Positions 1 to 42,876 of a stretch of DNA of 42,876 bases are shown here, one piece after another; position 1 is the stretch's first letter, and each line of letters opens with the position of its first letter. Where the stretch lies: assembly GCA_947471365.1 (NCBI GenBank), contig CANIWQ010000009.1, positions 1 to 42,876 on the forward strand. Direction: 5' to 3'. Source of the stretch: Gemmatimonadota bacterium. GTDB taxonomy: Bacteria > Gemmatimonadota > Gemmatimonadetes > Gemmatimonadales > Gemmatimonadaceae. A program made the translations under genes and the position numbers. The notes beneath the pieces were generated by a model. It was not told where the DNA came from, did no database searches, and saw only the letters and a program-made list of their open reading frames with translations.

Positions 1-1001
1 CGCACCTGCGGCCGCAGCATCTCACGCGCCATCGCGCTCGAGAGCAGGCCCCCTCTTTCGCCGCGATACGACCGCATCATCCCAATCCCCCACCGCGCCA
101 GATCACTCGGCGTGGTCCACAACCCCGCGGCGGCCATCTCGGGATACACATGCCACCGTCCGGCAACGGCAGTGTCGGGCTTTTCGTGTCCGGTGGCTGT
201 TTCCGCCGCGCGCGCGGCGGGGATCGGGTTCTCGTAGGTGCTTCGCTTCATCCCCATTGGGGCAAGCACTAACCGCTGCATCAGCGCGACAAACGGTTCA
301 CCGGTGGCGTCGGTGGCCGCGAGCTGCGCCACGGTAATGCCGCCGCCCGAATAGAGCCAGCGCGCGCCCGGCGTGGTGTCGTTGCGTACGGCACCCGTGT
401 TGGACGGGGGCACGCTGTCGAGCAACTGCGGCACGGTCGGTACCGGCTTCCCAACTTCGTAGCCCGGAAATCCCCACACGGTGAGTCCGGCAGAGTGACT
501 GAGGAGTCGCCGTAAGGTGACCTTCTCTTTTTCGGTAAAGCGACTGTCGGGAAGCTTCCACGACTTGAGTGCGTCGTTGATGTTTGCGTCGAGCGAGAGC
601 GTGCCCTTGTCCACAAGCGCCATCGCCCCCGACGCAAACACAGGCTTGGAGATAGAACCCGCCAAGAAGAGCGTGGTGCTGTCCACCGGTGCTGGCTTGC
701 CTGCCTCTTTGCTCCCGTACGCACGCACCCACGCCACTTTGCCGTCCACCACGAGGGCGACGCTCGCGCCGGTCACATGCAGGCGCGCCATTTCGTCGGC
801 AACGGTCATGTGTGCGGCCGCTGTGGCCGCAGTGGTCAATGTGGATGTGGACGTGGACGTGGGTGTTGGCGCGCGCTCGAGGGAGCGCAGCATGCGGTCG
901 GCGCGTTCCGCGACAGATTGTGCTGAGGCAGCGGTGCTGACGCTGACCGCCGTACCAAGCAAGAGGACCGAAGCAAGCACAGCGCGATAGGAAGGACGCA
1001 T
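1..1001 (-). CDS. Beta-lactamase-family serine hydrolase (3' end cut by window edge)
   Basis: Read directly on the minus strand: an ATG at 1001 opens a frame that runs off the left edge, about 333 residues visible. A signal peptide (residues about 1-27, ending ASA-Q) predicts export. The class C beta-lactamase/CubicO fold is shown by the S-x-x-K nucleophile motif (SISK, about residue 115) and by YSGGG, where class C enzymes have YxN; the Asn is replaced by Gly. This suggests an esterase or peptidase-like hydrolase rather than a true beta-lactamase. A Thr/Ser tract (TSTSTST, from a short repeat at 838-862) separates the signal peptide from the catalytic domain. The C-terminal K/H-x-G motif would lie outside the window. 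The family is clear, the substrate unknown. Confidence 0.85.
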   Translation of the reverse strand, partial: MRPSYRAVLASVLLLGTAVSVSTAASAQSVAERADRMLRSLERAPTPTSTSTSTLTTAATAAAHMTVADEMARLHVTGASVALVVDGKVAWVRAYGSKEAGKPAPVDSTTLFLAGSISKPVFASGAMALVDKGTLSLDANINDALKSWKLPDSRFTEKEKVTLRRLLSHSAGLTVWGFPGYEVGKPVPTVPQLLDSVPPSNTGAVRNDTTPGARWLYSGGGITVAQLAATDATGEPFVALMQRLVLAPMGMKRSTYENPIPAARAAETATGHEKPDTAVAGRWHVYPEMAAAGLWTTPSDLARWGIGMMRSYRGERGGLLSSAMAREMLRPQV

Positions 1002-1042
1002 GGTAGTCGAGAAGATGGTGTGAGGAATACGCAACGCGCGGA

Positions 1043-1303
1043 TCAAGCGTCCTTTGGACTCGACGACGGCGACCCAGCTGCAAGGCGGGCCGTGAAGCGC
1101 TGCAGCTCGCCCGCGCGCTCAACCTCAATGGCGATGGCCTCCACCGCGGCCTCGATGCGTTCGAGGCGCGCGTCCAGGCCGACGGGCTCCGACGGGCGCT
1201 GCAACTGCCGCATGCGAACCACGGCCGCTGTGACGGCCTTCGTCACAACGACGATCGTCGTACAGGCGCCAATAATGAGAGCGATTTGTGCAGTTGGGTT
1301 CAA
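1043..1303 (-). CDS. Small membrane protein with one TM helix and a coiled coil
   Basis: A short protein of about 86 residues. One hydrophobic helix near the N-terminus (IALIIGACTTIVVV) is followed by an amphipathic segment (RLERIEAAVEAIAIEVERAGELQRF) that should form a coiled coil in the cytoplasm. I chose the TTG at 1303 because GAGG lies about 8 nt upstream; a GTG at 1348 would add 15 residues and has no comparable Shine-Dalgarno. Its stop is 41 nt before the serine hydrolase start on the same strand. No function is recognised. The layout (one helix plus ERI-type coiled coil) suggests a small scaffold or envelope-associated protein, which is inference only. Confidence 0.6.
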   Translation of the reverse strand: MNPTAQIALIIGACTTIVVVTKAVTAAVVRMRQLQRPSEPVGLDARLERIEAAVEAIAIEVERAGELQRFTARLAAGSPSSSPKDA

Positions 1304-1383
1304 CAGGCTCGCCTCTGGGGTTGAGCTTCGAGAGTCCGTACGGATCACCGAATACTATGGTGTCACCCCCGAGGCGGCTCCTC

Positions 1384-2040
1384 TTACCGCGGCCCCATCG
1401 CCTGCGCGGCCGCATTCAGCCGCGCCTCAAGCTCGCGCACACGGCGCTCCAAATCAGCCGACGCGCCCCACTCGGCGCCGCCCGCCGCCGACGCCACCGA
1501 CGCCACCGACGCCACCGCGGCGCCGCGCCGCACGAAACGGACATACCCCAATCCGAGCGTGATCACCAACGCTCCGGTCATGACGAGGAATCGGGCGACC
1601 GAGGTATCATCGGAGCCAATGATCCACCCCACCCCATAGAGCATCGTAAACACGCCGCCGAGCAGAAGCCCATTGCTGATGACGGGGAGTTGGTCAGCGC
1701 GCAGGAGGGAGAGGGCCATCAGCATCGTGGCGAACACCATCAGGATGACGCTGGTGCTACGAGCCCACGGTTTGCGTGCCTCGGCCGCCTTGTCGAGGAG
1801 CGCGACGCGCTCGCGGTTCAGCTCCTTGATTTGGTCGCGGTCTACCGCCGGCAACTCGCTCGACGGCCGCGAATCGCGAAGCGCCTGCTCGCGGCGGGTG
1901 AGATCGCGGAGCTGCGTTTCGTACTGATCGGGCGGGGCGTGGAACGTATACACCCCCACGCCAACAAAGGCCGTGAGCATCAGGCCGAGAAAGAACGAGA
2001 AAATGATCCGAAGCCCGTCGCTTCTACCCGTGGTGACCAT
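1384..2040 (-). CDS. Hypothetical membrane protein with a central coiled coil
   Basis: About 218 residues. A TM helix at the N-terminus (IIFSFFLGLMLTAFVGVGVY) is followed by a charged heptad-like region (residues about 40-95), then three more hydrophobic helices, an Ala/Val-Ser repeat (VASVASVASAA) and a C-terminal leucine-rich coiled coil (DLERRVRELEARLNAA). The ATG at 2040 was chosen because GGAGG lies 9 nt upstream; that same GGAGG touches the alternative ATG at 2049. The VASVASVAS run comes from a 9-bp DNA repeat near 1490-1520. I do not recognise the family. The neighbours, a small one-TM protein and an HTH protein on the same strand, give no clear role. Confidence 0.65.
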   Translation of the reverse strand: MVTTGRSDGLRIIFSFFLGLMLTAFVGVGVYTFHAPPDQYETQLRDLTRREQALRDSRPSSELPAVDRDQIKELNRERVALLDKAAEARKPWARSTSVILMVFATMLMALSLLRADQLPVISNGLLLGGVFTMLYGVGWIIGSDDTSVARFLVMTGALVITLGLGYVRFVRRGAAVASVASVASAAGGAEWGASADLERRVRELEARLNAAAQAMGPR

Positions 2041-2139
2041 GCCCGTCATCCTCCGTTCGGGGATGCGAAGCGCCGACCAACGCACGCCGTGGCAAGACGC
2101 GCCGCCGCGTGCGGTGCGCTGCTCCGCTCCATCTAACTA

Positions 2140-2514
2140 CTAACTATGCCCTCGTGCCACGTCGTCGGAAAATTCATGGTGGGCACCGGTCAGCCGGCTC
2201 AGCGCCTGCGCTAACTCCGTAATGCGCGCCTCGGCGAGCAAGAGGCGGCTGGCAATAGGACTGTCGAGTGAAAACCGCGCGAGTTGGGCGCGCACATCCG
2301 AACTCTCCGCCACATCAAGGCGTTCGAGCGCAGCCACGAGAGACTCACGGCTCGACGCATGCAACCGCTGGACCCGCTTGCCGTGGCGCAACTGGCGGAT
2401 GTAGCTCGGATTAACGCCCCACATGCGGGCGGCCTCCACGTGCGACAAGCCGCGCGTCTTTTCTAAGAACTGTTCCACGAGCGTGGCCGCTGCCACGCTG
2501 GGCAAAGTGGACAT
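2140..2514 (-). CDS. HTH DNA-binding protein, Cro/C1-like
   Basis: 124 residues from the ATG at 2514, which has AAGGAG about 10 nt upstream. Residues about 10-50 read as a helix-turn-helix: LVEQFLEKTRGLSHVEAARM, then WGVNPSYIRQLRHGKRV, with a typical turn and recognition helix. The rest is helical and may mediate dimerisation. No ligand domain or known partner is visible. It is the first gene of a minus-strand group facing away from tRNA-Ser, so it may regulate itself or the membrane genes downstream. That is inference. The HTH assignment is fairly secure; the target is unknown. Confidence 0.65.
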   Translation of the reverse strand: MSTLPSVAAATLVEQFLEKTRGLSHVEAARMWGVNPSYIRQLRHGKRVQRLHASSRESLVAALERLDVAESSDVRAQLARFSLDSPIASRLLLAEARITELAQALSRLTGAHHEFSDDVARGHS

Positions 2515-2944
2515 GAGGTGGAGACTCCTTCGAGAAGGGGGATTGCTCGATGGCACCCATCGTGCGAAACGTCTCAAGCCGGCGCTGGGTGGGCGGTGGA
2601 CGCGATCGGCTCTCCGAACGCGATCCTCGCGTCGGCGAAAGTGCGGATTCGAGCGTCTTTGGCATCATTTGTCGGTTCGTATCCCCGGGGGGGAGAGCGA
2701 TCGACCAACTAGGCGTAACCTACCCGGACTATCCTTAATCTCTCTTGTGCAATCCCTGCAAGAGCTGCATAACCGGCATTTCGGGTACCGTATTATGGCT
2801 ACCCCTTCTGAGCTCCGTCAAGGCAAGGGCTCGCTGGAGCCGTCCGAGCGGCTGTAGGACCCTTGCAAGTCACCCTGCTGGCGAGCTTTACACACCCCCC
2901 GCACCCAGTCATCTTTCTTGTTCTGTGCGCCGGATGCGCCCAGA
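2515..2944. other. 430-nt intergenic region upstream of tRNA-Ser
   Basis: No convincing gene. The region must carry the promoter of the minus-strand HTH gene and that of the plus-strand tRNA-Ser. A weak sigma70-like candidate for the tRNA is TTGCAA at 2863-2868, an 18-nt spacer and TTTACA at 2887-2892. An inverted repeat pairs GCAAGGG (2823-2829) with CCCTTGC (2860-2866). Open frames here look like chance extensions. Confidence 0.4.
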
Positions 2945-3034
2945 GGAGACGTGGCAGAGAGGCTGAACGCGGCGGTTTGCTAAACCGTTATACGGGGTCA
3001 ACCTGTATCGAGGGTTCGAATCCCTCCGTCTCCG
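2945..3034 (+). tRNA. tRNA-Ser(GCT)
   Basis: A 90-nt class II tRNA. The acceptor arm GGAGACG (2945-2951) pairs with CGTCTCC (3027-3033). The anticodon loop TTGCTAA gives anticodon GCT. A long variable arm and the T-loop GGTTCGAATCC follow, and G3034 is the discriminator base, as usual for serine tRNAs. CCA is not encoded. A strong terminator begins 5 nt downstream, so the tRNA is probably a single transcription unit separate from gltX. Confidence 0.95.
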
Positions 3035-3038
3035 TTCT

Positions 3039-3079
3039 GCGGGCCCGCCGACAGTTTCGGTGGGCCCGCGTCTTTTTTT
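3039..3079 (+). terminator. Intrinsic terminator after tRNA-Ser
   Basis: A 13-bp stem (3039-3051 with 3057-3069, one G-T wobble) with a short loop is followed by TCTTTTTTT. It is a textbook Rho-independent terminator between tRNA-Ser and gltX, and the strongest terminator in the window. Confidence 0.9.
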
Positions 3080-3097
3080 CCGGTATCTTTGCTCCCT

Positions 3098-4561
3098 ATG
3101 ACTGCCTCTGCCGTCCGCGTTCGCTTCGCCCCCTCCCCTACGGGCTATCTGCACGTGGGGGGAGCACGCACCGCGCTCTTCAACTGGCTGTTCGCCCGCC
3201 AGCTGGGTGGCGTCTTCCTCCTCCGCGTGGAAGACACCGACAAAGCGCGTAGCACCGAGGAATCCACCGCGGCCATTTTCGAAGGGCTCCGCTGGCTAGG
3301 TCTCTCGTGGGACGAAGAGGTGGTGTACCAGGGCTCGCAGCCTTTTCTCGAGCGGCATCAGCGCGACGCCCGCGCGATGCTGGAGAGCGGACACGCCTAC
3401 CGCTGCTTCTGCACCGCCACCGAACTCGACGAGCGGCGCAAAGAAGCCGAGGCCCGCAAAGATTCCTTCAAGTACGATCGCCGTTGCGACCGCCTGAGTG
3501 CGGATGAGGTTGCCGCGCGCGTGGCTGCCGGCTCGCCGTTCGTCATTCGCTTTCGAGTTCCGGAAGGCAGCACCGGCTGGCACGACATGGTGCACGAAGA
3601 CATCGCCTTCCCCAACAAGGACATCGAAGACTTCGTCATTCTCCGTTCCGACGGCACCCCCATCTACAACTTGGCGGTGGTGAGTGACGACATCTTCATG
3701 CGCATCTCGCACGTGATGCGCGGCGACGATCACATTTCCAACACGCCCAAGCAGATTCTGCTCTATCAGGCGCTGGGCGCCGCACGCCCCGTGTTCGCGC
3801 ACTTTCCCATGATTCACGGGCTCGACGGCAAAAAGTTGTCCAAGCGCCACGGCGCGACCGCCGTCGGCGACTATCAACACCTCGGCATTCTCCCCGAAGC
3901 CATGTGCAACTTCCTCGCACTCATGGGCTGGAGCCCTGGGGGCGATCGCGAAGTCATGTCCATGGCGGAGATGACCGAGCTGTTCAGCGAAAACGGCTTG
4001 CTCAAAAAAGCGGCCGTGTTCGACACCAAGAAACTCGAATGGATGAATGGCCAGCACATCATCCGCCTGCCGCTCGACGACATTGCCGCGCGCGTATTGC
4101 CGTCGGTGGTCGCCACGGGGCTCGTGACCGCCGCGGCGCTCGAGGCCAAGCACGCGTGGTACCTGAGCCTGATCGACTTACTGCGCGCCCGCGCACGCAC
4201 CCTTGGAGAGATCGCCGAGATGGCGAAGCCCTTCCTCGTGCAGACCGTGACGTACGACGCCGCAGCCGCTGCCAAAGCGTGGAAGGATCCAGCAGAGGCA
4301 CGCGCGGTACTCCGTGCCGCGCACGCCACACTGGCCGCCTGCGGCACGTGGGAACGCGCCGCGCTCGAAGCCGCGCTCACGGCACTCGGTGAAGCCCAAG
4401 GACTGGGCGCCTCCAAACTACTGGCACCCATTCGCGTCGCGCTCACCGGCCTGAGCAATAGCCCAAGCATTTACGACATGTTGCCGATCTTTGGCCGCGA
4501 GCAGTCTCTCGCCCGACTGGCGGCTGCCGAACAGCATCTTGCCGGACACCTGTCCGCGTGA
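3098..4561 (+). CDS. gltX: Glutamate--tRNA ligase
   Basis: 487 residues, the normal length for bacterial GluRS. It charges tRNA-Glu (or also tRNA-Gln where GatCAB is used) with glutamate in the cytoplasm. The class I signature is present: FAPSPTGYLHVGGARTALFN (HIGH-like) near the N-terminus and KLSKRHG (KMSKS-like) at about residue 250. The ATG at 3098 is preferred over an upstream in-frame TTG (3089), because family members begin a few residues before VRVRFAPSPTG. Its stop overlaps the GTG of the LexA-like gene (GTGA), so the two are probably translated together. It directly follows the tRNA-Ser terminator. Confidence 0.97.
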   Translation: MTASAVRVRFAPSPTGYLHVGGARTALFNWLFARQLGGVFLLRVEDTDKARSTEESTAAIFEGLRWLGLSWDEEVVYQGSQPFLERHQRDARAMLESGHAYRCFCTATELDERRKEAEARKDSFKYDRRCDRLSADEVAARVAAGSPFVIRFRVPEGSTGWHDMVHEDIAFPNKDIEDFVILRSDGTPIYNLAVVSDDIFMRISHVMRGDDHISNTPKQILLYQALGAARPVFAHFPMIHGLDGKKLSKRHGATAVGDYQHLGILPEAMCNFLALMGWSPGGDREVMSMAEMTELFSENGLLKKAAVFDTKKLEWMNGQHIIRLPLDDIAARVLPSVVATGLVTAAALEAKHAWYLSLIDLLRARARTLGEIAEMAKPFLVQTVTYDAAAAAKAWKDPAEARAVLRAAHATLAACGTWERAALEAALTALGEAQGLGASKLLAPIRVALTGLSNSPSIYDMLPIFGREQSLARLAAAEQHLAGHLSA

Positions 4562-5175
4562 TTCGCGCGGCGCTCTCGCCCATCGAGCAGCAGGTGTACC
4601 ACTTCTTGCTCGACTATCTCGCGGAACACACGTTCCAGCCAAGCGTGCGGGATATCGGTGAGGCGTTGCGCATTCCGAGCACCAAGTCGGTGGTGGATCT
4701 CCTCGCGGCGCTCGAGCGTAAAGGGTATGTCACCCGTGAGCCTGGACGCTCACGTGGTGTGACGCTGGTGGGCTACGCGGGCGGACTCGGCACGGCGCCG
4801 GTGCCGGTGCTCCGCCCCGTCGCCGGCGCGGCGGAGTTGTTGCCCGACGGCTACCTCACGCTGGACCGCACGATGATGCCGACCGCCGAGGTGTTTCTCG
4901 TGCGCGTATTTCCGGGCGACGCACCCGCGTTTGGCATTCGCGAAAATGATTTGGTGATGGTGCACCCCTCACAGCGCGCGCGCGAGGGCGATGCGGTGGC
5001 GGTGCGCGTCGGCGGCGCGGTCCTCGCGCGCGCGATGGAACGTCGGGGCGCCACGCTGGTGCTGGACAACCCCGGTGCCGGCGCTGAACTCGAGCTCGGC
5101 CCCGGCGACGACTACTCGGTGCTCGGCGTGATTATCAGTGTGATTCGCCTCCCTGCTCCGCCAGCACTCGGATAA
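4558..5175 (+). CDS. LexA-like repressor lacking the autoprotease Ser/Lys dyad
   Basis: 205 residues, LexA-sized, starting with a GTG that overlaps the gltX stop by 4 nt. Residues 6-70 match the LexA winged helix (LSPIEQQVYHFLLDYLAE, then PSVRDIGEALRIPSTKSVVD and LERKGYVTREPGRSRGV). The C-terminal half keeps the S24 framework: a V-A-G cleavage-like site (A89-G90), FLVRV, GIRENDLVMVH and a closing GVIISVIR. By eye alignment to E. coli LexA, the catalytic Ser119 position is Asp121 (PGDAP instead of GMSM), and Lys156 is Arg158. RecA-stimulated self-cleavage should therefore be lost. It may be a constitutive or ligand-driven repressor. I do not assign the lexA symbol because SOS function is doubtful. 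Confidence 0.85.
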   Translation: MIRAALSPIEQQVYHFLLDYLAEHTFQPSVRDIGEALRIPSTKSVVDLLAALERKGYVTREPGRSRGVTLVGYAGGLGTAPVPVLRPVAGAAELLPDGYLTLDRTMMPTAEVFLVRVFPGDAPAFGIRENDLVMVHPSQRAREGDAVAVRVGGAVLARAMERRGATLVLDNPGAGAELELGPGDDYSVLGVIISVIRLPAPPALG

Positions 5176-5243
5176 CGGTTCTCGTCTGCCGCGACGCCGG
5201 TAGAGTGTGACGGCGCAGCCGATGGAGCACGGCCGCCGATCGA

Positions 5244-5489
5244 CTACGGCTTCGGCTTGTTGCGTTTGTGATACATCTCGAGATACAACTGCTCCACTTT
5301 GTCGCGCGCCCACGGCGTGCGGCGCAGAAACTTGAGGCTCGAACTCACGCTGGGATCGGCGGTGAAGCAGGCGATCTTTACGCGCCGCCCCATGCGTTCC
5401 CAGCCGTACCACTCCACCATCTCGGTGAGCATACGCTCAAGGGTGACGCCGTGGAGCGGGTTGGTGGAGTGATCGTGTGGGCTGGTCAT
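5244..5489 (-). CDS. VF530-family DNA-binding protein (DUF2132)
   Basis: 81 residues from the ATG at 5489. The core [20 protein letters not shown], then [13 protein letters not shown] and [18 protein letters not shown], is the recognisable VF530/DUF2132 signature, and the length is typical. VF530 of Vibrio fischeri was structurally characterised as a small DNA-binding protein; the physiological role is not established. The longer upstream reading frame overlaps the 5' region of the divergent YaiI-type gene and is not needed. No operon partner on this strand. Confidence 0.85.
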
Positions 5490-5536
5490 GAACGTGAACG
5501 ATTGCCTACTGCCGCGCGCGGCGCCAGCTTGCGCCC

Positions 5537-5995
5537 ATGAAACTTTGGATTGACGCCGACGCCGCACCCATGATGGTGAAGGAGGTGTGCTTCCGCGCCT
5601 CCGACCGGCTCACGCTCGATGCCGTCTTTGTGGCCAACCAGCGGGTGGCGCTGCCGCCGGGCTATACGCACCTCACCGCCGTGCGCGTGGACTCGGGTGC
5701 CGACGAAGCCGACCGGTATATTGCCGAGCACGCCGAGGCGGGCGATGTGGCCGTCACGGCCGACATCCCGCTCGCGGCGTTGCTTGTGCCCAAGGGCGTG
5801 GTGGTGATTGATCCGCGCGGCGAGGAGTACACGCCGGAGATCATTGGCGAGCGACTCTCGGTGCGCAACTTCATGGACGAGCTGCGCGGGCAAGGGGTTG
5901 AGACGGGCGGGCATGCGCCGTATGGCGCCAAGGAGAAGCAGGCGTTTGCGAATGCGCTGGACCGCGCGCTCACGCGGGCGATGCGGGGGCGGTAA
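5537..5995 (+). CDS. YaiI/YqxD-family protein (UPF0178)
   Basis: 152 residues, the normal length of UPF0178 proteins. The N-terminal [11 protein letters not shown] is the family hallmark, with the PIN-like acidic start. Further family features are [12 protein letters not shown], the segment [20 protein letters not shown] and NFMDELR. The fold resembles PIN nucleases, but no activity is firmly established. The 3' end overlaps the convergent FkbM methyltransferase gene by 26 nt. Confidence 0.93.
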
Positions 5996-6797
5996 TGGGC
6001 AGCAGAAAGAGGTGCACGCGCTTGTCGATGGGGACAGCAGCATCGTATGGCACGGGCGCCTGGTCGTCGTCCCACTGAACCCACACGTGGTATCGCTCGA
6101 CGCCAATCACGTCGAGCAAAGCCTGTACGGACGCACCGTACTGGGCCAACTGCTCGGTGTGCACTTCGATGGCCAGTTTGGGGCACGTTGCCAAAATCTT
6201 TGGCGCGCCCTGGAGCACCTGGAGCTCGAACCCCTCGACGTCGATCTTCACGAACGTCGGGGCGAGGTGCGCAAAATCGTCCAGCCGGACCATGTCGACC
6301 GCGACGCCACGCCCTGACCTGAGCACCGACGCATTGGATTCTGTGCTGATGGTGATCGTGCGATTGGCATCGCCGATCGCCTGTTGTTGGAGCGTCACGT
6401 TGGTGATGTTGTTCTGCCGCAGATTGCGTTCAATGATGCGCGCATTTGCCGGCAGCGGCTCAAAGGTCACGACGCGGCCCGTCTCCCCCACCCAGCGCGA
6501 GAGGACGATGGCGGTGCACCCATGGTGTCCGCCGCACTCCAGCACCACGTCCCCTGGCCCCACGACGTGGTCGCGCACGAATCGCATTTCGGGCCAGTCG
6601 GGATCGGTGCTCTGGAGATCGTACCAATCGCGCCCGTCGCGATCGCCAATCCAGAACTCAAACTCGACCCCCTCCACGTTTTTCTTTTTGAGATACGGCT
6701 CAATGGGCGGATGGCGCAGGCGGTGTACGATCCGCTTGAGCAATTCGCGGACAGGCCGAGGCACCGCTCGTTTCAGCACGGGAATGATGTTCTTCAT
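5970..6797 (-). CDS. FkbM-family SAM-dependent methyltransferase
   Basis: 275 residues. An N-terminal basic helix precedes a Rossmann methyltransferase. Motif I is [19 protein letters not shown], the acidic end of strand 2 is [18 protein letters not shown], and [16 protein letters not shown] is the characteristic FkbM motif (about residues 185-200). FkbM enzymes usually O-methylate sugars or natural products; the substrate here is unknown. It lies 45 nt downstream of uup on the same strand and could be cotranscribed. Its 3' end overlaps the convergent YaiI-type gene. No glycosyltransferases lie nearby to hint at a polysaccharide substrate. Confidence 0.88.
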
Positions 6798-6842
6798 ACG
6801 TCGCTCCGTCGCTCCGGTGTCCGCCCCGTCATCAACTGCGCA

Positions 6843-8741
6843 TCAGCCTTCGTTGGACAGCAGTTCCAGCGCCTCCCACCGCGCCGTGGCCTCTGCGATC
6901 TGCCGTTCCAGTGCCGTGAGGCGCGTGCGGGCCTCGGCCACGGCCGCACCGTCCCGAAGCAACGCCGGATCGGCGAGCGAAGCATACACCGTGGCGCGCT
7001 GAAGTTCGAGCGCGTCAATCGAATCCGGAAGGGCCGCCAGCTCCGTCGATTCCTTGAACGACAATTTCCGTTTTTTCGGAGCCTGTGCGGCGGGCGTCGG
7101 CACGGCCCGCTTGACGCGCGCGGCGGCGGCAATCGCAGCGGCGGCCGCATCCCGCTGACGCACCCAGTCGGCGTATCCGCCCACATACTCGCCCACGCGC
7201 CCGCCACCCTCGAACACGAGCGTGCTCGTCACGACGTTGTCGAGAAAGGCACGATCGTGACTGACCACGATGAGCGTGCCCGAAAAGTCGAGCAAGAGTT
7301 CTTCGAGCAGGTCGAGCGTCTCAATGTCGAGATCGTTCGTGGGTTCGTCGAGCACCAGCATGTTGAACGAACGCGTGAAGAGGCGCGCCAGCAACAGGCG
7401 ATTGCGCTCGCCGCCGGAGAGTGCCTTGACGGGCGTGCGCGAGCGATCAGGCGAAAAAAGAAAGTCCTGCAGATAACTCAGCACATGTTTGGGGGCGCCA
7501 CCTACGGTAATCCAGTCGGCGCCGTCCGCAATGTTGTCAAAGACGCTGCGCTCGGGCTCGAGTTGCTCGCGCAGTTGATCGAAGTACGCCACGTCGAGCC
7601 CCGTGCCGGTGCGAATCGTACCGGAGTCTGGCACGAGTTCGCCGAGCAGGAGGCGGAGGAGTGTGGTCTTGCCCGATCCGTTGGGGCCAATGAGTCCCAC
7701 GCGATCGCCGCGCGTGATGGTGGTGCTGAAGTCACCGACGATGGCTTTGTCGCCGCGCGCAAAATTCACCCCGCGCGCTTCGACCACCAGTCGCCCTGAA
7801 CGTTCGGCTTCCTGCGCTTGGAGTCGAACCGTGCCCGTGCGCTCGCGCCGCTCGCCGCGCTCCACACGGAGCGCCTCCAGTGAACGCACCCGCCCTTCGT
7901 TGCGGGTGCGGCGCGCTTGGATGCCAGTGCGAATCCAGACTTCCTCCTGCGCCAACTTTTTGTCGAAGTCGGCCCATTCCTTGGCTTCGACCTCAAGGGC
8001 GGCCGCTTTGCGTTGGAGGTAGGTGTCGTAGTCCGTACCCCAATCCACGAGGCGACCACGGTCCAGCTCCACAATGCGTGTGGCCACGCGGCGCAAGAAC
8101 GCGCGATCGTGCGTGACGAATACGAGCGTCACGCCGCGATCAATCAGGAACTGCTCCATCCACTCCACGGCGTCTACGTCGAGATGGTTGGTGGGCTCGT
8201 CGAGCAGCAGAATGTCCGGCTGGCGTACGAGGGCACGCGCCAGCAACGTCTGCCGTTTGCGACCGCCGGAGGCGGAGGCAAAGGGGAGATCCGCGTCGAG
8301 GCCGAGGTGTTCGAGCACCGTGTCCACGCGCGATTGCATTTCCCAAGCGTTGGCGGCCTCGAGGGCGTGGTGCAGGCGGTCGAGTTCGCGGAGCGCGGCG
8401 TCGGTGGCATTGGCGCCCACGTCGTGGCTCGCCTGATGGTAGCGCGCGAGCAACTGCCCTGCGTCGCCAAGCCCGGCGGCGACCACGTCGAAGGTGGTGC
8501 CGTGCACGTCGTCCGGCACTTCCTGCTCCAGTCGCGCGACGGTGACGCCCGTTTGCCGCACAATCTCGCCGCTGTCCGGCACCATGGAGCCGTCGAGCAA
8601 CTTCATGATGGTGCTCTTCCCCGCTCCGTTACGGCCGAGGAGGCAGACGCGCTCGCCGCGCTCAATGGCAAAGCGCGCGTTCGCGAGTACTGCGGGACCG
8701 CCAAAGGCGATGCCTACGTCCTGCATGCCCAGAAGGGCCAT
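6843..8741 (-). CDS. uup: ABC-F family ATPase, Uup-like
   Basis: 632 residues with two ABC ATPase domains in one chain and no membrane segments. Walker A motifs are GRNGAGKS (about residue 36) and GPNGSGKT (about residue 355). Signature motifs are ASGGRKRQ and LSGGERNR. Walker B motifs are ILLLDEPTNHLD and MLVLDEPTNDLD. The linker between domains and a C-terminal coiled coil (about residues 560-630, rich in Leu/Ala/Arg/Glu) match Uup. ABC-F proteins act on the ribosome or, for Uup, on DNA and precise excision. ATG at 8741. The upstream region is shared with a divergent gene. Confidence 0.92.
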   Translation of the reverse strand: MALLGMQDVGIAFGGPAVLANARFAIERGERVCLLGRNGAGKSTIMKLLDGSMVPDSGEIVRQTGVTVARLEQEVPDDVHGTTFDVVAAGLGDAGQLLARYHQASHDVGANATDAALRELDRLHHALEAANAWEMQSRVDTVLEHLGLDADLPFASASGGRKRQTLLARALVRQPDILLLDEPTNHLDVDAVEWMEQFLIDRGVTLVFVTHDRAFLRRVATRIVELDRGRLVDWGTDYDTYLQRKAAALEVEAKEWADFDKKLAQEEVWIRTGIQARRTRNEGRVRSLEALRVERGERRERTGTVRLQAQEAERSGRLVVEARGVNFARGDKAIVGDFSTTITRGDRVGLIGPNGSGKTTLLRLLLGELVPDSGTIRTGTGLDVAYFDQLREQLEPERSVFDNIADGADWITVGGAPKHVLSYLQDFLFSPDRSRTPVKALSGGERNRLLLARLFTRSFNMLVLDEPTNDLDIETLDLLEELLLDFSGTLIVVSHDRAFLDNVVTSTLVFEGGGRVGEYVGGYADWVRQRDAAAAAIAAAARVKRAVPTPAAQAPKKRKLSFKESTELAALPDSIDALELQRATVYASLADPALLRDGAAVAEARTRLTALERQIAEATARWEALELLSNEG

Positions 8742-8801
8742 GACTGCTCGGAAAGGGCGGAGTGGGGTTCAGACGAGAACGGTCCCCTCAAATTACGACC
8801 A

Positions 8802-8817
8802 TGCGTGGTGCCACGCA
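8802..8817. promoter_or_regulatory. Perfect inverted repeat between divergent uup and methyltransferase genes
   Basis: TGCGTGG-TG-CCACGCA, a perfect 7-bp inverted repeat, sits in the 112-nt gap between two divergent start codons (8741 and 8854). The position suits an operator serving one or both genes, but no regulator is assigned. Confidence 0.35.
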
Positions 8818-8853
8818 CTACTTTCCGTACAGAATGTTCTCACTCCCCATCTC

Positions 8854-9564
8854 ATGAAGCCGTTCCGACGACTCGGCGAGGCCACCGCGCCCGATGGCAC
8901 GGTGCTATCGCTCTTTGCACACGATGGCGCCTACGTGATGCGTGTCAACGGCGTGGAGTTGATGTCCACACGGCGCCACCAATCCGAGGACGCGCTCGCT
9001 GAGCTGGCGTGCACGCCGCTGCGGGAGCTGCCTGACGTGCAGGTGCTCATTGGCGGGTTGGGACTCGGCTTCACGCTCAAGGCGGCCCTTGCATTACTGG
9101 CGCCCGACGCCCGCGTGATGGTGGCAGAAATTGTCGGCGCGGTCATCGACTGGAACCGCAATCCTGAATACCCCGCACTCGCGGGCGCTGCCCTGCGCGA
9201 TCCGCGGGTGGAGATGCGCCACGCCGACGTCGCGAAGGTGCTCGCCGAGCATCCGGCCACCTTCGACGCCATCATGCTCGACGTAGACAATGGTGCCGCC
9301 GCACTTACCAACGCGGGCAATGCCAAGCTCTACCGGGCGGCCGGCATTCAAACCGCGATCGCGGCGCTACGTCCCGGAGGCCGCTTGGCCTATTGGTCGG
9401 CCGATGCGGACCACGCGTTCGCTACCCTGCTCCGGCAAGCGGGGCTCGCCGTTAAGATGACGGAGGTTCCGGTGTACGGCACCTCCCGCTCCATGCACAC
9501 GTTGCTTGTGTGCACGGTCAAACCGCCGCCGCGACGCCGCGCCGAGCCGCATGCCGGGCACTGA
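8854..9564 (+). CDS. Spermidine-synthase-like SAM-binding protein
   Basis: 236 residues from the ATG at 8854; the longer open frame is antisense to uup. The Rossmann core reads VLIGGLGLGFTLKAAL (glycine loop), VMVAEIVGAVIDWNR (ribose-binding acid), VEMRHADV and FDAIMLDVDNG, the order seen in spermidine synthases and related aminopropyl- or methyltransferases. It is shorter than SpeE (about 285 residues), and the polyamine-binding half cannot be confirmed, so I call it only spermidine-synthase-like. It overlaps the NRAMP-type gene by 14 nt, so the pair is probably one operon. Confidence 0.82.
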   Translation: MKPFRRLGEATAPDGTVLSLFAHDGAYVMRVNGVELMSTRRHQSEDALAELACTPLRELPDVQVLIGGLGLGFTLKAALALLAPDARVMVAEIVGAVIDWNRNPEYPALAGAALRDPRVEMRHADVAKVLAEHPATFDAIMLDVDNGAAALTNAGNAKLYRAAGIQTAIAALRPGGRLAYWSADADHAFATLLRQAGLAVKMTEVPVYGTSRSMHTLLVCTVKPPPRRRAEPHAGH

Positions 9565-10831
9565 CGGCCAGGCGCCGCAGGGGAGCGCCGTCACTCGGTT
9601 CTTCGATGACCTCGGCCCGGGGCTCATCACCGGCGCCGCAGACGACGATCCATCTGGCATTTCGACCTATTCCGTGGCCGGCGCCACGTTCGGCTACGCG
9701 CCGCTGTGGACCGCGCTCTTTGCCTTTCCGCTGATGGCCGCCGTGCAACTGATGTGCGCGCGCCTGGGCCTCGTGAGTGGTCGCGGATTGGCGGGTGTCG
9801 TCAGGCGCTACTACCCGCGCTGGGTGCTCTGGTGCGCCTGCGGCGTGCTCGTGGTGGCCAACGTGTTTAACATTGGCGCCGACCTCGGCGGCATGGCCGC
9901 CGCCACGGAGATGGTCACCGGCGTTCGTGCCGCCGTCTGGACGCCGGTGTACGCCGTGCTCCTCGTGACGGTGTTGGTATTTTCATCGTACCGTTTGATC
10001 GCGCGCGTTTTCAAGTGGATGACGCTCGTGCTCTTTGTGTATGTGATTGCTGCATTCCTGGCGCATCCGGACTGGAGCGCGGTGCTGCGAGCCACCTTCA
10101 TTCCGCACATTGAGTGGTCGCGCTCGTTTCTTGCGATGTTTGTGGGCATTCTCGGCACCACCATTAGCCCGTACCTCTTTTTCTGGCAGGCATCGCAGGA
10201 AGTGGAAGTGGTGGAGTCGCGCGGCAAGCACGCGACCACCACGCGCGACCGGGCCAGCGACGAAGAACTCCGCGCCGCACGCGTGGACGTCTTTACGGGG
10301 ATGCTGTTCTCTGGCGTGGTGATGTATTTCATCGTACTCACCTCGGCGGCCACCGTGCATGCGCACGGCTCCGCCCAGATTGCCACGGCGCAGGACGCCG
10401 CCGAGGCGCTGCGCCCCGTGGCAGGCAATGCCGCGTATTTGCTCTTCACGCTCGGCATTATCGGCACCGGCATGCTCGCCGTACCGGTGCTCGCGGGTTC
10501 AGCGGCGTATGCGATTTCGGAGGCGGAGTCTTGGCGCGGCAGTTTGGACGACCGTCCCCAGATGGCGCCACGGTTTTATCTCGTGGTCACGCTCGCCATG
10601 CTAGTCGGCCTCGTGCTCGCGGCCGCAGGATTTGACGCGGTGAAAATGCTGTTCTACGCCGCCGTTCTCAATGGCGTGCTCGCACCGCCGCTGATCGTGC
10701 TGGTCACCATGCTCTCCAGCAATCGCGAGGTGATGGGCGCTCGCGTGAACTCGCCGCTGCTCCGCTGGATTGGGTGGTTCACCGCAACTATCATGACGGT
10801 TGCGGCCATCGGGATGCTGGTGACGACGTAA
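9551..10831 (+). CDS. NRAMP-related divalent metal transporter with altered metal-site motifs
   Basis: 426 residues with about 11 hydrophobic helices in the inner membrane, the LeuT-like NRAMP layout. ATG at 9551, inside the end of the preceding gene. TM1 carries DPSG where classical MntH/NRAMP proteins have DPGN, and TM6 carries GTTISPYLFFWQASQEVEVV where they have the MPH motif with its metal-binding Met. Both substitutions remove residues that select Mn/Fe. A distinct NRAMP-related branch (NRMT) is known to carry Mg2+, so the substrate may not be Mn/Fe; this is inference. A charged cytoplasmic loop with RGKHATTTRDRASDEELRAA follows TM6. Confidence 0.88.
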   Translation: MPGTDGQAPQGSAVTRFFDDLGPGLITGAADDDPSGISTYSVAGATFGYAPLWTALFAFPLMAAVQLMCARLGLVSGRGLAGVVRRYYPRWVLWCACGVLVVANVFNIGADLGGMAAATEMVTGVRAAVWTPVYAVLLVTVLVFSSYRLIARVFKWMTLVLFVYVIAAFLAHPDWSAVLRATFIPHIEWSRSFLAMFVGILGTTISPYLFFWQASQEVEVVESRGKHATTTRDRASDEELRAARVDVFTGMLFSGVVMYFIVLTSAATVHAHGSAQIATAQDAAEALRPVAGNAAYLLFTLGIIGTGMLAVPVLAGSAAYAISEAESWRGSLDDRPQMAPRFYLVVTLAMLVGLVLAAAGFDAVKMLFYAAVLNGVLAPPLIVLVTMLSSNREVMGARVNSPLLRWIGWFTATIMTVAAIGMLVTT

Positions 10832-10945
10832 GGCTACGTAGGCGGACGGAGCGCACGTTTTGCCCCCTTCCCCGACTGCGGACGGCGTGGGCGCGGCCAA
10901 GTTTGATGGTGAGGGGTTGGAAGATCACCTGCACCGGAGGGTCAC

Positions 10946-11275
10946 ATGGCCGTCCTCACCCACACCCACGACATCGCGGCCGCAGCCGCGCGCACGCAGA
11001 AGACGGCGGCAACCGCATTCAGGAAAGGTCGCGATGCCACCGCCGACGTGCTCGAAACAGCCGCCGATCGGATCAACGCTGGCGCGGATCGCTTAACGAC
11101 TGTGGCGCATGACACCGCGGAGACGCTTGAGAACAGCTCGGCGCTCCTGCGCGGCAATCGCAAGCGGACGGTGGCGCGCAACGTCCGTGCGCTCATCAAG
11201 GAACACGCGGGGCTCGCGGTGATCAGCGCGATTGTGCTCGGGTTTGTGAGCGGTCGCGTGTTCCGCCGTGACTGA
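10946..11275 (+). CDS. DUF883/ElaB-like small membrane-anchored protein
   Basis: 109 residues. A long Ala/Thr/Asp-rich amphipathic helix (residues about 5-80) is followed by one C-terminal TM segment (AGLAVISAIVLGFVSGRVF) and a basic end, FRRD. This is the layout of the DUF883/ElaB/YqjD proteins, tail-anchored in the inner membrane, some of which bind ribosomes in stationary phase. GGAGGG lies just upstream of the ATG. It lies 114 nt after the transporter and ends immediately beside the convergent mlaD stop. The family call is by architecture only. Confidence 0.65.
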   Translation: MAVLTHTHDIAAAAARTQKTAATAFRKGRDATADVLETAADRINAGADRLTTVAHDTAETLENSSALLRGNRKRTVARNVRALIKEHAGLAVISAIVLGFVSGRVFRRD

Positions 11276-12283
11276 CTAGAAGATGCGCAGCCGGACGTAG
11301 CGTCCGGGATTCGCCTTGATGTCGGCGACGAGCGCATTGAGCTGCACCATCAAGGAGTCGCTGCGGCGGTAGAGCGAGGGGTCGTTGACGAGTAATCCCA
11401 ACGACCCCTGTCCGCTGTTCACCTTCTTCAATACCGAATCGCCATTCGCTAGGAAGCTGTCGAGGCGCCCCTGCGTGGCCGTGAACTTCTCGACGAGCTC
11501 GCGCACCTGCAGCGTGGCACGGCGCAGATCCACCGAGGCCACGGCGATATTGTCCACGACTTTCCGCACCTCACCCGAGGTCGCGGAGGCGTCGAGTTGC
11601 TCCGCCATGCGTTGCGCATTCGCTGCGGTTTTATTGAGTGATGTTACCGCCGCGCGCAGTTGGACCGCCACGGTGTCGAGGTCCGACGCGTGTGCGCGCA
11701 CCGTGGTCGACAGCACGGTCGACAGGTCGGCCACATTCCGAATGGAGCTGCGCAACTCGCGCGCGGCCTGGTCGTCAAACGCCACCTGCACCCGCGCGGC
11801 CACACTCGCCACGTCGCCGGCAATCTGCCCCGCCACGGCGGTGAGCTTGCCGATGCCCGGAAGCGAGGCACCCGCCAACACGTTCCGCTCGCCGGTGGCC
11901 TCGGCAATTTGTTGGCGCACCGTGACGTCAGCGGGAAGCGCGCTGCGTTCGAGAATCATGGCCTGCCATTCGCCAAAAAGGCTGGACTCGTTCAGGAGCA
12001 CCACCGCGTTGGGCGGCATCTCCATGGAGCGATCGAGCTTCATCCGCACATGCACCCAACCGGCGGGTGCCAACTCAATCGCCTGCAAGCGTCCGGCAAT
12101 CACGCCACGAATCACCACGGCGTTGCCGACGCGCGCATTCCCCACATCGCGCACCCGGGCGACCACCTCATTGCGTCGCTGCCCGAAATCCGATTGTTGG
12201 ACCCACGCAAGCGAGGCGAGCAGTGTGACAATCACGGCCAACACCACGGCGCCCACGATCAGATCACTAGTGCGGTTCTTCAT
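11276..12283 (-). CDS. mlaD: MlaD/MCE-domain lipid transport protein
   Basis: 335 residues. One N-terminal TM helix (LIVGAVVLAVIVTLLASLAWV) anchors a periplasmic MCE domain (about residues 38-115, containing VVARVRDVGNARVGNAVVIR and VVLLNESSLFGEWQ). A long helical region (about residues 130-320) full of LR, AD and VA heptads follows, as in MCE proteins that extend as a needle. MCE proteins form hexameric rings that carry phospholipids between the membranes. The ATG at 12283 overlaps the mlaE stop by 4 nt. A further 14 upstream codons are open but belong to mlaE. An MlaF ATPase is not adjacent. Confidence 0.85.
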   Translation of the reverse strand: MKNRTSDLIVGAVVLAVIVTLLASLAWVQQSDFGQRRNEVVARVRDVGNARVGNAVVIRGVIAGRLQAIELAPAGWVHVRMKLDRSMEMPPNAVVLLNESSLFGEWQAMILERSALPADVTVRQQIAEATGERNVLAGASLPGIGKLTAVAGQIAGDVASVAARVQVAFDDQAARELRSSIRNVADLSTVLSTTVRAHASDLDTVAVQLRAAVTSLNKTAANAQRMAEQLDASATSGEVRKVVDNIAVASVDLRRATLQVRELVEKFTATQGRLDSFLANGDSVLKKVNSGQGSLGLLVNDPSLYRRSDSLMVQLNALVADIKANPGRYVRLRIF

Positions 12284-13119
12284 GGAGCAGTTGCCTCCCG
12301 TCCGAGCAACCAAGTCACAGCCCAAAATGCGTCGAGCACCAGGATCATGACGGCGGAATACACCACGGCCGACGTGCAGGCGCTCCCGACACCCACCGCC
12401 CCACCCTGCGCATTCAGACCACGGCGTGCGCCAATGAGGGTCACCGCAAGGCCAAAGCTTGCTGATTTCACGAGGCCGTAGCGCACATCAAAGACTTGGA
12501 AGAACAAGCGCAATCCTTTGAGGAACTCGGCGCTCGACACGTTCAACAGGAGCCCTGAGGCGGCCCAACCGCAAAAAATGCCCATCACCATTGCCGCGGC
12601 CACAATCACCGGAAACATCAACGTCCCCGCCAGCACGCGCGGCACCACGAGATACGCGAGCGGATCGTACGCGAGCGTCTCGAGCGCGTCGATCTGCTCC
12701 GTCACGCGCATCGTCCCAATCTCGGCGGCAATGTTCGCGCCGACGCGCCCCGCCAGCGCGAGGCCGGTCAGCACCGGCGCCAGCTCAAGGATCACCGTCT
12801 TACCGACGAGCGTGCCAATAAAATAGAGCGGCACGGCGCCGGTAAACGAGTAGCTCGCCAGCAGTGCGAGGACGATGCCCGTAAACGCGGCGATGAACAA
12901 TCCAATGGGGAGCGAGTCCACCCCGAGTCGCCGCGCCTGATCCATAAACAACGGCGCCCACGTTCGGACTTCTCCGAACGAACGCGCCGTCTCACCCAAG
13001 AAGCGCGCGGTGGAGCCGAAGTCGGCGATCCGTTGACGCGTACCTCGCCCGATGCGCTCAACCCAAGACACGAGAGCCGAAGGCGAGCCCGCTAGGGGGG
13101 AACTGGTAACCGGCGTCAT
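12280..13119 (-). CDS. mlaE: MlaE-family ABC permease
   Basis: 279 residues, the family's usual length. An N-terminal amphipathic interface helix is followed by about five TM helices. MlaE features include LPIGLFIAAFTGIVLALLAS, the stretch ELAPVLTGLALAGRVGANIAAEIGTMRVTEQIDALETL, which contains the coupling helix for the ATPase, and GGAVGVGSACTSAVV. It forms the inner-membrane core of an MCE lipid transporter with MlaD, encoded directly downstream with a 4-nt overlap. The usual mlaF ATPase gene is absent on the 5' side, where a TonB-like gene ends 111 nt away. Confidence 0.92.
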   Translation of the reverse strand: MTPVTSSPLAGSPSALVSWVERIGRGTRQRIADFGSTARFLGETARSFGEVRTWAPLFMDQARRLGVDSLPIGLFIAAFTGIVLALLASYSFTGAVPLYFIGTLVGKTVILELAPVLTGLALAGRVGANIAAEIGTMRVTEQIDALETLAYDPLAYLVVPRVLAGTLMFPVIVAAAMVMGIFCGWAASGLLLNVSSAEFLKGLRLFFQVFDVRYGLVKSASFGLAVTLIGARRGLNAQGGAVGVGSACTSAVVYSAVMILVLDAFWAVTWLLGREATAP

Positions 13120-13194
13120 ACTATTGAGAATATGCCGCGCAACGGCATTCGCCAGTGATTTATAGATGGTTCAATGGAAGGGTTTGCCCGACAG

Positions 13195-13217
13195 CCGCGG
13201 CGGCCGCGGCGGCCGCC
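13195..13217 (-). repeat. GC-rich near-palindrome downstream of the TonB-like gene
   Basis: A repeated NotI-like core (GCGGCCGC-GGC-GGCCGC) starts 14 nt past the stop of the TonB-like gene and before mlaE. It could fold as a hairpin and help end transcription, but no T-tract follows on the minus strand. Confidence 0.3.
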
Positions 13218-13230
13218 CCTCCCACGCGCC

Positions 13231-14118
13231 TTACGGTTTGATCGGCACCGGAACCGGAGTACCCGCGTCGTCCGCTGCCTTCTTCGCGCGCTCCCGTTCT
13301 TTGCGCTGCCGCAATTCCTTGACGGCGGCGCGGAACTCATCGTCACGCGCCATCTTCGCGGCCTGTTCCAGAATTTCGCCCCGAATCTGCGACAGGCGGC
13401 GATCGCGCTCCATCGCCACCGGATTCGCCTGCGCATTGATCGGCAGCAATCCAAGAATCGCCGTGGGCAACGAGAAGTTGCCCAAGTGAATCAACCCTTG
13501 GTCGATACCGTACTTCTTGCCGTTGCGCGTCACCGTCCAGTCGCCAGCCTTCTTGCCGGCGGGAAGCTTCTCGAGCGAATCCTCGAGTTGTTGGATGCCG
13601 GCCATGATCGCGCTGTCGAGCCGCTGCGTGGGCGACTTGGGCCCCCGCACCACGGGGCCGGTCGGAATCCAGATGCGCGGGTCGGCATACGACGGGCGCA
13701 CGCCCTTGGTGGGGCCGCCACCGCCCACCAACGGACCACTCCCACCCTCTGCGGCACTCGGCGGTGCGACCTTTGTTGGCTCCGGGAGCGCCGAGGGCAC
13801 CACCGTCGGTGCCACCACGGCGGGCGGCGCCAGCGACGGCTTGCCCGTGTCCACGCGGTTGTCGCCACCGGCGCGTGCGGGCTGATGCGGCTGTTCCGCC
13901 GGGCGCGGGATGGCGATAAACCCGATGTGCTCCACCTTCACGCGCTCGCGCGTCTGCGCCTCAAACAAATCCCACACGCGCGGTTCCACCGCAATGCGAA
14001 CGAGCAGCGCCAACCCCAGCACGTGCAGCACCATCGCCGCCACCACGCCGAACGGACCGCGACGGTCCGGCTCGCGGCGATCAGCGAGGACCGTGATGAG
14101 CTGGCGCTTGCCCTTCAC
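13231..14118 (-). CDS. TonB-like membrane-anchored periplasmic protein
   Basis: 295 residues from a GTG at 14118. A short basic cytoplasmic start leads into one TM helix (GVVAAMVLHVLGLALLVRI). A Pro/Ala/Val-rich spacer (about residues 75-160) follows, then a mixed domain with KYGIDQGLIHLGNFSLPTAI, and a charged helical tail ending PVPVPIKP. The N-terminal helix plus Pro-rich spacer resembles TonB/TolA-type proteins, but a TonB C-terminal domain is not recognisable. It starts 2 nt after the FAH-family stop, so the two are in one operon. The molecular role is unknown. Confidence 0.65.
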   Translation of the reverse strand: MKGKRQLITVLADRREPDRRGPFGVVAAMVLHVLGLALLVRIAVEPRVWDLFEAQTRERVKVEHIGFIAIPRPAEQPHQPARAGGDNRVDTGKPSLAPPAVVAPTVVPSALPEPTKVAPPSAAEGGSGPLVGGGGPTKGVRPSYADPRIWIPTGPVVRGPKSPTQRLDSAIMAGIQQLEDSLEKLPAGKKAGDWTVTRNGKKYGIDQGLIHLGNFSLPTAILGLLPINAQANPVAMERDRRLSQIRGEILEQAAKMARDDEFRAAVKELRQRKERERAKKAADDAGTPVPVPIKP

Positions 14119-14120
14119 GA

Positions 14121-14738
14121 TCAGCCGTGTCCCGCCACGACGGGACTCGACACCTTCGAATGCCCGACGATCTCGATTTCCACCACATCCCCAGGCGAGA
14201 GCTGCGCCACACCAGCCGGCGTACCGGTCAGTACGAGATCGCCGGGCTCGAGCGTGATATAGCGGGAGATGTATGAGAGGAGCGTCGGCACCGAGAATAC
14301 CATCTCGGAAGAGTTCGCCCGCTGGCGCTCGACGCCGTTGAGGCGCGCGACCACGGTCAGATTGGCCAAGTCAAAGGGTGCGTGCGACTCGTTGCCGAGG
14401 GGCAGGAAGGTGTCGGAGCCCTTGGCACGCGCCCACTGCCCGTCGTTCTTCTGCCAGTCGCGAGCCGACACGTCATTGGCCGCGACAATGCCCCGCACGC
14501 CAGCCGCACACTCGGCGGGAGTCGCTTTGCGGAGCACCGTGCCAATGACGATACCCAGTTCGCCTTCAAAATCGACGCGGCCCGCATCCGGCGGCAGCTC
14601 AATCGCCGCGCCCGCTGGGATGACCGTCGACGGCGGCTTCAGAAAAAGCAGCGGCTCGGTCGGCACGTCATTTCCCATTTCCTTCGCGTGTTCGCGGTAG
14701 TTCCGCCCCACGCACACGATCTTCCCTGGTTTCTCCAT
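14121..14738 (-). CDS. Fumarylacetoacetate hydrolase family protein
   Basis: 205 residues, the short FAH type. Metal-binding and catalytic motifs are visible: VCVGRNYREHAKEMGN, EPLLFLKPPST, then VDFEGELGIVIG with the metal-ligand Glu residues, and LTGTPAGVAQLSPGD near the end. Members hydrolyse acylpyruvates, decarboxylate oxaloacetate, or act on hydroxylated aromatic breakdown products; the specific reaction cannot be read from sequence. ATG at 14738. It lies 17 nt after the DinG-like gene and 2 nt before the TonB-like gene, in a long minus-strand run. Confidence 0.93.
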   Translation of the reverse strand: MEKPGKIVCVGRNYREHAKEMGNDVPTEPLLFLKPPSTVIPAGAAIELPPDAGRVDFEGELGIVIGTVLRKATPAECAAGVRGIVAANDVSARDWQKNDGQWARAKGSDTFLPLGNESHAPFDLANLTVVARLNGVERQRANSSEMVFSVPTLLSYISRYITLEPGDLVLTGTPAGVAQLSPGDVVEIEIVGHSKVSSPVVAGHG

Positions 14739-14755
14739 GACTCTAATGTACCCCA

Positions 14756-17380
14756 CTAGATGGATTTGGTCGCGTAAAACTTGCGTAATTCGTCCCGCAC
14801 AACAGCCCACGGCGCCTCAATTCGACGCGCTGGGGGCAGGCCAGCAATCAGCGCCCGTCCGTACGATTTTTTCACCACTCGCGGGTCACAGAGCACCACA
14901 GCGCCGCGGTCGGTGGCGGTGCGGATGAGACGCCCAAACCCCTGCTTCAGGCGAAGGGCCGCGTGGGGCACCATATACTCGGCAAAGGCGTCGCGGCCCG
15001 TGGCCTCGAGCGCCTCGCACTGCGCGGCGGTCACCGGCTCACTGGGAACTCGGAACGGCACGCGCGCCAAGAGCAGTCCGCGCAAGGCGCGCCCCGGCAC
15101 GTCCACCCCTTCCCAGAACGTCGCGGTGCCAATCAACACGGCGTTCCCAGACTCACGGAACCGGCGCAGCAGGTTGTCGCGTGAATCCTCGCCGTGCACG
15201 AGCAATGGCCAGCGCGCATCGGCACCGAGGGCACGCAACGCCTGTGCGGCCTCCTTCACATCGCGATGACTGGTGAAGAGGAGAAAGACCCCGCCGTCGG
15301 CCGCCTCGACGAGATCCGCCGCCGCCTGCACCACGCGGCGCAGGTGCAGCGGGCCATCCACGTTCGGCGCGGGAAAATCGGTGGGAATGGCCAGCACCGC
15401 TTGCCGCGCAAAATCAAAGGGAGACGGGAGTGAGACTGTCTCAGGTTCTACGTCCTCTTCGTCGAGGCCCAGACGGCCAGCAATAAAATCAAACCCGTCG
15501 CCCACGGAGAGCGTGGCGCTCGTGACGACGCACGTTTTCACTTTCCGGAAGAGATTGTCGCGCAGGAGCGGTGCGAGATCGAGCGGCACCGAGGCCACCA
15601 CCACGTTGCGATCGCCCCCGCTCTCGCCGGAATCGCCACGCCCGTGAGCGCGAGCGCCCCCTGCACCGGCACCGCCGCCGTTGTCGCTCCGGTCTTCGCC
15701 ACCACCTTCGCCGCGCGTATCGCCGTCACGCGGCGACTGGCGCCGCACTTCAATCCAGCGCACACGGCTCTCGACGTCCGCCGACGGCCGCAGCGCATTG
15801 CGCAGCGCATCGCCGGCATTGTCGAGTCGGCGAATCACGCCGCGCAGTTCGTTGAGCAGCGGCGCCATCTCCTCGGACTTGCGCTCGTCCACCTCAAAAC
15901 GCTCGCGCACCATCACGAGCCCTTCGGTGAGCAACTCCAACTCCCGCAACAGATCATCGAGCGTGACGCTGAGCCCGACGCGCCAAATGGGATCATCCTC
16001 AAAAGCGTCGGTGAGACGCACCTGGGCATCGCGCTGCCCGGCCAGCCAGTCGTCGAGTAGGTCGAATAATCGCGAGGCGAGCATGCGCGACGCGTTCGTG
16101 GACGGGGTGAGCCGCGCACGCACCAGGTCGAGACTGGCCGCGCTGAGCAGATCGCCCGCGGTGGCGAGTTTGCGATCCAGCGCGGGCAATAGGCCTTTGC
16201 CACGCCGCTCGAGACGCGAGAACAAACGCTGCAGGCCACGGCGCGTGGCGGTCTGGCCAAGGTGTCCGGCTGCGGCGTCTTCGAGATGATGTCCTTCGTC
16301 CACAATCAGCCGCGTGTACGAGGGGAGCACCGCCGCGTCCGACCAGTTCTGCGAGGCGCGGCGCACGGCAACATCGGCCATCAACAAGTGGTGATTCGCC
16401 ACGACAACATCTGCCTGTGCGGCGGCGCGACGGGCAATGAAGACAAAACAGTTGGCGAAATGCGGACACCGCAAGCGCGTGCACAAATCGGCTTCGGCGC
16501 TCACTTCGTCCCACACGTCCTGCCGCGGCTGTGACGGCAAATCTGCGGTGGAGCCGTCGGTCGTGCGCTCCGCCCACGCCGCTAAGGCGTCGAGCTCATT
16601 GCCGGCGTCCTTCTCAAACAGTGAGCCGCCCGCGGCTCGCGCTTGATCGAGGCGCTGCAGACACAAATAATTACGCCACCCCTTGAGCAACGCAAACCGC
16701 ACGGGTTGATCGGTGAGCGCACCGGCAAGAAAGGGCAGATCTTTCCCAACCAACTGTTCTTGCAACGTGATCGTGTTGGTCGACACCACCGTGCGCTCGC
16801 CATTCGCCGCCGCCCACCGGAGCGCCGGAATCAAATAGCCGAGCGATTTTCCCACGCCGGTGCCCGCTTCGATGAGCGAGATGCCATTGTGCGAATAGAG
16901 CTTGGCAATGCGCGCTGCCATCTCCCGCTGGCTCGGACGGTCTTCGTAGCGGCCCATGGCGTGCGCCACGGGGCCATCCGGGCCCAGGAGCGCACTCACC
17001 GCGTCGGGGTCGAGCGCCACCAGCGTCGCCGCGCGCGGCACTTCCACCACCACATAGAGCCGCGTCGCCTGATTATTGACAATGCCAAAGCCGATGCCGT
17101 CGTCGTGCATCCGCGCGGCGATTTCCATGTCGGGGCCCGACGGGTCGAGAATCCCCGACGGATGGTTGTGCACCAACATCTCGCCGCGCTGCGCAAAGCC
17201 GGGGAGTGCCAGCACACTGCGCACGTCGCCGCGCGCGACGGGGCGCGCGGCGGTGATCACGCCCGCGTCATCCACGGTGCATGCGAAGCAGACTTCGTTG
17301 CCGCCAGCGAGCGTGATAGCCGTGCGAATGGCCTTCGCGGGTCCAGCCGCGAGTCGGGACCCGGTGGTGTCTTCGGTCAC
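14756..17380 (-). CDS. JAMM-metalloprotease/DinG-type helicase fusion
   Basis: 874 residues from a GTG at 17380 that overlaps the upstream stop (GTGA). Residues about 10-120 form a RadC/JAB-like domain. They contain Glu29, H71-N-H73-P, Ser81 and Asp84, matching the JAMM spacing HxHPx6SxxD exactly, so the zinc site looks intact. The rest is a superfamily 2 XPD/DinG helicase: Walker A GTGVGKS (about 175), four cysteines (YLC, LC, RC, NC, about 240-310) suited to a 4Fe-4S cluster, DEGHH, SATLS, and QGFGRLIR near the end. A Gly/Asp/Arg-rich linker (about 575-610) interrupts the helicase. DinG unwinds R-loops and damaged forks; the protease domain is unexpected. Confidence 0.88.
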   Translation of the reverse strand: MTEDTTGSRLAAGPAKAIRTAITLAGGNEVCFACTVDDAGVITAARPVARGDVRSVLALPGFAQRGEMLVHNHPSGILDPSGPDMEIAARMHDDGIGFGIVNNQATRLYVVVEVPRAATLVALDPDAVSALLGPDGPVAHAMGRYEDRPSQREMAARIAKLYSHNGISLIEAGTGVGKSLGYLIPALRWAAANGERTVVSTNTITLQEQLVGKDLPFLAGALTDQPVRFALLKGWRNYLCLQRLDQARAAGGSLFEKDAGNELDALAAWAERTTDGSTADLPSQPRQDVWDEVSAEADLCTRLRCPHFANCFVFIARRAAAQADVVVANHHLLMADVAVRRASQNWSDAAVLPSYTRLIVDEGHHLEDAAAGHLGQTATRRGLQRLFSRLERRGKGLLPALDRKLATAGDLLSAASLDLVRARLTPSTNASRMLASRLFDLLDDWLAGQRDAQVRLTDAFEDDPIWRVGLSVTLDDLLRELELLTEGLVMVRERFEVDERKSEEMAPLLNELRGVIRRLDNAGDALRNALRPSADVESRVRWIEVRRQSPRDGDTRGEGGGEDRSDNGGGAGAGGARAHGRGDSGESGGDRNVVVASVPLDLAPLLRDNLFRKVKTCVVTSATLSVGDGFDFIAGRLGLDEEDVEPETVSLPSPFDFARQAVLAIPTDFPAPNVDGPLHLRRVVQAAADLVEAADGGVFLLFTSHRDVKEAAQALRALGADARWPLLVHGEDSRDNLLRRFRESGNAVLIGTATFWEGVDVPGRALRGLLLARVPFRVPSEPVTAAQCEALEATGRDAFAEYMVPHAALRLKQGFGRLIRTATDRGAVVLCDPRVVKKSYGRALIAGLPPARRIEAPWAVVRDELRKFYATKSI

Positions 17381-18681
17381 GTCTTGAGCGGCTTCTTCTT
17401 GGCGGCCGGAAACAGCACGTTGTTCAAGATCAGTCGATAACCAGGCGAACCGGTGTGCAAGCCGAGATCCGTGGGCGCCGCACCGATGTTGTGCTGCGGG
17501 TCTTCCGGATCGTGCCCGCCAAGATAGGTCCACGAGCCACGGCCAAAGTCGCCGTGCAGATACTTGGCCCACGGTGATCCGTCTTCGCTCGCCAGCACGG
17601 TCACCCCCGACTTGAGCACCGCACGATTGAACGAGGTGGTCACGCCGTAATAGTCCGGAACCACCTTGCGGTGATTCTGCGTCAGCATCGTGGCCACCGG
17701 ATCGAATTTGGCCGAGAAGTTGAACAGCGTGAACTGCCCCAGCGCCTGCCGACGCGCGGGCACGTTCACTTGATGGCCGTCGATGTCGCTCATGGCGTTG
17801 ACGCCGGCGCTCATCTCGAGATGCACGCCCTGAAAGGCAAAGGCGTTCGTCCAGTCCATCTTGCTGTCGGCATCGGGGTCCACCGGTGTGCCGTCAGAGA
17901 ACGGGCCGGCGATGTCCACTCCCTGCGCTGCCATCGCGAGTTCGATGGTCTCCGTGGCGCCGCACATCGCAAAGAGAAAGCCACCCTTCTGCACAAAGTC
18001 ATGCAACCGCCACGCCACCGCTTTCTTGAGCGCGGGAATGGTCTGAAACCCATTGTGCTGTGCAGTGGCGAGATCGCGATCACGCTGCTCCATAAACCAG
18101 CCGGCGTCGCGAAATCCGAGATACAGTTTATTGAGCTGCCCCGTAAAATCTTCATGAAACAAGTGAATCCAGTCGAACTTGCCGAGGTCACTCTTGAGGA
18201 CTTCGTCGTCCCAAATTTGCGTGAACTCGATGCCCGCATATTTGAGCGCGAGCGTCACCGCGTCATCCCACGGCGGTGATTTGGCGGGCGCATAAATCGC
18301 GATGCGCGGCGCTTTCTCGAGCGTGACCGCGTCCATATTGGCACTCGCCACCTCGCGGCGAATCACGGTGACCGCACCGTCGTCAATCGGTTGCACGGTA
18401 ATGCCGTCCACGGCCGCACGACGCCGCGTGGGGGCGTCGTCTGGGAGCAGGAAACTGCCGCCACGATAATTCAAAAACCACTCGGCTTTGCCGCCTGCCT
18501 TGAGCACGCCAAAGGTCAGGCCATACGCCTTGAGGTGGTTTTGCTGGCTGTCGTCCATGGGCACGAGCAGGTGCTGCGCCGGCACGGACCGACCGGCCGC
18601 GCCGAGCAGTGCCGCCACCAATGCGATCCGCCTCACGGCATCACCGCGCCGAGCCCAATTCATCCACGCCGTTCGTTTCAT
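17377..18681 (-). CDS. Conserved secreted protein of the DUF4159/DUF4175 cluster
   Basis: 434 residues with an N-terminal signal peptide (RRIALVAALLGAAGRSVPAQ). The mature start LLVPMDDSQQNHLKAYGLTF and the later LNYRGGSFLLP are, from memory, shared with Bacteroidota-type proteins often labelled asparagine synthetase B. I see no ATP-pyrophosphate loop or N-terminal Cys amidotransferase here, so that label is unsupported. The middle (GGFLFAMCGATETIELAMAA) resembles a glutamine-amidotransferase-like fold with a Cys in an elbow-like context, and GSWTYLGGHDPEDP follows. It overlaps the TPR gene and the JAMM-helicase gene by 4 nt each. Function unknown. Confidence 0.75.
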   Translation of the reverse strand: MKRTAWMNWARRGDAVRRIALVAALLGAAGRSVPAQHLLVPMDDSQQNHLKAYGLTFGVLKAGGKAEWFLNYRGGSFLLPDDAPTRRRAAVDGITVQPIDDGAVTVIRREVASANMDAVTLEKAPRIAIYAPAKSPPWDDAVTLALKYAGIEFTQIWDDEVLKSDLGKFDWIHLFHEDFTGQLNKLYLGFRDAGWFMEQRDRDLATAQHNGFQTIPALKKAVAWRLHDFVQKGGFLFAMCGATETIELAMAAQGVDIAGPFSDGTPVDPDADSKMDWTNAFAFQGVHLEMSAGVNAMSDIDGHQVNVPARRQALGQFTLFNFSAKFDPVATMLTQNHRKVVPDYYGVTTSFNRAVLKSGVTVLASEDGSPWAKYLHGDFGRGSWTYLGGHDPEDPQHNIGAAPTDLGLHTGSPGYRLILNNVLFPAAKKKPLKT

Positions 18682-20387
18682 TCCGCTGCTCCCGTGCGCA
18701 AACCGTCTAGCTCACGTCGCGCCTGCGGCACGAGTGCGCTGCGCGGGTAGGTGAGAATCAAATGTTCGAATCGCGTCGTAGCGCCCGTGGCATCGCCGTG
18801 CCGGCGCAACGTCCGTCCCCATTCCAAGTCTGCTTCGGCGGCTTCCGGTGCCGCCGCATAATCGATCACAATCCGTTGCCAGAGGCCAATCGCCCCCGCA
18901 TCATCGCGGCGTGCGCTCCGCAAGCGCGCGGCCACCCCCAACAATAGCGCCGCGGCATCGGGAAGTTCATCGGCCGACCGTTCAAACCGCCGAGCCGCAT
19001 CGTTGGTGTCGGCGCGCGCGAGCGCGAGAAAAGCGGCACCAACCCCCTGCGCGCTGTCCGCTTTGGTGCGCGACAGAAAGGCAATCGCCAGCACCACCTG
19101 CGTCGTGGACTCCGTTGGCCGCTTGAGTCCCGCCCGCGCTTTTTTGAGATCACCGTCGTACAGCGCGAGCCACGCGGTGACTTCGTCTTCGTCATCACCG
19201 GTTGCGCCAACGAGGGCGGCACGCGCCTTTTCGATTTGCCCCGACCGAATCCACGCCCACGCCAGCTGGCGCACAAAACCATGCCGCGTACCGGCATCGA
19301 GCGAGTCCGCGTGCCGCGCCACGAGCGCCTCCACCTCCGCGCCTCGCCCCAGCGCGCTCAGGGCGCGCACCTGGAGGGGAAGCACCTGCGTGCGAAGCAC
19401 GGCGGGCTTGAGCGTGGGCGCGACCTTCGCGAGGAGTTCCACGGCGGATGCGGCTTCACCACCGTTCAGGGCCGCGTTGGCGGCCCGCACGGTGAGCACC
19501 GGACTCGGCTGTAGCGCCATCATCGCCACGAGCGCATCACGCGCCGGCAGCCACGCGCCCAGACGCTCGGCATCGTCGGCAAAATCGCTCCACGTGGGAT
19601 ACGCACTGTCGGCTGCGGTGAGCGCGGAGAGCACGCGCCACCCCTCGCGCGGCGCGCCCCAGGCCAACTCCAGCGCACCAAGCGTACGAATGAGCGGCGC
19701 TTTCATCGGCGGCGCGCGCAGCGCGGCGCGAATGGAATCGCGACGCGCTCGCGGAGCGGGAGCGAGCGAGTAGAGCGCCGCTTGTTCCAGATACATCTCG
19801 CTCAGTAGCGCCTCGCGCCACGCGGGTCCTGCCTGCCCCCACAGTCCAAGCGCCGCGCGCAACTGCGCCACCTCAATCACCAAGGTCTTGGTGCCGCCCA
19901 ACGCCTGCGACGCCTCTTGCAACACCGTATCGGCTTGCGTGGCACGTCCGTCGTTGAGCAGTTGCTGCGCGTACTCACGATACGGCGTCGGATCATTCGG
20001 CACGAGCTGCGTCCACGCCGCAAAGGCCGCGCGCGCATCGCGGTCACGTCCGAGGGAGCGCAACACACGCAACTGCGCGCCGTGGAGCAATCGGTCCTTG
20101 GGCGCGCGCGCGAGGGCGCTGTCGAGCGGCGGCAGCACAGAATCGTCCTGCCCCATCTGCTGATACACGCGCTCCAACCCGAGAATCCCCTGCGCCACAT
20201 CGCCGGTGGAAAGCACGGTGCGCCATGCGATCACCGCGTCGCGCCACTTGCCAGCGTTCTCGAGATCCATCGCGCGCTGCACGAGCACATTCTGCGCTTG
20301 CGCCGCGACCGGTGACAGGGGACACCACAGCGCGCCCGCGGCCACGACCAGCATCGCCGCGAGCCGCTGAAGGGCGCCACGCCTCAC
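18678..20387 (-). CDS. Secreted TPR-repeat protein
   Basis: 569 residues. An N-terminal signal peptide (LAAMLVVAAGALWCPLSPVAAQA) is followed by helical repeats throughout, with TPR-type spacing of Ala, Gly and Leu (for example GKWRDAVIAWRTVL and GDATGATTRFEHLILTYPRS). The final part (about 490-560) resembles tol-pal-type repeats that end in YPRSALVPQARREL. It should act as a periplasmic protein-binding scaffold. It overlaps the DUF4175-type gene upstream and the secreted protein gene downstream by 4 nt each. The precise partner is not visible. Confidence 0.8.
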   Translation of the reverse strand: MRRGALQRLAAMLVVAAGALWCPLSPVAAQAQNVLVQRAMDLENAGKWRDAVIAWRTVLSTGDVAQGILGLERVYQQMGQDDSVLPPLDSALARAPKDRLLHGAQLRVLRSLGRDRDARAAFAAWTQLVPNDPTPYREYAQQLLNDGRATQADTVLQEASQALGGTKTLVIEVAQLRAALGLWGQAGPAWREALLSEMYLEQAALYSLAPAPRARRDSIRAALRAPPMKAPLIRTLGALELAWGAPREGWRVLSALTAADSAYPTWSDFADDAERLGAWLPARDALVAMMALQPSPVLTVRAANAALNGGEAASAVELLAKVAPTLKPAVLRTQVLPLQVRALSALGRGAEVEALVARHADSLDAGTRHGFVRQLAWAWIRSGQIEKARAALVGATGDDEDEVTAWLALYDGDLKKARAGLKRPTESTTQVVLAIAFLSRTKADSAQGVGAAFLALARADTNDAARRFERSADELPDAAALLLGVAARLRSARRDDAGAIGLWQRIVIDYAAAPEAAEADLEWGRTLRRHGDATGATTRFEHLILTYPRSALVPQARRELDGLRTGAAE

Positions 20388-23300
20388 GGCTTATCTCCGT
20401 TCAGCCGGCGGAAGTATTCAATCACGAGACGCCGTTCTTCGGGGCTCAGGCCGCGCAGCTCACTCCACTCGGGCACACGGTACTTCACCGCGTTGCGTCC
20501 GCTCGCCGCACCCGACGGCGGAACGAACGGATTGTTTTGATCGCCCGGCTTCGACTCGCGCCGTCCCGATTCGTCGGTTTGATCGTTCTCGAGCGCCTTC
20601 CCGGCGTCGAGCATCCGCTTGAACAAACGCTGTTGCCGTTCCATCACCGTCGGATCCACCGCGCCCTGCTCCAAGGACTGCGCCAACTGCCGCGCTTCTT
20701 TCGCAAGTTCCGTGGCACGACCCGACGCATCGACATCGCCCGCTTCGTCGAGCTGACGCGCCACATCACGCTGGTTGCGGGCCAATGCGCGCCCCTGCGC
20801 CTTGGCGTCTTCACTCAGCGACTGCTGCTGCGCCTTCGCCTGCTGGGACATCTGCAAGAAGTTCTGCATCTGCCCATTGAGACTCCCCTGCGCCTGTGCG
20901 AGTTGTTGCAACTGCGCCAACAACTCGGGCAACCCCGACGCGGACTGCGACTGCCCCGCGCGCTCGCGGTCACGTGCCAGCGACGAGATGGCCTGCCGCA
21001 ACGCATTCGCCGCGTCGTTCATGGACGACGCCGACTGCGATTGCGTGCGCGCTTCCGACGCATCGCGCGTGGCCTGCCCCACCTTCTGCTCCGCGTCGCT
21101 CACCGCTTTCTGCGACTTCGGCGATACCAACGCCGAGCGCCGCGACTCACCCTGCAATCGCTCCGACGCTTTCTGCACGCCCTGCTGCAATGCGCTCTGC
21201 TCCGAGCGCAACGACGGATCGTTGGGACTCTGCTTGGCCTTTTGCGCGAGCTGATCTTGCTGACGCGCCAACTGCATCAGTTCCTGAATGGACTGATCGA
21301 GTTCACCGGTGACTTCATGTTTCCACTCCTCGACCTGCTGCTTTCGTCCTTCACCCAATGCATCGGCCGCGCGGTCCATCGCATCGGCGGCGGCATCGTT
21401 CCCCTGTTGACCGGCGCCCTGTGCGCCCTTTTGACCAGCTTGCTTCTGCCCCTGGCCGCCTTGCTTTCCTTGCTCGCCGGCCTGTCCCTGCTGGCCTTGT
21501 TGTCCCTGCTGGCCTTGTTGCCCCTGCTGGCCTTGTTGCCCCTTTTGACCTTGTTGCCCCTGCTGGCCTTGTTGCCCCTTTTGACCTTGTTGCTCCTTCT
21601 GGCCGGGCTGCCCCTGCGGGTCCTTCTGATTCTGCTCTCCCTGCTGACCAGGCTTGCCGGGCTGCGGCTCGCCTTGCTTCCCCTGTTCCTGCTCACCCTG
21701 CGGTTGCTTGCCGTCGAGTGCATCGCGCGCCTTCATCGCTTCGGCCAGCGCTTCCGTGGCTTTGCGCGCCGCCGGATCAGCCTGCTCCTTCTGCAAACGT
21801 TCCTTGAGCGCCGCAATGTCCTTGGCGAGTTGCTCCGTGCGCTGCGACATGCGCTGCTTGGCCTCGTCCGTCGCCCGACGACGCGTGGCGGTGTCACCAC
21901 TCGTCATGTCGCGCTGCTGCTTGGCAAGCTCCTTGGCTTCGTCGCGCAACGTCTGCATCGCCCCCTCAAGCGCGGCGCGCTTGAGAATCTCGGCGCTCTT
22001 CTCGAGCGCTTCGCGCATTTTTTTCTGCTGCTCGGCGAGCTGTTGCAACGACATCTTACTCTGCTCGGTGGAGAGCTGTTGCGTGGCGTTGTCGAGTTTC
22101 TTGAGCGCGTCGAGCATCTCCGGCGTGAGGGCGTCGCGCAACATCCGCTGGGCATCGCGCAACTGCTGCGCGAGCGCGGTGTCGAGCGCACCGGCGGCAC
22201 GCAACCGATCTTCGAGCGCCTTGGAGGCCTGCTGCAACTGCTGCACACGTTCGGCCATCTGTTTCTGGTCGCTCGCCAGCGCTTTCTGCTGCTGCGCTTT
22301 GTCGAACGCCATATTCTGCTGACCCGCTTTGCCCGCTTCGGGGCGGGCGCCGCGCGCATTCGCCGCTTCGGTGGTGCGCTGCATCAGTTGCGCCTGCGCC
22401 TTGGCCGCCGCGGCCGCACGCGACGCGGCAGAGTCGGCGGCGGCGCGCGCCGCAATGCGCTGCTCGTCCGTCGCCGGCACGCGCAGAACCAACTCGCGGC
22501 TCACTCCTTCCTGCCCCCACGGCGTTTGGTCGCGGGCCACCAGTTGCACGTGCACCGCATCACCAGCGCCGAGCACAAAGTTCTTGAGGTCGATCATCAC
22601 CGCCGTCGCAAACTCCGGACTGCCGGCGCCGCCGAGCTTTTCCACGGCAGGCACATCCGGACGCCCGTCGCGCGACACGCGCCACAACTTGAGCGACACC
22701 GACTGCAAGGCGTGATCATCCGTCGCGAGCAGCTGCAGTTCGATCTTGTCGGACGGCGCAATGAGGGAATCACTCGCTGGCGCAAGAATCTCTGCCACCG
22801 GCACGGAGTCCGGCACCACATCCACCACGAGCGGCGAGGGCACATCGGCAATCGCCGTCGTGAGTCCGCGCGCTGTCCACGTCCAACTCCCCGTGGCCTG
22901 CGGCACAAAACGCCCACTAAACCGGCGATCCGCCGGCACGAGCCGCACGCTCTCGCCGCCCTGCGCGAGTGTGACGCTCGCCAACGGCTCCGAGGCGTGG
23001 CCGTCAATCACGAGTTCCGTGCCTTTGGGCACGCGCACGTTGGCATCACCGGGGAGCGTTTCCGTTGGCTTGTGCAAATACGCGGGATACACGGCCCGCA
23101 GCGCCACATCGCCAAGGAAGGGCCGATCGACCACGCGCACCACCAACGTGTCGCTCGTGGCGCGGCCGTCGGTCGCGACCACGGTCAGGTCGGCGTCGAG
23201 GGGCCCCACATCGGCCGTCGCCACGCCATTGGTCACCATCACGGTCTGTTCGGACCACGCATTGCCGGTCGCGCGCCGCCTCAGCACCAACGACGTGCGC

Positions 23301-23929
23301 CCGGCCGCGCGCACCGTCAACCGCAGCGGAGAGCCACGCATCGCACGGTGCGGCACGTCGGCTATCACCATGGGCGAGAGCAGCGTCCCGCGCCACGCGG
23401 CCACCGGATGCGTTAGCGCGCGCCACCCAGACGCGCTGCGTGCCGCGCCGAGCACGAGAAACGCGGCCGCCGGCATGAGCGCCACCACCGACACCAACGC
23501 CGCCCGACGCAAACGCGCAGTGAGCGCCGGCGCGAGCGCGCCGCTCACGCGACCCAACTCCGCCCCGAGTTTCTGCGACGCAACTCGCACAAAGACGCTG
23601 CCGTCGTTGGCCAACTCCACGAGCCCGCGCACGGCGCCGCGGCGCATGCGCTGTTCCCGCTCCACGACGTCGGCAATCGCAGTCGGCTCAGCCGACGCGC
23701 GCGCCGAACGAATCCCGCGCCGCAATAACCACGCCGCCAGCGCCAACGCGACCACCCACACCACAAACGGTATGATCGGCGGCAACTGCATCCAGCGCGT
23801 ACCGCCCAACAACCAGGCACCGAGCGCCATCACCATCGCGAACGCGGCCGCGGACCGGAGTGACACCCCAGCCACCAGCCAGCCCCACACCCGCGCGCGT
23901 TCCCGCGCAACCAGTTCCCAAATGCTCAT
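20384..23929 (-). CDS. DUF4175-like membrane protein with coiled coils and collagen-like tract
   Basis: 1181 residues. Two TM helices lie near the N-terminus (about 20-65) and a third at about 155. A beta-rich, Ig-like periplasmic part follows (about 180-480). The C-terminal half is a very long Gln/Ala/Lys/Leu coiled-coil region with repeated QQLQQ and AKAQ blocks. Inside it, about residues 752-841 form a Gly-Gln-Gln/Gly-Gln-Lys tract with collagen-like Gly-X-Y periodicity. The end (SELRGLSPEERRLVIEYFRRLN) is a short conserved helix pair. This is the layout of DUF4175 proteins that accompany DUF4159 genes. It overlaps both neighbours by 4 nt. It may act as an envelope scaffold; this is inference. 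Confidence 0.82.
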   Translation of the reverse strand: MSIWELVARERARVWGWLVAGVSLRSAAAFAMVMALGAWLLGGTRWMQLPPIIPFVVWVVALALAAWLLRRGIRSARASAEPTAIADVVEREQRMRRGAVRGLVELANDGSVFVRVASQKLGAELGRVSGALAPALTARLRRAALVSVVALMPAAAFLVLGAARSASGWRALTHPVAAWRGTLLSPMVIADVPHRAMRGSPLRLTVRAAGRTSLVLRRRATGNAWSEQTVMVTNGVATADVGPLDADLTVVATDGRATSDTLVVRVVDRPFLGDVALRAVYPAYLHKPTETLPGDANVRVPKGTELVIDGHASEPLASVTLAQGGESVRLVPADRRFSGRFVPQATGSWTWTARGLTTAIADVPSPLVVDVVPDSVPVAEILAPASDSLIAPSDKIELQLLATDDHALQSVSLKLWRVSRDGRPDVPAVEKLGGAGSPEFATAVMIDLKNFVLGAGDAVHVQLVARDQTPWGQEGVSRELVLRVPATDEQRIAARAAADSAASRAAAAAKAQAQLMQRTTEAANARGARPEAGKAGQQNMAFDKAQQQKALASDQKQMAERVQQLQQASKALEDRLRAAGALDTALAQQLRDAQRMLRDALTPEMLDALKKLDNATQQLSTEQSKMSLQQLAEQQKKMREALEKSAEILKRAALEGAMQTLRDEAKELAKQQRDMTSGDTATRRRATDEAKQRMSQRTEQLAKDIAALKERLQKEQADPAARKATEALAEAMKARDALDGKQPQGEQEQGKQGEPQPGKPGQQGEQNQKDPQGQPGQKEQQGQKGQQGQQGQQGQKGQQGQQGQQGQQGQQGQQGQAGEQGKQGGQGQKQAGQKGAQGAGQQGNDAAADAMDRAADALGEGRKQQVEEWKHEVTGELDQSIQELMQLARQQDQLAQKAKQSPNDPSLRSEQSALQQGVQKASERLQGESRRSALVSPKSQKAVSDAEQKVGQATRDASEARTQSQSASSMNDAANALRQAISSLARDRERAGQSQSASGLPELLAQLQQLAQAQGSLNGQMQNFLQMSQQAKAQQQSLSEDAKAQGRALARNQRDVARQLDEAGDVDASGRATELAKEARQLAQSLEQGAVDPTVMERQQRLFKRMLDAGKALENDQTDESGRRESKPGDQNNPFVPPSGAASGRNAVKYRVPEWSELRGLSPEERRLVIEYFRRLNGDKP
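21409..21674 (-). repeat. Gly-Gln-rich coding tandem repeat in the DUF4175-like gene
   Basis: Nine- and eighteen-base units related to CCTTGTTGCCCCTGCTGG repeat many times, coding for GQQ and GQK triplets. The tract stays in frame. Repeat number is likely to vary between strains or assemblies. Confidence 0.85.
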
Positions 23930-24759
23930 GGCGACGGCCGACTCGTGACGGCATACACAAAAAGGTTCACGCCCATCCGCAGTGCCGCCTCATGCAGCTC
24001 TGCCGGATCGCTGTACGTGCCCACGTCTTCCCACCCGTTGCCGAGATCACTCGAATAGCTGTAGTACACCGCCAAGCGGTTTCCGATAAACAGCCCATAC
24101 CCGCGCGCCGGCTTGCCGTCGTGCTCGTGGACCTTCGGTAACCCCTTGGGGAACTCGTAGACCATGTGGTACACCGGGTGCGAGAGCGGCACATCCACCA
24201 ACTCGCGATCCGGAAACACGCGCTTCATCTCGCGACGAAAACTTTCGTCGAGACCGTAGTTGTCGTCTGCGTGGAGAAAGCCGCCGCGCGTGAGATACTC
24301 GCGCAAACGCACCACCTCCGGCTCGCTGAGCACGATATTGCCGTGCCCCGTCAGGTGCAAAAACGGATAATCCCACAGCCGGTCATCCATCAACGTGACG
24401 CGCGCCTCGGCCGCTTCCACCGCAAAGGCGGAGCGCTCGCGAATGGCACGCAACAGGTTCGGGAGACTCGACGGATTGGCGTACCAATCACCGCCGCCCT
24501 CGTACTGCAGGCGCGCAACGGTCAGCCGCGGCGCCGCGGTGACCGCTGGCTCCGCGGCTACCACCGGCACCGGCCACGTCGCGCGCGTGCGCATCACGGG
24601 CCCGCGCGAGACGAGCCCGCGCGAGACGAGCCCGCGCGAGACGAGCCCGCGCGAGACGAGCCCGCGCGAGACGAGCCCGCGCGAGACCGCCGTGGCGTCC
24701 GGCCGCGCTGCCAGCGCCGCCGAACCCAAAATCGCAACGACCAGCACCTTGTTAATCAT
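23926..24759 (-). CDS. DUF4159-domain secreted protein with expanded N-terminal repeat
   Basis: 277 residues. A signal peptide (KVLVVAILGSAALAA) is followed by a five-fold SRGLV repeat (residues about 26-50), which is not part of the domain, then the DUF4159 domain. The domain contains LQYEGGGDWYANPSSLPNLL, the stretch FLHLTGHGNIVLSEPEVVRL and LTRGGFLHADDNYGLDESF, and has a class I glutamine-amidotransferase-like fold. Known DUF4159 genes sit beside DUF4175/TPR and often MoxR/DUF58 genes in Gram-negative bacteria; the biochemical role is not known. It overlaps rsmI and the DUF4175-type gene by 4 nt each. Confidence 0.87.
   Translation of the reverse strand: MINKVLVVAILGSAALAARPDATAVSRGLVSRGLVSRGLVSRGLVSRGLVSRGPVMRTRATWPVPVVAAEPAVTAAPRLTVARLQYEGGGDWYANPSSLPNLLRAIRERSAFAVEAAEARVTLMDDRLWDYPFLHLTGHGNIVLSEPEVVRLREYLTRGGFLHADDNYGLDESFRREMKRVFPDRELVDVPLSHPVYHMVYEFPKGLPKVHEHDGKPARGYGLFIGNRLAVYYSYSSDLGNGWEDVGTYSDPAELHEAALRMGVNLFVYAVTSRPSP
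24601..24690 (-). repeat. 15-bp in-frame tandem repeat in the DUF4159 gene
   Basis: CCCGCGCGAGACGAG is repeated five times exactly from 24601 to 24675, and a diverged sixth unit ends at 24690. It codes for SRGLV on the minus strand. Because the unit is a multiple of three, slippage would change length without breaking the frame. Confidence 0.95.
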
Positions 24760-25619
24760 TCGTGTGCGATCCGGTAAGCCAAGTTTCGGGGTGCGTGCAT
24801 CTCCTCTACCAATACGCGCACCACGTCGCGCGCGCTCACCCCGGTTTCCTTGAGGGCCTTGGCGCGCTCCCGCAGTGCACCCTCATCCAACTCGGGCGCC
24901 ACCGCGCCGCCCACCACGAGCACCACTTCCCCGCGCGGGGCCTTCTCCTCGTACGACAGCGCTAACTCGCGAACGGTTCCCCGCCGGAACTCCTCAAACT
25001 GCTTGGTGAGTTCGCGGGCCACGGCCGCCGGACGCTCGGCAGCGCCTGCTGCCGCGAGATCGGCGAGGGTGTCGGCCACGCGCGGCGGCGCTTCGTACAC
25101 CACCGCCGTGTGCGCGCTCCCCACAATCTCCTCAATCAACGCGCTCCGCTCGCGTCCCTTCCGCGGCAAAAATCCATAAAAGGTGAACCGGTCGGCCGGT
25201 ATCCCGGCCCCCACCAACGCCGAGAGCAACGCCGAGGCGCCTGGGATCGGCGACACCGCCACACCAGCCTCGATCGCCGCATGCACCAGGCGCGCCCCGG
25301 GATCCGAGAGCAACGGCGTCCCCGCGTCGCTGATCAGCGCATACGACGCGCCTCCGAGCAGTCGCTCCACAATCCCGGGCGTCGTTTTGGCTTCATTGTG
25401 TTCGTGGTAGGCCACGAGCGGCGTCGCAACACCAAAGCGCTCCAACAATGGCCGCGAGTGACGCGTGTCCTCCGCGAGCACCGCCTGGACCAAACGCAAT
25501 GTGGCCACAGCCCGCTCGCTCAGATCGCCCATGTTGCCGATCGGCGTGCTCACCACGTACAGCGTTCCCGCTGGCGTTCCCGCTGGCGTTCCCGCTGGCG
25601 TCACCACTCGGCCTTCCAC
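24756..25619 (-). CDS. rsmI: 16S rRNA (cytidine(1402)-2'-O)-methyltransferase
   Basis: 287 residues, near the usual 270-290. It methylates the 2'-OH of C1402 in the decoding centre. Tetrapyrrole-methylase-fold motifs are clear: LYVVSTPIGNMGDLSERAV, AEDTRHSRPLLERFGV, the SAM loop LISDAGTPLLSDPG and PIPGASALLSALVGAG. A short PAGTPAGTPAGT repeat sits before the domain, so the N-terminus is extended by DNA repeat expansion. A GTG at 25619 is taken as start, although later GTGs near residue 5 are possible. The 5' end overlaps the upstream hypothetical gene by 19 nt, and the 3' end overlaps DUF4159 by 4 nt. Confidence 0.95.
   Translation of the reverse strand: MEGRVVTPAGTPAGTPAGTLYVVSTPIGNMGDLSERAVATLRLVQAVLAEDTRHSRPLLERFGVATPLVAYHEHNEAKTTPGIVERLLGGASYALISDAGTPLLSDPGARLVHAAIEAGVAVSPIPGASALLSALVGAGIPADRFTFYGFLPRKGRERSALIEEIVGSAHTAVVYEAPPRVADTLADLAAAGAAERPAAVARELTKQFEEFRRGTVRELALSYEEKAPRGEVVLVVGGAVAPELDEGALRERAKALKETGVSARDVVRVLVEEMHAPRNLAYRIAHE
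25564..25599 (-). repeat. 12-bp in-frame tandem repeat at the start of rsmI
   Basis: Three exact copies of GTTCCCGCTGGC, coding for the PAGT-type repeat at the RsmI N-terminus. The repeat is immediately beside the stop codon of the upstream gene. Confidence 0.9.
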
Positions 25620-26584
25620 GGTAACGCGTCGAAGAGGCCAGCCGACTGGAACATGTGACGGCGATCGTGCGTCAACTCACCCAGGAGCCGTTCCGGTGTC
25701 GTATCGTCGAGCGGCATCGCAAATAACATTTCCGATATCCACGCCCCGACGTCCGCCGACAACGTGGCCACGTCTGCCACAGGGTCGCGCCCCGCGCTCA
25801 CACCAAAGGGCATCTGTTCGAGCGAGGGATGACGAGCAATCAGTAACTGCCGAGCCTGCTCCGCGACCGCCGGTGCACTGCTACGCCCAGCGCTCACCAA
25901 CCGCCGCACGAGCGATGCCATCAGGTCGCGATACGCCGCGATCAGCGCCGGCGGCGCCAGCACGGGCAGCTGCGGCGGCACCCCAAACAACCGAATCCGG
26001 CGTTGCGACGCGCCGTGCCGACCCGGCAACACGAGTGACGCCAGCGCGGCGTCGGCCAGCCCAGAAGTCGGATCCGCAAAAAACCCACGCACCACCTGTC
26101 CATGGCGCAGCACCGCGTAGTTCATCCCACCGGAGATGTACACCTCAACCACCCCGTCGTGCATCGTCGCGTGTAACCATGCCATCAGCGCCTGCGCGTC
26201 GTCCGTGGCCAGCTCCGGTGGCCATGGCCAAGGCTCGGTGGTCTGCGTGAAGTGCATCGTCGCGAGCTGTTCGTCATCTGCCTCGTGAAAGCAGATTTCG
26301 CCGATTTCCGCCGCGCTCGGCACACTCGCCAACGCGTCGGCAATCGAGAGCGTGCGAAACGAAAGTCCGTCGGTGGTCGCCACCGCGTTGACGACCTCCC
26401 CCTCCTGCAGCGTCAACACCAGCAACTCCTCCGGCAGCCACACCGCCACGTAGCCGTACACCCGTGCCGCACGGTCGCGCTTCGCATCCGTCAGGAGATG
26501 ACCGAGATGCACGTACGCGAGCCGCGTGCGATGCAGCAGCACCCGGTGGTGAGGAAATCGGAGCGTGGCGGCTGGAAGGGCCAT
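25601..26584 (-). CDS. Conserved hypothetical protein upstream of rsmI
   Basis: 327 residues, soluble, starting with the ATG at 26584. It has an N-terminal beta-rich part (HHRVLLHRTRLAYVHLGHLL, then VWLPEELLVLTLQEGEVVNAV) and a helical C-terminal half ending in LFDALPWKAEW. No signal peptide or membrane helix is visible. I do not recognise the family. It ends within rsmI with a 19-nt overlap, so the two are probably cotranscribed and it may be the first gene of the long minus-strand run. The coding call is supported by base composition, the clean start and the overlap. Confidence 0.65.
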   Translation of the reverse strand: MALPAATLRFPHHRVLLHRTRLAYVHLGHLLTDAKRDRAARVYGYVAVWLPEELLVLTLQEGEVVNAVATTDGLSFRTLSIADALASVPSAAEIGEICFHEADDEQLATMHFTQTTEPWPWPPELATDDAQALMAWLHATMHDGVVEVYISGGMNYAVLRHGQVVRGFFADPTSGLADAALASLVLPGRHGASQRRIRLFGVPPQLPVLAPPALIAAYRDLMASLVRRLVSAGRSSAPAVAEQARQLLIARHPSLEQMPFGVSAGRDPVADVATLSADVGAWISEMLFAMPLDDTTPERLLGELTHDRRHMFQSAGLFDALPWKAEW

Positions 26585-26610
26585 ACAGGGGTTACGGGGC
26601 CGGACGCGAA

Positions 26611-26668
26611 AGACGGAAGCCGCCGGCTACGCTCCGTACTTCGGAACGCGCCGCGCCAGCTTCCGTCT
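26611..26668. repeat. 10-bp perfect inverted repeat in the trxA downstream gap
   Basis: AGACGGAAGC at 26611-26620 pairs exactly with GCTTCCGTCT at 26659-26668, spaced by 38 nt. It lies in the 137-nt gap between trxA and the hypothetical gene. It might be part of a regulatory hairpin or a small mobile remnant. Confidence 0.4.
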
Positions 26669-26690
26669 CTAAAGTTGCGACGAGGGAGCG

Positions 26691-26711
26691 GGGCGCCGCA
26701 ACGCGGCGTCC
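26691..26711 (-). terminator. Hairpin just downstream of trxA
   Basis: GGGCGCCGC pairs with GCGGCGTCC around a 3-nt loop, one mismatch, about 10 nt past the trxA stop on the minus strand. No long T-run follows, so termination is likely but not certain. Confidence 0.45.
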
Positions 26712-26721
26712 CGCCAAACCG

Positions 26722-27048
26722 TCACGCCGAGTGCTGCGCGAACTTCGCCACCAGCGCCGCCTTCGGCACCGCGCCCACCACCTGATCGACGAGCTGGCCG
26801 TCCTTGAAGAACAACAGCGTGGGAATGGACCGCACGTTGAACTTCGTCGACGTCGCCTGATTGCTGTCCACATCGAGCTTGGTGACCTTCACCTTCCCCG
26901 CATATTCCACGGAGAGCTGGTCAAGGATCGGCGCGATCATGCGGCACGGACCGCACCACGCCGCCCAAAAATCCACCACCGTCAGCCCTGGCGCCTGTTC
27001 CACCTGCGCCGCGAAATCTCCGTCCGTCACCACGATTGCATTCGACAT
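26722..27048 (-). CDS. trxA: Thioredoxin
   Basis: 108 residues, the standard length. The active site WCGPC (FWAAWCGPCRMIAPI) and the cis-Pro region VRSIPTLLFFKDG are intact, and D26-equivalent and GAVPKA positions fit Trx1. It is the cytoplasmic disulphide reductase that feeds ribonucleotide reductase and repair enzymes. ATG at 27048. It is separated from the gene downstream by a hairpin and diverges from the epimerase gene. Confidence 0.97.
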   Translation of the reverse strand: MSNAIVVTDGDFAAQVEQAPGLTVVDFWAAWCGPCRMIAPILDQLSVEYAGKVKVTKLDVDSNQATSTKFNVRSIPTLLFFKDGQLVDQVVGAVPKAALVAKFAQHSA

Positions 27049-27166
27049 TGCCGTATCCTGCGCCTCACGCTGAACGGTTCATGCCGCGGGTGTCCCTCGC
27101 CCCGCGACCTTGCTAACGTATCAGGGCACCGCGGACTCGCCGCGGGCATACCCGGAGCCCTATCTC

Positions 27167-27577
27167 ATGTCGGACCAACCCCGTCGCGGCACCCGCATCG
27201 CCCACATCGGCATTGCTGTACGCGCCCTCGACGAGCTGATCCCCTTCTATCGCGACGTCCTCGGCCTCCCCGAAACTCCCCTCGACGATGCCGATGGCGC
27301 CCGCATTGCTGGGCTCGCCGCTGGCGATTCGCTCGTTGAACTCCTGCAACCAGAAGAACCGCAGTCGCCGATCGGAAAGTTCCTCGACAAACGCGGGCCT
27401 GGCATTCACCACGTCTGCTTCAACGTGGATGATCTGGACGCCACCCTCGCGCGGTGCCGAACCGCCGGCCTCACGCTGATCGATGAACAGCCCCGCATTG
27501 GTGCCGAGGGAAAACGCATCGCCTTCTTGCATCCCAAATCCACCGGCGGTGTGCTCATCGAACTCTCTGAATACTAA
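27167..27577 (+). CDS. mce: Methylmalonyl-CoA epimerase
   Basis: 136 residues, the usual length. It interconverts (R)- and (S)-methylmalonyl-CoA in propionate metabolism. The vicinal-oxygen-chelate fold is clear: IAHIGIAVRALDELIPFYRD with the first metal His, LLQPEEPQSPIGKFL, GIHHVCFNVDDL with the second His, and FLHPKSTGGVLIELSEY with the Glu. The ATG at 27167 has GGAG about 10 nt upstream; an in-frame TTG at 27110 is less likely. No mutase or carboxylase lies in the window. Confidence 0.93.
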   Translation: MSDQPRRGTRIAHIGIAVRALDELIPFYRDVLGLPETPLDDADGARIAGLAAGDSLVELLQPEEPQSPIGKFLDKRGPGIHHVCFNVDDLDATLARCRTAGLTLIDEQPRIGAEGKRIAFLHPKSTGGVLIELSEY

Positions 27578-27600
27578 CGGGGGCGTCAACCCGCGCCCGC

Positions 27601-27650
27601 GGCATCCCGCGGCATCCCGCGGCATCCCGCGGCATCCCGCGGCATGCCGC
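27601..27650. repeat. 10-bp tandem repeat between convergent genes
   Basis: Five head-to-tail units of GGCATCCCGC, the last changed to GGCATGCCGC, end exactly at the stop codon of the convergent lipoprotein gene. It is a non-coding simple tandem repeat. A unit of 10 bp (about one helical turn) is notable. Confidence 0.95.
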
Positions 27651-28150
27651 TACGGTCGGCCGGTCTGAGATTTCTTGGAGCAGAACCCCTTATTCTGTAA
27701 CACGATGTTGTCGAACGCCATGACGTACCACCGCTGGTTTTTCTTGTTGCGAGCCACGGTAAATGGCGTGGTCGCCTCGTTGTCGCCCTGCGTCAGCTTC
27801 ACCTGAAAGAGCTGGCGTCCGCCCTCCCCGGTCACGGGGCCGGTAATCTGCGCCTTGCTGTTCCGTACAAAGCAGATCAGCATGCCGGCGCGGCGCTCGG
27901 CGTCCGCCGGTTTGTCACGCTCGCGTACGGTGAGTTCCTCATCGCCGAAGACGTCCATCAGCCCCCGTGTGTCTTGGGAGTTGGCAGCCGCCAAAAAGCG
28001 GTCGAGCGCCGCCCGCGGCGTCTCCGCCCCTTCGCCGCTTACAATCACGGTGCCGGGCGGCACCACGACCCCGCCGAGGCCAACCGGGACGGACACGGTC
28101 TTGCAACCTGCTGCGAGGAGAGCCAAAAAGAGGATTCTGCGCAATTGCAA
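27650..28150 (-). CDS. Small putative lipoprotein
   Basis: 166 residues from a TTG at 28150. The N-terminus (LRRILFLALLAAGC) is a lipobox with Cys16, predicting export and lipid attachment. The mature part has an NTF2/SnoaL-like opening (PRAALDRFLAAANSQDTRGLMDVFGD), then VRERDKPADAERRAG and a beta-rich end (RWYVMAFDNIVLQNKGFC). The role is unknown. It is divergent from pdxJ. The TTG start has only a weak Shine-Dalgarno, so the true start could be the next TTG two codons on. Confidence 0.65.
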   Translation of the reverse strand: MQLRRILFLALLAAGCKTVSVPVGLGGVVVPPGTVIVSGEGAETPRAALDRFLAAANSQDTRGLMDVFGDEELTVRERDKPADAERRAGMLICFVRNSKAQITGPVTGEGGRQLFQVKLTQGDNEATTPFTVARNKKNQRWYVMAFDNIVLQNKGFCSKKSQTGRP

Positions 28151-28223
28151 CCCCGAGGAATGGGTGGACTTTTAGGCTGATGGTGCTCCAAAAAGACAGC
28201 AAGCACTACATTAACGTAACGCT

Positions 28224-28952
28224 ATGGCACCCCTCCGCCTCTATATCAACGTCGACCACGTCGCCACGCTCCGTCAGGCGCGCCGTACCGACGAGCCCGA
28301 TCCAACCGCCGCCGCCCGTCTCTGTGAGGACGCGGGGGCCGACGGCATCACCGCGCATCTCCGCGAAGACCGCCGCCATATGCAGGACGCCGATATTGAC
28401 GCCCTGCGGATGTCGTTGCGGACGCCGTTCAATCTTGAGATCGCCTGCACCGACGAAATGCTCGCCATCGCCGAGCGTCTGAAGCCGTATCAGGTCACGC
28501 TCGTCCCGGAACGCCGAGAAGAAGTCACCACCGAGGGCGGGCTCGACGTCACACGTGCCACCGACGCCATTGCCGACGCCATCGCGCGCCTCAAAGCCGC
28601 GAACATCCGCACCAGCCTCTTTGTGGATGCGGTGCCGATGATTGTCGAGCGTTCGGCTTGGCTGGGTGCCCACGCGATCGAGTTGCATACGGGCGCCTAC
28701 GCCCATCACCCGCACGACGACCGGCCACTCGCCGCGCTTCAGGCCGCCTCCAAACAGGGACGCACGCTCGGGATGGCCGTACATGCCGGTCACGGACTCA
28801 CCGTGCGCAACGTGGCACCGGTGGCCGCCATCGCCGACATCGAAGAACTCAACATCGGCCACTCCATTGTGAGCCGCGCCGTATTCGTTGGGCTCGACCG
28901 CGCCATTCGCGAAATGCGCGCCGCCATGAACGCCGCGCGCGGCGCGCGCTGA
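28224..28952 (+). CDS. pdxJ: Pyridoxine 5'-phosphate synthase
   Basis: 242 residues, the normal length. It condenses 1-deoxyxylulose 5-phosphate with 3-amino-2-oxopropyl phosphate in de novo vitamin B6 synthesis. TIM-barrel motifs match: LYINVDHVATLRQARRTDEP, ADGITAHLREDRRHM, VTLVPERREEVTTEGGLDV, IELHTGAYA, and the closing VHAGHGLTVRNV and LNIGHSIVSRAVF with the catalytic His and Glu positions. ATG at 28224. No pdxA in the window. Confidence 0.97.
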   Translation: MAPLRLYINVDHVATLRQARRTDEPDPTAAARLCEDAGADGITAHLREDRRHMQDADIDALRMSLRTPFNLEIACTDEMLAIAERLKPYQVTLVPERREEVTTEGGLDVTRATDAIADAIARLKAANIRTSLFVDAVPMIVERSAWLGAHAIELHTGAYAHHPHDDRPLAALQAASKQGRTLGMAVHAGHGLTVRNVAPVAAIADIEELNIGHSIVSRAVFVGLDRAIREMRAAMNAARGAR

Positions 28953-28968
28953 CGGTGACGGTGAGGGT

Positions 28969-28992
28969 GACAGGGGTGGTGACAGGGGTGGT
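28969..28992. repeat. 12-bp direct repeat after pdxJ
   Basis: GACAGGGGTGGT is present twice head to tail, within a wider GGTGACGGTGA-rich stretch from 28951 to 29002 in the gap before the HPt-type gene. Confidence 0.8.
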
Positions 28993-29088
28993 GACGGTGA
29001 CCGACACGGAGGCCCGCCCGGTTTCGACACAGATGCCTTGGTCGTCGTTCTCACTGTCCGCCCTGTCGCGCCCCTCTCCCGGCACACG

Positions 29089-30738
29089 ATGACCTCCGGC
29101 CTCCTCGATTTCTTCATCCTCGAAGCGAGTGAGCACGTCGAGCAACTCGACGGACTCGTGGCGCGCGCCGCTGGCGCGGCGCCCGACGCCGAGTTGTTTG
29201 GTCGGCACGCGCGCGCCCTGCGCGGGAGCGCGACCATGGCCAAGGTCGCCGGCATCGCGGGGATTGCCGGCGGACTCGAGCGTGTGGCGCGCGTACTGCG
29301 CGATGGCCAACTCGCGTGGACCCCCGCGGTCTATGGGGCCGTGATTGCCGCCATTGACGATCTGAAAATTCTGCTGCATGGCGTACGCAACTGGGGGCCG
29401 TCGGAAGATCAGCGCGCTGCGCGCCGCGCCGCCGAACTTGGCACCGTGGCGCCGGCCGCTGCGGCCGCGATGACCGAGCGTGGCACGGCACCGAGTATTC
29501 CCACTCACGCCACGGCGTTCCTCGCCGGTCAAACGAGTGGTGTCGCGGCCGGCCTCGGCCGCATCGCCATGCGCGGCATTGCCGAAGCTGACGGCGCGCA
29601 GGCCGTGCAACACCTCCGTGCGCTCCGCGGCGTCGCCGCCCTCAATGACCTTCCGCCGCTCGCCGAAGTCGTGGCCGCGGCCGACGATGTGGTGAAATCG
29701 CTCGAACTCGGCTCCGGCACTCTCACCGACGCGCAACGCGTACTGCTCACCGCAGCGGCGGTCGTGCTGGGCGAGGCGGCTGACGCACTCCGTGCCGGTC
29801 GTCGCCCCGAAACGCAGACGCGTGCGGTCACGGCGTTTGCCGCCGCGGCCGAGAAGGTGCACGCCGGCGCACGAGACACCGACCGTATTGTCCCAATTGC
29901 AAGCCTCTTTCTTAATGACGGCGGACAGCACGTGGTGCATCTCTCACCACATCCGCCCACGACGCCGGCGCAGCGCTTTCGGTTAGAGGTGGTCAGTCAG
30001 GCGGAGCATCTGCGCCGACTGCTTGCCGACGCCGCACGTGCGCAGGACACCCCCACGCGCCAGCGGATTGGTCACGAACTCCGCATGGCCGTGCGCGCGC
30101 TCTCGCGCAGCGCGGACAGTTTTGGTGAGCACGCCGTTGCGATGACGCTGCAAGCGCTGATCGAAGGCGCCTCGCTGCTGGATTTTCACGCGCTCAGTCT
30201 GCTCGAAGAAGCGACTGCGTTGCTCACGGCCTCTGGGAGCGCCCCACTCGCGCCCGCATTCGAGGCATTGCTCGCGGGGCCTGGCTCCGCTGCCGCGTCG
30301 GAGATTGTGCCGATCGAGTCGCTCGCACCAGTCGCCGCGATGGTACGGCCCAGAGCGGCGGTGCCCCCCGCACCCGCCGCCCGCACCGATGACAGCGTGT
30401 GGCATCCCACCGATCTCATTGCGGCCGCGGCGCAGCAGGTTGCGACGGACACCGGTACCGCGGCCAGCGATGCCCCCTCGGGAGCGGCGCTCTCCAGCTT
30501 GCTGAATGCCGGCCTCGCCGGGCTTTCGCAACTCAACGAGGAGCATCTCAGCGAACCCGCACCGATCGACGAAGACGACTACGGCATCGTGCCCATTGAA
30601 GATCTCCTCTACCGCGGCACCGGCGCACTCCAGCGCGCGGTTGAACTCAGCGACGCCCTCAAGCGCGCCCTCGTTCCCGCCACCTCGGACGCGCTCGCCG
30701 AACTGTACGACTTGCTCGCTCTTGCCACCGCGGAGTAA
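29089..30738 (+). CDS. HPt-like domain protein with degenerate phosphosite and repeated VPI motifs
   Basis: 549 residues from the ATG at 29089, which begins MTSGLLDFFILEASEHVEQL like CheA P1 domains. The HPt helix reads GRHARALRGSATMAKVAGI; when aligned to the usual AHxLKGxA, the phospho-accepting His is Arg42, although His40 is two residues away. A second helical module at about 310-400 has a similar arrangement (RIGHELRMAVRALSRSADSF). The motif IVPIxSL/IEDL occurs three times (about 266, 407 and 507). There is no kinase or receiver domain. It could be a chemosensory or two-component scaffold. It lies 6 nt before the flippase-like gene. Confidence 0.7.
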   Translation: MTSGLLDFFILEASEHVEQLDGLVARAAGAAPDAELFGRHARALRGSATMAKVAGIAGIAGGLERVARVLRDGQLAWTPAVYGAVIAAIDDLKILLHGVRNWGPSEDQRAARRAAELGTVAPAAAAAMTERGTAPSIPTHATAFLAGQTSGVAAGLGRIAMRGIAEADGAQAVQHLRALRGVAALNDLPPLAEVVAAADDVVKSLELGSGTLTDAQRVLLTAAAVVLGEAADALRAGRRPETQTRAVTAFAAAAEKVHAGARDTDRIVPIASLFLNDGGQHVVHLSPHPPTTPAQRFRLEVVSQAEHLRRLLADAARAQDTPTRQRIGHELRMAVRALSRSADSFGEHAVAMTLQALIEGASLLDFHALSLLEEATALLTASGSAPLAPAFEALLAGPGSAAASEIVPIESLAPVAAMVRPRAAVPPAPAARTDDSVWHPTDLIAAAAQQVATDTGTAASDAPSGAALSSLLNAGLAGLSQLNEEHLSEPAPIDEDDYGIVPIEDLLYRGTGALQRAVELSDALKRALVPATSDALAELYDLLALATAE

Positions 30739-30744
30739 CACTTC

Positions 30745-31749
30745 ATGAAGTTCGGCTGGCGCGGCGCGCTCGGCATTGCCCTCAGTGCACTGTTGCTCTG
30801 GTGGACGCTCAAGGGACAAGACCTCGGCCACATCTGGGATGTGCTCGCCCACTCCGATGCGCGCTATTGGCTCGGCTGTGTGGTCTTTGCCACGCTGATC
30901 TTTCCGCTCCGCGCGCGCCGGTGGGCCGCACTGCTCGAACCCGTAGCGGGGCGTCCGCCATTTCGTTCGTTGTGGCAGAGCACAGCCATTGGCATGATGG
31001 TGAACAATGTCGTCCCGGCGCGCGCCGGTGAGTTTGCGCGTGCCTTTGTTCTCTCGCGGCAGGAACCGCAGGTCAAGTTCACCGCCGGCTTCGCCTCGCT
31101 TGCGGTCGACCGACTGTTTGACGGCACCGTCGTGCTGTTGCTGATGGTGGTCGCGTTACTCGACCCGAGTTTCATGGGCCAGCAGAGCACCGGACTCCTC
31201 GTGAACATGCGCATCGCGGCCGCCGTGCTCGCACTGGTGCTCATAGCCGTGGCGCTGCTCGTGTGGGCCCCGAAAATCGTGTTCGCCATTTACGACGCCA
31301 GCGTCGGCGCCTTCGCGCCAAAGCTCGCCCCCAAAGGACGCCATCTGCTCGAGGGATTTGCCTCCGGGTTGGGCGTGATGCGCCAACCGAAACTGCTCGC
31401 CGAAGTATTCGTGTGGACCGTCATGCATTGGCTCTGCAACGCGTTCGCCTTCTGGCTCGGATTTCGCGCCCTTGGCATCAGCGCGCCAATCACCGCCGCG
31501 CTGCTTTTGCAGGGCATCATTGCCATTGGCGTCGCCATTCCGTCGTCACCGGGCTTTTTTGGATTATTCGAGGCCGCCGGCACGCTCGGCCTGGGGTTCT
31601 ACGGCATCCCCAGCGACAAAGCCGTGAGCTGGGCAATCGGCTTTCATATTCTCTCGTACATCCCCATCACCGTGATGGGCGCGTGGTACCTCACGCGACT
31701 CAAGTTGCACCTGAGTGATTTCGGAAGCGGCAACCAGGACGCGGCCTGA
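30745..31749 (+). CDS. LPG-synthase-TM/YbhN-family membrane protein (flippase-like)
   Basis: 334 residues with about eight TM helices in the inner membrane. The family hallmarks LRARRWAALLEPV, then NNVVPARAGEFARAFVLSR, and the later GIIAIGVAIPSSPGFFGLFEAAG are clear. This fold (AglD/MprF N-terminal region) is thought to move or bind lipids; the cargo is not predictable. GGAG lies 9 nt upstream of the ATG. It sits between the HPt-like gene (6 nt) and ispE (2 nt), so all three are likely one operon. Confidence 0.9.
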   Translation: MKFGWRGALGIALSALLLWWTLKGQDLGHIWDVLAHSDARYWLGCVVFATLIFPLRARRWAALLEPVAGRPPFRSLWQSTAIGMMVNNVVPARAGEFARAFVLSRQEPQVKFTAGFASLAVDRLFDGTVVLLLMVVALLDPSFMGQQSTGLLVNMRIAAAVLALVLIAVALLVWAPKIVFAIYDASVGAFAPKLAPKGRHLLEGFASGLGVMRQPKLLAEVFVWTVMHWLCNAFAFWLGFRALGISAPITAALLLQGIIAIGVAIPSSPGFFGLFEAAGTLGLGFYGIPSDKAVSWAIGFHILSYIPITVMGAWYLTRLKLHLSDFGSGNQDAA

Positions 31750-31751
31750 GC

Positions 31752-32630
31752 ATGCGATCGGCGCGCCTCGACGCACAGGCCAAGCTCAACCTGTTTCTGC
31801 GCATCGTCGGCCGTGAGCCGAGTGGGTATCACCAGCTCTCGACCCTCTTTCAGCGCATCGCGCTGGCCGATGACGTCACCGTGCGACTGACCGAGCACAC
31901 CCGGTCGCTCGACTGCGTGGGCGCAAAGGTCGGCCCCGTGGAGGACAACCTCGCGTGGCGGGCCGCCACCGCGTTCACCCGCACCGCGCGCTGGCCGGGC
32001 GGATTCGCAATTGAAGTGATCAAACGCATTCCCGTGGGTGGAGGGCTTGGCGGCGGCAGCGCCGACGCCGCCGCCGTGTTGCGCGCAATGAATGCGCTCG
32101 CGCCGACCCCCCTCAGCGCGGCATCACTCCGGGAGATCGCGTGCACGCTCGGTGCCGACGTGCCGTACCTGCTCAGCGAGGACGCGCTCGCGCTCGGCAG
32201 CGGTCGCGGCGAGCGTTTGCTGGCGTGCCACCCGCTCCCGCCTCGAGCGATCCTGCTGGCCCTGCCGCCGTTCGGCGTCTCGAGTGGTGAGGCCTTCGCG
32301 TGGTATGCGGCCGCACAGGGCACCGGAGCGCGCTTCTCCAGTCCCGTCGAGCTCGGCATGCCGCTCACCTGGCCGCTCCTCGCACACCACGCCGTGAATG
32401 ACTTGGAGGAGCCGGTGTTCGCCCGCCACCCGTCGCTCGCGCGACTGCGCGAGGGCTGCGAAGCGTCCGGCGCGGAAATCGCGCGCATGAGCGGGAGCGG
32501 TTCGACGATTTTCGCTGTGTACAGCGGCGGCAAGCGACCGAGCGCTGACCCGTCGTTTCCCGACCCCGACACGCGGCAAATTTGGACAACCAGCCTCGAG
32601 GCCGTTTCGCAGGTCCGTATCGCGAACTAG
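31752..32630 (+). CDS. ispE: 4-diphosphocytidyl-2-C-methyl-D-erythritol kinase
   Basis: 292 residues, normal for IspE. It phosphorylates CDP-ME in the MEP isoprenoid pathway. GHMP-kinase motifs are present: AKLNLFLRIVGREPSGYHQLSTLF, the ATP loop PVGGGLGGGSADAAAVL, and a C-terminal MSGSGSTIFAVY. Its start is 2 nt after the flippase-like gene stop. A tRNA-Gln starts 15 nt downstream. Confidence 0.96.
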   Translation: MRSARLDAQAKLNLFLRIVGREPSGYHQLSTLFQRIALADDVTVRLTEHTRSLDCVGAKVGPVEDNLAWRAATAFTRTARWPGGFAIEVIKRIPVGGGLGGGSADAAAVLRAMNALAPTPLSAASLREIACTLGADVPYLLSEDALALGSGRGERLLACHPLPPRAILLALPPFGVSSGEAFAWYAAAQGTGARFSSPVELGMPLTWPLLAHHAVNDLEEPVFARHPSLARLREGCEASGAEIARMSGSGSTIFAVYSGGKRPSADPSFPDPDTRQIWTTSLEAVSQVRIAN

Positions 32631-32645
32631 TTTTATCGTGAGCGG

Positions 32646-32716
32646 TGCCCCCTCGTCCAATGGCAGGACATCGGTCTTTGGATCCGAGAATGGTGGTTCG
32701 AATCCACCGGGGGCAA
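32646..32716 (+). tRNA. tRNA-Gln(TTG)
   Basis: 71 nt including the discriminator base A32716. The acceptor TGCCCCC (32646-32652) pairs with GGGGGCA (32709-32715). The anticodon loop CTTTGGA gives anticodon TTG. The T-arm GTGG-TTCGAAT-CCAC is perfect. One mismatch (T-T) closes the anticodon stem, which is unusual but tolerable. CCA is not encoded. Confidence 0.9.
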
Positions 32717-32725
32717 CTGATCGAG

Positions 32726-32760
32726 ACGGTCATGGCGCGCAGTACTGGCGCCGTGACCGT
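32726..32760 (+). terminator. Hairpin downstream of tRNA-Gln
   Basis: A 13-bp stem, ACGGTCATGGCGC (32726-32738) with GCGCCGTGACCGT (32748-32760), one G-T wobble, with a loop carrying CAGTACTG. Only a short T-run follows. It probably ends the ispE/tRNA-Gln transcript. Confidence 0.6.
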
Positions 32761-32810
32761 TTCGCGCATCCCGCACAGTGTCAACGGTTGCGCGTCCCAT
32801 CCGTCGTTCC

Positions 32811-32897
32811 CGCCGCGACTGCACCATCACGATCCCCGCCGCGACTGCACCATCACGATCCCCGCCGCGACTGCACCATCACGATCCCCGCCGCGAC
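32811..32897. repeat. 26-bp tandem repeat between tRNA-Gln and prs
   Basis: Three exact 26-bp units beginning CGCCGCGACTGCACCATCAC start at 32811, 32837 and 32863, and a 9-bp fourth start follows. No spacers separate them. The rest of the 385-nt gap up to prs shows no gene. Confidence 0.93.
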
Positions 32898-33108
32898 CCA
32901 CGCCCTGTGGCGGAGCCGGAATACGCGGGAGTCAGCCGGCATCGGTGCCGGCGAGCGTGGAGGGTGTAGCCGGCCCCCAGCCAACGGCGGTGTAGGGGCC
33001 AAGTGCTGTTCCCGCCATAGGTTAGTACGGGACGAGGACACATTAATGCGAGCGGCCAGCGATCGCCGCCTCGTCCAATGACAACCTCAAGCCGATACGG
33101 CACTTAGG

Positions 33109-33137
33109 TTGATTCGCCGCCGCCCTCCAAGTATTTT
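33109..33137 (+). promoter_or_regulatory. Possible sigma70-type promoter of prs
   Basis: TTGATT (33109-33114), 17-nt spacer, TATTTT (33132-33137). Transcription would start around 33144, almost at the prs start codon, so the message would be leaderless or have a very short leader. Four of six bases match at each box, so this is only a candidate. Confidence 0.3.
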
Positions 33138-33145
33138 TAGTGGCT

Positions 33146-34105
33146 ATGCTCTCGCAAGGACTCTCCGTACCCATCAACACCTTCCGCGTCATCACCGGAA
33201 CCGGCAATCCCGCGCTCGCCGAAGGGATCGCCGAGTATTTGGGCGTGGCGCTGTGCAAGGCGACGACGTCGCGTTTTGCCGACGGCGAGGTGTTTGCGCG
33301 CATCGACGAGAACGTGCGCGGCGCGGATGTGTTCATTGTGCAGTCCACGAACCCGCCCGCTGAAAACGTGATGGAGTTGTTGCTGCTGATTGACGCGGTG
33401 CGCCGCGCCTCGGCCGCGCGCATCACGGCCGTGATTCCCTACTTCGGCTACGCTCGGCAGGATCGCAAAGACCAACCGCGCGTGGCCATCGGCGCCAAGC
33501 TCATGGCCAAGATGATCGAGGCCGCCGGCGCACATCGCGTGCTCGGGCTCGATTTTCACGCGCATCAGCTGCAGGGCTTTTTCGATCTGCCGGTCGACCA
33601 TCTGTACGCCGCGCCCGTCTTCACGGCGCACTATCGCAAGAAGCAGCTCGAAGATCTCGTCGTCGTCGCGCCGGACGTTGGCAGCGCCAAGATGGCGCGC
33701 GGCTTTGCCAAGCGCCTCAATGGCTCGCTGGCGATTATCGACAAACGCCGCCCGACGGCGAATGTCGCCGAAGTGGTCAACGTGGTCGGTGAAGTGGAGG
33801 GCAAGGATTGCCTCATCCCCGACGACATGATTGATACCGCAGGCACCGTGAGTGAAGCCGCGCGTGCGCTCAAGGCGCTCGGTGCCAAAGATATTTATGT
33901 CTGCGCCACGCACGCTCTTCTGTCTGGGCCGGCCGTGGAGCGGTTGTCGAAGGCGCCGATCAAAGAAATCGCCGTGACAAACTCGATTGCGCTGCCGGAT
34001 TCGCGGCTCTTTCCGCAGTTGACGGTGCTGAGCGTGGCCGAGTTGTTGGGCAAGGCCATTCGCTACACGCACGCTGACCAGAGCGTCAGCGCGCTGTTTG
34101 AGTAG
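33146..34105 (+). CDS. prs: Ribose-phosphate pyrophosphokinase
   Basis: 319 residues, the normal bacterial class I length. It makes PRPP from ribose 5-phosphate and ATP for nucleotide, His and Trp synthesis. Visible motifs: FADGEVFARIDENVRGADVF, YFGYARQDRK, the ATP-side LDFHAHQLQGFFD, VVAPDVGSAKMARGFAKRL, and the PRPP loop CLIPDDMIDTAGT. ATG at 33146 is preferred; a GTG two codons earlier is possible. It begins the common prs-rplY-pth-ychF order. Confidence 0.97.
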   Translation: MLSQGLSVPINTFRVITGTGNPALAEGIAEYLGVALCKATTSRFADGEVFARIDENVRGADVFIVQSTNPPAENVMELLLLIDAVRRASAARITAVIPYFGYARQDRKDQPRVAIGAKLMAKMIEAAGAHRVLGLDFHAHQLQGFFDLPVDHLYAAPVFTAHYRKKQLEDLVVVAPDVGSAKMARGFAKRLNGSLAIIDKRRPTANVAEVVNVVGEVEGKDCLIPDDMIDTAGTVSEAARALKALGAKDIYVCATHALLSGPAVERLSKAPIKEIAVTNSIALPDSRLFPQLTVLSVAELLGKAIRYTHADQSVSALFE

Positions 34106-34133
34106 CGGGTTGTCCGTGCGTAGAGCGTTTTTG

Positions 34134-34173
34134 GTCGTAAACGGTTAACGGTTAACCGTTTACCGTTAACGAC
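34134..34173. repeat. Palindromic TTAACGG-type element between prs and rplY
   Basis: A 40-bp near-perfect inverted repeat starting GTCGTAAACGGTTAACGG, with the palindrome AACGGTTAACCGTT at its centre and four mismatched positions. AT-richer than its surroundings. A related copy lies at 36132-36169 and a divergent one at 35565-35619. Confidence 0.85.
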
Positions 34174-34281
34174 TGAAAACGAGCGATAGCGCAAAGATTG
34201 CAGGTGCAGCACAGACGCGCCGCTGGGCCGGCGAATGACCGGGACCCCACGTTGCGCGGAATTTTTCAGAGGTAGTGTCAC

Positions 34282-34953
34282 ATGGCTTCGCAGAATCTCG
34301 CCGCCAAGAAACGCTCGGCGGTTGGTAAAGGTGTCGCTCGTAAGCTCCGTGCCGCCGGTGAAGTGCCGGCCGTCATTTACGGACACAGCCGCGACTCGCA
34401 GGCGTTGTCGCTCAACACGTTCAACCTTGAGCGTCTGCTCGACAAGCATTCGTACCGCACGACGGTCATCGATCTCGACATCGAAGGCACGCAGGCTCGC
34501 ACGCTGATCCGCGAGATCCAGCGCCATCCGTACAATCGCGCCATCCTGCACGTGGATTTCCAGGAGTTGGTGGCGGGCGAGAAGGTGACGGTGCGCGTGC
34601 CGCTGGTGATGGTGGGCACGCCGGAAGGTGTACGCGTGGGCGGCGGTATCCTCGAGACGATGATGCGCGAACTGACCATCGCCGTGGATCCGGCCGACAT
34701 CCCGAACCACCTCGATGTGGATGTGAGCAACCTGCACATTGGTCACTCGATTCACGTCAGCGACATCAAGGTGCCCGCCGGCGTCGAAGTCATGGACGAG
34801 CCGAACGCACCGGTCTGCTTGTGCGTGGTGCCGAAGGCGGCGGCTGAGCCGGTTGCTGGTGCCGAAGGCGCGACGACCGCGTCCGAGCCGGAAGTCATCC
34901 GCAAGGCGAAGGCGGATGATGACGCGGCGGAAGGCGCGGACGGCAAGAAGTAA
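34282..34953 (+). CDS. rplY: 50S ribosomal protein L25/Ctc
   Basis: 223 residues, the long Ctc form with a C-terminal TL5 domain. It binds 5S rRNA in the large subunit. The N-terminal part (KGVARKLRAAGEVPAVIYG) and LIREIQRHPYNRAILHVDFQ are diagnostic. The tail past about residue 185 is an Ala/Glu/Lys-rich extension of low complexity. ATG at 34282 with AGAGG upstream. Placed between prs and pth as in many bacteria. Confidence 0.95.
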   Translation: MASQNLAAKKRSAVGKGVARKLRAAGEVPAVIYGHSRDSQALSLNTFNLERLLDKHSYRTTVIDLDIEGTQARTLIREIQRHPYNRAILHVDFQELVAGEKVTVRVPLVMVGTPEGVRVGGGILETMMRELTIAVDPADIPNHLDVDVSNLHIGHSIHVSDIKVPAGVEVMDEPNAPVCLCVVPKAAAEPVAGAEGATTASEPEVIRKAKADDDAAEGADGKK

Positions 34954-34973
34954 TCCCCGAGCGCTGAATCGCG

Positions 34974-35561
34974 GTGAAGGTTATCGTTGGCCTCGGCAAC
35001 CCGGGGCGCGAGTATGCCGGAACCCGTCACAACGTCGGCTGGTGGGTCATCGACCACCTGGCCGACGTTTGGCGTTTCGACGGTTGGAAAAAGGATCACG
35101 AAGCCCTGATCGCCACCGGCACCGTCGGTGGCGTGAAGGTGCGTCTCGTAAAACCGCAAACATTCATGAACGAGAGCGGCGCGGCGGTGCGGCACTATGC
35201 CCGCCGCCCGTTCTTTGCGGTGGCCAGCGATCTGCTGGTGGTCGTCGATGAAGTGGCGCTCCCCGTGGGGCGCTACCGCTTTCGCGCCAAGGGCTCGGCC
35301 GGCGGGCACAACGGACTCAAGAGTATTGAGCACCATCTGCACACGCAGGACTACGGGCGGTTGCGGATTGGCGTGGGGCCGGCGGAGTCGGAGCGCGCGG
35401 TGGGCGTGCTGCGCGACTACGTGCTCGGAGACTTTGGAAAGATGGAGGCGACGGAGCTTCGGGCGTTGATGCCGACGTTTACGGCCGGGGTGGAGATGTG
35501 GCTGGAGAAGGGGATGCTGGAGGCGATGAACGCGTTTCCGGGGAAAGACAAAGGCGAGTAG
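34974..35561 (+). CDS. pth: Peptidyl-tRNA hydrolase
   Basis: 195 residues, normal for Pth. It recycles peptidyl-tRNA released from stalled ribosomes. The motifs VGLGNPGREYAGTRHNVGWW, with catalytic His at RHNVG, KPQTFMNESGAAV, and SAGGHNGLKSIEHHL are all present. It starts with GTG at 34974, 20 nt after rplY, so the two are cotranscribed. Confidence 0.97.
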   Translation: MKVIVGLGNPGREYAGTRHNVGWWVIDHLADVWRFDGWKKDHEALIATGTVGGVKVRLVKPQTFMNESGAAVRHYARRPFFAVASDLLVVVDEVALPVGRYRFRAKGSAGGHNGLKSIEHHLHTQDYGRLRIGVGPAESERAVGVLRDYVLGDFGKMEATELRALMPTFTAGVEMWLEKGMLEAMNAFPGKDKGE

Positions 35562-35564
35562 ACG

Positions 35565-35619
35565 GTTGTTCGTTTTCGGTTTTCGGTTAGCGGATAACGG
35601 TAAACCGCAAACGAACAAC
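35565..35619. repeat. Inverted repeat directly after pth
   Basis: GTTGTTCGTTT (35565-35575) pairs exactly with AAACGAACAAC (35609-35619), with an inner CGGTTTTCGG/CGGTAAACCG partial stem. It starts 3 nt past the pth stop. It may end the prs-rplY-pth transcript and shares the ACGGTAAACCG words of the other two elements. Confidence 0.75.
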
Positions 35620-35646
35620 GGTGCACGACCGAAAACACCGACGCTG

Positions 35647-36042
35647 TTACGGCGCAACACCCCGCTTCAACAGCGGAAGCGCTGCCGGTTGGACACGAAC
35701 CCGCCGCAACAGCGCCGAGAGCATTTGTTTCACTTGCTCCGCGCGTGCATCGAGCCGTGCGTATACCGGTCCAGGGAGCGAACCGAGGTCATGCGCCAGC
35801 AGCAGGTGATAGTGCAGCTGATAGGCCGAGGCGAGCGCAATCTGCAGGAATCGAGCAAACTCGCGAGGCGTACTGTGGCCGCACCCTTCGGCGATGTTCG
35901 CAGGGATTGCCGCCGCAGACCGTAGCATCTGACCGCTGAGCCCAGGAAACGGGCGCCCGCTCGACGCGAGAAGCCCCCGATGCGTCTCAAGCACCAACTC
36001 GTGGCTTTTGGCCCACACATCAAGTTTGCGATAGTCCTGCAT
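35647..36042 (-). CDS. Four-helix-bundle protein (S23-like)
   Basis: 131 residues from the ATG at 36042, which has GGAGG 4 nt upstream. MQDYRKLDVWAKSHELVLE is the hallmark start of the four-helix-bundle (S23/IVS-encoded) family. LSGQMLRSAAAIPANIAEGC and EFARFLQIALASAYQLHYHL follow in the expected places. The first known members were encoded within 23S rRNA insertions, but many are free-standing as here. It lies antisense in the pth-ychF gap, flanked by two palindromic elements, which suggests later insertion. Role unknown. Confidence 0.88.
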   Translation of the reverse strand: MQDYRKLDVWAKSHELVLETHRGLLASSGRPFPGLSGQMLRSAAAIPANIAEGCGHSTPREFARFLQIALASAYQLHYHLLLAHDLGSLPGPVYARLDARAEQVKQMLSALLRRVRVQPAALPLLKRGVAP

Positions 36043-36131
36043 CAGACCTCCGGTTCCGTGCAATGTCGGAGGCCGCGATGCGGGAAAAGCCATCAAATGA
36101 TCGCGAGCGATTACATTTCCTTTCGTGTTCT

Positions 36132-36169
36132 GGTCGTTAACGGTTAACCGTTAACGGTTTACCGTTAAC
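36132..36169. repeat. Palindromic TTAACGG-type element before ychF
   Basis: Second clear copy of the element at 34134-34173, reading GGTCGTTAACGGTTAACCGT and continuing with TTAACGGTTTACCGTTAAC, 15 nt before the ychF start. It may influence ychF translation or transcription. Confidence 0.85.
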
Positions 36170-36183
36170 TCGCCCTCGTCTTT

Positions 36184-37284
36184 ATGCTAAAGCTCGGCAT
36201 CGTCGGCCTCCCCAACGTCGGCAAATCCTCGCTGTTCAACGCCCTCACGGCCGCCAAGGCTGAGGCCGCGAACTATCCGTTCTGCACCGTCGAGCCGAAC
36301 GTCGGCATGGTGGAGGTTCCCGATGCGCGCCTCGACGCACTGGCGGTGATCGTGCAGCCGGAGCGCACCGTGCCCGCCGTCGTCCAGTTCGTGGACATCG
36401 CGGGTCTCGTGAAAGGCGCATCCCAGGGCGAGGGACTCGGCAATAAATTCCTGACGAACATCCGCGAGACCGACGCGATTGTGCACGTCGTCCGCTGCTT
36501 TGATGACCCCGATGTGACGCACGTGATGGGCGCCGTGGACCCCGTGCGCGACCGTGAAGTGATCGAGTTCGAGCTAGCACTCGCCGATCTCGGCTCCGTC
36601 GAAAAGCGGTTGGAGAAATCCAAGCGCGCCGCGCGCATTGGCGAAAAAGAAGCGATCGCCGAACTCCCCGCGCTCGAGAAAGCGAACGCTGCCCTCGCCG
36701 AAGGCAAGGCACTCTGGCACGTGTCGCTCACCGACGACGAGCGTGCCCTGCTCTCCACGCTGCAGCTGCTGACGCTCAAGCCGATTCTCTACGCGGCGAA
36801 CGTAACCGACGCCGAACTCGCGGGCGACGAAGGCGCGTACGTCACGGCGCTGCGCGCCGCGATTGCCGCCGACCACGAGCCCGCTGAGGTCGTCACCTTC
36901 TCGGCGAAGATCGAAGGCGAGCTCGCCGATCTCGCGCCGGATGACCGCAAAGAATTCTTGCAGTCGCTTGGCATTGAATCCGCCGGCCTCGACCGATTGA
37001 TTCGCGGCGGCTATCACCTGCTCGGCCTCGAGACGTATTTCACAGCCGGCGAAAAAGAAGTCCGCGCGTGGACGATTCACCACGGCGACACGGCCCCCAA
37101 GGCAGCCGCGGTGATTCACACCGATTTTGAGCGCGGCTTTATTCGCGCCGAAACGGTGAGCTACGTCGATTTCATTGCGAACGGCGGCTGGAAGGGCGCC
37201 AAGGAAAAAGGCGTCGTGCGCAGCGAAGGCAAGGAGTACATCGTGCAGGATGGTGATGTGCTGCTGTTCCGCTTCAACGTCTAG
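36184..37284 (+). CDS. ychF: Redox-regulated ATPase YchF (Obg family)
   Basis: 366 residues, the standard length. A P-loop protein of the TRAFAC class that prefers ATP over GTP and interacts with ribosomes in stress. Walker A LPNVGKSSLFNALT, switch region FVDIAGLVKGASQGEGLGNKFL, the coiled-coil insertion around residues 130-170 and the C-terminal TGS domain (TYFTAGEKEVRAWTIHHGDT and on) are all present. ATG at 36184. The stop is 35 nt from the convergent ABC transporter stop. Confidence 0.97.
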   Translation: MLKLGIVGLPNVGKSSLFNALTAAKAEAANYPFCTVEPNVGMVEVPDARLDALAVIVQPERTVPAVVQFVDIAGLVKGASQGEGLGNKFLTNIRETDAIVHVVRCFDDPDVTHVMGAVDPVRDREVIEFELALADLGSVEKRLEKSKRAARIGEKEAIAELPALEKANAALAEGKALWHVSLTDDERALLSTLQLLTLKPILYAANVTDAELAGDEGAYVTALRAAIAADHEPAEVVTFSAKIEGELADLAPDDRKEFLQSLGIESAGLDRLIRGGYHLLGLETYFTAGEKEVRAWTIHHGDTAPKAAAVIHTDFERGFIRAETVSYVDFIANGGWKGAKEKGVVRSEGKEYIVQDGDVLLFRFNV

Positions 37285-37318
37285 CCAACCGCTGGGCGTC
37301 GCGGGGAGCGTCGGCCGG

Positions 37319-39106
37319 TCAGAGCGCGAGTAGCGTCCTCACACGTGCGTCCGTCGTGCTCACAGACTCCCACGAGCCCTCGGCGAGCACGACGCCGTGG
37401 TCGAGTACCACCACGTGGTCGGCCGCGCGCGCCACGCGGAGCCGGTGCGAGACGATCACGACGGTCATTCGCGGAAGGAGCGCGCGGAGCGACTGAAGAA
37501 TCGCCGCCTCATGTTCCGCATCGAGGGCGCTCGTGGCTTCGTCGAGCACGAGCAGAGCGGGCTCCCTCAGCAGGGCGCGCGCCAGCCCCAAACGCTGCCG
37601 CTCGCCACCGGAGAGCATGGCGCCCCGATCACCGATGGGTGTATCGAGCCCCGCCAGCAATACATCCACGAACCGTGCCGACGCTGCGTCGAGGGCCGCG
37701 TGCATCGCCGCGTCGCTGGCCCCGGGTTGCGCCCACTGCAGATTCTCGCGCACGGAGCCGGGAAAGAGAACCACATCCTGCGGAAGCAGACCAACGCGTG
37801 CGCGCCACGTGCGCAGGGCCTGATCGTCGAGGACAGCACCGTCGGCGCTCACGACCCCCTCCTGTGGACGCAGTAAGCCGATGATGAGATCCACGGCGGT
37901 GCTCTTGCCAGCTCCGGAAGGGCCAACGATGGCCGTCATGCGTCCGGCCGGGAGGTGGAAGGATCCGCACTGCATCGCGGCTCGGGTCGCACCTTCGTAT
38001 TGGTATGTGACGTTGGCCAGCGCAACGGTCGGCGCGGCGGAGCCGTGCGCCACGCGCACGGGCAAGTCCGGGAGCGACTCCGAGTCCCGCTCGCTGGTCG
38101 CAATCATTTCCTGCAGCGCATCCCACGTGGCGAGCGATTCCTGGAGCGACTGCCACTGCATCTGTGCGGCCGCCACGCGCGGCACGAGCCGAGCGTAGAT
38201 CGCGAGCAAGAGGAGAAGCGCGGCCGGTGAGAGACGCAGCACCGCAAGCGCCACATACACGATGACGCCCAGCATCACCGCGGAGCCAAGGCCAACCGCC
38301 GCTGCCGCGCGCGCGCGATGGGCGTCGAACTGCCGCGCACTCTGCGTGAGCGCATCGTCCAGTCGCGTGTAGTCGCCGATCGTGCGTCGTTCCGCCGCAT
38401 AGCCCTTCACGGCTTTCATGCCGCCGATGATGTCCGTGGTCGCACGGAACAGCGCTTCGCCGAACGCCATTAACTGCGCCCCCTCAGCACGTCCCGGCGC
38501 TCGCAGCCACCGCAACAGGCCGAACAGCGCGAGCCCAGCCGCCACAACGAAGAGCGTCACGGGCCACGAGATTCGTAACGCAATCAGGAGCGACACACTC
38601 ATCGCGAGTGCTTCCGCCAGCAGATGCAACAGGAGACGCGTCGCCGCGTTGGCATGGTCGGTGTACACGGTGAGCGCCTGCACCACATCCGCACTGCGCA
38701 TCCGGACAAACTTTGGCCACGGGAGCGACACGATCGCGCGAAATAGCCGCTGGCGCTCCTGCGACACCACGTGCTGCGCGAGACGTGCGGACTGCACGGA
38801 CTCGGCTTGCACGAGCAGTGTGCGAACGCCCAACACGACCACCGTCACGGCCAAGACCACGGGCAAGGACATCGGCAGTCCAACGGAGAGCAATAAGGCT
38901 CCCACGCGCCGCGCCATGCCGTCCATGGGTCCGCTGCCGAGTGACACGCCGGCTTGCGCGAGCATGGGCACCAGGAGCAACAGCCCGGCACCCTCGGTGA
39001 GCGCGGACAACACCAGCAACAGCACGGAGCGAAGCATCGCCGCGCGCCCACGATGCCAGATCGCGAACGCAAACTCGATGAGCGACACGCGCGCCGGGCC
39101 GCTCAT
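37319..39106 (-). CDS. ABC transporter, fused permease and ATPase (RiPP exporter candidate)
   Basis: 595 residues from the ATG at 39106, which overlaps the nucleotidyltransferase stop (ATGA). About six TM helices (residues 20-310) precede a C-terminal ATPase with Walker A GPSGAGKST, Q-loop LLPQDVVLFPGSV, signature LSGGERQR, Walker B LLVLDEATSALD and VSHRLR. There is no N-terminal C39 peptidase, so any leader removal must be done by another protein. It is the last gene of the peptide locus. Lasso clusters use such single-chain half-transporters for export and self-protection; the role here is inference from position. Confidence 0.92.
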   Translation of the reverse strand: MSGPARVSLIEFAFAIWHRGRAAMLRSVLLLVLSALTEGAGLLLLVPMLAQAGVSLGSGPMDGMARRVGALLLSVGLPMSLPVVLAVTVVVLGVRTLLVQAESVQSARLAQHVVSQERQRLFRAIVSLPWPKFVRMRSADVVQALTVYTDHANAATRLLLHLLAEALAMSVSLLIALRISWPVTLFVVAAGLALFGLLRWLRAPGRAEGAQLMAFGEALFRATTDIIGGMKAVKGYAAERRTIGDYTRLDDALTQSARQFDAHRARAAAAVGLGSAVMLGVIVYVALAVLRLSPAALLLLLAIYARLVPRVAAAQMQWQSLQESLATWDALQEMIATSERDSESLPDLPVRVAHGSAAPTVALANVTYQYEGATRAAMQCGSFHLPAGRMTAIVGPSGAGKSTAVDLIIGLLRPQEGVVSADGAVLDDQALRTWRARVGLLPQDVVLFPGSVRENLQWAQPGASDAAMHAALDAASARFVDVLLAGLDTPIGDRGAMLSGGERQRLGLARALLREPALLVLDEATSALDAEHEAAILQSLRALLPRMTVVIVSHRLRVARAADHVVVLDHGVVLAEGSWESVSTTDARVRTLLAL

Positions 39107-40374
39107 CCGATCAGCCGGCGCCACGACGCCACGCTTCGCGGCACCATGCGCCAGGCGAGGCGCGCCCAGCGCAACAGCAAATACAGCGGCGCCAGCAACG
39201 CCGGAAGCCGCATCAGTTCCCACTCTCGCATGCTGGGGTATAGCGTTCGCACCAGACCGCGACGCAGTCGATCGCGTCGACGCTCTAGGCACGCCTGCTC
39301 AAACGCCGATTCTTCTTGCTCCGTCCATGCCCCGTTACGGTGCCAGTGCTCCAGCACCGTCTGCGCCAGCGCATAGACCTGCAGTTCTGCCTGAGGTGCC
39401 AGCGCCCAGCCATCGGGGACGGACACACCCAGCACCCGGCGCGCGAGTGCAGCGCCAATGCGTAACGCGGTGCATCCTCCGACGTCGCGCGCGCGCTGCC
39501 ACACCGCGGCGGAATCCAACGTCGCCCGCTGCAGGAACGTGGCGAACGCCACGAGGGACTCGAGTTCTTCCCAGTGGTGACGTGTGGCGTGCAAGGCCAA
39601 CAAGAGTACCTGATCGGCGTCACAGGGCGCCAAGACCTCCGTGCTGCCAATGCGTGTACGAATCGCGCGGGCGCAGACCTCGGCCACCGGTGGACTCCAG
39701 GGCACACGCTCGGACGCGAAGCGCCAGTGCAGCTCAACAAACGGCTCGTCTGCCGAGGGCCACGCCATCGCTGCGTGCCCCTGCGCGGCGAACAACACGG
39801 CTTCCTGCGCCGGCGACATGCCGCTGCGCGAGCGCAGCCCGGCGCTCACCAGCGCGCGCCGCGCCGCTCGAAACTCGGACGGCGTCACAACAAAATCAAG
39901 ATCCACACAGGTCCGCGCGCCTGAATCGCCGTACGCGGCAAGCGCGAGCGCGGGGCCTTTGTACGCGAGCGCATCGACCCCCGCCTGCGCAAACGCCGCC
40001 GCCACGCGCGCGAGCGCCCCGGTGGCGCGAAGCGCCTCTACCGCATTGGCGCGGCGCGCCAAACGCCACGCCGCTGTTGCGTCCGCCGGAATCAATGCGG
40101 CCGGAAGCCTCTCGAGACGCGACCCCACGAGCGCAACCATGCGATGGGTGTTCGCCAGTTGCAACACCTCGAACCAATCCGTCACGCATCCGGCCGCCTG
40201 TTCAAACGCGCGCACCGAACCCACACCCACCTGTAGGCGACCGGCCGCCACCAGTAACGCAAAAGCGGGTGGCTCGTGCGGAGCGATCCGGTTGTCGATG
40301 GCCATCACCTCAGCCTTCGTCGGGCTTGCCGTCTGCGCCGCGTGCGCGGGTTCACGGAGGCGGGCACTAGGCAC
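39103..40374 (-). CDS. Family-5 nucleotidyltransferase of RiPP loci (PF14907-like)
   Basis: About 423 residues with a GTG at 40374, overlapping the kinase stop; an ATG at 40305 is an alternative start with a close GAGG. Core motif ALAYKGPALALAAYGDSGARTCVDLDFVV (about residues 135-165) holds the nucleotidyltransferase G-x and D-x-D acidic residues. Later parts include VELHWRFASERVPW and LLLALHATRHHWEELESLV. This family is frequent in lasso-like clusters with an HPr-kinase-like gene, and may add nucleotides or phosphates to the peptide. It overlaps both neighbours, indicating coupling. Confidence 0.85.
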   Translation of the reverse strand: MPSARLREPAHAAQTASPTKAEVMAIDNRIAPHEPPAFALLVAAGRLQVGVGSVRAFEQAAGCVTDWFEVLQLANTHRMVALVGSRLERLPAALIPADATAAWRLARRANAVEALRATGALARVAAAFAQAGVDALAYKGPALALAAYGDSGARTCVDLDFVVTPSEFRAARRALVSAGLRSRSGMSPAQEAVLFAAQGHAAMAWPSADEPFVELHWRFASERVPWSPPVAEVCARAIRTRIGSTEVLAPCDADQVLLLALHATRHHWEELESLVAFATFLQRATLDSAAVWQRARDVGGCTALRIGAALARRVLGVSVPDGWALAPQAELQVYALAQTVLEHWHRNGAWTEQEESAFEQACLERRRDRLRRGLVRTLYPSMREWELMRLPALLAPLYLLLRWARLAWRMVPRSVASWRRLIG

Positions 40375-41329
40375 GACTCGCTCCGAGCACGACGTCGACG
40401 AGGGTCGACAGGCGCGCCATGTCCGCGTGCGGCGTCACACGACGCAGCGGCACCCGTTCGGTGACGCGCGCGATCATGGTGAGTTCTGCGGCTCGCATGT
40501 CGCCGTCAAGCAGGTAGTTCGCCGAGGTTTCAGAAACGAGGTCCAGCAACGCCTCCGCGCCGCGCGCCGGCCCGACATACGGAGCCCGCTCGTCCGTCGA
40601 CCGCGGCATGAGCAAAAATATGCCACCCAACGGCACTGGCTCGCCCGACAATCCGGCGCCGAATTCGTCGAGTGGAAACGCAAGCTTTGGCCACCCCGGC
40701 GCCAAGGCGGTGAGGCGCGCGTCATCGCCCACGAGCGCATGCGCCGACTCCGGCCAGAGCCGCAAGTGCGCATACGCCGGGGACGCTATCACGAGGCCAC
40801 CCGTCAGGCGCAACGCCAGCACATCGTCCGTCATCACGGCATGGCCGCGCAAGGCAAAGGCAGCGGCGGTGGTGCTCTTCCCCGCCCCAGGCGCCCCGCA
40901 GAACGCGATAACCTGCCGGTCGATCACCACCGCACTGGCATGCAACGAGAGCACGCCGAGCCGACGCAGCACATAGCCGAGCACTGGACCCAACAAGTAG
41001 ACCGTCGTGTCGGCGAGCGTCATGGTAGTCGGCCACACCGCCCACACTTCGCGGCCGTCGGCACGCACATAAAACGTGGTGCCGTCGTCATAGCTGAGGC
41101 GCACGCCGTCGCGACCGCGGAGCCAGGCGGCCTCGAGCACCGGCGCGTCCTCGTCGCGCGTGTCGGCGCGGTACACCAGGCCGTCCTCCGCCAACGGTTC
41201 ATTGGCCCACAACGGGACGCGCTGCAGGTGCACCTCCACGTCTGGCACCGAGCCGATGGCCGCAGCGCGTAGACCCGAGAGCGCCCCGTCGGTCCGAACC
41301 GTGAGTCCGCACAACGCGTAATCAGGCAT
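40367..41329 (-). CDS. HPr-kinase-like protein of RiPP loci
   Basis: 320 residues from the ATG at 41329, overlapping the methyltransferase stop by 8 nt. The central P-loop kinase core reads SLHASAVVIDRQVIAFCGAP with Walker A GAPGAGKST, then GHAVMTDDVLALRL with the Asp pair typical of HPrK, and YAHLRLWPESAHALVGDD. Unlike metabolic HprK it has no HPr-type serine-phosphorylation context; such proteins in lasso clusters (for example paeninodin) phosphorylate the precursor near its C-terminus. The long upstream frame is antiphase of the methyltransferase gene. The kinase role on these peptides is inference. Confidence 0.88.
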   Translation of the reverse strand: MPDYALCGLTVRTDGALSGLRAAAIGSVPDVEVHLQRVPLWANEPLAEDGLVYRADTRDEDAPVLEAAWLRGRDGVRLSYDDGTTFYVRADGREVWAVWPTTMTLADTTVYLLGPVLGYVLRRLGVLSLHASAVVIDRQVIAFCGAPGAGKSTTAAAFALRGHAVMTDDVLALRLTGGLVIASPAYAHLRLWPESAHALVGDDARLTALAPGWPKLAFPLDEFGAGLSGEPVPLGGIFLLMPRSTDERAPYVGPARGAEALLDLVSETSANYLLDGDMRAAELTMIARVTERVPLRRVTPHADMARLSTLVDVVLGASRA

Positions 41330-42311
41330 GCCTGTGGCCAGTAGAATCGTTGGCCCGCCGTGCCTCCTGCTCGCGCACCGCACGCGCCGGCAGCAACTCG
41401 GCCAGCGACGATTGGCGAAACGCCGTCGCCCGACCATCAACGGCAGACTCGTGCGTCGTGTCCCACGAGTACACGTATGTCTCGCCCACGAGCAGGGCGC
41501 GCCACGCGACGTGCACGCGATCACCGGGCGACACCGGCAACGCGGTCGTGAGCGGAAAGAGCGCCTGCCCGTAGAGGGCGCGCGGTGCCGCCGGTGCGTT
41601 CGAGATGGCGGCGCCGCCCGCCATCTCCGCATCAAACCAGACCGCGATCCCCTCCATGAGCCCACGGTGTTCGATCGTCCACTGCACGTCGCCGGCGACA
41701 TTGGGGGTCGAGACGGTTTCGAGATCGATGCGCGCCAGTTCACGCGGCGCGGCCAGTTGATCGGACGCACCGAGTCGCACACGCCACCACACATCGCGGA
41801 TGCGGCGCGCCACTGCGCGGCGACTGATCCCGTATGGCATCTCGCCAAGCGACGCGTCCGACGCGAGCGTCTGACACGGGGCGGCCCACAGGGTGTCGCG
41901 CAACACCGTCAAGCGCGCGTGTGGGACTAGATGCCGAGCGCGCGCATCGGCGATGATGGCGAACCGATGACTGAAGGTCGGCAACACACCGCGCAGATCC
42001 TCAATCAGCACATCGCCCCGTTCGGGGAGCGAGAGTGTGAGCGCATCACCGTGCAACACCTCGACGATGTCGGCGTAGCCGTTGTCGGCCACCAACTCGC
42101 GCGCGACATCGGCGACGTCACTGCACTCAATGGCATACACGCGGCGCGCACCAGCCCGCGCCGCGGCCACCGCAAAAAACCCGGCGCCGGTTCCAATCTC
42201 GACGACCACATCGCCCGGGCGCACGGCCGCGGCAATAGCGGCGAGGTACGCCTGGGTCCGCTCGGGGTCCGCCAGCATCGCGTCGTAATCGTGCAGGTCG
42301 TACTTCACCAT
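41322..42311 (-). CDS. PRMT-like SAM methyltransferase of the peptide locus
   Basis: About 329 residues from the ATG at 42311 (MVKYDLHDYDAMLADPERTQ, the usual PRMT-type entry helix). An upstream ATG at 42383 would only add sequence overlapping the precursor gene. Motif I VVEIGTGAGFFAVAAARAGA, then RRVYAIECSDVADVARE and VLIEDLRGVLPTF are clear. A PRMT carries a double-Glu loop; here only the first Glu (IED) is seen, so activity on arginine is uncertain. A C-terminal beta-barrel-like part follows. It lies between the precursors and the kinase, so the peptide is the likely substrate. Confidence 0.85.
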   Translation of the reverse strand: MVKYDLHDYDAMLADPERTQAYLAAIAAAVRPGDVVVEIGTGAGFFAVAAARAGARRVYAIECSDVADVARELVADNGYADIVEVLHGDALTLSLPERGDVLIEDLRGVLPTFSHRFAIIADARARHLVPHARLTVLRDTLWAAPCQTLASDASLGEMPYGISRRAVARRIRDVWWRVRLGASDQLAAPRELARIDLETVSTPNVAGDVQWTIEHRGLMEGIAVWFDAEMAGGAAISNAPAAPRALYGQALFPLTTALPVSPGDRVHVAWRALLVGETYVYSWDTTHESAVDGRATAFRQSSLAELLPARAVREQEARRANDSTGHRHA

Positions 42312-42348
42312 ATTGAGAGCAAAGGGGCCGCGGCGCGGCCGTGCGAGG

Positions 42349-42531
42349 TCAGCGCGTCTTTTTCCGGCCACCCGTTCCGCCATCGGCTGCGGCGGCGTTC
42401 GAGAATCCCGCGCGCTTGGTGTGCTCGCTCAGCGAGCCAAATCGCCGCAACGAGGGCGTGGCATACGGAGCGCGATCCACACCGGTCTTCGGCGTGCGGG
42501 GCTGGTGCCGGACGGCATCGATCGTTTTCAT
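42349..42531 (-). CDS. Lasso-type RiPP precursor peptide 1
   Basis: 60 residues from the ATG at 42531, with GGAG 4 nt upstream. Residues 23-38 read YATPSLRRFGSLSEHT, which fits the lasso leader spacing: Tyr -17, Pro -14, Leu -12, Gly -8, Thr -2. The following 22 residues begin KRAGFSN and end DGGTGGRKKTR. The likely core starts at residue 40. Its only acid is Asp at core position 11, whereas lasso rings close on Asp/Glu 7-9. The second precursor shares the leader and tail. The gene stops 37 nt before the methyltransferase. Confidence 0.8.
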   Translation of the reverse strand: MKTIDAVRHQPRTPKTGVDRAPYATPSLRRFGSLSEHTKRAGFSNAAAADGGTGGRKKTR

Positions 42532-42597
42532 CACTCTCCATGGTGTGTCGGTTCGCACCGCCGAACGCCGCACTCGGAAGGCGGGTGTCGGCGACGG

Positions 42598-42778
42598 CTA
42601 TCTGGTCTTTTTCATGGTACCTGTTCCACCATCTAAGACTGTGCTGGTGTTCGCAACCGCGCCGGTGCGCCGGCTGAGCACGCCAAAGCGTTGTAAAACC
42701 GGCGTCGCATAGGCACCACGAACCTTATGTAGTTTCGGACGACGAAGCCGTTCCGTTCACTTCCAATGCATCGGTCAT
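42598..42778 (-). pseudogene. Lasso-type RiPP precursor peptide 2, frame-interrupted
   Basis: Read directly on the minus strand and too short for a plain ORF scan. An ATG at 42778 has GAGGG 5 nt upstream, but its frame hits TAA at 42727-42725. Reading one base on at that point restores an open frame to TAG at 42600-42598, giving a 59-residue product. It then has exactly 22 residues before YATPVLQRFGVLSRRT, the same as precursor 1, and ends DGGTGTMKKTR. The in-frame core region has no Asp/Glu at 7-9 either (Asp at 10). The break may be a mutation, sequencing error or programmed +1 shift. Confidence 0.75.
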
Positions 42779-42876
42779 AACTACCCTCGGGGGGAGGGGC
42801 GGGGAGTGCGAACTAGTTACAGGAAGCATCCGGTTCGCAGCGAACGACGATCAGGGCATACATAATCAATAGAGAC
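42779..42876 (-). promoter_or_regulatory. Putative control region of the peptide locus
   Basis: The 98 nt upstream of precursor 2 hold a perfect inverted repeat GTTCGC-A-GCGAAC (42833-42845) and a palindrome AACTAGTT (42811-42818). No convincing promoter is seen, and the window ends here. Either palindrome could be an operator; the regulator is unknown. Confidence 0.35.

Follow-up and report, generated by a model that had tools for sequence, protein, structure and literature searches.

The window, by which we mean the whole 42,876-nucleotide stretch analysed, is an entire contig (C9) of a Gemmatimonadota bacterium, and close to its right end the minus strand encodes two paralogous short peptides, A1 (42598..42778, with an ATG at 42778) and A2 (42349..42531), which are precursors of knotted "lasso" peptides. 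Both contain, as the preliminary description had read them, YATPxLxRFGxLSxxT followed by DGGTGxxKKTR, with the leader spacing Y-17, P-14, L-12, G-8 and T-2 exact in each, and 49% of 50 aligned residues are identical between them (E 7e-7 when searched against their own genome). A2 (MKTIDAVRHQPRTPKTGVDRAPYATPSLRRFGSLSEHTKRAGFSNAAAADGGTGGRKKTR) is an intact open reading frame of 60 aa that starts with an ATG at 42531, has GGAG upstream and 22 residues ahead of the Tyr, and has its probable ring Asp codon at 42382-42384. A1, upstream of A2 on the minus strand, reads ...YATPVLQRFGVLSRRTGAVANTSTVLDGGTGTMKKTR, continues beyond T-2 as GAVANTSTVLDGGTGTMKKTR, and has its probable ring Asp codon at 42631-42633.

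Four further genes follow on the same strand. M, a methyltransferase predicted to have a protein arginine methyltransferase (PRMT) fold, occupies 41322..42311 with its start taken at MVKYDL, a longer open reading frame from 42383 overlapping A2; K, an HPr-kinase-related putative peptide kinase with a His, a G..GKS and an Asp-Asp motif, lies at 40367..41848 (start codon uncertain); N, an NTP_transf_5 nucleotidyltransferase (PF14907, 159 bits), at 39103..40374; and D, an ABC exporter with membrane and ATPase domain matches, at 37319..39292 (start uncertain). Beyond D on the window side there is a YchF GTPase gene, and a gene for a 23S rRNA intervening-sequence-type protein (PF05635) is found at 35647-36096, minus strand.

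The cyclase, PqqD-like and transglutaminase-like protease genes that had been predicted to lie past 42876 are present on a second contig, C66. The right end of the window (42728..42876, no strand) matches the end of C66 (C66:15997-16145) over exactly 149 bases, without mismatch, and this sequence occurs at only two places in the genome, the ends of C9 and C66; the overlap joins the window to B1, B2 and C, all directed into A1, for a joined gene order of B1-B2-C-A1-A2-M-K-N-D. Among these enzymes, B2 (transglutaminase-like) matches lasso_biosyn_B2 (NF033537) at 76.8 bits against a cutoff of 33, and PF13471 at 78.3 bits. The NCBIfam scores of B1, K and C fall under the curated cutoffs: B1 (PqqD-like, L014:5314-5655) has lasso_PqqD_Bac as its best NCBIfam match (58 bits, E 7.5e-16, curated cutoff 80), and C, an asparagine-synthetase-like cyclase that matches PF00733 above cutoff, has lass_lactam_cya as its best NCBIfam match, though below the curated cutoff. 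Ribosomal protein-like genes (L014:3029-5258; bL9, bS18 and bS6 by eye) immediately precede B1 but lie on the other strand. A sister genome of the same genus (G031) contains the same operon in the same order on one contig, both A1 and A2 included. The leader and the lasso enzymes on C66 bear out the proposal of lasso-type precursors, and we are confident that the locus as a whole is best explained as a complete operon for lasso peptides in a Gemmatimonadota bacterium, with the modification, cleavage and ring steps proposed below.

Mechanistically, we infer a route in which B1, as the PqqD-like recognition element, would bind the YxxPxL leader. K would phosphorylate the conserved Thr in the C-terminal [KR]T motif, a phosphate to which N may next add a sugar or a nucleotide, and M would methylate the peptide. 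B2 would cut two residues on from the start of the conserved leader Thr (that is, after T-2 and X-1), C would link the N-terminus thus freed to the Asp side chain of DGGTG, and D would export the product.

Distribution of M-bearing clusters

Clusters were sought with M as the query; within the family to which the window belongs, 26 of 179 genomes have it, as do 40 of 395 sampled across the phylum. B2 was present in 23 of the 26 M-bearing genomes, versus 83 of 179 overall in that family (Fisher p 2.5e-6). A scan of species genomes with M returned 80 loci, the better of which come from Gemmatimonadota, Acidobacteriota, Cyanobacteria (Cyanosarcina, Nodosilinea), Rokubacteria, Mameliella and others, and most of the closer loci encode B1, B2, C, K and N together with one to three precursors. 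Homologous precursors, whose presence beside modifying enzymes had been proposed as a check, adjoin the same enzymes in dozens of clusters; this conservation, together with that in G031, ruled out a chance similarity of two small open reading frames. At six M loci (L067, L074, L077 and the Sphingomonas loci L100, L104 and L110), no precursor matched the search patterns used. In another genus, two precursors lie far apart in an operon with a single enzyme set (L056, at 5449-5760 and 9691-9897, and L084), one of each pair predicting a 9-residue and the other a 10-residue ring. Lasso clusters with K- and N-like genes and different precursors, most with Cys and with tails ending in KTS, SR or similar, also occur in the same bacterial family (L206, L209, L212, L213 and L214).

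The subfamily that combines a fixed tail with a kinase, a nucleotidyltransferase and a methyltransferase resembling eukaryotic PRMTs in its build is apparently undescribed, and a dedicated paper on Gemmatimonadota lasso peptides was not found in the literature searched, subscription journals lying outside its coverage. Judged from sequence, three things appear to be new here: an M-K-N subfamily spread over several phyla, whose core reads DGG...[KR]T; an enzyme of PRMT fold; and the prediction of rings larger than nine residues. A multi-phylum lasso subfamily is thereby defined in little-studied bacteria, with three tailoring genes per operon.

Ring residue and ring size

To place the ring, we compared precursors encoded at M-bearing loci in several phyla, 58 different sequences collected with a pattern that allowed Y/F/W/H at -17 and T/S at -2. 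Position -17 was Tyr or Trp, and position -2 Thr, in all 58. With core positions numbered from T-2, and reading from core 6 onward, the first Asp or Glu fell at position 8 in four precursors, 9 in 32, 10 in 17 and 11 in five; this residue at core 8-11 was Asp in 56 and Glu in two, and was followed by Gly in 42 of the 58. The homologous Asp or Glu stands at core 8-9 in 36 of 58, and at 10 in A1 and 11 in A2 if the leader is cut after T-2/X-1, just where the single Asp had been placed under standard cleavage. From the missing Asp or Glu at core 7-9, the preliminary description had concluded that either cleavage is displaced or the product is not a classic lasso; that choice is too narrow, as in relatives the homologous Asp stands at 9 in 32 of the 58 precursors. 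Because the same Asp is at core 9 in these relatives, the DGGTG Asp is the probable ring-closing residue. It is thus the homologue of an Asp at 9, a classical place, with the ring segment probably one to two residues longer in the window peptides. The "new conserved tail" is accordingly better described as acceptor, loop and tail, since DGGTGxxKKTR begins at the probable ring acceptor, and the variable part would be the ring.

Across the position classes the residues at core 2-3 follow a similar pattern, with x-[VAIT]-[GDS] tending to hold core 1-3, and the five Cys-bearing precursors, all with exactly two, have one Cys at core 4 and the other 6-7 residues past the Asp. The core 1-3 pattern and the ring Cys at core 4 hold their places whether the Asp stands at 10 or 11, which suggests additional residues within the ring. 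The paired Cys of these five relatives would fit a ring-tail disulfide, and the product of the window peptides would be a threaded lariat. Reviews give known lasso rings as 7-9 residues, so that canonical cleavage would yield rings of 10 (A1) and 11 (A2) residues, beyond the known range.

A real possibility, though one we hold at less than even confidence, is that the ring has the usual nine residues and that B2 cleaves beyond the site given by the T-2 rule, by one residue in A1 and by two in A2, leaving the Thr at -3 or -4. Ring size would then stay within the known range, and A2 would begin with Gly, a common first core residue; however, the positions of x-[VAIT]-[GDS] and of the Cys at core 4 point to extra residues within the ring and not at the junction, and an analogue with a 10-residue ring can be made in vitro by the enzymes of fusilassin (review PMC8498205). 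The larger rings make a question testable, namely whether native lasso rings of more than nine residues exist, with 22 of the 58 precursors predicting 10 or 11.

Conserved tail, kinase and nucleotidyltransferase

In 48 of the 58 precursors, [KR][TS] stands at the C-terminus with no more than two residues after it, and by analogy the tail Thr of [KR]T is likely to be the kinase site. The kinase His, the P-loop GKS and the Asp-Asp are kept in 12 of 12 aligned K proteins, and BsfK requires the matching residues (PMC10368454). BsfK acts on core Ser3, so the site of K need not be the C-terminal Thr. Modification of the tail, which had been read from its conservation, does seem likely with kinase, nucleotidyltransferase and methyltransferase genes in the same operon. 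Similar precursors also occur in clusters of the same family that have K and N but no detectable M (L195, L196, L201 and L202), and DGG is present in three of the four: the tails read DGG...RRT or KRT in L195 and L201, DGG...RTG in L202 and DSK...NRTF in L196. The tail therefore tracks K and N rather than M, and these four clusters ruled out the tail motif as a substrate signature of M.

Methyltransferase M

Structurally, M resembles PRMTs along its whole length. An AlphaFold2 model built with 11 homologues (pLDDT 86) has both a Rossmann domain and a PRMT barrel domain, Foldseek and VIA-align match it to PRMTs throughout, the best with Z 33.6, an rmsd of 2.6 and 24% identity across 306 residues, and a profile search of PDB sequences likewise returned PRMTs (E about 1e-36). 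PRMTs are characterized by a double-E loop, whose two Glu bind the guanidinium group, a THW loop and an active-site Met. In M, an invariant Asp (D105) takes the place of the first Glu in the double-E loop and the second position is variable (S/G/A/E/D/R), the Met position is an invariant Arg (R107), and the THW motif is not conserved among the aligned M proteins, where the stretch reads, for example, ALYG, AAHG or LLYG. Since M fails the arginine-binding signature, we do not call it a PRMT despite its PRMT-like fold.

Possible, if rather unlikely, is that M O-methylates a carboxylate, either the C-terminus or an Asp side chain, in the manner of LasF, StspM and the PIMT-type enzymes. The invariant R107 at the PRMT Met position could bind an anion, and the lasso methylations reviewed fall on carboxylates (PMC9266682); against this, M lies outside the LasF, StspM and PIMT families, the lactam requires the carboxylate of the ring Asp, and the reading of the acceptor pocket is indirect. 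Aspartimide formation at Asp-Gly by a PIMT-type M was ruled out, M being PRMT-like and the Asp likely used in the ring. It is unlikely that M is a true protein arginine methyltransferase acting on Arg or Lys of the KKTR tail: the profile E-value, the full-length fold match and the conserved basic residues of the tail would favour this, but the double-E loop has Asp for its first Glu and no fixed second residue, the THW His is lost, many M-associated precursors have no tail Arg, and basic tails of a similar kind are also found where M is missing. For the acceptor of M we have a slight preference for a carboxylate. A bolder reading, less likely than not, would combine native rings of 10 and 11 residues with methylation by a PRMT-fold enzyme whose arginine-binding loop has been exchanged for a new acceptor site.

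An additional domain of ~65 residues, absent from the M of the window, is found at the C-terminus of M proteins from L047, L051, L052, L053, L055 and L056; compared with B1 as a possible second recognition element, this extension gave a profile comparison probability of 10%. M-like domains also occur inside giant open frames of about 2900-5700 aa (L215:3835-4671 in G406:C290, G366:C169 and G296:C235), where the Pfam matches of L215, namely condensation, AMP-binding, methyltransferase (including the PRMT5 model) and carrier domains, indicate a nonribosomal peptide synthetase module. No mention of lasso peptides and PRMTs together was found in the literature searched (subscription journals outside coverage), and with M an enzyme fold best known from histone and protein methyltransferases would enter peptide natural-product biosynthesis.

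Reading frame of A1

In this assembly A1 has no start codon in its own frame. Between the start of the ATG at 42778 and the Tyr codon lie 67 nt, or 22 codons plus one base, and alignment with G031 locates an extra T at 42727 (minus strand) that shifts the frame. In G031, A1 is in frame without this T (L045:9399-9578, MTDALEVNGTASSSETTKVRGAYATP...) and has 22 residues before the Tyr; the 22-residue spacing claimed for both peptides thus stands for A2, and for A1 in G031 only. The T is the first base past the C66/C9 overlap, so a strain variant or an assembly error is possible besides a real frameshift. From KVRGA on, 16 of 43 codons differ between A1 and its G031 counterpart and 11 of those 16 changes are synonymous, which points to selection on the A1 peptide. 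We doubt that A1 is a pseudogene in the window's species, with A2 as the sole product: the frame is indeed broken in the sequence as given, but the indel sits exactly at the contig break and the codon changes are mostly synonymous. A1 is probably functional in the species, and the break recent, as a strain variant or an assembly artefact.

Comparison with known systems

Type I PRMTs (PRMT2, PRMT6) share the whole fold of M (the match at Z 33.6), as far as the predicted model goes, and differ in that M has neither a kept double-E loop nor THW and is encoded in a bacterial peptide operon. For paeninodin we know of no DGG motif and no methyltransferase. Its kinase systems (PadeK/ThcoK; PMC9266682) are alike in having a C-terminal hydroxyl residue conserved alongside a kinase gene, and unlike in that this residue is Ser. 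Lassomycin LasF, StspM and the PIMT-type enzymes (PMC9266682) also place a methyltransferase gene within a lasso operon, but belong to O-methyltransferase or PIMT families, whereas the window's M has a predicted PRMT fold with a C-terminal barrel domain. The Bradymonadales bsf system (BsfA/K/B1/B2) shares the kinase His, GKS and Asp-Asp, the split B1/B2 and the K and N genes, and differs in having Ile at -2, Asp8 as its ring residue and core Ser3 as the phosphorylated position, the available part of its description (PMC10368454) mentioning no methyltransferase. Pseudomycoidin (psmK, psmN; Bacillus pseudomycoides), in which the modified C-terminal Ser depends on both the kinase gene and the nucleotidyltransferase gene (PMC9266682), is by its description similar in combining lasso core enzymes, a kinase of HPr type and a nucleotidyltransferase; it modifies a terminal Ser, whereas the window operon has a tail of [KR]T plus 0-2 residues and adds a PRMT-fold methyltransferase.
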